Below the pieces are notes generated by a model. That model saw only the letters and a list, made by a program, of their open reading frames with translations. It was not told the origin of the DNA and searched no databases. Shown piece after piece: positions 1-64,000 of a stretch of DNA of 64,000 nt. The stretch is taken from the NCBI GenBank assembly GCA_963855995.1, contig OY979717.1, positions 70,168,354 to 70,232,353 of the forward strand, written 5' to 3'. Position numbers and translations under genes: made by a program. Source of the stretch: Muricea muricata. Taxonomy: Eukaryota; Cnidaria; Anthozoa; Malacalcyonacea; Plexauridae. Numbering within the stretch: the stretch's first letter is position 1; each line of letters opens with the position of its first letter.

Positions 1-223
1 TGTAACGCCAAATTGCATTTGTGAAAACAGCTGCGAGACACTAGAGAGCTATGTAACGTAACAGCAAACTGGGTTTGACACTCTGACAATGGTGGACATT
101 TTTTAAAGCCGGATTTTATGGTAAATATAAGTACTACGTGTGGTACCTGTATTAAAAAATACTGACTCTTGTCATGTTTTTCATAAACACAGCGACTTAG
201 GGGAAAGTTTACAGGTATCTTAC

Positions 224-572
224 CGAGAGCCTCTGTGTAGCTTTCAGCACCAAACAACGCCATAACATTATATGCTTCGGGACAATGTGGTGAAATAGCC
301 AAAGCTTCTTTCGCTCCTTTAACAGGGTCCTCAGCCGCATAACATTTCCTGGCTTTGGATTCCGCCTTGTATATTCTTTTGCTTCCATAAGCATTTGGCA
401 TAGCGAGCATTTCACACGAAACGGGACTGCCCATTTGAAAAAGGCTTTCAATATGCGATTGAAATTCAGGATCTTCTGCAACGTCACCTTCACCAAAACG
501 CTCAAATTTGAGAGGATACATAGGATTATTCATAGCCATTTCTGCGCCAAAAAATCTGGCAAGTTCCTCCAT
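224..572 (-). CDS. First coding exon of unrecognised gene (partial)
   Basis: The minus strand opens at an ATG whose T/A/G complement lies at 570-572 and reads 116 codons to a clean donor (G|GTAAGA) at 224/223, so this is probably a first coding exon whose gene continues past the left edge. The peptide begins MEELARFFGAEMAMNNPM, has an acidic stretch, then a helix-rich end containing KEALAISPHCPEAYNVMA. That segment resembles a TPR helix pair as found in ST7-like and related repeat proteins, but I do not recognise the family with certainty. No signal peptide or membrane segment is visible. Other frames over the same interval are also open but read as low-complexity nonsense. Function unknown; the exon call is fairly secure, the TPR suggestion is weak. 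Confidence 0.5.
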
Positions 573-1139
573 ATTTAATATGAAAAGCGGCCAACTCAAG
601 CTTGTTCTTGTCGCTCACAAATGAACTATCATTGATCACATTGTAAACTTGAATCAACTTGCCCAGTAGGGTCGCATATCGCTATGGCGGGAAACAACAG
701 GGGCACCGGAAGTGCAGCTCGAGGTTTGCATCTGCAAAAAAAAACGATATTTTTCTTCAACAGTTTCGACTGTTCGATCCGGTCACGATTTCAAAACGTC
801 TATCATTTCCACACGAATTTACCAGCAATCTTAAATTTGTGAAGACATTGAGGAGGCGCGGCCAGGATGATACATAACGCTCTAGTGCGTGATTCTTTGC
901 TTCGTTTGACCCAACGAAAACATCGAAAGTTACGCCGTTCTGCCTCATATAACTTACACTGTGTTCATACTTATTATTATGCAATTGGCAAATTTCTCAG
1001 TTGTCAGCTTCTGTTCAATTTATAAGTGTGTAGGTTTTAGAGATAGTTCTGATTACTGTGTTACGTTTAAATAGAAATGCAATGTTTTATGGCATGCTGG
1101 TATTTTGGTATATGCATGTTTATTGTATTGCAAATGCAC
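573..1139. other. No supported gene; upstream of the left-edge gene
   Basis: Short open stretches of about 72-75 codons exist on both strands (659-877 plus, 757-984 minus), overlapping each other. Neither has recognisable motifs or convincing splice signals. The stretch would hold the promoter and 5' leader of the minus-strand gene at 224-572, but I see no defined promoter element. Confidence 0.4.
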
Positions 1140-1329
1140 GGCTATTAGTAAAACCAGGAACACCGGAACAGCATCAATCCGGAACACGGAACACGGAACA
1201 CCGAAACACTAAAAATTCTTAATTTGTTAAAAATTCGAGAAAAAAAAATACCGGGGGCGTGGAATTATTGCTGGAATACTTTGGCCTGGTTTATACGGCG
1301 TGCTATGAGCGCACCGAACTACACACGTA

Positions 1330-1760
1330 AAAATCTCACAACTTGTAACAAGTCTGCAGACAAGCCGTCAACAAGATGTGTTCGCACTGCTTGTACCAAG
1401 TTGTCAACAAGTTGTTCCAAACTTGTTGACAACTTGTAACAAGCTTGACAAAAATATCAGACTTGTTACAAGGTTGTTCTAACAACTCTGATACAATCCT
1501 GTTGTAGCAAGTTTGTTACAAGATTGACAACACAAGACTGTAACAACATTGTTATATCATGCTGTATCAGTCTTGTTGAAACAATCTTGTAACAGGTCTG
1601 ATAGTCCCATCAAGCTTGTTACAATTTGTCAACAGCTTGTTGCAAACTTGTTCCAACAAATTCGGAACAAGCAGTGCGAATACACCTTGCCAACAACTTG
1701 TGAACAGACTTGCTACAACTTGTTTGCAGGTCTGTAGCAACTTGTGCGTTTTTACGTGTG
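1330..1760. repeat. Imperfect tandem repeat, CAACTTGTAACAAG type
   Basis: Dozens of variants of ACTTGTTGACAACTTG, AACAAGTCTG and CTTGTTACAAG follow one another in both orientations, so the array is partly self-complementary. It is internal to the TIR element 1283-2262, as is common for subterminal repeats of hAT-like elements. Confidence 0.7.
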
Positions 1761-2000
1761 TAATTATTTAAATAATGAGCACGCTCAAAGCACGCCGTAT
1801 AAATCAAACTGGTTCGCTCCCTGAATTAGGTTCGCTCCTGACCGTGCGGCTCGCTCGTCAATGGCGTTCCGAACGCTAATAGCACGGCCAAGCACGTCTC
1901 TGATTTAAAGCTAGCGCTAGCAGCGAGTCAAATTACATGCTAATTGCCTATAATTTATTATAATTTAAAACATATTTATAGCTCAACTAACAAATTTGGC

Positions 2001-2145
2001 CAGGGTTGCCAGATCACTGCATTTTTGAGGCCAAATCGTCATTAGTGTAGTCAAGTAAACAAAGAAAACAAAAGCCAAGTACAAAGAAAAACAAAGAGCA
2101 TTGTTGAAGATTTGGCCTCAAAAATGCAGTGATCTGGCAACCCTG
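2001..2145. mobile_element. 145-bp hAT-type MITE, copy 1
   Basis: The element begins CAGGGTTGCCAGATCAC and ends with the inverted sequence. The inverted arms also include GAGGCCAAATC. It is flanked by a perfect 8-bp target duplication AATTTGGC (1993-2000 and 2146-2153). A second copy of the same length and nearly the same sequence is at 21767-21911. An 8-bp duplication and CAG ends are typical of hAT elements; no protein could be encoded. Confidence 0.92.
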
Positions 2146-2825
2146 AATTTGGCTCGCTGACCGTCGTTACGTATAAATCAAAAATACATGCAACAAGCGT
2201 GCCAGACCGTGCTACATAAATAATTAGTTCGGTGCGCTCATAGCACGCCGTATAAACCAGGCCTTTAATTGCGTAATTTTCGTAAAACATGCTTTTAACT
2301 ATTAAAACTTGCCAATACCTACCAATGTAGTAATATAACGTACAGAAATTACTCTCCGAGTAATAAATATTTTCCCGAAAGTAGAAAACTAGAAATCAAA
2401 CCTAGAATTGTTATTTTTTCTTAATAAATGGCTTATCTTTATTTGCATGACATTTGGCTGGCTCGTTCTAAAATGTAACAGCAGTTAATTGGCTTCCTTG
2501 CTTTTACGAGCTCGCTTTTGAGTTTAGAACTAGCAGTTGGTGATGCCATTGCAGATTTAAGGGGAATTAATCGTTTTAAGATTTTCATCGGTAAATTGCA
2601 TTCAGTTTACAGCCAGTCCCCAAAGAACATATGAGAGCTGAAAGACGCAGCTTTAGATGCTCAGCTCCCAAAGATCGGCAAAGTTCTGAGTATGAGATGG
2701 ATTGCTAGTAGTTACCGAACAGTTTTAGCTGTTTGGAATAACTACGAAGCACTAGCTTTACCTGCATTTTAAAGCCAAAATGGCAGAAAAGGACAAGCAG
2801 GCTGCAATGTACGAAGGATTGAACA

Positions 2826-2925
2826 GGTGAATTCAATCTCCAGAATTCCTGTTAGCTTCCAGAATGCAGGTGAATTCAATCTCAGGTGAATTCAAAAACA
2901 GGTGAATTCAATCTCCAGAATTCCT
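2826..2925. repeat. Short tandem repeat, CAGGTGAATTCAATC
   Basis: The unit CAGGTGAATTC with flanking AATCTCCAGAATTCCTG occurs three to four times within about 100 bp. It interrupts what appears to be a decayed hAT reading frame that resumes downstream, so it looks like a local expansion after the element died. Confidence 0.7.
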
Positions 2926-2939
2926 GAAAAGCTTCTGAG

Positions 2940-3499
2940 CTTTTTGAAATCCTGCAAGACCGTTCAATGAACATTGTCAGAGCCGAAGATGTGTTAGAAG
3001 AGGCACAAGGAGCATCGAGTCATTGAAACGCAAGACCGGGACAAAGATGATGATATAGCAAACGATTCTGTGAAGAGTGAGGAATTTGGAACTGTTCCTC
3101 TATGTTCCAATCATCGGCATGTTAGTGTTGATCATAACGCATTGATTGACAAATTGCTGGATGCAATGAAAGATCGTCTTTTCGCCACAAGTGCATCTGG
3201 GACTGTCAGAACCAGTGCTGCATACCAAAATTAAGCTTCTGGGCCACGTTTCCGTTTTTTATCCGACGTATTGGCCACAAGATGTTGATTTCAAGTACGG
3301 TGTAGAAGAAATACGATCACGATGCGATCGTTTTGGCCTTGCAAGAAGTGTTGCAGTGTCTGCATTCCAAGACTATGTTGACAGTCGAGGAAGACGAGTT
3401 CCTGACGACCTTCATCCTTTACTGAGGTGTTGCTACTGTATCCCAGTTTCATCAGCTGAATGCGAGCGTGGAAATAGTCAAATGAACTTAGTAACTTAG
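2940..3499 (+). pseudogene. Decayed hAT transposase, C-terminal end
   Basis: The frame 3191-3499 ends in PVSSAECERGNSQMN, the signature of the hAT C-terminal dimerisation domain (usually a serine-glutamate core followed by S-x-N). Upstream, at about 2940-3060, other frames give RSMNIVRAEDVLEEA, which also fits this transposase type, but stops and a frameshift separate the pieces. The reading frame ends just after the dimerisation motif. It sits in the segment that opened copy A of the long-TIR element. Clearly non-functional. Confidence 0.7.
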
Positions 3500-3509
3500 T
3501 TTGACTTAC

Positions 3510-3855
3510 TCATTTCAGGACCTTTTGAGGGGGGCGGGTTATTGGAAAGGGGGTCTTAATTGAGAGGGGGGCTTATTTATTCATCCAGAAAACCAGCGAT
3601 GGAGATTATCTCTTTGAACTGCAATAAATTAACTCAAAATCATTACACAGTATATATCATATAACAACAACATTTATATTAACAATATAACAACAGTATA
3701 ATATATATGCTAATATATAATATAACAACATATAATGTAACAACCTATAATATGGGGGGCTTATTAGAGGGGGGGCTTATTTCATTTTTCACTCAAAAGG
3801 GAGGCTTATGAGAGAGGGGGGCATATTTGAGAGGGTGGGGGGCTAAATAGAAAGA
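3510..3855 (+). repeat. G-rich repeat, partner of 6040-6275
   Basis: G-runs with GGGGGGCTTATT and GGGCTTATTAGAG surround an AT-rich core containing ATTCATCCAGAAAA and a run of ATAACAACA. The inverted counterpart at 6040-6275 carries the complementary CCCCCC and AATAAGCCCCCC units and the same core in opposite orientation. The pair looks like two copies of one MITE in opposite orientation. Confidence 0.65.
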
Positions 3856-5251
3856 TTACAAGAATTATGCATAATTATCAAATATATTTTTTGTTTTACC
3901 AGAATAGATGTGACATATTTTAACAAGCATGTCTATTAGACTAAAGCCCGCTTGTTTAATTTCATTACCATTAGCCCGCCCAATCGCGTGACCACGCCCA
4001 TTTGATTTTCAAGATTGTCCCCTCACTTCTAAAATTAGCAAAACATCGCTGAAGGCAACTCGTGCAGTCAAGAAAAATTTGGTCAACGAAGAAAACTGCA
4101 ATCCAAATTGCTCTTCGGCGATCTCTTCAAGTAAGGTATTGCATTTAAAGTATTTTATCTACATGTTGTAACGGTTATATGATATGTGTGTCTGGCTTGG
4201 CATGATATGCAGATTGATTTCTGCAAATACAATTGTTTGTTTAGTCTCGATTTGAAATTTGACCCGCAGCTGTTCAGTCAACGAGATTTAGCCAAAATGG
4301 TTACACTCCTTTTGAACTACATGTATTAGAAATAATTAGAAGTCACTAGTCACGTCTTAATCTTGACGATGATTTTTTGAACAAAATGTCAAAGTCATGG
4401 CATCTTGGCAGGTTGAAAACAAACATCACCATCTCAGTAGCGGATTGCATTCTTCGACGCAACCCTACTTTCCAACCAGGCCATTTGTTTCCACTTGTCT
4501 GTAACACGCAAATAACAGAGGATTTACGAAGAGTGGTAGGCGAGATGTCGCTTGAAAGAGGCGAGATATCTCGCCCAATGATCTCGCCAAGCGGGATGAA
4601 ATATTCGGATATTCCCAACCCGCTTGCCGGGATGAACGGGTTTCGATCATTTCGAAGTTTCGATAGTTTCTTTCGATAGAACGACTAAACAAAAGACGGC
4701 AGACTGGCTTCAATAGCTGTGATGTTAATGAATAGTGAAATGCTAACAAAAATTAATCTCACATTTTCACTTGCTGGGCTTATCCGGCTCCTTTCTGTCG
4801 TGGACAGAAAATAGCAGCTAATTTGAGTTAGTTTGAATTTGAGTTTTCTACCTACATGCGAAGAAAGAGTGTGGTTCGTGCGAAAATACCAGAAAAAAAC
4901 ATGTATTCACGCAAGTAAAACCGATGTTATGCAAGACATTGCTCTCACAACAACATTGTTGTATTACGTGCACTCCTATATTTTCGAACCGGTCAGACAC
5001 CTTCATGTTTTTAATAACAATGTTGCGGGGCCAGACATGCTGCAGACAATATTTTTTCAATTTATACTCATTGGATGGAAGTTGAAATTACACATCTGCA
5101 TTTTAGTGCAAGTTTGTAAAGTCAGCTTATAAATTTAAAAATGCTACGTCACGTCCCAATCTGGCTACCATATCAATAAATAACAATTCTAGGTTTGATT
5201 CAGAGATTTATTACTCAGAGATTGATTTTTATATTCGTTGTATTAATATTA

Positions 5252-5625
5252 CAGTAAAACCCCGCATGAAAGAACCAGTTAATTTTGACTTCAGGCTGAA
5301 GTGTTTCTTACATAACAGGTACTTAGAAAAGAAATCAGGCTGAAGTGGTTCTTAACTGGTTTTTATTTCCAGTCAAAAACAATTGTTCCTGGTATTGAGT
5401 TTTAAACCTCTTATTGTATAAAATGTGTTGAATACATTATGAAGATGAATTATGTTGTGAATTGATTGCTGTTTTGATAAAACATATGCATGCAGGATGT
5501 GGTTGAAAGACAATTCCTGCTGGCAAGATCACAGCATTTTGTTTTCTTCCTAGTACATGATTAGCACCTATTTCAGCTAAAAGTTTAATGAGGATTTTCT
5601 ATAACTTTTATGCGGGGTTTTACTG
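5252..5625. mobile_element. Mariner-type MITE at a TA target
   Basis: The ends CAGTAAAACCCCGCAT and complement enclose 374 bp with no coding capacity. Copy B of the host repeat provides the empty site: there ATTAATATTATA continues directly into CAAAAGCATG, whereas here the MITE splits it with TA on both sides (5250-5251 and 5626-5627). The direct comparison makes both the boundary and the TA target duplication secure. Confidence 0.9.
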
Positions 5626-6039
5626 TATATAAAAGCATGTTTTACGCAATAATTATTCCAGCAGTAATTTCACCCCCCCCCCCGGTTTTTTTGTCCTCGA
5701 TTTTTTAACAAATTAAGAATTTATAGTGTTCCGGATTGATGCTGTTCCAGTGTTCCTGGCTTTACTAATAGCCGGGTGTTAGTCCCCCCTCCAAAAATCT
5801 GACCTTTTATTGGCAGATCGATAGGTCACAATAAAGTATATATGCCATCCCTTTCTCCCCCTAGAAGCAAGGCAGGGGGGAAGGTAAAGACAGCATTTTG
5901 TCACAAAGACCAAGACTTTAGTAAATCAACACCCCCTTAGCCAAAAAGACACAAATGGTCTCACTTCCTCCAGAGTTTTCAGTTTTACAAGTACACACAA
6001 GCCAATGCTCACTTCGTTTTTCAGTAGCATAATCTCTCT

Positions 6040-6275
6040 ATTTAGCCCCCCCTCTCAAATAAGCCCCCTATCTAATAAGCCCCCCTTTTGAGTGAAAAAA
6101 TGAAATAAGCCCCCCTCTCTAATAAGCCCCCCCCCCCCCCAAAAAATGTTGTTGTTATATGGTACATACTGTGCAATGATTTTGAGTTTATTGCAGTTCA
6201 GAGATAATCTCCATCCAAGTTTTTTCTGGATGAATATATAAGCCAACCCTCTAAAGGCCCTGAAATGAATAAGAC
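6040..6275 (-). repeat. C-rich repeat, inverted partner of 3510-3855
   Basis: Repeated AATAAGCCCCCC and CTCTCTAATAAG units are followed by the core shared with 3510-3855 in inverted orientation. Open frames in this stretch arise from the low-complexity runs. Between here and the actin remnant (6280-6780) I see no feature. Confidence 0.65.
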
Positions 6276-6783
6276 CTCTGGAGGCTAAATAGAGAGAATC
6301 TGGCAATTTTCTTTGCACACAGAAGTCACTTGTACAAATAGGTACTTAAAACAAGATACACACATATGTAGCTAAATAAAGGAAGCTTGATACATGACAC
6401 ACAATCAAGAAATGAAATTGGCTGAGAGGCCAAAATTGGGAAAAAACTTATTTGGTTGCAGTGAAAAAACCTTTTCCCACCCCCTTCCACACTTACACAA
6501 ACTCATTTTTTCTAAAGATTCAAATTTGCAAGCAGGTGAACAATTTTAGAGGGCCATTCTAATATTTAACATGGGTAATAAAAAACAATTGTTTTAGAAA
6601 ATTTTTTATTTATATGAATCTTTAAAGTTTTGTGTGACCTAATGACATGACATTAAACTGTACAGACTGCAACACACCCTTTCTGAAAAATATAAACGAT
6701 TTGTCCCATTGTTTCAAACAACATAACTAAAATTTTACAACCACAGTTTGTTAATTGTTATTACAATTAGAAAGTCACAAAGC

Positions 6784-8926
<2,143 letters not shown>

Positions 8927-8949
8927 CTACTTGCTAAGGAAATCATCTC

Positions 8950-10216
8950 GGCTATTAGTAAAACCAGGAACACCGGAACACCGGAACAGCATCAATCCGG
9001 AACACGGAACACCGGAACACTAAAAATTCTTAATTTGTTAAAAATTCGAGAAACAATGGGAATTACTGCTGGAATAATTATTGCGTAAATTTCGTAAAAC
9101 ATGCTTTTAACCATTCAGACTTGCCGAACCTACCAAAGTACCAATATAACGAACAAAATCAATCTCTGAGTAATAAATATTTGCCCGAAAGTAGAAATCA
9201 AACCTAGAATTGTTATTTATTGATAATAAATGGCTTATCTTTATTTATCTTTATTTGCATGACATTTGGCTGGCTTTCGTTCTAAAATGTAACAGCAGTT
9301 AATTGGCTTCTAGAGTCTAAAGAGCTATTTATATGGAAGGGCGAGATGTCGCTTGAAAGAGGCGACATATATCGCCAAGCGGGATGAAAATATTCCCAAC
9401 CCGCTTGCCGGGATGAACGGGTTTCCATCATTTTGAAGTTTCGATAGTTTTAAACATTGCATAGCTCGAAAAGATAAAACAAAAGACGGCAAACTGGCTT
9501 CAATAGCTGTAATGTTAATGAATAGCGAAATATAAACAAAAAAATAATCTCACATTTTACTGGGCTTATCCGGCTTCTTTTAAACAGCTCTTTAATAAAA
9601 GCTAGATTGTCGTGGACAGAAAATAGCAGCTGAATTCGAGTTAGTTTGAATTTGAGTTTTCTACGTACATGCGAAGAAAGAGTGTGGTTCGCGCGATTGG
9701 TGCGAAAAATACCAGAAATAAACATGTATTCACGCAAGTAAAACCGATGTTATGCAAGACATTGTTCTCACAACAACATTGTTGTATTACGTACACTCCT
9801 ATATTTCCGAATCGGTCAGAAACCTTCATGTTTTTAATAACAATGTTGCGGTGCCAGACATGCTGCAGGCAATATTTTTTCAATTTATACTCATTGGATG
9901 GAAGTCAAAAATTACGCATCTGCATTTTAGTGCAATTTTGTAAAATCAGCTCATAAATATAAAAATGCCACGTCCAAATCTGCCTCCCATATCAATAAAT
10001 AACCATTCTAGGTTTGATTCAGATATTCATTACTCAGAGATTGATTTATATTCGTTGTATTAATATTATACAAAAGCATGTTTTACGCAATAATTTTTCC
10101 AGCAGTAATTCCACACCCCCGGTATTTTTTTCTCGAATTTCTCGAGTGTTCCGGTGTTCCGTGTTCCGGATTGATGCTGTTCCGGTGTTCAGGTGTTCCT
10201 GGTTTTACTAATAGCC
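8950..10216. repeat. Long-TIR element, copy B (compact)
   Basis: It starts GGCTATTAGTAAAACC and ends with the complement; each arm of about 130 bp contains CCGGAACAC-type micro-repeats and AATTCTTAATTTGTT. The interior matches copy A (1140-5773) in stretches at about 9078-9310, 9345-9950 and 9950-10070. At 1267 bp it shows the size of the element before invasion and serves as the empty-site reference for the insertions in copy A. No transposase is encoded. The right end abuts a decayed Tc1 transposase. Confidence 0.85.
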
Positions 10217-10221
10217 TCTGT

Positions 10222-10420
10222 TTCCAGGATCGACCTTAGATTTTCAATAGGGTTATGGTCTGGGGAGCCAGGAGGCTAAATGATCAGATTGTCGTCTTTG
10301 GTGCCAATCTTCTTTATTAACCACGCAGTCGTGTATCTGGCAGCATAAGCTGAAGCCTTGCCATGCATAAATAGTAGGGTTTTTTGCAGCCAAAGTGGCT
10401 GCTTCTTCCACCAACAATCG
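10222..10420 (-). pseudogene. Tc1-type transposase fragment
   Basis: The minus strand reads MHGKASAYAARYTTAWL, then, after a stop, PPGSPDHNPIENLRSIL. The latter is the glutamate motif of Tc1/mariner DDE transposases (SPD-x-NPIE). In the former the catalytic Asp of the usual MHDNA-type motif is a Gly. With a stop between the two and nothing upstream, this is only a short dead fragment. Confidence 0.75.
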
Positions 10421-10954
10421 TCCACAAAATATATTGAAACTCCCCCCTTCCCCCAAATTTCAATGTTGAAACGCCAGCATACTTTTATCAGGGTATATTG
10501 TACCTCCAAAACTCCAGCTATCTCATTGGCAGTTATATTTCAGCGTTTCACGCTTGAATTAAGCAATGTTATACTTGAAAACAACATTGAAATAGGGGAG
10601 GGGGGTTTGTCTCAAATATTATGTGGACGATTGTCTGAAAATTAAGAAAAAATGAGCAGAGATTTCCTTTATGTTAGAATCGTTTTATAATTATGAGCGT
10701 TAATGTTAGTCGACACAAATTTGAATTCTGCATATATAAATACGATTTGCATATTTTACTAAAGATTCATAGTATAATTCACCTCGTACATGCATTGCAT
10801 TCAATGTTTATATGAATAAATGTAAAATATAATACCTTTGGCATCTCGTTTGCCTTCAAAGCGCCTCAAATTTCTAAACCATAGATATTTAAACGCACAT
10901 TATCGCAACTCATAATTCAATTTATAGAATTAGATGATATACAAATTCGTACTA

Positions 10955-11565
10955 ATGCCTCATTCATTTGTAACCACGTCCCCCCCCCCCACCCCCGGGA
11001 CATAGCGGGGAACTTAACACTAACCAAGTGTTAAAAACTGTTAATTTCCCCGCCCCTGGTGCAAAGTTACTTGTTAAACCCCCAGTATGGCAGGGCCTCA
11101 AAACATCCAAATCAACCAGATCACACATTAATTTAAAACCTTATGAAGTGTTAAAAATAGTACGCCAATATAACAAGAAAATAGTAACAGTTAATATAAC
11201 AAATATATAGCTCGTGTTTATAAATTGCGTTCAATCATGCATATCAAATTTCAAATAGATCTTTTAATACTGCTGAAATAAATAAGGTAAAACCTGGTTT
11301 AATGTATACCTACTGTAAGTTTATGAATTGCTAAGGATACATAAACATGTTAAAAATCACACTTTCTACAAGTTGTTTTGTGGGACGCCATTTTAAGACC
11401 GGCTGTTAAATCCCGATTGATTCCCCGGTGTTAAAATTCGTAGTTAATTCCACGGCACTACGGGGCATATTGCGCTGTTAAATGGCGTTAAATCCCCGTT
11501 ATATTTTTGAACGTCCCCGCTATGTCCCGGGGATGGGGGGCCGTGGTTACAAATGACTGAGGCAC
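10955..11565. mobile_element. Foldback MITE at TA target
   Basis: The arms ATGCCTCATTCATTTGTAAC and (at 11540-11565) the near-complement enclose 611 bp, with TA on both sides (10953-10954 and 11566-11567). The arms continue inward into CCCCGGGACATAGCGGGGA and complement. The middle is AT-rich and non-coding; an apparent 60-codon frame at 11028-11210 has no support. Confidence 0.75.
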
Positions 11566-11719
11566 TATAGCAAACATGAAAACAACCTCGATTTCAAACC
11601 GGAATTGAGCATGCCGTGAGTTTATACATGGGTGACCTGTTTTCGCACCAAATTTAAAATCAAACGATCAACTGAAATTCCACTAAGCAAATTTAGCTGA
11701 GATCAGTATTGAATAAGCG

Positions 11720-13096
11720 ATGGATGATTTTCAATCAAAAGAACTTACAAACACGCACAATGGTCGTCGCACATATCTCGTGACCTATTCCCAAGTTGAT
11801 TTAAACAAATTTCCAACACGCCAAAGTTTTGGCGAGATGCTAGAAGAACAATTTAATGCCGGTAGCGGAAAAGCCAAAGTAAATCACTGGGCTTGTTGTT
11901 TGGAAGAACACCAAGATAAAGGATTGCATTACCATGTCTCTCTGAAATTGACTGCCCCGAAGAAATGGTTGAAGATTAAAAATTCTATTATCAAAGAGCA
12001 CAACGTAAGTGTGCACTTCTCCGACAATCACGACAACTACATAGCCGCATATAGGTACGTTTGTAAAACAGATGATCAAGTGTTTCATAGTGTAAGCCAT
12101 CCTGATCTCAACGAAGTCGGGTCACCAAAAACGAAGAATTCAACCAAAGCCTATAGAGAGTCGTGGAAAAGGGCGCGCGAATTAGAGGAGGAGATTGTTG
12201 CAGATCCTCGTAAGCAAAAGCTTCCCAATTCAACACATCCAAAGAGGTTGACAAACGCGCAAGTTTCGGAATTTTTAGTGAAGCACAATATAAAAAGAGA
12301 CAAGGAACTATTCGCTGTTGCCAAAGAAAGAAAAGATGAGGGCCAGATGGACTTGGCCAATTTTGTTCTTTCTAAGTCATCAAAGGTTCTTAACGACCTA
12401 ATTGACAAAACGTGGAAGATGGAAACGGCTAACGAGTATATTCAACAAGAAAAGAAATCGAGAATGGAAATTCTACATGAAAAACTGGGGACCGATTGTT
12501 GTCCGGACTGTGACAAGCTCTGGTTGAAATGTGCCATGGAGCTTTTGAGAAACAACAAGGTACATCCCTTCGTCTATGCAGCTGCAGTGCGCGATCTCCT
12601 TTTAAATGGAAGAGGAAAATTCAGAAATCTACTAATTATCGGTCCGGCAAACTGCGGGAAAACTTTTATGTTGAAGCCCCTGGAATCTATCTATGACGTG
12701 TTACTAAAGCCTGCTAATGACAAATATGCATGGGTCGGCGCTGATTCCGCTGAAGTAATTCTTTTGCAAGATTTCCGATGGAGCCGAGAAATGATCCCCT
12801 GGAACGATTTGCTTCTTTTGTTGGAAGGAGAAACCGTGAAGTTGCCTGCACCGAAGAATCAGTTTTCGTCTGACGTCATTATTGCGAAAGACAAGCCAAT
12901 TTTTGCATCTAGCAAATCTCGAATAACATATGCTGGTAAGTTCAACGTATCGGACGAGCGGGAGACCGAAATGATGGCAATCAGATGGAAAGTGATTGAA
13001 TTTAACCACCAGATCCCAGAAAGCGAACAAAAGAGAATTTCTCCTTGCTCACGATGCTTTGAAGAATTGACATTATTGGGAGACGAGGACATATGA
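11720..13096 (+). CDS. Rep-type HUH endonuclease with SF3 helicase
   Basis: A 458-codon, intronless, undamaged frame. The amino half carries rolling-circle Rep motifs in order: YLVTYSQ (residues 19-25, motif I), HYHVSL (70-75, the metal-binding His pair), and YRYVCK (111-116) whose Y113-x-x-K116 fits the nicking-tyrosine motif. The C-terminal half carries an SF3 helicase: Walker A GPANCGKT (308-315), Walker B VILLQDF (346-352) and a motif-C-like KPIFASSK (392-399) that lacks the usual Asn. Two cysteine pairs (260-271) could bind metal. This layout is that of CRESS-DNA, parvovirus-like and related Reps, which nick an origin hairpin and unwind DNA. A mirror-symmetric iteron array lies 67 bp beyond the stop codon. 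It could be an endogenised viral gene, a Rep-driven mobile element or a domesticated copy. The motif assignment is firm, the biological role is inference. Confidence 0.85.
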   Translation: MDDFQSKELTNTHNGRRTYLVTYSQVDLNKFPTRQSFGEMLEEQFNAGSGKAKVNHWACCLEEHQDKGLHYHVSLKLTAPKKWLKIKNSIIKEHNVSVHFSDNHDNYIAAYRYVCKTDDQVFHSVSHPDLNEVGSPKTKNSTKAYRESWKRARELEEEIVADPRKQKLPNSTHPKRLTNAQVSEFLVKHNIKRDKELFAVAKERKDEGQMDLANFVLSKSSKVLNDLIDKTWKMETANEYIQQEKKSRMEILHEKLGTDCCPDCDKLWLKCAMELLRNNKVHPFVYAAAVRDLLLNGRGKFRNLLIIGPANCGKTFMLKPLESIYDVLLKPANDKYAWVGADSAEVILLQDFRWSREMIPWNDLLLLLEGETVKLPAPKNQFSSDVIIAKDKPIFASSKSRITYAGKFNVSDERETEMMAIRWKVIEFNHQIPESEQKRISPCSRCFEELTLLGDEDI

Positions 13097-13163
13097 GTGC
13101 ATTCTATAACACTTTAATTTGAACATTCCAAAAAACTTAATACCCAAATAGGCATTAAAATGC

Positions 13164-13421
13164 ACGCGTTACCAACGCGTTACCTACGCGTTACCTTACG
13201 CGTAACCATGAGCCTCAATGTTTTTATATACTATAATTGTATAAATACGACGCGTTACCACGCGTTACCATTCTTTTTTAGAAAAGATTAACACATATAT
13301 TTTAATAAAATTTAACGGTAACGCGTGGTAACGCGTTCTATTCCTTATAGAAACGTACATAAAGGGGAATAATTCATGGTAACGCGTATGGTAACGCGTG
13401 TGGTTACGCGTGGTAACGCGT
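13164..13421. promoter_or_regulatory. Iteron array, six against six; candidate Rep origin
   Basis: ACGCGTTACC occurs at 13164, 13175, 13186, 13250 and 13260, with a variant ACGCGTAACC at 13198. The complement GGTAACGCGT occurs at 13317, 13327, 13378, 13390 and 13412, with a variant GGTTACGCGT at 13402. Measured from the centre at about 13293, the two halves have the same spacing to within a base, though the spacers themselves (42, 47 and 41 bp) are unrelated and AT-rich. Such mirrored iterons next to a Rep gene are typical of Rep-binding sites and origins. The association is inferred from position and architecture. Confidence 0.75.
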
Positions 13422-13453
13422 TTGTTTATACGTGTTAACATATTATTAGTGAT

Positions 13454-13515
13454 ACCTATACATCAATTGTTATATATTGCAATTGGTTTCGTATTGTTAC
13501 TGGGTATCACAATCT
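13454..13515. other. Stem-loop GTGATACC / GGTATCAC
   Basis: GTGATACC near 13454 is matched by GGTATCAC near 13505, and inside the loop CAATTG...CAATTG can pair again. It lies between the iteron array and the 3' end of a decayed Tc1 transposase, so it may be either an origin hairpin or the edge of the Tc1 element. I cannot choose between these. Confidence 0.3.
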
Positions 13516-13580
13516 ATTTTGTTATATTATCAATCATATTTAACGCTAACATTAATTGTACGTAGTACTCTCGCACGTAT

Positions 13581-14640
13581 TTAGTATTTAATTCGCTGTC
13601 CTTTGGATTTGATTATCAAACTAATTCTTTTGTCCATTGAATCAATAGTATTATCAATGATATTAGTGGGAAAATTTGTCATGGTTTTTTTTACTCTGTC
13701 TGAAAATTCTTTGAAACCTTCATGTATATTATTCTCTATGGCATCGGAATTCAGTCTCCGTTTTACCAGGTGGAAAATGTTTTCAATTGGATTCATATCA
13801 GGACTTCTTGGCGGGATACTAAACTTACGGGCCCCCATACCATGAATGGCTTCTTTAGCTTTCTTACTATTCTGGGATGGGTCCCCATCTTGAAGAAATA
13901 ATTTACCCTTTGGGTTTGAACTGTTGTGAAACAAACCCGGAAAGTGTTCCCGCACAAAGTTAGCAAAACTTTGACCGTTGAGTTTTCCATGGTATTGCTC
14001 ACATAGTACCATTCCTTTTCCATGTGCTATTGCCGCGATGAAATGCGCAACTTTCCCTCCTGTAACTTCGTGGCTTCCCTAAGTTGTGCATTTGTATTTT
14101 AAGCCCTCATTACGCCTTCGCCAAGCCATTGTTTTTGGAGCTCGTGCCTGATCCGATGGATTGTAATTATGAATAAGGCTGACTCCATCAAGGTAAAAAC
14201 AAATACCATGCTTCCAAATGTTGGGATTTAACTTACGCCTGACTTTTCGCGCAAATGCAAGCCTTACTTTTAAATCTTTCTGGGTAAGGAGACCTTTCTT
14301 ACGAGCATGTCTATAGCGCAATCCACTACTTCTTAATACACGCCTGACAGTCTCATCTGACACACGGCATTTCACGCCAGCAGATACCCGAATATGCCTA
14401 CTCGTGAAATGCCCGACAGAATCTCGTAATACTTCAACCTAACGCAATATCGAACGCTTATCTCGTTCACTGAGTTTAGGCGGTCGTCCAGGATTTTGCT
14501 TTTGCTTATCAACAACCGAGCTTCCAATAGGTTTCTTCGCATGTCTATATATGCTTGCCTTCGAGAATTGTTTGTATTTATCACATAATTCTTCCCCTTT
14601 ATGCCCAAATCTTGATAAAGATATCGCAAATGGAGAGATA
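13581..14640 (-). pseudogene. Tc1/mariner transposase, two in-frame stops
   Basis: The minus strand from about 14640 reads an N-terminal helix-turn-helix region (SKASIYRHAKKPIG), an AT-hook-like GRPPKLSERDKR, then VSDETVRRVLRSSGLRYRHA. The first catalytic Asp is in FYLDGVSLIHN, the second in FLQDGDPSQN, and the Glu in SPDMNPIENI; 34 residues separate the last two, so DD34E as in Tc1. The frame is continuous except for a TAG near 14440 and another at 14079-14081; all three acidic residues survive. It is a recently dead copy that looks one or two mutations from intact. Terminal inverted repeats were not identified. Confidence 0.85.
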
Positions 14641-15120
14641 TTTCAATTATTTGGCATCTTACTCAATTTTTTGCCCTAAAATACATATATTAAAAAGCTT
14701 TCGAGAACTAGAGTTAGAAAATGGGTGTGATCTATTTTTTTTGCTGTCCCTTCTTTACAGCAACTTAAAAAGGTTAATGTCCCATAAAAACAATATCGTC
14801 AACCACGAAGAATTCATGACATGCTAATGTATGGATAAAAATCCTTCTACGTGTAAATATCGGTTGATTACTTTATTAATTACATCCCGTGAATTTATCG
14901 ATATTTTCTAACAACTTTGATAAATCACTTAGCAGATCTAAATAAAGACTTTACACTCCTTAATTACAACCTACCAACCCCCCGTTACCCCTACTTGCTT
15001 CCACCATCCCCCCCATCACAACTTGCCTTAATCTCAACATATTAGCTCTTAACACTGCGGTACATAAAAAATTTCATGAAAATCTCATCAATATTTCTGT
15101 TCTGTTTATAAATAACAAAA
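14641..15120. other. AT-rich spacer, no gene seen
   Basis: Between two transposase remnants. It contains a C-rich tract near 14970-15020 and no recognisable coding or repeat structure. An open stretch of 90 codons at 14555-14827 overlaps the transposase remnant on the other strand and has no motifs. Confidence 0.4.
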
Positions 15121-15149
15121 TAAGTTAATTTCACTACCCCGTCTGCAAC

Positions 15150-15910
15150 CCCCCCCCCCCACACTGGAATTCTCACAATTCTTTGACATTGTAACAAGTG
15201 AGTAGAAACGTAAACACAATACCTCTTGGTCGAAAATGCTTGTCACGGAAGGCACTATAAGTCGCGGCATTATAATGTTTGGCACGTCTTCAGCGCGAAA
15301 TAGTCCAATTACAGCAGTGTGTCGGCTAAGACTGCCGCCCAAAACATGATTCCTCCTCCTTCTTGCTGAGTGCTGACGGGACATTGGGACGGGGGGGGGT
15401 GATCCGATGAGACCCAGCCTCGAGCCCAGCCGTCAGGACCATCCACGTTGCACGGCATTCATCTGTAAATATAACTCGCGAAAAATCCACCTTCGTGTAT
15501 TTCTTGGCCCATTCAATTCGTTTTGTTTTATGTCTCTGGTTAAGAGGTGGATGTTTTGAGGCCTTTTTGACGCTTGCAACTTGGCATAACGCTTTGCAAC
15601 GAGAAGCACGACACAGTTTAGGCACATCACAGACCTGGAGTACCTACAGATTGTTGCTAATGGTGTTTTCACAGCTTGGCGATGGATTTGTCGCTGTTGT
15701 GGTTCGGTCAGCCTCGTAAACTTTGGCTGCACACGGTTTTTGCGTTCATGATGACTCGCTGCCACTATTTTCTTGTGCGGTGATCGCGCTGCGTGTTCTT
15801 GGCTATCTGTAATGCAGATTTTCCATTGGACAATGCTCTGGTCACATACTCTTTTTCCTCCACTGAAAGATCTGGTTTTCTGCTCAAATCACCGTGATTA
15901 TATCTCTTGC
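15150..15910 (-). pseudogene. Second, more decayed Tc1-type transposase
   Basis: The minus strand gives the N-terminal domain KPDLSVEEKEYVTRALSNG and NAKTVCSQ-like residues (about 15720-15900), then a helix-rich stretch, then the first catalytic Asp motif RVIFTDECRAT (about 15455-15490) and WARGWVSSD, then KEEGGIMFWAAV in a shifted frame, and a weak tail ending near 15150. Several frameshifts and stops separate the pieces, and the second Asp and the Glu motif are not seen. Older than the copy at 13581-14640. Confidence 0.7.
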
Positions 15911-16114
15911 ATAATAACTTTAAACACCTTTTTTCAGCTTCTATTCGACGCTGCCTTTATTATAACCAAAAGCATACATTCCATAGACCATACATAACAA
16001 TGCATATCACTTAAAAGGACTCGTATGTGAGATTTGTACGCGTTTCACTGCTTTCTGGGTACGCAAGAGCAAATTATTTAAATAATACATTTTTGCATAA
16101 TAACTTCAAACACA

Positions 16115-16549
16115 GTGTACACACTAACCACCACGACAGTTTCCGCGGAACCACTCACTGAGTCCTACGGAAGCACGATATTAATTAAAGTATTCATCAA
16201 ACCGGTAAAAACACTAGAACAGGAATTCCCTTCTAAAGATAGACTTGAGCCAGTTAAGGCTGAGAAACAAACCAATATAGTCTATGTAATTGGATGTAAA
16301 GACTGCTCGTGGTGTTATATTGGTGAAACGGGAAGGTGTTTTGCAACACGAAAAAAGGAACATGTCCGCAATGTAGGACACGACACAGTTAGCTTAAACA
16401 TAGTAAACCATTCCTGGACGATCATGAAATTAACTTTGTTGACGGGCAAACCATTGATAAGGGCAAGTATATCGGACAAGATCACAACAGGAGCGGACAA
16501 AATTCAAACTCACTACCGGAACAATATCGCACATATTACTAAGAATTAA
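16115..16549 (+). pseudogene. Penelope-like element, GIY-YIG endonuclease end
   Basis: The frame contains IVYVIGCKDCSWCYIGETGR followed by FATRKKEHV, the GIY-YIG nuclease core (Y...YIG...R...H). After NHSW the true frame shifts by one; the shifted frame reads DDHEINFVDGQTIDKG, as expected for the rest of this domain, and ends SLPEQYRTYY. Penelope-like retroelements end with such a domain after the reverse transcriptase, which is absent here. So this is the 3' fragment of a 5'-truncated copy with at least one frameshift. Confidence 0.8.
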
Positions 16550-16551
16550 CC

Positions 16552-16865
16552 ATGTATCATATTCCCTACTATTCTTACACCCACATGCACATAGTTTTAT
16601 ATTTCAGAATAGTGGCAATTGAAATACCAGGCGGAAAACGTAATCTGAATAACAATACCTTATATATAAGGAATAAAAATAAGTTGTACAACTTATGTTT
16701 ATTCCTTATTGCTGCCGAGCGCCAGCGAGGCAGCACACTATTCTTGACGTTACACGAAGTTCTTGCTTTTTCGTGTCCAGTTCCCCGGCCGAGTTATATT
16801 TAGTCGAAATCTCGATTTGTGCGGTGGAGATGTCAGCAATTCCGGGGGAAAATTAAGTATTCACG
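16552..16865. other. Downstream flank of the Penelope fragment
   Basis: Contains AGTTGTACAACTTA and the short inverted pair TGCTGCCGAGCG / CAGCGAGGCAGCA near 16709-16738. It may be the 3' untranslated part of the Penelope element. I looked for a hammerhead ribozyme core here, as Penelope terminal repeats often carry one, and did not see it. Confidence 0.35.
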
Positions 16866-16869
16866 TTGG

Positions 16870-18260
16870 TTTTTAAAATGAGGGGGTTGGCCCAGAAAAT
16901 TAAGTATTCAGGCTGGTGTTTAAGATGAGGGGGTTGGCAACAAATTTTCTTAATATGCCTGGTGTGTGTCGGAAATCAAATCTGGATTCAAATTGTAAGC
17001 TCAAGCTTGACAAGAAATATTACAAACGTGTCAGCTATAGCCTCAAAGTTCGGCTTTGAATGGCAACGAGTGTTTGACGGTGTTTGTGCGTCCGACTTCA
17101 AGTTGATTAAATGTCGATAAACACTGAAAGGTCAAGAACGAGGTCAAGAAAGATTAGAACGCCTCAGCTATAGACCACAAAGTCCGACTTCAAATCGCAA
17201 CGAGTGTTAGTGTGTATATTCATATACTCATGTTGTTCTGCTCAATTAATTCTTTAATTTTATAAAATGTTAGCTATAGACCCTAAAGTAAGCAATATTA
17301 CTAACGTGTCACCTATAGACCCAACGAGTGTTTGTGTGTATACTGATATGCTTATGTTATTCTGCCCAATTAATTCTTTTGTAAAATGTTAGCTGTACAG
17401 ACTGCAAAGTAAGCAATATTACAAACGTGTCACCTTTAGAGCTTTAGACCCTAAAGTCTGACTTCAAATGGTGACAAATGTGTATGTCCACATGCACATT
17501 TTACTAGGACTAGGATATATTGGCAATGCAATTGAAAATTACTGAATAAAGATGACACAATATCACCTAAAGATGAGAAATTTTAGCAGAATAAACTATA
17601 AAAGACATCTATTTGCTTTCTTAAATTAAAGATTTTGCAGTGCAATGCATTATTCGGAAACTGTACAGCTACAATTTTAGTTGTGGGATTAACTATTAAA
17701 GCACCATCTGGAGGACTCAAAGTTGTTCGGGTAGGGATTAAATATTCAAGTTTTGTGCAATTAATTTCTTTTAAAAAATGTCAGCTGTAGACCCCAAAGT
17801 AAAAGTATTACAAACACATCAGCTATAGGACCATCCATATAATCATGTTCTGCCAAATTAATTTTTTTTTAAATGTCAGCTGTAGTCCCCAAAGTAAAAA
17901 ACATTAATGAGGTTACGTAGTAACCAAGGTTAATATGTAAGGAACCAGCGTGTGATCTGGGTCTGAGTGACCCTCCTGCTGAGCTGGGTATATATAATTT
18001 GTGGGAAATAGAGTGAGAAAAAAATTTTTTGTTTTGACTGACATATAGCCTAACTTTGTGCGTTAACTTACATCGAACTCAATTCGATGTGATAAAGTGC
18101 AAACGTTTCGGTGGTCAGGCCCTCGCTGTACAGATTCACATGACTCGGACCTGATACCAAGTAACACAAATGCCAGACTTTAACTGACTGCATCTGCACC
18201 TAACCATCCCCATGGGTAAGTATGGTGACGACAGATATTAACAAACACGTCAGCTATAGA
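16870..18260. repeat. Imperfect tandem repeat, GTCAGCTATAGACCCCAAAGT
   Basis: Variants of CAGCTATAGACC followed by CAAAGT and often by GACTTCAAAT recur at about 17029, 17162, 17267, 17309, 17389, 17425, 17790, 17816, 17877 and 18252, with TTCTGCCCAATTAATT between several of them. The unit is roughly 35-130 bp with variable spacers. No coding potential. Confidence 0.7.
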
Positions 18261-19500
18261 ACCATTCATATATTCATGTGTTCTGCCCAATTAATTTCTT
18301 TTATAAAATCAACCTGATGTCAGTAGAGCCCCTCAGCATACATGTAAATTGGAAATGCCTTACATAAAAACATTAATTGATTCCACTTTTGAAATACTTT
18401 ATAATGACTTTTTATGTATGAGATATAAACATTTTCCCCATGACAGTTGCCCAAAATCACACTTGTTGCAACAAGTACATAATTTACTCAACTTTGCAAA
18501 CATTTAATGAATAAAAGTATTGACTAATCTCACTTTTCAAATACTTTTTAAAGTAGCATTAACTTTCTATTTACAAAAAATAAACCATTTTCCATGTTGA
18601 GAAAAAATTATTGTGACAACATGAGTGGAAATTGGAAAAATGAGTTCAAATTCGGGAGCATTGTATACCAAGCTTACCCTAACAAGTTACCCTAACAAGT
18701 TATTAGACAATAATGATGGCCATCAATGGAGACTACATGTTAAATAAATTTGGAACATCTACATGTTGCCGAAAAAATCACACAATGGACTATCATAAAC
18801 TACCTAGAAATAATATTCCAAGAAAGAACTTATTTAACACCTTGAAGGACATATTTCCTTCATGACGTCTTGAAGACTGAAATAATAGCATGACTTCTAT
18901 TCACGTTTAATGGCAATTTAGAATTATTATCGGCGCCAAGAATCACATGACATTACACAAAGTAATGTAATTCACAGTGCACTATATGGCACGTTTTAAC
19001 TGTCAACTATTTTAAACAAATTAAATTCATTCATACAGTGTGACTGTGTTTCTATTAACTATGCTGTGGTAAAATTATGTTAAAAGTTAGTATAATGAAG
19101 GCATGGGTCGTAAGGCAGCACTTTCCTTGCGATAGTAACTTCTAGTATAGCCAATTTATAATATCCGGATTATAAATTAAAGTTAATGGAGAAATGCTGT
19201 TAACATTGTTCAAAGTTCTTACATTTGTTGGAGATTGTCCAAGTGCGCGGAATTTCACGTTGTGCGCAATTGTCAGTCATTAACCTAATGCATCAGCGAT
19301 CACGCGCTGTGCACGATGCAAACATGTGCGCATCATGTCAAATGTAATCCAACAACTAATAGACAGACAATATTGCCTTTGTTGACATTGATCAACCAAT
19401 AGAAATAGTTTCCGTAGGATATAAACAGATGAGGCGCATTTATTAGGTATCAATTTGTTCTAAACTTGAGAGAGATACGATAGGGAGCATGAAATTGTTT
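18261..19500. other. Unannotated AT-rich stretch
   Basis: No gene, TIR pair or tandem repeat could be supported. Scattered CACTT and ACTTTT repeats near 18380-18600 hint at an old element. Confidence 0.35.
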
Positions 19501-19514
19501 CCCCACCCACCCAC

Positions 19515-20135
19515 CTCATCAGGGCTAACAACGGACAGGAGCAATCTCAAAATGGACATTGGAATATGCACACAGACATCGCATTATTTATTGTAAATAT
19601 AATCCATGCAAGTTCTAGGAACGGTCCAAGGGGATTGTAACCTCTTGGACAGGTTAATGTTATGGGGGATTGTAACCCCTCTAACATTGCCTGACGGGGA
19701 TTGTAACCCCAAGGGCTCCAGTCACCTAGCGGGCATATATACACCCCGCTAGGTAATCCATCTCATCGGGATTAACAACGGAGAGGAACAATCGGAAATG
19801 GACATTGGAAGATGCACACAGACAATGTAATATAATATAGTAGTCTATCTAAAATTATGAGGGATTTGTTATTTGGATTTGGTTTTACTTCTATATGAAT
19901 AAAATTTTGGTCTTGGGGTTGAAGTGCTCCTAATGATCACTTTCTGGCCATAGACTCACATTATTTATTGTAAATATATATTCCATGCAAGTTCTAGGAA
20001 CTGTCCAAGGGGATTGTAACCACTTGGACAGGTTAATGTTATAGGGGATTGTAACCCCTCTAACATTGCCTAATGGGGATTGTAACCCCAAGGCATCCAG
20101 TCGCCTAGCGGGCATATATACACCCCGCTAGGTTA
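19515..20135. repeat. Direct repeat, two units with hairpin-forming blocks
   Basis: Two copies share GGACATTGGAA, GCAAGTTCTAGGAAC, CCAAGGGGATTGTAACC and CCTAGCGGG (first about 19515-19753, second about 19755-20135, the second interrupted by about 150 bp). Each unit carries three near-palindromic GGGGATTGTAACCCC-type blocks and ends in a hairpin CCTAGCGGG...CCCGCTAGG. Open frames here are products of the repeat and differ between the copies. Confidence 0.7.
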
Positions 20136-20140
20136 TACAA

Positions 20141-21050
20141 GCATATTTATGAGTCTATGATAACACTAACAATACTATGTAATTAATTTTTTACTACCGG
20201 AGTACTTCGCCCTCAACGACCCATCTCTCCCACACAATTACTTGTTTGTCTGTTTTGTTGTCGTAGCTGTCAAATCAAAAGCTTTGATACATTAAATATA
20301 GCTTTGATGATGTTGCGATGTAGCGACGAAACGTTAGCAAATTGAATTTAATATAAACTTGAATTGTTTGATATGTATGCATTTAGAATCACTTGCTGGG
20401 CATTAATATTCTTATTCAGATTAGTTTTATATTTCATTTCTCGTTTCCCGTCGAAGCTGCAGTTATACTCATCTGGACGTTGAATTCATTTTTCGGGACA
20501 CCCTGTGTTATTAAACTCTAATCAAAGGTCACGCCATGCACGAGGAGTGAAAACCTCAAAAAATGTTATTTGGAACATTTCGCATTTTAAGACTTATTAC
20601 CGTCGTTGCTTCAACAACCAAACAATTGTACATTAATTGTACACGAAAAAATATTACGTAAATCTCATTCCTCTCATAACTCGTCTTTGTGAAGCCAGAC
20701 ATGTAAACACTCTCTTTACATTAACCTCCCTCAGGGCAGGTGAGGCATGCGAAAACCAACTACGGAGGACCCCAAATACATCTAACAGCTGCATGTACCC
20801 AAGCTCTGGAGGGCAAACGATAGTAGAAAATAGCCTTACCTTTATGGAAAGTCAAAAATTTCCTATCTGATTAATGTCCTATTTACAAGATCATTACAAC
20901 ATGTTGTAAGGCGTTGTTTATAGTGTTTACGATCTGCGACCCAGCGGCTCGACGATGCGTTTTCAAATCAAGCAGATTTGTTCGAACTGCAAGTGGTTTC
21001 TAAACAGTTGCATTGTCATTCTCGACCTAATTCACGTTCTTCCCTTATGA
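20141..21050. other. No supported gene
   Basis: A 77-codon open frame at 20637-20870 has no recognisable motif. At 20305-20340 there is a hammerhead-like string (TGATGA, then a GTTGC/GCGAC stem, then GAAAC), reported separately. Confidence 0.35.
20300..20345 (+). ncRNA. Hammerhead-ribozyme-like core (weak)
   Basis: TTTGATGAT is followed by GTTGC, a six-base loop, GCGAC and GAAACG. CTGATGA - stem II - GAAA is the hammerhead core; here the first C is T. Stem II pairs with one G-T wobble. Helices I and III are not evident, so cleavage activity is doubtful. Confidence 0.25.
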
Positions 21051-21054
21051 AAAA

Positions 21055-21410
21055 AAACACATGGAAATCACATGTGGTTCACATGTGTTTCTCATGTGGT
21101 CACATGTGATCCACATGTGACCACATGTAAATCACATGTAATACACATGTAGATCTATTTTTTTATTTTAAACCACATCTGTTTCACATGTGGTTCACAT
21201 GTGACCACATGTAATTAACATGTGGTCACATGTGATTCACATGTAGATTTCGGATGTTTATTTTAAACCACATGTGTTTCGCATGTAGATTTATGTTGTT
21301 TATTCAAAGCCACATGTATTTCTCATGTGGTTGACATGTCCCCAGATGTTACTCATACTTGACCACATGTGATTAACATGTTGTTCAAATGTGATAAACA
21401 CGTAAGGATA
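21055..21410. repeat. CACATGTG palindrome array, first cluster
   Basis: The octamer CACATGTG and half-sites such as TCACATGTGG, ACCACATGTG and TTCACATGTAGAT recur about twenty times in 350 bp. Because the motif is its own complement, the array can fold on itself. A second cluster of the same motif is at 26706-26975. Confidence 0.85.
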
Positions 21411-21766
21411 TGATTATATCCATAGTTATACAAGTCATATGATGCACATACATAAACGTATATTGAATGATTGGATCTGTAGTCAGCGGACCATAATACT
21501 CATTTGTCTTTTATGATGTCTACTATTTGCTTTTTAGTAGAATCATACTAGCATACTAATGCAAATGTTGTAATTTAATTGGCTACTCTACTTGCTATCT
21601 AGTCGATAGAAAGCGGGTGGCAAAACAATAATTTTTCTGATTTATTTTCTCCATTTAAAAAAAACTTGTAATTGTTTTTTTAGAAAAATGTTTAAAAATT
21701 AATTATTCATCTCAGATTCTACTAAAACAATTAGATTACTCTCTCTTAATTTTTATGCGTTGGTAG

Positions 21767-21911
21767 CAGGGTTGCCAGATCACTGCATTTTTGAGGCCAA
21801 ATCGTCATTAGTGTAGTCAAGTAAACAAAGAAAACAAAAGGCAAGTACAAAGAAAAACAAAGAGCATTGTTGAAGATTTGGCCTCAAAAATGCAGTGATC
21901 TGGCAACGCTG
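21767..21911. mobile_element. 145-bp hAT-type MITE, copy 2
   Basis: The same element as 2001-2145, same length and nearly identical, flanked by a perfect 8-bp duplication GTTGGTAG (21759-21766 and 21912-21919). One mismatch (AACGCTG for AACCCTG) lies at the right end. Confidence 0.92.
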
Positions 21912-22210
21912 GTTGGTAGTTGATCCAGGCTTCGCCCTCATCAACTATCACTGCATAAAAAATCTTGAGCTCTTATTCTAATTGTTAAATAATAATATTG
22001 TTTGGATAAGAATTTATATTAATTCTTAAAATAAGTACGTATAAATTACTGATTTATACAAGATGTAATTTTATTTATTCTACTGTAGAGTTTTTACACT
22101 ATTTTTCAACATTTATACAGTCACTTATAAAGATCAGTGGCCGTACTCCGCGCGCAAGGCTTACCGGGAAGCGTCATCGCATGTGGAAGCCATATTTGAT
22201 ATTTTCTCAT

Positions 22211-24552
22211 TTAGTCTAGTTCCTGTATAAGGTTTTGTATGCGTTTCATTTACCAGAGATAATCTCAACTTTTTTAGGGTAAAATGACCATGTCGATCAA
22301 CATGGAATATGTGCCAAAACCTGAATCCGGGACGAAAGTCCTCAAAATGACCCCGCCCTAAAATGGCAGTGTCGACATAGCTCTAACTTCAGACCAATGC
22401 AAGCAACAGCCTTCCTGAAGTGCTTATAGTGTTTAGAAGGGTTGTTTATAGGGGTGGTTATTAGAAGCAAAACATTGCCTAACTATAATATATTCCAAGA
22501 AAATCCCCATTCAACATGCCAGGTCAACAGCTAATTATGCATAAAATCACTAAAATCGCTGGCAGAAATTAAATTTACGCATTTCCTACAAAAAATTATT
22601 ATAAGATGAAAAACCATGTTCAATTGAATCCAATTATTGCAGATTTCAAAAGGATTGACATTGTCTTGTTGATATACAAGGCATTGTATTTCACTTACCC
22701 CCCGCAAAAACACGATTTCAGCCATATTTTCCGTCTTGTTTGCTTTTTTATCGCCGAGTAGCCGAAGTCTCATACAATTCTTGTACTTTTCCATAATCAC
22801 AGATGACCAAAGAACAACTCAGCCCATTTTTTACTTGTTCTGAGACTGTGCCGTCTACTTTATCTTCGATTTGGCATCCTCGACAATTAGCCAAAATTGC
22901 CGCCATTGTGAAGTCTTGCCGCTTTTGTGTCCGATAAATGTGACTTCTTCGTCTTCCTGTGTATTTATATTATGTAATCCAACAGTACTTTATACTATTG
23001 AATTTCTAAAAGTGATTTTGTAAACTTCTATGAAATTTAAATACAAATATCCACCCACATAAAATCGAGTGTCTTCAAGCTTCGAAATAATTTGAAAGTC
23101 ACGCGCAATCGTCACGAAAATTCCTCGTGGGCGACCATACGGGGGGGGGGAGTGAATATTTTCGCGAATACGTTTGCTTGTTTCCACAGCAAGACAAGTA
23201 AACATTTCATATTATTATATTTTCATGTATATTTGCGTATTGCTTTGTTTTTTTAGCTTTAACTACCAGAAAATCTGACAGACTTATGTATTTTTCGCAT
23301 TTTTATTTAAAGGGCGGTTTTTATTATGCCAAAGTAAAACATAACTAAGCGTCTAAGCAAATAAAAGCCACTATTGTTTTAAAATTGAAACGTACGTATT
23401 GTCACTGCAGTGACATAGCCCTCAAAATAAAAATAGGGGAAATGAAAAACTGTCAGATTTTCTTGCAGTTAAAGCATAGGCGGCCCAATTCAGTGTGTAG
23501 TTTCATATAGAGATCAGTGCGCACGTAAACACTACACTTCGTAGTATTAAAGCTTAAAAACAAAACAACACGTAAATATGAACAAGCAAACGTATTCGCG
23601 AAAATATTCACTCCCCCCCCGGTATGGTCACCCACGAGGAATTTTCGTGACGATTGCGCGTGACTTTCAAATTATTCCGAAGCTTGAAGACACTCGATTT
23701 TATGTAGGTGGATTTTTATATTTAAATTTCATAGAAGTTTACAAAATCACCTTTAGAAATTCAATAGTATAAAGTACTGTTGGATTACATAATATAAATA
23801 CACAGGAAGACGAAGAAGTCACATTTATCGGACACAAAACCGGCAAGACTTCACAATGGCGGCAATTTTGGCTAATTGTCGAGGATACCAAATCGAAGAT
23901 AAAGTAGACGGCACAGTCTCAGAACAAGTAAAAAATGGGCTGAGTTGTTCTTTGGTCATCTGTGATTATGGAAAAGTACAAGAATTGTATGAGACTTCGG
24001 CTACTCGGCGATGAAAAAGCAAACAAGACGGAAAATATGGCTGAAATCGTGTTTTTGCGGGGGGTAAGTGAAATACAATGCCTTGTATATCAACAAGATA
24101 ATGTCAATCCTTTTGAAATCTACAATAATTGGATTCAATTGAACATGGGTTTTCATGTTATAATAATTTTTTGTAGGAAATACGTAAATTTAATTTCTGC
24201 CAGCAATTTTAGTGATTTTATGCATAATTAGCTGTTGACCTGGCATGTTGAATGGGGATTTTCTTGGAATATATTATAGTTAGGCAATGTTTTGCTTCTA
24301 ATAACCACCCCTATAAACAACCCTTTTAAACACTATAAGCACTTCAGGAAGGCTGTTGCTTGCATTGGTCTGAAGTTAGAGCTATGTTGACACTGCCGTT
24401 TTAGGGCGGGGTCATTTTGAGGACTTTCGTCCCAGATTCAGGTTTTGGCACATATGCCATGTTGACCGACATGGTCATTTTACCCTAAAACAGTTGAGAT
24501 TATCTCTGGTAAATGAAACGCATACAAAACCCTATACAGGACCTAGACTAAT
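22211..24552. repeat. 2.3-kb inverted repeat
   Basis: Arms of about 970 bp (22211-23181 and 23581-24552) are inverted copies with few differences; the centre is about 400 bp. Left TAGTCTAGTTCCTGTATAAG corresponds to the complement of the right end. Each arm carries the same small reading frame: in the right arm ATGGCGGCA near 23855 opens a peptide MAAILANCRGYQIEDKVDG that stops after about 53 codons, followed by a possible donor GGGGGTAAGTG. The left arm holds the mirror copy. No transposase. Confidence 0.88.
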
Positions 24553-26700
24553 TCTTTCAAACATGTCTAGTTATAATTTAAACCATGTGATTTCAACGAA
24601 GAAGACAAATGGAATGACTCCTTTTACACCAGGAAAGACAGCGTAATACTCAGGTGAGCATGTTGTTATACTTTTTAAATGGATAAAGCTATTTTGAAGG
24701 GGTGATACTTCGTGCTCTGTGTTTCATCCTCATTCCTTACAAATAAATAATAGCAGTCGGCACGTCGCTGCACGTGTAACGTGTTCACTTTATAACAAAT
24801 AAAACGTTGATATTCATACATTTTCTTCATACAAATGCTTATTTTGAATTATTGCGGACGGTATTTAAAAAACTGTATTCCCTGGATAGCCAAATCAGGC
24901 AAATGAAATTTGAATTTCGCGCTACGATACTGCAATTAAAACGTTAATATTCACACATTACCTTCCCACACAGGCTTACTTTGAAACATTCGGTAGATAG
25001 TCAGATGTGACAAATTATATGCAGTAAGATGCTGAATGACAATCAGACATTCTGTATCAGTTCTATTTTAAAATCAAGCTTGCTTCTTGACTTACTTAAG
25101 TTACTAATATTTATTTAGATATACGAATGATAGTTTTTATTGTAACATGAGTAACACTGTGCATTGATCATTGATGAAACCTTTTGTTAGCTATTGGACT
25201 GTAGGAACTAGTTGAGTGCCAGTAAACTTTGCCAGACGGCCTTAGCATTTAATATCCTACAAAACCTCCTGTGGATCAGCTTTTAAATAACCTTTCAGAA
25301 GAAAAGATCACAGTGCCGAAACAAAATACCCCAGAGGTTTATTCATCTTACCTCTTAGACAAGATCAAATGAAACTGACAATCATAACCCCCTAGAAAAT
25401 GCTTCTGAGCAACTACTCAGAATATTTTCACTTTATTATACCTTGATTATACCATGTGTTAGCAGATTATTCATAGTTAAGTCATTTAGACACTAGGCTG
25501 TCCTTGTGATGAGTACAATTGCCAGAGATAATTAAGACACATTAAAGTCTTCTGAAACCAGAGTAAAGAAAATCACTGTTTACCAGATAAGATTCAAATT
25601 TACATACTGTTAGTATAGTTTAATTAATCAATTACTGTCTTAATGACCACCGACCACATTTTGTACCAGTGACCGGCCTACTTAAATTTGGGTCACATGT
25701 CCAGGAAAGATATGAAGGAGTCTATGAAGCAGCTTGCTTAAAAATAAATTGTCAAAGCTCTGTTGCACTTTTGGTGCAAATTATTACTATTCTTCCCATG
25801 AATCGTGGAATGACCCATAGCCAAGAGCTGTTTTGAGTTTCGATTCAGATAAAAATATTTCAGATTGATGTCTGAGACACAACTAAAAGCAATATGGAGT
25901 TAAAGAATTAGGATTTAAGTTTAACAGCAGCCTTATTGCTTTGTATTCAATTTTTGTTTTGCCTAAAATATAAGTAAATTTATTGAAATAAAGGTATATA
26001 AGTAAAATATCTAGCATTGAAAATTAAATTAATAAAATATACTCTATACTCTTGAGATATTTTGTTTCTGACAATTGTGAATTTATTATATATAACTTTG
26101 GATATGGCATAAATTAACAATGATGTCCTGTCATTCTAGATTTTGTTACTGAAAGACTTGCAGATATTGATTGAAGATAGCTGAAAGAGTCATGCCAAGA
26201 GGGAATTGAGAACAGTAGCTCCTGTTTAATGCATCCGAACAGTGTATAATATAGGACAGTAAATGTTCTTTGTGTGCTTGCAAGGTGAACATCAGTATCA
26301 GTTTAGTTTTATCCAGTTGCAAACACTGCATTAATTTATGATTGCAAAGCCTTCAGTCTGTCCCTCTTATAAATAAGTTACACCTCCCTTGTACAGGTTA
26401 TCATACTTCATGAATATAAGGGATGTGTGAATTCAAATAAGTCAACTTATTAGCACTGATGGAGATTTAACCTTGTGCACTGAATGCTTTGCAACAATGA
26501 AAAAATGTTGTTTCCACAATAGTAAACTCATAGTTTATTTTAAATTTTATGTCAGAATTGTTTTATAGTAGTTATTATAACAGGCCTACTGTACTAAAAT
26601 TGATTCTATGATGATGAATTCGAATATATTTGAGAATATTATTGTACTGGTATGTGTTTTAGATTTGTTTAGCATTGAACTCACAATTGCAGGTAGTTGC
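24553..26700. other. No supported gene
   Basis: AT-rich, with no open frame longer than about 61 codons and no TIR pair that I could recognise. It separates the inverted repeat from the second CACATGTG cluster. Confidence 0.4.
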
Positions 26701-26705
26701 TTCAA

Positions 26706-26975
26706 CCAAATGCACATGTATTAGTCACATCTGGTTCGCATGTCAACCACATGTGGTTCACATGTTAACCACACGTGGGTAACAGTTACATGTGGTTCAC
26801 ATGTTAACCACATGTGGTTAATTCACATGTTAACCACATGTGGTTGTTAAAAATCACCCATTGTGAAGTCACATGTGTTCCACATGTGAATCACATGTGT
26901 TTTTACCACATGTGGATCACATGTGAAATGTTGTTCCAATTTCACATGTGATTCACATGTGGGTTTTTTCATGTG
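26706..26975. repeat. CACATGTG palindrome array, second cluster
   Basis: AACCACATGTGGTT, TTCACATGTTAACC and related strings repeat about sixteen times. Here the AACCACATGTGG variant dominates, whereas the first cluster has more TCACATGTGA. The boundary TCATGTGGTTTTTTCG resembles the complement of the left boundary of the first cluster (GAAAAAAAACACATG). Confidence 0.85.
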
Positions 26976-27524
26976 GTTTTTTCGTAAAAGTTAGAGCAAA
27001 CGTGGGAGCCAAAATCCCGAACTGTTTAGTTAAAGTCGACAATTCAGAAACTATCGCATCTCCATAAGCCAAATTTCGCCGTTTGAGTAGCATCAAAATA
27101 TTATAGTATAATGTCAAAATTGCAAGCGTTTGTTTTGAGGCTAAAATTTACACCGCATCGTCGAGCATCTCTAGCAACAGAGTGTAAAATAACGTCAAAG
27201 TTGTCATATAGTTGTCAACAGTGTTGACAGCACAACACTGTTCTAACAATGTATGCATGATCAAAATTTTCACCCTCTTATTCTTGACTTGCACGTCGGC
27301 CATGTTGGTGGCAGCGTACAAAAGAATATTTTATCAGTTCTATTGCGGGCACCAGCCAACGTGGGGCGAGAAGCATTGTGTGGTGTGTCCCGAGAGATTC
27401 GTTGCAAGTGAAGAATAACAACATTCACTTTGAAAACATTTTATTTTGTCTATTGTAATATATACATTATCTATAAAAATGGAGTAGTTTTGGCGTATAA
27501 ATATTATACATTTATTAAATCTAA

Positions 27525-27707
27525 CTAGCTATTCTTATCTGCACTTTCGTGAAATGTTAGCAGTACTAGTCTTTCACCATAGTCACAAACTACAGTGTTC
27601 TCGTCGCATTTTAAAACATGATTTATCAAGATGTGGTCATATTTCTGTTCAAGTTCCACAACTCTCAATATCTGACCTCGAGTTAACTCCACGACCACCA
27701 TTGTATC
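27525..27707 (-). CDS. SCAP: SCAP last exon
   Basis: After the acceptor TTTTCCAG|GATACA the exon reads [18 protein letters not shown] and, near the end, [18 protein letters not shown], matching human DLLQTVYLG and AAIVCNFGSELSLVYVP, and stops after 61 codons. The preceding intron (27708-35925, 8.2 kb) is the longest of the gene that I can bound and consists mostly of nested repeats. The open frame continues upstream of the acceptor into the intron, which is why the splice site is needed to set the start. Confidence 0.92.
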   Translation of the reverse strand, partial: DTMVVVELTRGQILRVVELEQKYDHILINHVLKCDENTVVCDYGERLVLLTFHESADKNS

Positions 27708-30700
27708 CTGGAAAATAAGGAAGTTTATTTTAATGCTGATTTTACACCTAGTCAGGGAGCATATGTAGTTCCGTGGGATTTTCGTGAAAAAAGCAAGCCA
27801 CCTATCTAGGAATGTTAATTGGGCCCCAATGAGCATGAAAAATTTTGTCGGCAATTTTGCGACCTGCTCCGCCGGCTGTCACAGGGGGTGGGGTGGGAGG
27901 ACATTTTCAACATTACTGAAAAATCGAATTTCCTCTATAGCTTTTCGATTCTAAGGAAATCATTCATTTTGAAAGTTCCTACCTCCCTAAACTAAGTGTC
28001 AATGGGCACAAAGAAGCTATATTCGGGCAGTGATGTGTTTGCTGGACCAAAATGCATGCTAATTAGGTCCGCCATTAACGAAAATCGGATTTTTCACTCG
28101 ACTCAATGCAAATTGGACCAAGATCAAAAATGAGGGTTTCTACCTCCCCAATTATATGGTCAATTAGGATGATAATGCTTAATAAATCACTTCATCATGT
28201 TATTTTGTGCGTGAATTGGAAATTAGTTGAAGGCAGACATCAACTGTCAGCAATCTGCTATAACCTTATCTCCACAAAAAATGCCTTAAAAGGGTTCCGC
28301 GATTCTTAAAACATTGGATATGATAAAATAAATACTAATCATTTACAAGCCAATGATCAAGGGGTTATGCAACACAAGAATCACGTTACTCTACAAACGC
28401 CGAAGTTCTGAGGTTACTACTGAAGAATGATTATCTTCACGAAGTATCTTCCTCGTCGTCGTCTTCATCGTCGTCTTCCTCGTCGTCTTCCTGGTCAGAG
28501 GATGGGTCAGATGGGCAGTTTACACAAGGCTCATCGTCATCACCGCATGCGCAACGATCAATGCAGTTGAGCCTTGCCTTCATCCACATCCCTTGGTGCA
28601 ACGGCACTTGATGAGATAAAGAACAGCATCCGGGCCGGGTCGCTGCTGATCCTCCTGGATGCCATTCATCTGAATCAAAAGAAAAACCTCATAATTTGAT
28701 ATTATTTTGGTCACCTTTACGATGATATGCCTTGGATGAATTTACCTTTCTCCAGGGTCCATCCAAAGCCTGCCGGTGAGGGAAGCCTTGGTTTTGGGAT
28801 TATATCGTTCTTCTATACCATTGCTTGGTAATGGGCACGTAATATCGCCTGTTTAAGGGCTGCCTTGGTAGGTGGAGGCTGTGAGGCTCCCCCAAGGTCC
28901 ACGCAGACACTGTAAGCCTCTAAAAATGCCTTCCAGCAAGCTAGCTTGCCCTTCCCAGCATAGGTTCGAAGTTAGCATCGGAATATGAAAATGAGGCTAG
29001 CACTAACGTTGATGATTTGTCTGAAAATTATACTTTTAACCAATCCTCAGATACTTTTTTGAAATCCTCCCCGATACATGTTGATGGTGTTGCTTCAACT
29101 TTAAGAGGCCTAAAAGCATGTAAGGCAACAGGCTTGGATAATATTCCTGCAAAAATTCTAAAATTGTCAGCAGGTATAATTGCACCCTCGCTGACTTTCA
29201 TTTTTAATTTATCGCTTGCTACTGGTATATACATAGATGAGTGGAAGCCAGCACGTGTTACACCAATGTTTAAATCTGGGAATAGGAGACAATGTGAGAA
29301 CTATCGGCCAATTTTAATTTTACCAGTGGTGAGTAAAGTATTTGAAAGGGAAGTCTTCCGTCAGCTGTATAGTTATCTGACTGAAAACTCCCTATTGTCA
29401 AAGTTCCAATCTGGATTTCGTCCTCGACTGCAACTGCCCTCATCCAAATGTGCGATGAGTGGTTAGAAAATATGGATAATGGTACATTAAACGGAGTCGT
29501 GTTCTTAGATATTAAAAAGGCATTTGACTCTATAAACCATCATATTTTGTTAAATAAAATGAATGAACAATTTGGAATTTTTGGCATGGAATTAAAATGG
29601 TTTCAATCATATTAATCTTAACGAATAGGGAACAGCAATCCAGTATTAATGGAGAACTATCTAGCAATAAAGTTATTTCATAAGGAGTGCCTCAGGGGTC
29701 TATATTGGGGCTACTCTTATTTTTATTATATATAAACGACCTGCCTGATTGCTTAAAGGTACGTTACAGTCGCTTCTGCGCATGTGCGATAGGTTTGTTA
29801 TGAGGAGCCTCCTCATAACAAGTTTCCAGTCCCATGGCGTAGATGAAACTCGCGCGGCCGTCTGAATCGTTCTCTGTTGTATTGCAAGGAGCGATAGCGC
29901 ATCAAGTCCTGGCATAAAAATTGTCGCTTTGCGAGTTTCAAGATCAAACAATTAATATTGGATTCTGGAAACGCGGCAAATCGCGTCGCCTAAAGGTTTA
30001 ATTATTCGCGTTCGGTAGCTTTTGCTTCAGATGCTGTGGGTTTCGTTCGAGACTTCGAGTCGCACTACAGAATATTCACGAGTCACGACATGCTCACAGG
30101 CTCTCTCGTGCAATGTGGTAAGAAATATATTGTATTACTTTTACATAATAAGGAAATTTTAAGCTGGTTACGCTAGCTGAGTTCTACTGATAATATTCAG
30201 GATGTATTTAGAAGTTGACAAGTATGTTTAAAACATGAAACAGTGTAGAGAGGAACCTTACATGCAATCACAATTTTGGCAGAGAACCAATTTTATCAAA
30301 ACAAAATCACGATACTGTATATCACTCAATGAGTATATCGTGGATATGATCTATAACATAGCTAGCAATACATAGAGGATATTACACGGTGCATGGCGCG
30401 AAGATATTATTTACGAGTGGCGAAAACACGTTCAGGTTGGAACAAGCGAACAGAGAACATATAAATCCCAGAAGAAAACACACGCGTTTTTCAAGCGCTA
30501 CATATTTTTTCATGTCTTCACTAGTGAAAATATGGGAGATACGAGTGTTTTAGTTTACGGTGAAACATCCATAAAGCCATAACCATATAATAAATGAGCT
30601 TATCCGATGGCTTACATAGATATACAGGCTTCAACCGCTTGTACAAGGTGTGAAATAAATTATACATTTTATATGCGCCCTGTAGAATATGCAATTAAAT

Positions 30701-33700
30701 TGTGGTATTCTTGATTCCATTAACTCTATAGTAACTTTTACAATCCGTTTCCCAAACAAATTCAAAGTAATGAGTGAATTAAAAGTCGCGAAGCGAGATT
30801 GCGAGTTTGAATATCCGGTATTAAAATTGTCGGTGTATCTTAGGCGTTTATGTCTCTGGAAGTGTTAATTCTGTGTTTCAAACATAATAGCCTGGAATAT
30901 ATTTCAAACTGTTATACTGTATACAGTTTTTTTACTACATATTATAATTCCAGATTCAATATAATGCAATATAAGCACAATATGTGCTCTCGTCGACGTC
31001 GTGATATTATATCGTATAAACACGATATAACGCTCTCGTCTAGGTACACGCCATAGATGTGATTTTGGTTGCTTGATCGAGAATTTAGCCTGATGTTTGA
31101 GGTACAGTATTAATTGTCGCTCATTTTCTCTTCTGCTGAATCACAACAAAATACGCGTGTGCGAGCAGCCCAATTATGTAAAAAATCCTGACAAAATTTT
31201 CATGTATTTGCACCTGGATAATTTTCTTGGATAATTTTATTATTTTACTTATTCTGAAACTTACATGCAGTAGTTTTATACATTGAAATACAACACAAGC
31301 GTTATCTAATATCATCGTAGACCCTGTATACATGCTATGAACGTTTATATACACATACACAGGCTACAGTTCTAAATGCTTATCAATTCCATTTTGTAAA
31401 CTAATTTTGTATAGTAAAAATCAAATAAATGTTGTTTATGAATTTTTCACATGAGTTTTTGCTTTCATCACTGTGCTTTTAATTTCATTACTGTGTCTGT
31501 GTCTTCGCCAACAACACATTCGCTGCCAGTTAATGAATCCCGCTCATCATGATATATAAGTTTGGAATCGAGAATACGACAATTTAATTGCATATTCTAC
31601 AGGGCGCTTATAAAATGTATAATTTATTTCACACCTTGTACACTCGTAAATAATATCTTCGCGCCATGCACCGTGTAATATCCTCTATGTATTGCTAGCT
31701 ATGTTATAGATCATACCACAATATACTCATTGAGTGATATACAGTATCGTGATTTTGTTTTGATAAAATTGATTCTCTGCCAAAACCAATGTAAGGTTCC
31801 TCTCAACTTCTAAATACATCCTGAATATTATTAGTAGAACTCAGCTAGCGTAACCAGCTTAACATTTCCTTATTATGTAAAAGTAATACAATATATTTCT
31901 TACCACATTGCATGAGAGAGCCTGTGAGCATGTCGTGACTCGTGAATATTCTGTAGTGCGACTCGAAGTCTCGAACGAAACCCACAGCATCTGAAGCAAA
32001 AGCTACCGAACGCGAATAATTAAACCTTTAGGCGACGCGATTTGTCGCGTTTCCAGAATCCAATATTAATTGTTTGATCTTGAAACTCGCAAAGCGACAA
32101 TTTTTATGCCAGGACTTGATGCGCCATCGCTCCTTGCAATACAACAGAGAACGATTCAGACGTCCGCGCGAGTTTCATTTACGCCATGGGACTGGAAACT
32201 TGTTATGAGGAGGCTCCTCATAACAAACCTATCGCACATGCGCAGAAGCGACTGTAACCTACCTTTAAAATCAACAATCCCAGGCATGTACGCAGATGAT
32301 ACGCAAATTTCTTCCTCTTCAAATGTAAAATTAAATTCAGATCTTGCTCATTTTTGTAACTGGCTTAAAGAAAATAGACTGCAGATGCACTCCTCTAAAT
32401 GCAAAATGATGTTTATTGGCTCCTCATATAATCTTAATAATATCATTTGCGACGAACCCGTTGTGGCAAATGGAAAACCAATTTCTGGAACTAATACACA
32501 AGTTTGTCTGGGAGTAAAACTAGATGAAAACCTTAGTTGGGCTAGTCACATCGACATGACATGCAAAAAGGCGAGTTCCGGTATTGGTGCTGTTAAACGT
32601 ATCAAGCCCTTTGTTCCAGTGCATACTTTAGAATCTATTTACAAAAGTCTTGTTCAGCCCTACTTTGATTATTGTTCCCCTTTATGGGACACGTGTGGAA
32701 TACTTCTAAAAGATAAGCTACAGAGATTTCAGACTCGTGCAGCAAGAGTTATATTGGGTGCCAACCATGATACTCATTCAGTCGATCTTCTCAACATGCT
32801 TTCTTGGGATACACTTGAAAATCGACGGTCTGCTGTCAAGTCAGTATTAATGCATAAAATATTAAATGACCACACTGCGCCTGGTCTGCGTGGTTCCTTC
32901 GTTAGGAGGGAAATAGATCAAACTAACTATCACCTCCGAAATACTGCTACAGATCTAACACTACCTAAGCCAAAGCGAGAATTTTTGAAAAAGTCTTTCA
33001 AATATAGTGGCGCGGTGCTCTGGAATCAACTCTCTATAGAAGGGAAATTAGCATAATCACTGCATTCATTTAAATCAATTGTTGGACGATGACATATCCA
33101 GTTTACTTGTTTGTTCTATATATATATAACTTGTTGTTCTATATATTTAACCTGTGTGTTTTTGTAATTAGTTCATTATCTCTTTTTAATGATTTTTACA
33201 TCCAACACACCCCCCACGGAAACCAGCTTTAAGTTGATGGGGCTAGCGTGTTATTTTGACTTTAAATAAAGTATTACCTACCTATTACCTACCTAGCTAC
33301 CGGTGACATCGGCTCCGATCCACGCATCAAAACCTGGAAGAGCTGCTATTCTAGCTGGACCAAGGGCACGGACTATGGAACAGAGGGAAATGTTTCGATG
33401 CCGCTGTCCTCTGCTGGTCACGAATCGCGTATCTTCACATAGGTCTGGGTGCCGTCTCAGTACCAATACAAACATATCAGCGTCTGGCGAGGCGATGTCA
33501 ATTCTCGTGACTCCTGACACTGTGGCAACTACAGCGTGCAGCAGCAGTTTCGTGACGGCCTCCTCCTGTTTGCTGTCGAGGTATTGCAGGTCTCTGTGCG
33601 TTCCTTTACATTTACTATCCCACGCCACCGTCACACGTGAACCCTCTTCACGGCCTTTCTCCAGCGTCTTAATGGCAAGGTACTCTGTAAGTTCTTTCTT

Positions 33701-36700
33701 GGTGTTAACATGTGACAGAAGTCTTTTCATTGGTACCTATAAAATAAGAAGCAGTTTACGATCAGTTAATCTGAAGTCTAAAACTGGGATTCAGTATAAA
33801 GAATCTAGTTTAAACGTTCTCCTACCTTGGAGATCTGTGTATTGTCTGTAATTCTGTAACAAACAGGATCTTGACCTCCTTGTCGCAAGACTCTAGTAGC
33901 TGTTTTGAGAGATTGCCACCTACCAAGGCAGCCCTGAAACAGGCGATATTACGTGCCCATTACCAAGCAATGGTATAGAAGAACGATATAATCCCAAAAC
34001 CAAGGCTTCCCTCACCGGCAGACTTTGGATGGACCCTGGAGAAAGGTAATTCATCTAAGGCATATCATCGTGAAAGTGACCAAAATAATATCAAATTATG
34101 AGGTTTTTCTTTTGATTCAGATGATTGGCATCCAGTGATGATCAGCAGCGACCCGCCCCGGATGCTGTTCTTCATCTCATCAAATGCCCTTGCACCAAGG
34201 GATGTGGAACGAACAGATGTCACTGCAGGAAGGCAGGGCTCAACTGCACTGATCTTTGCGCATGTGGTGATGATGAGCCTTGTGTAAACTGCCCATCTGA
34301 CCCATCGTCTGACCAGGAAGACGACGAGGAAGACGACGACGAGGAAGATACTTCGTGAAGATATTCATTCTTCAGTAGTAACCTCAGAACTTCGGCGTTT
34401 GTAGAGTAACGTGATTCTTGTGTTGCATAACCCCTTGATCATTGGCTTGTAAATGATTAGTATTTATTTCATCATATTCAATGTTTTAAGAATCACGGAA
34501 CCCTTTTAAGGCATTTTTTGTGAAGATAAGGTTTTGCAGATTACTGACAGTCGATGTCTGTCTTCCTAATTTCCAATTCACAAGATAACATGATGAAGTG
34601 ATTTATTTAGCATTATCATCCTAATCGACCATATAATTGGGGCGGTAGAAACCCTCATTTTTGATCTTGGTCAATTTGCATTGAGTCAGAGTGAAAAATC
34701 CGAGTTTCGTTAATGGCGGACCTAATTAGCATGCATTTTGGTCCAGCAAACACATCACTGCCCCAAATATAGCTTCTTTGTGCTCCATGACCCTTAGTTT
34801 AGGGAGGTAGGAACTTTCAAAATGAATGATTTCCTTAGAATCGAAAAGTTATAGAGAAAAATCGATTTTTCAGTAATGGCGAAAATGTTCTCCCACCCCA
34901 CCCCCTGTGACAGCCGTCGGAGCAGGTCGCAAAATTGCCGACAAAATTTTTCATGCTCATTGGGGCCCAATTAACATTCCTAGATAGGTGGCTTGCTTTT
35001 TTCACGAAAGTCCCACGGGACTACATATGCTCCCTGACTAACCCAGGATTTCCATCCTCCAAGATCATACAGAGACTTCTTAGCTATGAGCTCTAATGTA
35101 GGAGTTAGTGCAGCTCTTCATAGCAAAGAACAGCCATTATTAACGGAGTTATCCTAAAAAACCAACCCCCCTCTAGAAATATTAAAAATTGTGCTTTGTG
35201 GGCGGAAGAAGCGTAAAGATTCGAAGGAAATATGAAAAGTAAGTTTGCCTTAGATTGATGGATGATTATCAATCTCTAAATAGAGACATCTATTTAGAGA
35301 AATCACCACTATAACTTGTGTCTTCTCTTATTATCTTGAGTTTACAAGATGGTATTATTCTTCAAGTAAGTTATTCTTACATTTGTTAAAGTTGTCTACT
35401 GGTAAAGGATGATAGATGATTATGTTGATATTTTCATTATTTTTGATATTTCCGGACTACAGCATTTATTTAGGAAAGTTGTTGAGTGACAGGGAAACTA
35501 TTTCTGCTTCTTCTTGTTCAGGATTTTTTTTGGAACACAGATCTCAGCAGGGAAATTAGCAAATTCAGTTATAACTGCTTTACACGTAATCGAACAAAGG
35601 CTACAAGGAGTAACGGATATCTTTAACCCTCGCCCCTAAAGTCCCTGTAATACACACGCAGCCCTTCAAACAGGCAGTATTAAAGTTACAGGACTGAAAT
35701 TAGAGAATTTTTTGGGGGAGGGGGGGGGGTGTATATTATATGTATTCGTGTTGTGCCCGACGATTGTCTTTTGAAAGCAATCTCAATAACAACTGATTTC
35801 AAGAGAAATTCGTCTGGCAGAACAGGAATATATGAATATTTACAACCCCCCAAATTACCGCTCTAGTTTCAGTCCGTGCACATGGCGTATAAAAACAATG
35901 CAGTATACATTCAAACGACACTTACTCTGCCAACACACACTGCCGTATTATCAGACATACACGTAAGACCAAGACAGCCATCAGGAAACTAAGAAAATTA
36001 TCTGATTTTAATAATTTTAAAAGCACATTTTTGTAACTAGGTAAAATCATATCCTGACAAAATTTTCATGTATTTGCACCTGGATAATTTTCTTGGATAA
36101 TTTTATTATTTTACTTATTCTGAAACTTACATGCAGTAGTTTTATACATTGAAATACAACACAAGCGTTATCTAATATCATCGTAGACCCTGTATACATG
36201 CTATGAACGTTTATATACACAGGCTACAGTTCTAAATGCTTATCAATTCCATTTTGTAAACTAATTATAATAATCTGCATAATCTAGATTTCAAAGACAG
36301 TATTCCAAAAAGTAAAATGAAATTATCCATAAATCTATCAGCAAAAAATCTTACCAAAACCGTCAATGAAATGATATACCAAGCACTATAATAAAGCTTG
36401 CTAATAACAATTCGTGTAATGTATGATCAGCTGTGTTAATATTGTTAATACGTGCAAGACTTAGTTCATTTCTTTGCAAAATTTGGATGCAAAAGTAGTT
36501 ATTGTTCATTTTGTGATGCAAGAGTGGTTTGATGGTCTCCTTTACAAGCGTTGTTAAGAGCCAGCGCAATCGAGAGCAAGTCAATGTAGCAGTCATATGT
36601 GTGTGGAGGAGTCATGTGTAGAAGGAAGAGACGTTCACATAATGAGAGGAAAATACAAAAAAATACATTAATTTTTATACCTGAGGTAAACATTGTAAGA

Positions 36701-39700
36701 ATCTTTTCGTAAAGCGATCCCAAATGCACAACGTTTCCGTAATATCTAGACTTGCTATGCGAGAATAGGTGCATACGATTGCCACAATTGAAGTTGAGTG
36801 TTTGGAAGGAAAACGAGTACATTCACCAGATGTAAGACTCCATAATCGAATTTCTCCATCAGCAGACCCGCTAATGGCACCGACATCGGGCTACAGAATT
36901 TATATAGATTTGGAAGAAATTACATAACACAAGCACACGAAAACAGAGGCTCTCTCACCACCTAAGCGAAATTGGACGTCTCGAAGAAAGATCGCTCAAT
37001 CCTGCAACCATATTATATCTTAAATACGTCAAAATATCATCTAACTGTACCTCTGTCGTAAGAGTTGTAACAGGAGAGGTGTGACCTCGTAAGGTGAACA
37101 GACACGCACCAGTTTGCGAACGAAAGACCTAGACAAGCGAAATTATTACTAGATTTAGTGCATATAAAAAAAAGAGGGGGAAATTTCGAACCATGAACAG
37201 TCGGCAATCGTTATTATTTGAGTCACATGTGTAATCTATGGTTCCAAGCTAATTTTATTTAAAATAGTGATTTCAATTTGAAAATATTTGTGACTGACGT
37301 TAGGACTAGGGCTGTTACAATGGTATTGATTACCGGTGTTCAGCACAGTACTCAAAATTTTTAATCAAGTAAAAGTGAAAAGTAACACCTCAATTTTTAC
37401 TTAAGAACAAGTAAAAGTACTGTCTGAAAATTTTACTTAAGTAAAATTATATTGCCTGAAGATTTTATTTAAGTAAAAGTAAGAGTTTACCTGAAAATTT
37501 TACTTCAGTAAAAGAAAAGTATTAGAAAAATATACTTAAGTAAAAGTACTACTGAACTAGAATATAAATTCGCAAACCATTTCATTTGACAAATAAAAAT
37601 TGCTAATAAAAAGGTCAAAGCAGTAACAGAACACTCAGATATGAGCCAAGCACATTCAAACCAGTCCGCTCACTGCTAACTTCGCTTTGAGAAATACTTT
37701 TTTACTTTTTTACCAAAATACAACAAAAGTAACAAAATAAAAAAGTAAATATTTACCAAAAATCGTACTTCGTTACAAGTAAAAATTACTTCATTTCAAG
37801 TAAATACTGATTTTTTCACTTAAGTAAAGTAACGAAGCAAATTTACTTCGTTATAGGCCAACAATGTTGATTACCTTTAGTAAGTTGTCAAAACTAGCAG
37901 AAATAACCAAATCTTTACAAGTTTCAAGAACACTGATTGTTTTTGTATGAGCTCGACATGAATGACAAGGGATGGGATCACTTCGCACGCTATTCATGAT
38001 GGTTTTCCATGCTGATGGGTGAAGATTGGTCTTCTTGCGCATGCTTGGCAGTAAAACGTTATACTTGGAATTCTCTGTAACATTCTCAAATGACAAACGA
38101 TCTCCAAGCTCGAAAAAATCAAGGAAACCATTCAGTCGACTTATGACAAGAATATTGCTAAAAAATCGAAGAGAACCGCCAGTGAAAAAAGAAAGTGGTG
38201 ATGTACCTGATACTAGTAGATTCCGATTTTACTGCTGGCTTGATGTGCATTTGAATGGTCATTGCACGAGAGGTGCTGGTGTTTTCACTAGCTGAGACGA
38301 TAAAGTGAAAATCGACGTTTAAAGCAAGAGTCATTCATCGTTTCAGGTAATGGAAGAACCTATACTATTAATTGCACTACCAACACTGGCAACGTTAACA
38401 CGGGTAGTTGAATATTCATTTCCCCCTGCATTTTGTTTGATAGAAATAATGGAATCAAAACCTGCATTTAAATCTTTATTCGATAACTCTGTACGTAAAA
38501 ATTACCCCAATAAGAACTTTACTCAAATTTAGGACAACATAGGGAGCTTAAACAATCACCCTCAAGGCGTTCACCTCTTAGATCGTCGCTTCAATGCAGA
38601 CTTAAACAGCTACGTGAAAAACATTAGTGAACGTTGTGCTAAAAGTCGTGGGTTTCATCTGGTTACTTCGGTTCCTTCTACAGGTAGTCATGACTTGGTA
38701 CCCATGGGAGTTGGAATTGTAAAAACTTTCACTACCCTGAGGAAACCTTTGTCAATTTGTTTGTCAAACCTAGGTTGTCTGCCAAGGGCGAAGAACCCTC
38801 TATTGTTCATTATTGTTTGTAGACTCACTCAAGCATGTGACTTTGGATGAGCCCGGAGAACCAGATTAAACTGGGGTGTGGACAAGTTGATTCACGACTA
38901 TAATTTTAACAATATTTGCATTCATTAACAAGAGTAGCCAGTGAGATATTACAGTAAATAACCTCTACTAAACCTGATTGCATCAACGAATAAGCCCTCT
39001 ATTTTTTCCAGACTAAATTAGTGGAAGAAATCTTGCCAATGATCCTTACTGGCTAAACCCGTTGTCTCAACTTGTTATATACGTGACCCACGCCCCTATA
39101 CTTACGCCCTTAAACCAAACTCAAATACTAAATTATCAGGAAAGATGCTATGTATCAGATACCAAGTCTGTTATGTAAACAAAAACTTTGTTTAAATTTT
39201 GAACTTCAAGATTCGCAAAATATTATATTGTCCTTGAAAATAGTTTCAATTGAGAATCGATGCACAGAAGGGATTGTACTCATTATGTATCATTAACACA
39301 CCTCTCAAAAATGAAACGGATTGCAGTAACTCCCAATGGACCACTTTCATGAAGAAAACTCATCCGCTTTTTGGAGAAGTCCCAAATCTGAAAGAGAGAT
39401 AGAACATATAGATAAAATATTAACATCCTTATCGCTTTATACAAAGAAACAATTTCTATTCCAATTTCATATTAAATCTCAAATTTCAAGTTTACATTTC
39501 ATCATCATGGTTAGCTGAAAAACACCAGCAGGAAGTCCGACAAGGTGTTGAGAAACAGTTTGCCAAAAAAATTCTTGCATGATTTATCGTCACTTCTTGT
39601 GACTTAAGGTACCCGCCCAGGCAATATTTGTGCTGATAACAGATCATGATATACAGCTACAACTCATGTATTTTCATGCGCTCTAAATATGCTCCTTGTA

Positions 39701-42700
39701 TATCAAATTGAAATATAATTTTGTGGAAACACCACGTAAGTTTATTTTCGTAAAGTTTTCGATCCGTAAGCTCGGATCTTCATCAGTGCTAATGATAATC
39801 GAAAGCTTTACGAAAATAAACTTACGTGGTGTTTCCACAAAATTAAATTTTTATTTTAGTTTGCTCTAAATATCTTGCGTGAAAAACTCAAATATTTTCC
39901 CAAGTAATAGTTAATGAACTATGAATTGAAATAACATTTGAATTTTTCACCTCAGATATTTACACTAAATGAAAACGTGAACAGCAATATTACATTTTTT
40001 TAAAAAAGCAATCAAACTGTGGCAGTGTATCAGGTACTGCTTTCAGCACAAATATTGCCTAGGCGGGTACCTTAAAAGCAAAAAAACAGTGAAGACCGTC
40101 AAACCGCTCTTTAAAAACTATTCTTTTATCTGCGTAGAGGACTGGATTCTCATGTCCATGCCCACGCGCTAATAGCTCCGATGAGCTATATGATTTCATT
40201 GCTGACAAACGTGAATCATATTACCTCGAGATCTCCATTTGAACAACCCATCGCAACAAAATTCTTCCAACAATGCAACGACCAGATTTGTGATGGACGA
40301 CTGGAAAAATATTAGTCACAAGAGAAAATTTGTTTTATTTCATATACATACTTATGAAATATTTCTCGAGAGGACTATACTTTCATAATCTCAGTCAAAA
40401 ACATAATACAGTGGATTCTGTTTACACTTTTCAGATCATACTACACGCTTATTGTGAAAGAAACTATTGTATGTTTGAATATTTTACTGTGTGTTACGAC
40501 ATCATCACTACACAATACCTTTTCCTATCAACAATATAAATACATTCAGTTGTTTTGGAGTCCCACACTCGAACAGTGCCCTCGAGACAAGAACTGACAA
40601 TAACATTCTCATTACAGTGAAGACATTCTATGCTCTAGAAAATAAAATATGATGTGATAAGCTTTGCGGGGATTACATCATAATTGACGACAAACTCTTA
40701 CGGAAGCCACACATCGATTTTACGCATTAAAAACGTCATATGGACGTTGGAGGAGGAGATAAGTGACGGTGAGTTTCTGGGAATTGTTTCTTGGAACAAT
40801 CTACAAAGTGTACAACTGCAAACTTCAGTATCAATTGATAATTGTGCATTAATTTTTAGTCTATTCATATGCCAATTACTAGATCCTGATTTTAATACGA
40901 CGGTCAAATTCCCGAAAAACTGCAATCATTCAGCTCTGTAAACGTTTTTGCTTTTGACGACCAGTACCTGTAGTTGTAATTATATATGGTCAGCTATCGT
41001 TAGTGTGAAGAGAAAGTTTCTTTATGAAACACAGAATTGTCAGTGCTATCCCTGCGCTTTCTGATTAAACATATAGGTCTCTCTGATCATAACTGACTCA
41101 CAACTGAATCAACGAATCCTTGACAATCAACGAACAATTATGTCATAATGCTCAAGGAGATCGGGTATGTTACATGTGCTAACATGTACCAATAAATATG
41201 GTTCAGGTGAAACTATAAAGGAGACACTGTCCGAAAAATGACCGATCACGTTATGGGTAGAGTCCGCATGCTTCCATGAAAAGCACATAAATGCGATTAC
41301 CTGTTGGTGACCATCCAAAAATATTGGTGATGAGAGAAGCACTATTGATTTTGGACTTGGCTTGGTCTTCTTTAGTCTGTGTTTGGGCCGAGTGGACAGC
41401 AGTTGATAGATGAGATAGACAGTCACGATAATAAATATACCAGTTATTAGATACAAAATTTTCACAAAGCCAGCAAGTTCCAGCGCATAACTACGGGACG
41501 TCCATCTTAAATCTTTGCTGAAATCTTGATAAAACTTTGATATACTTTCACTGTCCTTAGACATAGGATTCACGTTGTGCAAATTATCCACCTTGTAATG
41601 GAGATTAATTGGTGGAAGAACACTGATATATCTAAAATAACATGATAATTATATAACTGATTAAGGTTCCAGATCTACTTGGAAAAACCTGCAAGTCTTC
41701 TTTTACAATTCAAAAAGAATTTCGAGGTAACTCTTCGATTTGGGAAAGAATTTCCCCAGTGCAGTTTTCTACAAGTATGGATTTGCATGCAGGAGCGGAC
41801 AATTCTTTCCTGCAGCTTTTGCTGAGGTAGTCAGTCGTCAGTCGCAAAACCTCCCATCCTATCAGAAAATAGGGCAATACATAGCTTACATGAGTTTTTC
41901 TATGTAAGGGTAATAAATACATGTACAGTACCACTCGAGTTTCTAATCTGAAGACTTCTACCGCAAACTCTAACTGAATTAAGTGTTATGTTTTTACCAT
42001 AGTCACTGTTATTAATTCGTTTCCATCAGTACATTAGTGCTGCCGCATTGATATCAACTTAACATACTAAAACAGACTATACTTGTACAGGTACTATATG
42101 AATGCAGCGACTGTGTCAGGGAGATTGAAACGAGGGTATATTGCACGTATAATACGGCATACATACCTGTCCATAACATTGACGCCATAGTGATCTAATA
42201 ACTCAGGCCAGTGTTGTCGTGAGAGATTCCTCCATAACCCTTGAGACTTTAAATCATTTTTGCATTGAAAAGATTTTTCTGGCTCTTTACTCACGACATC
42301 TTCAGGTGTAACGGTTGTTGAGTATTTTACCACCTGATTTGTCGTCCCCAAAGAATTATTCAGCGAGGACATTTGTTCAGATACAGAAATATTTGTGATC
42401 AACAAATTTTGGTAGCTATCGTTAGTGTAGATATCTTTCGAGGATGAAAAATCTTCTTTACTTATTACAGTTACCGATGTAATATAGATGAGATACATGA
42501 TGGCAAACACCTGAGAAGGAACAAAGTTATTCGACAAGTTATTGTCATTGTAAATATTTCGCTCGCTTCATGTGCGCAACCTGTGGTAGTATGCAGCGTG
42601 AAACAAAGTGTTACATAAGAAATACCATGCTGGTTCTAAAGGGTGCTCAATACTCAAGATACAGAAACAATTATTTTCCAGTTGGAATGACCAGGCTTTT

Positions 42701-45700
42701 AGCTTGAAATATGAGATAATCGTATTTATTACTTTTAAAAGGAAGATGCAGTAAAGATATGACAAAGTACGTAATTTTTGGATTAATATATAAGCAGTTT
42801 TTATATTCACCAATTTTTGCCATAATATATCATTTTTATACCATCAGCTCAGGTGATTCGACAAAATATTACTCTCGGTCACGATATTTGGAACTTAAAT
42901 AATATCGCCCAGGCTAATATCATGACTGAGAGTAACAGTTTGTTCAACCACCCTCGCTCTGGTTATATAAATGATAACTATTAACTTACCATTATTCCCC
43001 TTTGCACAATTCTGGTTCTCGCCCAAAAATATGCGAAGTTTAATCTTTTTGGCAAATCTTGACGAAGGGAAAATATTTTCATTGGATTGTAGAAATACGT
43101 TGCGACATCACTCCACTTGTTTGATTGTTCAGGCTCGGTTGTCTTTGGAGACAGCTTGGATTGCTTGTCCGTGTCTTCAATATTTGTGAAAAGTGGAGTG
43201 TTGCACACTAAAGATATGGAGAATGGACTTAGACGATCTATTTTTAAGTATATAGTTAAGTCTATCCACTTAACTGCACTGAATACGTTGATTTAGTAAT
43301 GGTAGATCAATCACTATTTACACAGAAATATAATACGAACTTTATGTCGTGATCAGGGTCGCCGAGACGGGGACAGGAGGGGGACTTGCCCCGGGCCCCA
43401 ACCTACTAGAGGCCCCCAATATGAGAAATAGAGCAAGGCCCCATCAAAATTGGGACGTGTGCAATATGATTTTTTGAAATTTAATAGGTCCTTTTTAAAG
43501 TAAACCCCTTATGCGTTTTTTGCTGGGCACCCTCTCACTATATAAACCATTTCATATTCAGAGGCAACCCAGAAAAACAAAATATTACACTTAGCAAAGC
43601 AATTCATTGAAAATTCCTTTCAAAACAAAGTTTTTGAAGGTCTATAAACACATATAGGCACACTATGTAAACATTGACCGAAAACCAAAAATAAACATAT
43701 CATATGTGAAATTACGAAGCCAAGAACAAATATGTCACCAATATCCATGGATATATTATTCGAATTTTGTACGTTCGCAATAAACATGATGATAAACAAT
43801 GATTACTCGTATGTACTACTTTAAAGACTACTATGAAGAGAAAGTACCTTTCTAGATCGTCTAAAAGAAAAGAAAGAGAAAAGCGACTGCGAAGTGAGGA
43901 GAAAGGTAAACGAACCCTCAATCAACTCAACTGGGGGGGGGGGATGCCGTTTAACATTCTGAACATACAACCTCATACGAACATGAAGATAGCATGCACC
44001 GAGGAAAAAAAACACATTTGAGGATTTGATCATAGCGAACGAAGCTGCTATTGATGTTAGTAATATAACAACAACAACCGGTAACAGATACGAGGAATCT
44101 CTGTGTTGTAAAGATGCAGAGTCTCTTGTATCTCCAACGTCAGCTGATTTACTAATGTAAGATGATGCGGACGGGCAATCGTCACTTAATAATCAGTCAA
44201 CTGGTGAATAATCCCAATCATCAGATGTCGGGCACTCGGCTGATGCCACAGTCGCAAACGATGCGACTAGCAACTTGTGGGTTCAAATTAGTATTAAGGT
44301 GGAAATTGAAAAATCCTTTCTGCCCGTGAGATACATAATATTGTCTTGACGGGGCCACAAATGCCACCTGAAGGTTACCAAAAGATAATAAAGCCATAGG
44401 CATCCCAGCGCACGTTACATCATTGCATACATTATTTATAAATATCCTAAGGCTAGCAACTCTTTCACCATATTAAACTGACACACGTTAGACTTTCGCT
44501 TCAAACAAACAAAGTAACACAATTTACTGCAAAAAAACTAGATACAAATGACCTTGACTATCTTTTCTCGAAATTTTCCGTGTAGATAGGCGGGATGCAA
44601 ATTGCCCTACAAACGTCACTATCAGAAAAAACTTCGGCGAAGCAAGTCTAAGTTCTTATTGGCTACTATTGAATTCGTTTTTTCTTCGGCGTTTCCGAGT
44701 TCTCATCAGCCAATAGCAGCTTAGCCGAAGTTGTTTCCGTTTGTCGGGCAATTTGCAACCCACCTATCTACACGGAAAATTTCGATCAAAAAACACTTTT
44801 TACTGAACAAATTTAATTATTTCCGAATCTTGTTTTTGTCTAAAAACTATCTAGAAATGTAGAAGAGATACTCAAGGTCATTTGTATCTAGTTTTTTTGC
44901 GGTAAATTGTGTTATTTTGTTTGTTTGAGGCGAAAGTCTAACGAGTGTCAGTTTAATATGTTGAAAGTGTTGCCAGCCTTGGGATATTTATATAATAATG
45001 TCTGCAATGACGAAACGTGCGCTGGGATGCCTGTGATAAGACCAGATTATTTCCAATGAGCATATTTCAAGAAAAATGCCCAAGATGAAACAGTGGCTAA
45101 GGACTGGCTTCTCTGTGTGGAGTGAAACTGCACAAAGCCTTTTCTGTTTCTGTTTTGCTTATTCGCGACAGAATCTCCATCGTCTACGCGCAATCTGAGT
45201 TTAGCGATCCACAATTAGGCTGTAATGATAACTGGCGAAACTCTATGACAAAACGCTGGCCATGAAAAAAGCAGCATACATATTTCTAATATGAAATGGC
45301 GAGATCTTATTTTATCTTTGGAGATGTGCAAGGCGATTGATAGCTTTCAACGGCAGGAGTTGTTCAACGAGAAGGAAAGTCAGAGGACAATGCATCAAGG
45401 AAAACCCCTCAAAGCACAAGAGAGACCAACTAAACCCTATACACAATGGCGAGAAATTACCCAGCAGCCCAATCTCCTGGTTTTGTTTCCTTCCTTCAGT
45501 ACAGTTGTCGCAATGGCAGCCATTTAGAATATCTGAATATTATATAATATAATTGAATAGCGTAATTAGAAATCCAGGCAATAACAGATTTTAATATAAG
45601 CAAGTAATAAAATCTGTTATTGTCCGGTTACTAAGCACGCTATGTGTCCATCGTGTCGTTACGGATTGCTGGAAAAAAAAGGTTAGATTCGTTGGCGATC

Positions 45701-48700
45701 GCTTCGTGCGGAGCAGAATTTGTTCGATCGTATGAAAAACTAAATCGAGCGTGTAGAGGTATCTTTCAGCTTTGCTGTGACTGTATTTGTTTCGCAGGAA
45801 GCGTGTTTACCTCGAGATATTTGCGTGTGAATAGCGGCACATGTCAGCCGAGTGACCTGCCTTGTGGTTCATTTATACCAGTACCACATGAGCCATAAAA
45901 GTCAGTGCCGAAAACCACTCGAAATCAAACATAGCGCCACAAAAATTCTAAATAATACAAGTTAAGCTTATAGTGTTCATAAAATATTAATATTTAATAC
46001 AAATAATATGAACTTGTTCGTCTCTCTATTATACGCTATTCAAATATATTCTATAATATTTAGATATTCAAAATGGCCATCATTGCAACAACTGTACTAC
46101 AGGAAACAAAACCCGGAGATTGGGCTGCTGTGGAAATTATGGACATAATTATATATTCATTAAAATCCTCAGTAATTCAGGGCCGTAGCCACCGGGGGGA
46201 AGGGGGGGGGGGGCTGGGGGGGGGGGGCTGCAGCCCCCCCAATAATTTCGCAGACTTTATGACCAAAATAATAAAGCTTTAAAATGCTGACGATTGACTA
46301 ATTTTTTTGTGGCTACATAATTCATAATAAACTGAGAAGAATTGTATTACCAATCTTTTCCTGCTACTTAACTGCAGTATTACACAGTTTAATTGTAATA
46401 CTGAAGTAGAACTTTGCAGTCTTGGTGGTGGCCATCTTTCATTTCAGATCTCAGCGGCAATTACAAAAGCAGGGCTATACTTCATGTAGTCGTAATTATA
46501 ACATGACTCAATGAAGCTTTTTAAAAAACAAATTAAAAATTTAACATGTAAATGAACTAGTATTTATTTAATGTGAAGACAAAACCATGAAAATGTGATG
46601 AAAAAAAACCATCCCGACTCTTCGTTTGTCATCTCTTTTGAGAAAATTTCCATTTTATGTGCCGTGATATCATTTGTTGATCAAATGACCAATGTATCAG
46701 TTTGAGTAATGTCTTCAAGAAACCAAAAGTCAATTTTATCGTTTTTTAAAAATAAAAGCTCTGAAAACACGCACAGGTAAGCCTTTTGGAAAGATTTATA
46801 TGTCTCGACCTAAATAATTTCTGTATAACTGTCTTTATTAATAAAAGTAGTCCTTTTTAAGCCTAAATTCTGCATATTTCAAAGTGAGAGACTGATGGTT
46901 GGCTTAGCAATGCCATCGACGTCAGAAGGCCAAGCAGAAGGCTCAAATGATACAATAGTGGAATTGCCTGAACATGAAGCCGAGTCGCAAAATGATTGTC
47001 GCAACTTTGCTGAAGCCATTAACGAAAATACAGTCGAGATGAGGTAGCCGAGTTTTTGTGTTTCTCCAATTACATATAAAAAAATTATATATATTTTCAG
47101 GTATTGTTTTATGACAAGGACTTATTTTCATAGGAATAATTTATCATTGTTAACGAAGCCCTATCAACCTCGTAACAATATAACGTTTCCAAAGACCCAG
47201 TACAAGTTATTCAAGCGAGCGTTCCAAAGTTCTTGGTTTGATCGTTTTCCATGGCTGCACTACGATGTGGTAAATGATTCTGCATTTTGTTTTACTTGCA
47301 TTAAAGCTGCCTCGCAGAATTTGATAACTCATCAAAAATTGAGCAAACGTTTGTGACAGAAGGATTTCGAAACTGGAAAAAGGCTTGTGAGAAAAATTGT
47401 GGATTCTATAAGCACCAACAATCTGAATGTCATTTGGAGGCTACAGAAAGGTATCATTATGCAACATTAGGACAAGAGATTGGCTCTGTTCTATCATCAG
47501 AATATGAGAAAGAAAAGGAAACTAACCGCAAAGTATTACTAAAGATTCTATCTAATGTGCGATACTTAGGTGCGTAATCTAAAAATACTGTAGTGTTCGT
47601 TCATATTCTCAGATGCTAATAAATTTCACTGTTAAGTTTTAAGTTTAATTGATATATCAACAAAATTACTACCGTAATAATATAATGATTGATTGATTAT
47701 ATTATTAGCTCGGCAATCGCTGCCATTTAGAGGAAACTGGAACCAGGAATGTGGATCCGAGCAAAATTCGAATTTCCATCAAATGCTTTTTGTAAGAGCA
47801 GAGGAAGATCAAGAAATAGTAGAATGGTTGAAACGAAAACAGAACAAGTTTACCTCACCCGACATCCAAAACGAAATGATACAGGTTTCATTTTTCGATT
47901 CAATTATACAATTATACAACTTGGCAGTTCGATATTGAGTACTATGTATTTCGTTTTCTTGTGATATTAAGATAATATTTTTTTTAAAGGTCATGGCTCT
48001 TAGGATTTTAAGAGAAATTGCGTCGAATATACGAAGTTCAGTTTTTTATACCATTATGGCTGACGAGACTGCTGATGTGTCAAATAAAGAACAACTTGTA
48101 ATATGCATACGTTGGGTTGATGAAAATCTTATCGCTCATGAAGATTTTATAGGAATGCATCCAATAGAAAGAACAGCCGCTGATGTAATAGTTCGTGTTC
48201 TCAAGGTGGCAATAAAATGTTAAAAATTCCAAACACATCACCAATTTTCGTTATGTAACCTACAACGTAAAATTATTTTCAACGCTTTATACGTTGCTTT
48301 AACTTTAGGATGTCCTACTTCGAATTAATTTTCAAATTAAAGATGCTCGGCGACAATGTTATGATGGTGCGGCTACCATGTCTGGAACTAAAACTGGTGT
48401 AGCAACTCAATTCAAATCACTGAATAAAAAGATGCTTTTCACTCACTGCTATGGACACGCCTTAAACCTAGCTATTGAGGACACTTGTTTTAACGTGGAT
48501 TGTCTAAAAGAAACGTTTGAGACAGTCAATGAAATTTGCAACTTGGTCGACAAATCGCCTCAGCGAAATACCAAATTGACGGATCTCCGTGGAAAATTTG
48601 AAAATAAGTCAAAGGGAGTACACTCCTTTTGCCCGACGCGTTGGACCGTAAGAGGAGAGACACTGAAATCTGTAACTGATAATCACGAAGAACTTGTCGA

Positions 48701-51700
48701 ACTTTGGACGTGGTCGCTTTCGGTTTTAAAAGACACTGCAATGAAGGCAAGAATAATTGGTGTCAGTACCGTGATGAAAAAATTTTCATTTTACTTTGGT
48801 TGCTGCCTGGGGGTGTGTCTTTTAAGGCAAACTGATAATTTGAGTAAGACACTTCAAGATCCACGATTGTCGGCTGCAGAAGGTCAAGCCGTTGCTGCAA
48901 AAGTCTTGGAAACACTACGTAAGGATCGAAATGATCAGCGATTTGCAATGTTTTGGCAAGAACTAATGAAACGAAAGCAAGATTTTCCAGAGATAGCTGA
49001 CCCTGTACTGGCAAGGAAGAGGAAAGCCCCACAGCGATTTGAAGAGGGATCAACCGGCCATTTCTTTGAAACTCCTGAAGATCACTACAGAAAAATTTTC
49101 TATGAAGCATATGACAATGTGATAAATGGAATAGAGGCCCGATTTGACCAGGAAGACTTCCAGATCTATGCCAACTTGCAAGAAGTTCTCCTGAGATTCT
49201 TCAACGGATTCGACAATGTTGACAAACTGGAAAAAATCGTGGAAATGTATGAAGGTGATTTTGATGAGTTTTGTCTTAAAACACAGCTGAAGCTTCTTCC
49301 GTCAATTGCACGAACTGCAGGTTACAAGATAGGGAAAATCGATATTGCTGATGCGTTGAAGATCCTTCGAAATTTGGATGTCAGTCAAAAGCTTCTTTTG
49401 TCTGAAGTGATCGTACTGGCAAAACTGGTCATAGTTGCTCCGGCCACAAATGCAGTTAGTGAAAGAAGCTTTTCAGCCTTAAAACGCTTGAAGACGTACC
49501 TGCGATCTACCACTGGAGATAACCGACTCAACCATCTAATGATGATACACGTGCATCAAGAAAGGACGGACGAGTTGGACTTAAAAACGATTGCCAATGA
49601 ATTTATTGCGCTGAACGATAATAGAAAGCGTATATTTGGTTTTTTTAAAGATTAGTATTCATTAAAATTTCATTGGGATTTAAAATATGTTTAAATTTTG
49701 GGTAAATTAAACCTTTCGCCATGTGATAACTCTATTATATATCTTCCTCAAAGTTCAATTAGTCGGAATTACATAAGGCAATTACGCCTTGCGCATGCAC
49801 CGCCCCATTCAGCATTTCAGCCCCCCCCCCCCCCCAACAAAAAGGAGCTTCCTACGGCCCTGTAATTTGAATACTAGTCGCTACAAACATTTCAGAGCTG
49901 AACAAAAATAGGCTATCTTGAAGAATAAAAACATCAAATTTGATAAATGGAAAGGAATAATGTAGCTACAACAAGAAGCATCAATTAAATTCCAACTCTC
50001 CTTGAATTGGATTGAAACCGAGCCGACATTGCTTTATGAACCCTAATACGTAAGTTATTTGACGAGAATGGTCACCGGTTTTTAATTTGGCCATTATGGC
50101 GCTTCCTACACTGAGCGGTTTACGATTCATGTTAAAAACCGCAAGAATCAAAATTGTTTAACAATAACATGTATTTAATTTTATTTATCCGATTGAAACG
50201 GGCAGATAACTTCAAAACTGAATGTGCTATAACTGTTTTTTCATTTTCCCTATGTAACTCCCATTATTGCGGGAACCACTGAGTATTTTCATAAAACACA
50301 CAACAACGGTAACGAATAAAGACAACATTTTCATTTAACGTTTCGACTTTGTTCAGTCGTCATTACCGTTGTGCATTCTAACTCCTATGAATTTCACCAT
50401 ATAATTTTGATAAAATTGCTGCCTATTTAAGAAACTTTGTGCGCATGCATGTTCGCCATTTCTCGCCATGACAGTCACCATGCAAGAGCTAGCATTACCT
50501 AACCTGGCTTAACTACTCAGTGTCCAAATACTCTCATTTCATGTATAGTGCAAGGATAACAAAATACATAGAACCATATAGAAAAATTAGAAAATATGTC
50601 GTACCTTCAATATCCACATGTGGGGACCTTAAATATTGCGACGGGGGCTGCAAAAATAAGAAATTTTTATTAGCACCCACCCCCTAACGACAATGTGCTT
50701 CCTCCAAAAAAGGAAGAATAATTTCCAAATCATAAAACTTACTTCTAAGCGACTCAGATCGATAGAAAGTACCGTTGCAAAGAAAACAATTTGCAGAAAA
50801 AAATCAGTCAGAACACCGACTCCACCAACCATACAGAATTCCTAACCAAGCAAAAGGATAGCTTTAGAATTTCATGGAAACATGGAGGGATGGCAGTAGT
50901 ATATATTTTTTTGCCAAATTACTATAATCTCTGTATTAAGTCCGTTAAAACGTCCTTGCCCAACAGGTCAGCAAGCTTGATTGTTGCCAGCAGTTGTTTC
51001 AAACTAGAATTGCTTAAAGAATGCAGTTAGATTTTTTATCCATGCGTATTACCTCACGATTGTTCTTACCTGAACAGCTGGTACAAATGTTAAATATCCA
51101 CATGATAGCAAAAGAAGTTCTGTTGTTAAATTCAATGTGATTGAGCGGCCTTCTCTGCTTAAACCTAAATGGATATAGGACAATCGTGCAATATGTTTAA
51201 GTTTTATGCATAAGGGCAAGTTATACAGCCATTTCAATTAAGGTTGTCTTTTCAAAAGCGTCAACTGTGAACTATGAGCGCGTAAGGGAGAATAGATTAT
51301 TGTTTATTTAGGCCCTGCTACCCACGGAATTACCTTTGTACCAAGTAACTTTGCCGTCGTAAGTTTCCTACGTGCCCTCGATGCTGTTTCAAAGAAATAA
51401 TTCTGTGTTTAAAGGTCAAAATAAACAATAATCCGTCATCTCTTTCGCGCTCGTAGTTTAGGCCTTTGGAAGGGCAACCTTGCAGAATCCCCAAATTTTG
51501 CGCAATGAAGTTACAAAAAATACGTAAAATTGGATTTCAAAAAAGAATAGCAACTTCCTATGAAAAACCTCAAATATTTTTTGCTTTATGTTCTAAAATG
51601 ATTCCTTATCAACTGAGGTATAAACTTTTGCTCATAAAAGGGAATCATTTCCTACCTGGAATCATGCACATAGACACCGAAACACCTGCATGTGACAAAA

Positions 51701-54700
51701 CGTAATCACAAAGACATCGATAAAACTTTGAAACAAAATGGCGCTCCCCGCCTATACTCGTCATATTAAAGAAATATTGTATAGGGACCTAAGCATGATC
51801 GCTAACCTTCAGCAACCCGTATTGGCACAGGAAGACAAGGATGTGTGGATACGATCGATCTTGTTATAACCAAGATATTTTCCAATCCAATAATGATGAC
51901 AAGGTATGGAAATATTTCACTATAAGATATGATTTTCATTAATAATACTAGAGGTTTTTTTATGTCACCCCATGTTTTGAAAGGTTGGGCCTGTTATTTC
52001 TGTTAGCACTGCTATTATGTTTTATGAACATAAATATTCGATACAATAATACATAGTAAGCAAGATCTTATTCCAACAAAAGGATTTCAAAATTAAAACA
52101 ACTTTGAAGTTTTAGTTGAAGGCCATCACTGAAAAGTTAAAACTGCCGTCGAGGGGCCTTCGCTGGAAACGACGGTCGAACGTGTTTGAATCATTTAGGT
52201 AGTGAAAGATCCTATAGTTTTCATTCTCTTGCTGTAAAATTTTGAAAAATCTTACATTAATAACGTTAAAACAGGACGAAGAGGCAGACAAAGGACAATA
52301 TAGCCGGTTTTCAACGTAGATCTTCAGTGTAATAGACTATGCTTAGTTGAGTCCTACAATATTGCTTAGCATATAGACAAGTGCACATGCTGTACAACTC
52401 TTACTTGCAGACAGAAATTATATCGACCTTTATTCGAAGTAAAATGGATTTTAATTTTGCAAAATTGTATCTTTCATTGCTATCGAAAATATCTGCCAAA
52501 TTTGTGGATTCTCCTAAAATCCATAACATTGAAATCGGTACTTGGGAGTCGTGCCTCTATTGTGTTGCAAAGAAGTCTCCAAACCATGCATGATTCCATT
52601 TAGTATGCGCTAATCATCTTTACATGCATCTTCACACAATAACAAGTAATCAACTCTCGATTATATAATGATGGTGTCTCACCTGCTGCTCACGGATGGT
52701 ACCATACCAAAAAATATACACAGACCAGCAGCCATTGACAATGAAGCAACCACTGTAACAACAGCACTGATTGCTAAGCCAAGCTTGGACTTGACCATTT
52801 CTATCTTGGCTAAAACATAACATTATAGTATTCAATATTCTTAATATCTAGGATAGCCATGTCGCATGTAAAGTCGAGATTACAATTATGCTGCGGGAGC
52901 AAAAACTGCGGGCTGAGTGGAGAAAAAGGCACATCACATTCATATAAGCATACAGATAAGTTGCTCACATGGTAGTTAGCTCATAAAAATAAATAGCACT
53001 ATGCAACTGTTACTTACAAACTGAAAACACGAGGTATATGAAGACCATAAAATATGTAAAACACAAATGGTAAATCTCAATTATATTGTCCCCCTGTAAG
53101 ATAAAACACGTGTCAAATTAAACTAGAATACATGATACAGAGTTTGCATGCAATATAATCACTGGATAACCGCCAAACTAAGTATTTGAGAAGAAGAAGT
53201 GGTGAGTTTATTAGTATGCACATGCACACTCATACACATAACTTCATAAATAAAAATCACGATATCCTCATATCGGAGTCCCTCAATTTCCAGTATTCAG
53301 TAATCAATTGCAATAAATGAAATAAAAAATACCTCGTAATGAATGTGAACTATTGCATGAGCATCGTCATCAACTCCAGTGTTGTGAAGGGGCGTTAATT
53401 TCTCTTCAAGATCAGTTTTTAGGCTTTTCATAAAGCTACAAAATAAAATTATTTCACTTAGACCAGGAGTCGGTTGTGGGAACAGCGTTATCCACCGGAT
53501 AATGATTTTTTCAAACATTCTAAACTGTCAGTAACTGGAAAAACCCACTGCATATTAAAGTTCAAAATTTTCGAGTTACAGTCAGCCTTTATCTCTTAAT
53601 CTTTGTCTAAACGTAAACTCATCTGAAATCATCATAAAATCTATCTCTTGCAATATTTACTAAATTACTCAAATCTAAATGTTCTATTCTACTCACTATT
53701 TTTTATTAAGTGTTTCATAACTATCACAAGTGTTTCTAATTACTACATTATGATTGTTTCAATCTTAACATTAAGTGTATCAGGCGGTACAACACGACCT
53801 CGACGAGTTCTCACGACATTGTTGGACGTATCATTGGGTGATGAAATGTTCTCACTGTTAGAAGTTTTCTCACTTATAGAGATGTTCTGAAGTATACTCT
53901 CTCTCTCTGGTAGATTGTAATTCTCCCATACCAACTTTCTTTAGACTGGGAACTAATTGTATATTCCTTCTCACCGTGCCACTCTCAGTCTTCACAACAC
54001 ATGATCTTGGCTCAGGTAATTTGGAAACGACAAACGCTGGAGAACTCATTTTAGGCATGGAGACTGTTTCTCCCGGACTTATCTCAGACAAAAATTTTGA
54101 TCGATGTCGCCTGGTATAAGCTTGTGTCTCTTGACACAAGTATGTCTGTTGGTTCTTTCTCAAATGTTTCGCATCTACTAACGCACGTTTCAGCTAAAAC
54201 AAACTAAATCTGAGAACAAGATTACCAAAGGTTTGTAGAAATTGGGGGTAAACACAGAGTCTGTTATCACGCAATCGCACATTGGAACAATCTAGATGAA
54301 ACGACAAAACGTTCTGAAATACTATACAGATTTAGTCGTATTTTTAAATCGTTAAATCTCTGATTTTTAATATAAATAGATATTACTACTGCGTAATTAC
54401 GATTGCATGTTGATAAGTAATGAATCTAAATCTTTTGTAAAGATTGACTTTGTTCAGGACCTGTCTGAAAATCACGTGAGCACAGTTTTCCTGACTAATA
54501 AAGATCTTTACTAACTAACTATGATGAATATGGAATGAATTTCATTAGTCTCATTTTGAATCTCTGAATTCTAGGAGGAAGTTGATCAAGAAGCTTTGTA
54601 CCAATAATAGGTTTGTGGTCGGCCTCAATGAGGATATCTTTCCTGAGAATACAATAGCTGAATTTCTCACACGCCCAAGTTATCTGACCGTAACGTTGTT

Positions 54701-55160
54701 CGTAACTGGTCATAAATCTGGATGCGTACGCGACAGGTTTTCTTTCACCGTCCTATTGTTCTTGTAAAAGAACAGCCCCAAGACCATAAGAGGAAGCATC
54801 AGCTGATAAATCTGAATCTCCAAAAACTGAATATCTTAAGAAAAGCATCAGTTTTGCATCAAGCATCAGCTGATAAATCTGAATCTCCAAAAACTGAATA
54901 TCTTAAGAAAAGCATCAGTTTTAGAGGCCCAAAAATATGGAATTCTTTGTCCGAACAAGCTAGAAATAGCGAATCTCTGTCCATATTTAATGCTAATATC
55001 TCTAGCTAATGCCAGCCTGCTCAACAATAATATATGATTGTATTAATGTAGTAATTTATTTATTTTGTACATATTTCTAATTGTGTATATTTATAGTTGT
55101 ATCACGTCCCACTTGGAAATCAACATTCAGTTGAAGTGGCTAACGTGTTGAAATAAAGTT

Positions 55161-55193
<33 letters not shown>

Positions 55194-58100
55194 TAGTCTT
55201 CTTTGATGGATCATAAAACGCAAGAACTGGTACGGAACTTAATTCGACTTTCAACCTTTTGAAGCATTCTCGTTGAGCTGGCTCCCAGTGAAACTCGTTG
55301 TTTTTACCAAGAAGATCTCGAATTGGTTTTTTTTGTTTTCTCTGCTAGATGATCAACAACAAACGTCCCCAGTTGGTTGACCATTTCAAGGAATCTACGT
55401 GCGTCGGCCACATTCTGACGTGTATCCATTTCTCGTACCCACTCTATTTTATCAGGATCGGACTTGATTCCTTCTTCATTAAGGACATGGCCACCACACT
55501 TTCTTAGAAAACTCGCATTTCTCTGGGTTGAGTGTTGCTCCAGATTCATCTAGCTTCATTAGCACTGCTCGAAGACTAGAGTCATGCTCTTCCTGGGTCC
55601 TACAATCTAGACCTTCCAAGATTTCATTTATTTTCTTTTGATAATGCTGAGTTGCTGTCTTGATACCAAAAGGCATTCGATTACAGCAGAATCTGTCAAA
55701 GATGTAATGAATGTAGGTAACAACTGAGGCTGTTTGTGTTATTCGTCTTGCCAAAAACTAGAATTGCAATCTAATTTAGAAATGACTTTGGAATTGCTAA
55801 TCTATGACAATAGACTATCTATCTTTAAGAAACCCTTTTCTCTTCTTCTTTTTTTTGAAGAACAAACTACTCGTTGAGCTTCGTTAGGTAGACCCAAATT
55901 CTAACATTACCATCCCGTTTGGATACGACCATCACCCCTGCACACCACTCAGTGAGTACATCAACTTTTGATAGGACTCCCATATTTTCCATTCTCTCCA
56001 ATCCTGTCTTAACTTCGTTTAACAGCGGGGATGCTTCTCTGGTCTTGTCAGAGCCAAGATATTTTGAGTTCGCCATCCGGCTCTCTCAGACTTTTGAACA
56101 AATTTGGATAAGTGGATTTTACTTGATCTTCAATGTAGCTGCTCTCGCAAGCTTGAATGATTTCTACTTTCTGCACTAAATTTAGGGCATTGGTCGTCCC
56201 AGCAAAGGCTCTTTTAAGATTTCCAAAAACATAAACATCTTGTGTTCCTTTCAAACTTGTGGTTTTCAACACACCTTTGACGTGTCCTTTAACGGGCAAT
56301 TTCTCTCGACCAGGTCCAAACAAAGTTTTAGATAGTAATCAGCTTCAGGTATTACTGTTACGTCGGCTCCAGTGACAATCTTGAATCGTATTTTTGCCGT
56401 TCCTAACGATATGTTTACCAACCAATCCTCTTTATTTTCCTGTTCGATAATCGCGCCAAAGAAACAATCTTCAGAACGCGAGGATCAGTAACTGAACGGA
56501 ATTTCTTGCTTCTACAAACCACTGCATAACAGTATCCGTGAATTTTGCATTTTAAAAACGTGGCATAAATAGCGGGGTTCACATCTCTTCTGTGCACTGG
56601 CGATTTTCCACTTTGGTCAACACTGACTTTTACCGGCTTCTGGCGGTTTAAAAATTTTATTTTCAAAGGAGGTTTACTACTTTATGAAAGAAATCATTAG
56701 TCTCTCGATGTGCGCAACGAAAGTAACTTTCTAAACATATTTTTAGCGTACACGTGATGGCCTACATGCATTATATACAGTGCTAATTTCTTAATTATCA
56801 TATGTATACCTGGGGCCGGTTGTATCAAAGGCGTTTAGCTTAAACGGTGGATAAGTCAAAAATATAAAACAAGTCTGCATGTTGTATAAACAAAGCAGCT
56901 AAAGTTATTTGACCAGAGAAGAACAATTATATATAAAACTAAATATTTATTCTATTACACATAATTTCGGTTCCGTACTAGGTGTAAATGTGATTTTTAA
57001 ATTTCTCTTATCCACCGTTTAGGCTAAACGCCTTTGATAAAACCGTTCCCAAGTGGTAAACAAATTACACATGACCACACAATTTCTTCTGGCCAATGTG
57101 ATTGAGTGAGTTCTATACTATTGCAAAAGCAATCCTAATATTTGTCCAATACTTCAAGTTTCTCACACGTTAAAAGTGCGAACCAGGCTTAAGGTGCACG
57201 TTTTTTTGTAAAATGCTTTCACTGTGGAATAACATCTTAACTTACTACATCATTTAAAATACTAGTTTCTTAAATAACTGATCATTTGAAAATCCCCTAA
57301 AACTGCATGCAATTCTCGAAAAATATTCTTTTATTCAATTTACTAACCTTGGGTTAAATTCACGTAGAACAGTGGTTACAGCATAACGAATAACCAGACA
57401 TTCATCATTTGCAGTTAAAGGAAATAATCCTATTGCACGTAGTGGAACCCCAAAAATATTTTCTATGAAAGAAAAGTACAATGATCTGTGTAAAGGCTCG
57501 TTGTATATATTAGTGTCTTGTTCTTCTATATCTACACTCCAATGATAAACCAAACACAGACGAAAAAAATAATGTTATCATTGCACTAAACATTCAATTT
57601 CTAATGACACGTTCCACAAATAGTGAATAATACCAAACTGCAATACTAGTGAATTATGCAATGGCGAAGCCAGCCTGACATTTATTTGGTCATGCAAATG
57701 TCAATTTTTCTTTGTTTATAGACCGTATAACGAATCAATTCAAAGAAAAAATCTTTTGTCGCAAAAAGCCCAGTAATAATTCGAGAAAATGTAAATTTTA
57801 CCTTCTCGTGTAAAATATTGTGAACAATAATAGAAACTCAAGTGAGTAAAATTAATTTTTGATGAATAATCCTCAAATCTTAGGCCGCATTATTTCAACG
57901 AATTTCTTTATACATTCATTTGAACACATTTATTGGTTCCGTGGCTCTTATTCTTTACAAGCATCGCCAGGGAAATGATCACGCGATCAATATCTTCACT
58001 AGTGAAGACATATATTTTCAATATATTACTGTCTACCACATATATTTACACTGCATATGCCGGGGTGAAATGTACATTCGTACAAGCAGTACTTGCCAGT

Positions 58101-58875
58101 AAAAACTAGTAAATGTTTTAATATCTTCTGACCTCAGAGATAACACGTCCAATACTTTGTTGTAATTATTCACTGCTGTCGCTGCATATATAATTTTTGC
58201 TCGAGTTTGTTGCTGTTCCTTATGTATTATCGTAAGAACAAGTTTATTTTTTATCATTTTTAAGTCCTAAGTATCAAGTCAAATTGGAGGACAAACAATA
58301 CTAAAATGTTTAAATGATTCTTGACCTCAAAGATCGAGAAGTCGCGTTGGCCATTTGCATGTATAAAGTACATGACAGCACGGTAGACATTTTTGGTCAT
58401 GCCTTTGGCGAAGTGTGTATTTCTACTGTTGTTTTCTTCATATATAAAATGCTTATTGTGTATTTAACGACAAAGCAATATCGATTCGAAATCTCAATCT
58501 GCATGTACGCATGTTGTCTTGATTTTAAAAACAACACGCTTATAATATACAGTAGTAAAGAAACGTTTAATGAAGTACATGTATTTGTCGGTGCATACAT
58601 AATTTCACTGCACCATAATTTGTCGCTCGAGTGTGAAATGCTTACTGGATATTCGAGGACAGCACTCACAGCAACTAGGAGTCAGTGGTCGCGGAATGGT
58701 TTTTATACTAAAAGTTCAGCATGTGTATATCTCTTAATTATAAATGTCTATCACAAATTTATCCTGGATTAAAATAATAATTTAAATTTACAGCGATCTA
58801 CTACAATATACCTTTCAAACTCACGATATTCTTGCTTGGTTTTCCATAGATTTTGAGCATTATATTTTTATCATT
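27525..58875 (-). CDS. SCAP: SCAP, SREBP cleavage-activating protein (3' part)
   Basis: SCAP binds SREBP through its C-terminal WD40 domain, senses sterols in the ER membrane and escorts SREBP to the Golgi. Twenty exons with GT-AG borders and consistent phases (941 codons with stop): 58875-58812, 57462-57348, 53435-53333, 53093-53018, 52809-52683, 51919-51807, 51164-51070, 50841-50743, 50647-50605, 43207-42990, 42510-42167, 41631-41301, 40634-40519, 40300-40225, 39387-39302, 38157-37875, 37128-37051, 36890-36681, 35988-35926, 27707-27525. Human SCAP has about 1279 residues; the part here starts near human residue 240. Exons for the first membrane helix and start codon were not found up to the right edge. 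AATAAA signals for the 3' end lie near 27510 and 27443. The introns hold most of the mobile elements of this half of the window. Identity is secure; exon 50647-50605 is the least certain. Confidence 0.95.
28440..28960 (-). pseudogene. Cysteine-rich repeat protein, C-terminal part (left arm)
   Basis: The minus strand reads [17 protein letters not shown], then [13 protein letters not shown], an intron, and a second exon with [11 protein letters not shown], an interrupted CTKGCG, and a tail of Asp/Glu. It continues the gene whose upstream exons are at 33297-33900; the LINE 28959-33296 sits between them, cutting one exon. I recall such proteins as high-copy, uncharacterised genes of cnidarian repeats, an unverified memory. 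Deletions in the cysteine block make this copy defective. Confidence 0.65.
28959..33296 (+). mobile_element. LINE insertion, itself interrupted
   Basis: A 5'-truncated LINE of about 1.8 kb, split by a 2.5-kb element. The upstream part (29017 to about 29756) carries reverse transcriptase motifs: [45 protein letters not shown], and [14 protein letters not shown] and [18 protein letters not shown] in shifted frames (at least two frameshifts). The downstream part (about 32275-33056) has the catalytic MYADDTQIS, then the thumb and C-terminal region ending [17 protein letters not shown]. The 3' end has a hairpin, AATAAAG and a short TTACCTACC repeat. The type is CR1/L2-like, judged on the C-terminal motif and the microsatellite tail. 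It lies inside an exon of the cysteine-rich repeat gene. Confidence 0.85.
29757..32264. mobile_element. TTAA-flanked foldback element (piggyBac-like)
   Basis: The ends AGGTACGTTACAGTCGC and (complement) AGGTAGGTTACAGTCGC are bordered by TTAA at 29753-29756 and 32265-32268. Removing the 2508 bp and one TTAA joins the LINE frame exactly: LPDCLK continues into [10 protein letters not shown]. Arms of about 700 bp (the left one with an extra 250 bp at about 30420-30650) surround a loop of about 840 bp. TTAA duplication is the hallmark of piggyBac elements, but no transposase is present, so it is non-autonomous. A 215-bp piece of the loop recurs at 36052-36265. Confidence 0.92.
33297..33905 (-). 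pseudogene. Cysteine-rich repeat protein, upstream exons
   Basis: Minus-strand exon ending at 33826 reads [16 protein letters not shown]; after an intron, exon 33736-33297 reads [52 protein letters not shown] and [13 protein letters not shown]. The alternation of acidic residues (QEEA, DADMF) resembles the active-site layout of PIN/FEN-type nucleases, a tentative reading. The frame ends where the LINE tail begins; the continuation is at 28960 and below. Upstream of 33905 the right arm of the inverted repeat starts, so the 5' part of the gene is missing. Confidence 0.65.
33918..34358 (+). pseudogene. Cysteine-rich protein C-terminus (right arm copy)
   Basis: The plus strand gives [13 protein letters not shown], a stop, then [17 protein letters not shown] with a donor GTAATT, and after an acceptor near 34120 the frame [36 protein letters not shown] and an Asp/Glu tail. 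The spacing C-x-C-(x3)-C...C-x-C...C-x3-C-x-C is that of CXC-type zinc clusters. It is the inverted copy of the sequence at 28440-28890, and its cysteine block is better preserved. Confidence 0.7.
35041..35925. other. SCAP intron sequence, no feature
   Basis: From the right end of the inverted repeat to the penultimate SCAP exon. AT-rich, with short self-complementary pieces (TCTATTTAGAGA near 35275-35300) and a G-rich run near 35715; nothing else. Confidence 0.45.
35926..40634 (-). CDS. SCAP: SCAP exons: WD40 propeller
   Basis: Seven exons encode the blades that hold SREBP. 40634-40519: [25 protein letters not shown]. 40300-40225: [15 protein letters not shown]. 39387-39302: [19 protein letters not shown]. 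38157-37875: [13 protein letters not shown], then a linker and [20 protein letters not shown]. 37128-37051: [18 protein letters not shown]. 36890-36681: [19 protein letters not shown] and [11 protein letters not shown]. 35988-35926: [17 protein letters not shown]. Each aligns with the human blades in the same order. The long human linker between blades 1 and 2 is much shorter here. The exons alternate with introns of 0.2-2 kb, several carrying MITEs. Confidence 0.93.
36052..36265 (+). repeat. Copy of the loop of the TTAA foldback element
   Basis: ATCCTGACAAAATTTTCATG through CATTTTGTAAACTAATT repeats 31185-31405 in the same orientation with only small differences (a 6-bp deletion in a CACATA run). 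It stands alone, without the long arms. It is either a remnant of a second element or a sequence captured by the foldback element. Confidence 0.85.
37325..37858. mobile_element. Tol2/hAT-like MITE with subterminal repeats
   Basis: TTACTTAAGTAAAAGTA-type motifs recur in both orientations about fifteen times, especially near the two ends (37335-37560 and 37700-37855). This is the subterminal pattern of Tol2-type hAT elements. The middle is unrelated AT-rich DNA. The right end lies about 17 bp from the SCAP donor at 37875/37874, so the element starts almost at the splice site. Confidence 0.65.
38350..38850 (+). pseudogene. Unrecognised 166-codon frame with one stop
   Basis: One plus-strand frame from 38350 to 38850 is broken only by a TAG at 38530-38532. 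It reads [18 protein letters not shown], then [37 protein letters not shown] and [11 protein letters not shown]. It lies in a SCAP intron on the opposite strand. Composition is protein-like in the middle (38540-38760), but I do not recognise it; it may be a fragment of an old mobile element. Confidence 0.35.
39608..40071. mobile_element. TTAA-target foldback MITE
   Basis: The ends GGTACCCGCCCAGGCAATAT and complement are bordered by TTAA (39604-39607 and 40072-40075), again a piggyBac-type target. Near its left third lies an almost perfect inverted repeat (about 39712-39765 with 39800-39850) whose arms contain CCACGTAAGTTTATTTTCG. The loop of this inner repeat holds a hammerhead-like core. No coding. 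Confidence 0.88.
39757..39786 (-). ncRNA. Hammerhead-like core CTGATGA-stem-GAAA
   Basis: On the minus strand CTGATGA (39786-39780) is followed by a stem GATCCG/CGGATC (39778-39773 with 39766-39761) and GAAA (39760-39757), the exact catalytic core of a hammerhead with a perfect six-pair stem II. The flanking inverted arms CGTAAAG/CTTTACG could serve as helix III, but no hairpin for helix I is evident and the cleavage-site region is not canonical. Activity is uncertain. Confidence 0.45.
41301..43207 (-). CDS. SCAP: SCAP exons: second lumenal loop and last helix
   Basis: Exon 43207-42990 ends with [16 protein letters not shown], matching vertebrate VVYFLARTRLAQRLIM at the seventh membrane helix. 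Exon 42510-42167 continues this helix ([16 protein letters not shown]) and then a loop with several N-glycosylation sequons (NDS, NIS) and [19 protein letters not shown], which matches the conserved LWRKLSFRHWP. Exon 41631-41301 gives [14 protein letters not shown], then the last helix [20 protein letters not shown] and a basic linker, ending FLDGHQQ at the start of the WD40 region. An in-frame open stretch at 41710-41934 lies in the intron and is not needed for phase. Confidence 0.92.
43210..44395. other. SCAP intron, low-complexity fragments
   Basis: Holds a GC-rich piece (43355-43440, GGGGGACTTGCCCCGGG) that looks like the end of an old element and a purine-rich stretch near 43830-43930. 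Open frames up to 70 codons on either strand overlap each other and show no motif. Confidence 0.4.
44398..45031. mobile_element. Foldback MITE, 0.63 kb
   Basis: The left end AGGCATCCCAGCGCACGTT is matched by AACGTGCGCTGGGATGCCT at the right. The arms of over 250 bp continue inward through TAGACTTTCGC, TAGATACAAATGACCTTGA and TCCGTGTAGATAGG to a centre near 44690. Virtually the whole element is one palindrome; no coding. Confidence 0.8.
45430..46145. repeat. Inverted repeat pair flanking 0.47 kb
   Basis: The segment at 45455-45560 (AGCCCAATCTC, ACAGTTGTCGCAATGGC, GAATATTATATAATA) is repeated inverted at about 46030-46140. It is probably a MITE or the two ends of one. The stretch between carries an apparent 84-codon frame without motifs. 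Confidence 0.6.
46178..49862 (+). mobile_element. hAT transposon, nearly complete
   Basis: The ends CAGGGCCGTAG and CTACGGCCCTG are bordered by TAATT (46173-46177 and 49863-49867). A 5-bp duplication is short for hAT (8 bp is usual), but some hAT groups make 5-6 bp. G-rich (left) and C-rich (right) runs lie just inside the ends. The element contains one spliced transposase gene and sits in a SCAP intron in opposite orientation. It is the only autonomous-looking DNA transposon of the window. Confidence 0.9.
46895..49655 (+). CDS. hAT transposase (TTF-zinc finger/DUF4371 type)
   Basis: Five exons with GT-AG borders: 46895-47043, 47101-47569, 47709-47884, 47990-48205, 48309-49655; 2357 nt, one short of 786 codons. 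Domains in order: an acidic leader, the TTF-type zinc finger region ([27 protein letters not shown]), [14 protein letters not shown] of the DUF4371 start, the first catalytic Asp in [32 protein letters not shown], and the C-terminal dimerisation domain ([20 protein letters not shown]). Vertebrate ZMYM1/ZMYM6-like proteins derive from this group. One single-base frameshift near 47312-47320 separates KAASQN from [11 protein letters not shown]; everything else is open. It could be a sequencing error or a first inactivating mutation. Confidence 0.88.
49868..50604. other. SCAP intron; mutated hammerhead-like motif
   Basis: No gene. Near 50300-50385 an inverted pair ACAACGGTAA/TTACCGTTGT surrounds, on the minus strand, TAATGAC-GACT-loop-AGTC-GAAAC, a hammerhead-like core with a mutated CTGATGA. 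Confidence 0.35.
50605..53435 (-). CDS. SCAP: SCAP exons: sterol-sensing domain
   Basis: Exons 53435-53333 ([13 protein letters not shown], then AIVHIHYE), 53093-53018 (a hydrophobic helix), 52809-52683 ([20 protein letters not shown]), 51919-51807 ([20 protein letters not shown]), 51164-51070 ([18 protein letters not shown]), 50841-50743 ([19 protein letters not shown]) and 50647-50605 build helices 2-6 of the membrane domain that binds sterol and Insig. The Asp of the DFFLQ motif, important for Insig release in mammals, is conserved. The short exon 50647-50605 ([14 protein letters not shown]) is accepted because it alone repairs the phase between its neighbours. After SIDLSRLE the vertebrate MELADL COPII-binding hexapeptide is not recognisable. 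Confidence 0.9.
53740..56670 (-). mobile_element. Gypsy-type retroelement fragment, internally deleted
   Basis: Read from high to low coordinates: a region near the protease (56415-56666, [20 protein letters not shown]), the start of reverse transcriptase (55867-56323, [48 protein letters not shown]), the palm (55304-55754, [30 protein letters not shown]), RNase H (54519-54800, [35 protein letters not shown]), then, after loss of most of the integrase, its C-terminal tail (53870-54163, [18 protein letters not shown]). Frames change several times. Neither LTR was identified. It lies in the SCAP intron between exons 57462-57348 and 53435-53333, in the same orientation as SCAP. Confidence 0.85.
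54830..55197 (+). mobile_element. LINE 3' end inserted in the Gypsy fragment
   Basis: [20 protein letters not shown] and [13 protein letters not shown] form the C-terminal tail of the same LINE type as 28959-33296. A 3' region follows with the hairpin CCACTTGGAAATCAAC...GTTGAAGTGG, AATAAAG, and an (AAT)n tail at about 55165-55193. The Gypsy reading frame resumes on both sides (FYDPSKKTI to the right, [11 protein letters not shown] to the left). A 66-bp direct repeat at 54796-54927 covers the 5' junction. Confidence 0.85.
56812..57052. mobile_element. MITE, TIR GGGCCGGTTGTATCAAAGG
   Basis: The arms GGGCCGGTTGTATCAAAGG / AAAGGCGTTTAGCTTAAACGG and their near-complement at 57012-57052 enclose 240 bp without coding. 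The interior is AT-rich. Target duplication unclear. Located in the SCAP intron next to the Gypsy fragment. Confidence 0.75.
57348..58875 (-). CDS. SCAP: SCAP exons: end of first lumenal loop
   Basis: Exon 58875-58812 encodes [14 protein letters not shown] and joins in phase to exon 57462-57348 with [19 protein letters not shown]. This matches the vertebrate stretch around [20 protein letters not shown], just before the second membrane helix. The peptide is lumenal. Upstream, 58876-64000 yields no exon that fits the preceding vertebrate loop, so about 240 residues are missing, most likely beyond the window or in a poorly conserved exon that I could not see. Confidence 0.85.
57500..58800. other. 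SCAP intron without other features
   Basis: Open frames of 60-152 codons on both strands (for example 58314-58772 plus) overlap one another, are rich in Ile, Tyr and Cys, and show no motif or splice support. They are by-products of AT-rich DNA. Confidence 0.4.
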
Positions 58876-59134
58876 CTGAAAACTAGAAAATAGATTTAAA
58901 TTATCATTTATTATCATTCTCTTTACATGGATTCTGATTTCTGATTGATCAATTTACCTACAAATAACTGCGCACAAATAGGGTCGCCACCAACCTATAC
59001 TAACAAGCTTTGTGAGTGGTTGGTTATAACAATGAAAGACAATGAACTATAGAAATTGGTTTTCTCAAGAACGAATCACAAACAATGATGAATTTTGTTT
59101 TAAAAGCCCAATCACAAGGCCTGGTTATTTTAGA

Positions 59135-59765
59135 AGGGGGTTATATTATGCCTACCCGGGGGGTTAAATGAAATATAAAATGACTTTGAGGTATTGAAAT
59201 AAGTCATTTTATGAAACGAAACAACCAAAGTTCGAATACTTTCAGTTATTGATGAATAAGCAAGATATATTTTAAAAAATAATGCCCGGCACCATTTTGC
59301 TTACTTCACATTTCAATAAAACAAAAAATCTCAAGCTAGGAATAAAAAAGTAACATTTTTCATATCATAATCCGTCACTTATTTCAATATCTCAAAATCA
59401 TTTTACGCTTCATTTAATCCCGGGTAAGCGGGATCATTTAATCACCCCTTAGGTACTGACTATGTGATCCCGCTTACCCGAGATTAAACGAAGCGTAAAA
59501 TGAGTTTGAGATATTGAAATAAGTCATAGTTTATGATATAAAAAATGTTTAATTCCTGATTGCTCTAGATTTTTGTTTTGCCGAAATATTAAATAAACAA
59601 AATGGTGTTGGGCATAAATGTTTGTAAAATATATGTTTTTATGGATCAATGCTTCTATCTTTGGCTGTTACGTAATTCATAAAATTACTTTTTTCAATAC
59701 CTTAACATTTTCGCTTCATTTAATCCCGGATATGCGGGATAATATAATCAGCCCCAAAGTTGATA
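59135..59765. repeat. Palindromic repeat with TTTAATCCCGGGTAAGCGGG
   Basis: The segment from about 59150 to 59440 is repeated inverted from about 59460 to 59610 (TTTCAATATCTCAAA, CGCTTCATTTAATC, GGGTAAGCGGGAT). A third partial copy of the motif is at 59710-59750. Probably one or two foldback MITEs. Confidence 0.65.
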
Positions 59766-59989
59766 TTTACCCTAAATATTATTCTGAGCATGCGCACTGC
59801 TTTCACTTTGTAAGCAACAGCTGCTTGCTTTGCTGAACATTAAAAGTATTTATTGTGAAATGCTTGTTGTTTCTGGTTATAAGAAGCTTTATACGAGAAT
59901 AGTTAAAACAATTAATTGAACTCGGTTCTCCCAAAATATCGTGATTTGTCAGTCGTTAGCAGATCAATTACTGGATCTTTCCTCTTTTA

Positions 59990-60395
59990 CCTGAAATTTT
60001 GAGAAAATTCAAAATAGGCAAAAATATCACCACAGCTTGGAAGAGCATCCTAAGTTTAGTAAGATTGCAAAGCTCGGCTGTGAAATGTTGTAAAATGTAG
60101 AAAATATAGCCTCGCGAAGTTGGCAAATTTTGTATATATTTGTATTACGGGCGGAAAAGTGATAATCGGTTAATACTTTTGATTATCATTTTCCTACGCG
60201 TAATACAAATGTCTACAAAATTTGCTAAATTTGCAAGGCTATATTTTCTACAGTTTACAACATTTCACAACCAAACTTCGCAACTTTAGTAAACTTGGGA
60301 TGCTCTTTCAAACTATGGTGATATTTTTGCCTATTTCGATTTTTTCAAAATTTTGTCTGAAAGGGGAAAGGTCCATTACCGACCAATCGCGATAT
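59990..60395. repeat. Palindromic repeat with ATTTTGCCTATT arms
   Basis: AAAATAGGCAAAAATATCACC (left, about 60010) and GGTGATATTTTTGCCTATT (right, about 60318) and adjoining sequences pair over about 120 bp on each side of a centre near 60165, where TTACGGGCGGAAAAGTGATAA and its complement meet. The plus-strand open frame 60222-60545 starts inside the right arm and is not supported as a gene. Confidence 0.65.
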
Positions 60396-61373
60396 TTTGC
60401 TCAACGTCGTCTAACAATTGATGATTGTTTAGATTCATTGCACCATATAAAATCAGCGCGTGCAGGCGAGTATGCCGTTCAAATCAACTGCAGGTTTTCA
60501 ACTGAAAAACTGTCAGAAAAGCAAGGAAGTAGGTTTTTAAAGTAGGTATTTCGTCTTGAAAACACATCTAAAAAGCAAGTCTTTACTCTTGGAAAGCTTT
60601 TTTAAACAATATTTAACAAGCATGCAAAATTGCTCCATGAAACGAAAAAAATACAATTACCATGATCAGTACAGCAAACTATAACACGCCGTCCTATTGG
60701 CTACTGGTAAAAAACCCAAAACGCTCACCAGTAGGAGCGTGTGTTGCATTGTTGCACTGAAGACAACTGCATAGTATCTCCCGTCTGGAAACGCGATATT
60801 TCGTAAATCGTATCGTTTGTTTTTCGTTTCATAAACTTGTCTTCTTTCAAAAATGTTGTAGAAATTGAAGAAAACTAAGTGGGTTAGTGATATGGTCGGT
60901 ATTTAATTGAAACACAGGTTGGCGAAAACTGAAAAATAGTAACCAGTCACCAAACATATTACGTAATACTACCATGCGACCTTGGGCTACCTCATGTACA
61001 AACTACAACACCAGGCTGAGTAGCAGGGGAAGATCCAGACAGATGCGAATGCATCGGTCAGAATTTCACGTTAATTTAATACCTCCAAGGCAAGTTTGAA
61101 TAAAAACTCCAAAAAATAACAATATACACATTTTAATCTGAAAACGCGTGCGCGTAGGACCTATTGTGGTATTATCAATCAATAATTTTATCGATAAAAA
61201 CAATGATTTCAAATGAGGAGAATTTTGATAGCCATCTTGCGTGTTTTTTATTTGTCGTCTTTTTATCGATATATATAGCGAATATTGTAGCGTCAGGTTA
61301 TCGTCAAAAATGTCTGGACATCATTGTGCTTACGTTGCATTTTTGAGTAAACACATGGCTAGGGTAGATTGCA

Positions 61374-61615
61374 GAGGGTAGATTACTTCGCACCGATGCA
61401 TGCATCGGTCATACGAGAGTACGAGACAGTACCGCGCGATTCTATTGTTTGAAGGGTAGATTATCTCGACTGACCGATGCATCGAGACAGTACCGCGCGA
61501 TGCTTATTGTTTGAGGGTAGATTGTCTCGACTGACCGATGCATTGAGACAGTACCGCGCGATTCTTATTCTTTGAAGGGTAGATTGTCTCGACTGACCGA
61601 TGCAACGGGCATCGG
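61374..61615. repeat. Four tandem 67-bp units, GACTGACCGATGC
   Basis: Each unit has GGGTAGATT, (T/A)CTCGACTGACCGATGCAT, GAGACAGTACCGCGCGAT and a CTTATTGTTTGA spacer. Internal to the hAT element 61024-62543. The GCATCGGTCAG core also occurs in its terminal regions. Confidence 0.85.
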
Positions 61616-61909
61616 TGACCGATGCAAATTACTAGTTATTATTTCGATTTACCGTGGAAATCATTCAAGCATTTCCCGCTAGTACACGAAGGTTTTCTCC
61701 AAGGTATGGCGTTTGACGCGAATATGCAAATGTCGTGATCTCTCGACCTTACTACGAGAAGGAAAGCAAAACCTTGGAATCCGTTCGCAAATGGCAGGAA
61801 AGGGAGAGATCTTGCTTTGAACAACACAAGCTTTAGTTTATTACACTTGAGTGCGTTCGTGATCAATAATTGATTGCGAATTAAACTTACATACACACTA
61901 AATTTCTTT

Positions 61910-62460
61910 TTTTGTTTGTTTATTCTTTAGCCTTCTGATCTCATACACTTACTGTAAGTCACTCATATTCTATATTGACTGCCTCATTAGAAACAAAGGG
62001 ACTGCTGTTACTAAATATTTTTTGTTTGCATGACAACATAGTCCCTACTACGTATTTGAATATTTCCATTACTAAATAATGTTTTTTTACCTTCCCTATC
62101 TCATACATTTACAACAAGTCATTCAGACTCAGCTTTCATGCTATACCATACTTCATATTGCAGTTACTGCCTCATTAGAAATGTAAGGACTGTTGTTTCA
62201 AACTATTGTCTATTCTACATGATACCAATATGCTTCCTATTACCTATTTGAGTATTTCATTACTAGATATTGTTTTTTACCTTCCCTATCTCATAGGTTT
62301 ACATTTAGTCAGTCAGGCCTGACCCGCATTCTATATCATATTTCATATTACATGGAGGCTGCCCCATTATGAACAAAGGGGCTGTTGTTACAAAATATTG
62401 TTTTATTTTGCTAGACACCAATATGATTCCTATTACCTATTACTAAATACTAAATATTCA
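61910..62460. repeat. Three tandem units of about 180 bp
   Basis: Units begin TTTTTTACCTTCCCTATCTC (or a variant), contain CTGCCTCATTAGAAA and GGGACTGCTGTTAC, and end CCTATTACCTATTTGAGTATT. The first unit is the most diverged. Internal to the hAT element 61024-62543. Confidence 0.8.
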
Positions 62461-62551
62461 CGCTCGGCAACGCCTTCAGCGCCAATTGTTAATTGAATTT
62501 CCGGTTGACGCATCGGTCAGAAATTTGCCCAGATCCGCCCCTGCTGATTAG

Positions 62552-63400
62552 AAACACAAACAAAAGACAGCGGAAGAATACACTTTAGGCCACTCCATGG
62601 CAATATAAAATTATTAACCACCTACGCGCTAGGGTAATAATTTCAATACTATAAAAAGAAATGAACTAGTTCCTGGCTCACAAGAAATGAACATATTCTT
62701 GGTTGATTTTTATGCATGCATTCTGAATTCGTTTTTTGGTGTGTTGAAACATTCAAATTCGAACGCTCATCACTAGCATTTGACTTCAAAGGATTGGGGA
62801 CACAAAGTATAGATTATACCCGTTTGAAAGGACACTTTACTTTGCGGAATATGCCAAGAATATGCGGAACTCTCTATATCAATGCAATTATGGATTTAAT
62901 ATAAATAGGTCACTGCCAGATATGAGCTGATGTTTTTTTCTAGCTACTGGAACACATTAAGCAAAGGTCTGAGCAAGGTTTGAAAGAGGCAACAGACAAC
63001 CACAAGACCACACAATTTGCAGGTAATCATCAGTATGTTTAGTATAGTCAGCAGGGTTATAGAATAGTGAACAGGATATCAACACCCACGCTGCTCGCAA
63101 CCCAGGCAATAAGTGGTTTCTAAAGTTATTGGAAAAAAATTATTTGCAATTAAATTACTAAGTATGGGTTGTATAACGGTCAATAATGTGACATGGATTC
63201 AACATCGCAAGTGCTGCTTAACAGTCAAGAGAGCACAAGTGGTTCTTACGCAGCACGAGAGATGTTAAACTCACTCTTGGCCATTATATAACCACTTTAT
63301 CGCATGACAGATTCCAGATATCTACAATAAAATAACTGACTAAAGTTTAATGACCATAATGATCATGTAATGTTTTAAGTAATCACATAAATATAGAATA
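62552..63400. other. No supported gene
   Basis: A 62-codon plus-strand frame at 62716-62904 and a possible exon-like stretch at 62942-63022 (TTTTTTCTAG before it, GTAATC after it; reads LLEHIKQRSEQGLKEATDN) are the only coding hints. I could not connect them to any gene. Confidence 0.3.
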
Positions 63401-63800
63401 CACTTAATCTTCGAAATAGCGAAACAGATTTAATGCTAGCAAAACCTAAAACTGAATTTCTAAAGAGAACTTTCGGGTACAGTGGTGCTACTTTGTGGCA
63501 TAATCTTCCACAAGAGCTTAAACTAGCTGAATCCGTTAGCTCATTTAAAAGGCAAATACAGCAAATATGATTCATGTTCTGTCGCTGGATTTAGATCTCA
63601 GTTTTTAATGCTTTCCTTTCTCTTGTGTCTTTTTGCATATTATTCATTCTCTGTATATATCTTGGTTTATTTCTGTAAATAGTATCATCATTTGTAAATA
63701 GTATTAGGCTTATTTTATATAACATTTTGTATTAGTGTGACGCCCCTCGTGGAAACCAGCTATATAGTTGACCAGCTAGCGTGGTTAAATAAAGTTTTAC
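63400..63800 (+). mobile_element. LINE 3' end, third copy of the family
   Basis: The plus strand reads ETDLMLAKPKTEFLKRTFG and YSGATLWHNLPQELKLAESV, then KRQIQQI and a stop near 63570. The 3' region has CCTCGTGGAAACCAGC, AGTTGA, GCTAGCGTGGTTAAATAAAG and ends TTTTACATACATGCATACA. This matches the layout of the tails at 28959-33296 and 54830-55197. Heavily 5'-truncated. Confidence 0.8.
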
Positions 63801-63819
63801 ATACATGCATACAATCCAC

Positions 63820-63925
63820 CAGTTATCACACTAGTTATCACACTATAGTTATCACACTAGTATCGCACTAGTTATCACACTATAGTTATCACACTAGTAT
63901 CGCATAGTTATCACACTATAACATA
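63820..63925. repeat. Minisatellite, AGTTATCACACTAT
   Basis: AGTTATCACACTA and AGTATCGCACT alternate about eight times directly after the LINE tail at 63400-63800. It may have grown from the tail or be an older target sequence. Confidence 0.8.
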
Positions 63926-64000
63926 AAAACAGTTGGATATGAGACTTAATACCTTATTTGGAACAATGAAAGCTGGATGTATCGTGCGATAATTGTTTCA

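What the first reader, a model, noticed from the sequence alone, without database searches (positions are those of the whole stretch)
11720..13421. Intact Rep gene followed by a mirror-symmetric iteron array
An unbroken 458-codon HUH-endonuclease/SF3-helicase gene sits 67 bp from twelve copies of a 10-bp motif in a cluster of dead transposons. Gene plus adjacent origin-like site is the minimal kit of a rolling-circle or hairpin replicon. Its integrity amid decay suggests a recent arrival or selection. Whether it is an endogenised CRESS/parvovirus-like replicon, a mobile element that uses Rep instead of a transposase, or a domesticated gene is open; I do not recall a description with this array.
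Basis: partly seen in the sequence, partly recalled or inferred. Interest (0 to 1): 0.88.

Follow-up and report, generated by a model that had tools for sequence, protein, structure and literature searches.

The report
Transposon carrying its own replicon
The Rep gene and its repeat array belong to a mobile element that also carries a cut-and-paste transposase, lies many times over in this coral-like genome both singly and as long tandem chains, and may combine virus-style copying with transposon-style jumping.

Summary
The Rep ORF (window 11720-13096) and the mirror-symmetric array (13164-13421) belong to a two-gene element. The "dead transposon" beside them is its second gene, a Tc1/IS630-like DDE transposase convergent with Rep; 25 of 26 Rep loci examined carry this pair. 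The array lies between the two 3' ends; its motif differs between Rep lineages. Copies with both ends readable are bounded by direct repeats (TR, roughly 230-280 bp) and an exact 2-bp target duplication (12 of 12). Two such insertions are tandem arrays of 5 and 17 units, each flanked by one TA duplication. On a 125-kb tandem contig, neighbouring 4,023-bp units are 100% identical over the 4.8 kb compared. Solo TRs carry 2-bp duplications too, and some array units have lost a TR, leaving a 2-3-nt scar as Tc1-type excision does. The window copy is decayed: Rep is open, the transposase has two stops, the right end is gone. Best explanation: a dual-mode transposon that replicates as a circle through Rep and integrates through its transposase. 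Circles were not seen. A truffle transposon with broken Rep and transposase ORFs is the nearest precedent read.

The parts
10415..10633 (+). left terminal repeat (TR), CAATC...GATTG, itself bounded by inverted repeats
   Evidence: 89-96% identical to TRs at both ends of the L009 and L010 copies; ends read by eye
10954..11565 (.). nested MITE-like insert, not part of the element
   Evidence: absent from the same place in L009 and L010; terminal inverted repeats
11720..13096 (+). Rep: HUH endonuclease plus SF3 helicase, 458 aa, intact
13164..13421 (.). mirror-symmetric iteron array / long hairpin between the 3' ends of the two genes; likely Rep binding site and origin (inferred)
13584..14567 (-). 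Tc1/IS630-like DDE transposase relic (matches aa 35-364 of the intact L029 protein, 42%), two in-frame stops; residual ORF 13581-14012
14671..15224 (.). last stretch shared with other copies; the element is truncated at 15224 and no right TR was found in the window

Best explanation
A DNA transposon with two engines. Unit about 3.8-4.4 kb in uninterrupted copies: TR - Rep -> mirror array <- DDE transposase - TR. Shown: gene pair, TR ends, 2-bp duplications, n-unit tandem insertions, TR excision scars, near-identical copies at several sites. Inferred: (1) excision or TR-TR recombination gives a circle with one TR; (2) Rep binds its lineage-specific iterons, opens and nicks the hairpin and drives rolling-circle replication to head-to-tail concatemers; (3) the Tc1-like transposase cuts at TR outer ends and inserts one unit plus one TR, or a whole chain, at a 2-bp (mostly TA) site; (4) a TR alone, having both ends, moves as a MITE. 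Confidence: about 0.95 for a two-gene mobile element, about 0.6 for Rep-driven circular amplification.
For: Gene pair convergent at 17 of 18 Rep loci (the window, 16 loci found with a query that lacks the transposase, and L029) and at 8 of 8 further loci. DDE_3 E 2e-13, Sleeping Beauty match 4e-9, 34 residues between D and E. Arrays with lineage-specific motifs. TR pairs in 9 of 15 two-gene loci held at 9.9 kb; exact 2-bp duplication 12 of 12. Tandem arrays of 17 (C3) and 5 (C9) units, each with a TA duplication; units on C34 100% identical over 4.8 kb. Single insertions 99.8% and 99.4% identical to the C34 unit. Clean scars in 3 of 4 short array units. Solo TRs with a 2-bp duplication, 11 of 13 fetched.
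Against: No circle or replication intermediate was observed. Unequal crossing-over between TRs could also build identical arrays. The nick site was not identified. Four scans of IMG/VR found no relative. L011 (a fragment) lacks the transposase, L018 lacks a visible array, and 6 of 15 loci show no TR pair. Rep and transposase distances correlate only modestly in nine length-matched pairs (Mantel r 0.52, p 0.018). Many of the loci are close kin (L016/17/19; L025-L028), so they are not independent lineages.
Confidence: 0.68

Rival explanations
1. A cut-and-paste Tc1-like transposon that captured a Rep gene as cargo; Rep has no role in copying, and arrays grow by unequal crossing-over between the direct TRs.
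For: The boundary features (2-bp duplication, scars, solo TRs) are explained by the transposase and by recombination alone; the homogeneous array compared is what exchange would also give.
Against: Catalytic residues are kept across the aligned Reps, with saturated synonymous and lower nonsynonymous change between lineages; the array motif changes with Rep lineage yet keeps place and symmetry; tandem arrays occur in at least two lineages (C34/C3/C9 and C1:9.80 Mb).
Confidence: 0.22
2. Endogenous cressvirus (RepE1 type, as reported from sea anemones) that inserted passively; the transposase is an unrelated neighbour.
For: Rep fold and sub-threshold PPV_E1_C matches; high-copy rearranged RepE1 sequences in anemones are in print (PMC11071296, section 12 read).
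Against: Transposase in the same place at 25 of 26 loci, and inside the TR and 2-bp duplication limits; the one 4,023-bp unit examined has no third ATG-started ORF of 100 aa or more apart from one antisense to Rep, hence no capsid candidate there.
Confidence: 0.05
3. Domesticated single Rep gene kept by selection in the host.
For: ORF open in the window while its neighbours decay; dN/dS 0.30 and 0.40 against pieces of two related copies.
Against: Multicopy (92 scored matches of 656 candidates, 69 of 92 without stops in the matched stretch); dN/dS below 1 is also expected if copies descend from active ones; the copy sits in a truncated element.
Confidence: 0.03

Closest known systems
Geminivirus-like transposon of Tuber melanosporum (Liu et al. 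2011, PMC3198968, section 8 read)
   Same: Rep-like gene plus transposase ORFs in one multicopy eukaryotic element
   Different: there Rep and one transposase are interrupted, the other transposase truncated, TIRs are 37 bp and no obvious target duplication is reported; here both genes are intact in other copies, with direct TRs, 2-bp duplications, iteron arrays and tandem insertions. The Rep sequences were not compared
RepE1-bearing cressviruses (PMC11071296, section 12 read)
   Same: Rep with E1-like SF3 helicase; high-copy integrations in sea anemones
   Different: those described pair RepE1 with candidate coat genes; here a transposase and no capsid candidate in the unit examined. Their sequences were not compared
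Tc1/mariner (IS630-Tc1-mariner) transposons
   Same: DDE_3 transposase with DD34E spacing, inverted outer ends, 2-bp duplication that is mostly TA, 2-3-nt excision scar
   Different: second gene (Rep), internal hairpin array, ends carried on long direct repeats, tandem multi-unit insertions
Helitrons / Replitrons (recalled)
   Same: HUH enzyme on a eukaryotic mobile element
   Different: SF3 helicase, DDE transposase present, target duplications present
Teratorn-type virus-transposon fusions (recalled)
   Same: replicon joined to a DDE transposase
   Different: Teratorn joins a large herpesvirus genome to piggyBac; this is a 4-kb two-gene element without a capsid candidate

Membership tests
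Tc1/mariner transposon | DDE transposase with DD34E/D and HTH domains | tested here: met
   L029 protein: DDE_3 2.3e-13 and HTH_23 1.3e-06 above cut-off, HTH_Tnp_Tc3_2 below it; 34 residues between D and E in the 3 of 6 proteins that fitted the pattern and between invariant columns D259 and E294 of A3
Tc1/mariner transposon | TA target site duplication | tested here: inconclusive
   exact 2-bp duplication 12 of 12, but TA in 8, TG in 2, TT in 1, CA in 1
Tc1/mariner transposon | single transposase gene between terminal inverted repeats | tested here: not met
   two genes; ends carried on direct repeats
CRESS-DNA virus (Cressdnaviricota) | Rep with HUH endonuclease and SF3 helicase | tested here: met
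   motifs and fold
CRESS-DNA virus (Cressdnaviricota) | capsid gene | tested here: not met
   one unit examined (L029): no third ORF of 100 aa or more except antisense to Rep; other ORFs outside the genes 53-83 aa
CRESS-DNA virus (Cressdnaviricota) | circular genome with stem-loop origin | tested here: inconclusive
   hairpin array present; no canonical nonanucleotide recognised by eye; circles could not be tested
Parvovirus | capsid gene | tested here: not met
   as above
Parvovirus | linear genome with hairpin termini | tested here: inconclusive
   the long hairpin is internal; TRs have inverted repeats, but no free linear form was tested
Helitron | insertion without target duplication (definition recalled) | tested here: not met
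   2-bp duplications 12 of 12
Replitron | membership in the Replitron HUH family | not tested
   no profile at hand

The most novel reading that the evidence does not exclude
A new class of eukaryotic mobile element that alternates between an autonomously replicating rolling-circle episome and a Tc1-type transposon, transposes as concatemers, has long direct repeats that are themselves MITEs, is spread through corals (Rep relatives carry the names of one octocoral and two stony corals), and can found satellite-like arrays with 4-kb units.
Probability: 0.45. Interest if true: 0.92.

Novelty: new variant of a known kind. Interest (0 to 1): 0.82.

Why it matters
Virus-to-transposon transitions are usually inferred from decayed relics. 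Here intact, near-identical copies join a virus-type replication initiator to a classic transposase, with marks of recent excision and insertion. It would make testable whether a eukaryotic transposon can amplify outside the chromosome before integrating, how Rep-iteron specificity evolves, and how tandem satellites with kilobase units arise.

Tried and rejected
Rejected: lone Rep-plus-origin unit (the transposase is part of it); chance array; LTR-retroelement reading of the direct repeats (the L029 unit has only Rep, the transposase and an antisense ORF at 100 aa or more; 2-bp duplications and Tc1-like scars).

Led nowhere: IMG/VR scans with the window Rep and three alignments; Pfam, NCBIfam and PHROGs on the window Rep gave only sub-threshold hits; ten paper searches listed no title or abstract start describing this element; apart from the three papers named in the report I saw listings only. 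The length-match test over all contig lengths was weak (9 observed, mean 2.11, but one shifted control also gave 9); restricted to contigs over 3,500 bp it is clear (8 against mean 0.64, maximum 4 of 300). No shuffled control was run for arrays other than the window's and L026's. Genome-wide scans for the array motif and for the transposase never ran, so array or transposase without Rep is not counted genome-wide. Foldseek searches of 'pdb' and 'viral' never ran; only pdb_via did. The metagenome contigs behind the protein hits could not be read.

Full report
Observation. The window lies at C2:70168354-70232353 of a 453-Mb genome. Ten exact copies of ACGCGTTACC lie in 13164-13421 against 0.03 expected, plus two one-base variants. 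The strand folds into one long hairpin. The host may be an octocoral: the nearest named Rep hit is Paramuricea clavata at 81%. That is an inference, not a test.

A second gene. A DNA search with Rep plus array, a query that holds no transposase, gave 38 matches. I fetched 20 regions of 9.9 kb around them. Sixteen of the 20 hold a Rep gene or a large part of one; with the window that makes 17 Rep loci, of which 16 carry a DDE transposase convergent with Rep; L011, a fragment, does not. L029 adds one more. For 8 further Rep loci, I fetched 1.1 kb where the transposase was predicted; 8 of 8 hold it. Several loci are close kin (L016, L017, L019; L025-L028). The intact 364-aa protein of L029 is DDE_3 with HTH domains and matches Sleeping Beauty transposase (E 4e-9). 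In public contigs, 8 contig lengths over 3,500 bp are shared exactly between the 120 listed Rep hits and the 119 listed transposase hits with a length; 300 shifted controls gave a mean of 0.64 and a maximum of 4. That such contigs hold both genes is inferred. Contig lengths of the 120 listed Rep hits: 34 under 3 kb, 13 at 3-4 kb, 30 at 4-5 kb, 8 at 5-8 kb, 35 longer; the bump at 4-5 kb is the size of one unit.

The array. Between the two 3' ends lies a mirror-symmetric array around an AT-rich centre. The repeated motif differs by lineage: ACGCGTTACC (window, L009, L012), ACATGTTACT (L016, L017, L019), ACATGTTACA (L025-L028), ACATGTTACC (L020), ACACGTTACA (L021), ACACTTAACC (L023), CGAGTAACC (L029), AGGTAACCA (L073) (layout of 13 loci). 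Of 17 two-gene loci, 16 have at least three copies of such a 9-mer, L010 and L024 only three, and L018 none. In L026 the array is a 232-bp palindrome, 95% self-complementary. Motif change between Rep lineages with place and symmetry kept fits Rep binding sites at an origin; binding was not tested.

Ends. Of 15 two-gene loci held at 9.9 kb, 9 have direct terminal repeats, 69-266 bp as detected. Outer ends read CAATC...GATTG. Both ends are kept at 7 of these 9 (L017 and L028 lost the right end); all 7 show an exact 2-bp duplication, read by eye: TG, TT, CA, TA, TA, TG, TA. Five more insertions had both ends read, all TA: the C9 array, L034, L035, C2:57.7 Mb and the C3 array. So 12 of 12. At C1:37.4 Mb and C2:50.4 Mb only the right end was seen.

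Tandem arrays. One search scored 92 of 656 candidates; 69 of the 92 have no stop in the matched stretch (my count). The period is 4,023 bp on C34 and C3 with a few exceptions, 4,028 on C9 and 4,049 on C1:9.80 Mb. On C34, 4,778 positions compare at 100% at lag 4,023, and the unit holds an intact 482-aa Rep and a 364-aa transposase. The C3 array (17 Rep matches) and the C9 array (5) each begin and end with a TR and are flanked by one TA duplication; their interiors were not read in full. Single insertions L034 and L035 are 99.8% and 99.4% identical to the C34 unit, so this lineage moved recently.

TR mobility. Four unit spacings in C3 and C34 are 3,762-3,772 bp instead of 4,023. All four places lack a TR: one keeps CA and two keep CAG between the flanks; the fourth lost some flank too; one control unit is intact. 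These are scars of the Tc1/mariner kind (general knowledge). Of 46 TR matches I fetched 13 that lie away from the Rep copies in hand; 11 have an exact 2-bp duplication, one lost an end (L056), and one has an end that the pattern did not read (L051); shared flanks reduce them to about 7 independent sites.

The window copy. Left TR 10415-10633, Rep intact, array intact, transposase frame with two stops, sequence lost beyond 15224, and a nested insert at 10954-11565. It is a decaying member. dN/dS is 0.30 and 0.40 against pieces of L009 and L011. Other close pairs run from 0.40 to 1.22 (L017/L019 highest), and L025/L026 have 5 nonsynonymous and no synonymous changes, as expected of decaying copies. 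Between lineages synonymous sites are saturated (pS 0.79-0.86) while pN is 0.21-0.41 for Rep.

Mechanism. The transposase side is well supported by ends, duplications and scars. The replication side is inferred from Rep motifs, the array and the tandem insertions. Unequal exchange between TRs remains the main rival for the arrays.

Known work. Liu et al. 2011 (PMC3198968, section 8 read; passages) report a truffle transposon with broken Rep and transposase ORFs, 37-bp TIRs and no obvious target duplication. PMC11071296 (section 12 read; passages) reports RepE1 cressviruses with candidate capsids and high-copy integrations in anemones. PMC6668415 was seen in passages. Ten searches listed no description of this element; the library holds only part of the literature and I read the other listings as titles and abstract starts.

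Noticed in passing
window 10954-11565: MITE-like insert with terminal inverted repeats nested upstream of Rep, absent from L009 and L010.
   Followed up: partly
L009 7528-8018: About 490-bp insertion with an apparent 8-bp duplication relative to the window copy.
   Followed up: no
L045 (C34:91900-93600): The 125-kb tandem contig flips orientation at a TR.
   Followed up: no
C34:6708-51810: Twelve consecutive array units are listed with one TGA in the Rep frame while the other C34 units have none, so the array has at least two blocks.
   Followed up: no
window 10415-10633 and L029 2450-2705: By eye, a TR core with C-rich/G-rich inverted repeat ending TTTCAATGTT/AACATTGAAA is alike in lineages whose Reps are 42% identical.
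   Followed up: no
C3:60576903-60645043: The 17-unit array lies about 20 kb from the contig end; the last 300 bp of the contig show no telomere repeat that I recognise.
   Followed up: no
window 15433-15765: Separate Tc1-like relic (by eye) just beyond the right truncation.
   Followed up: no
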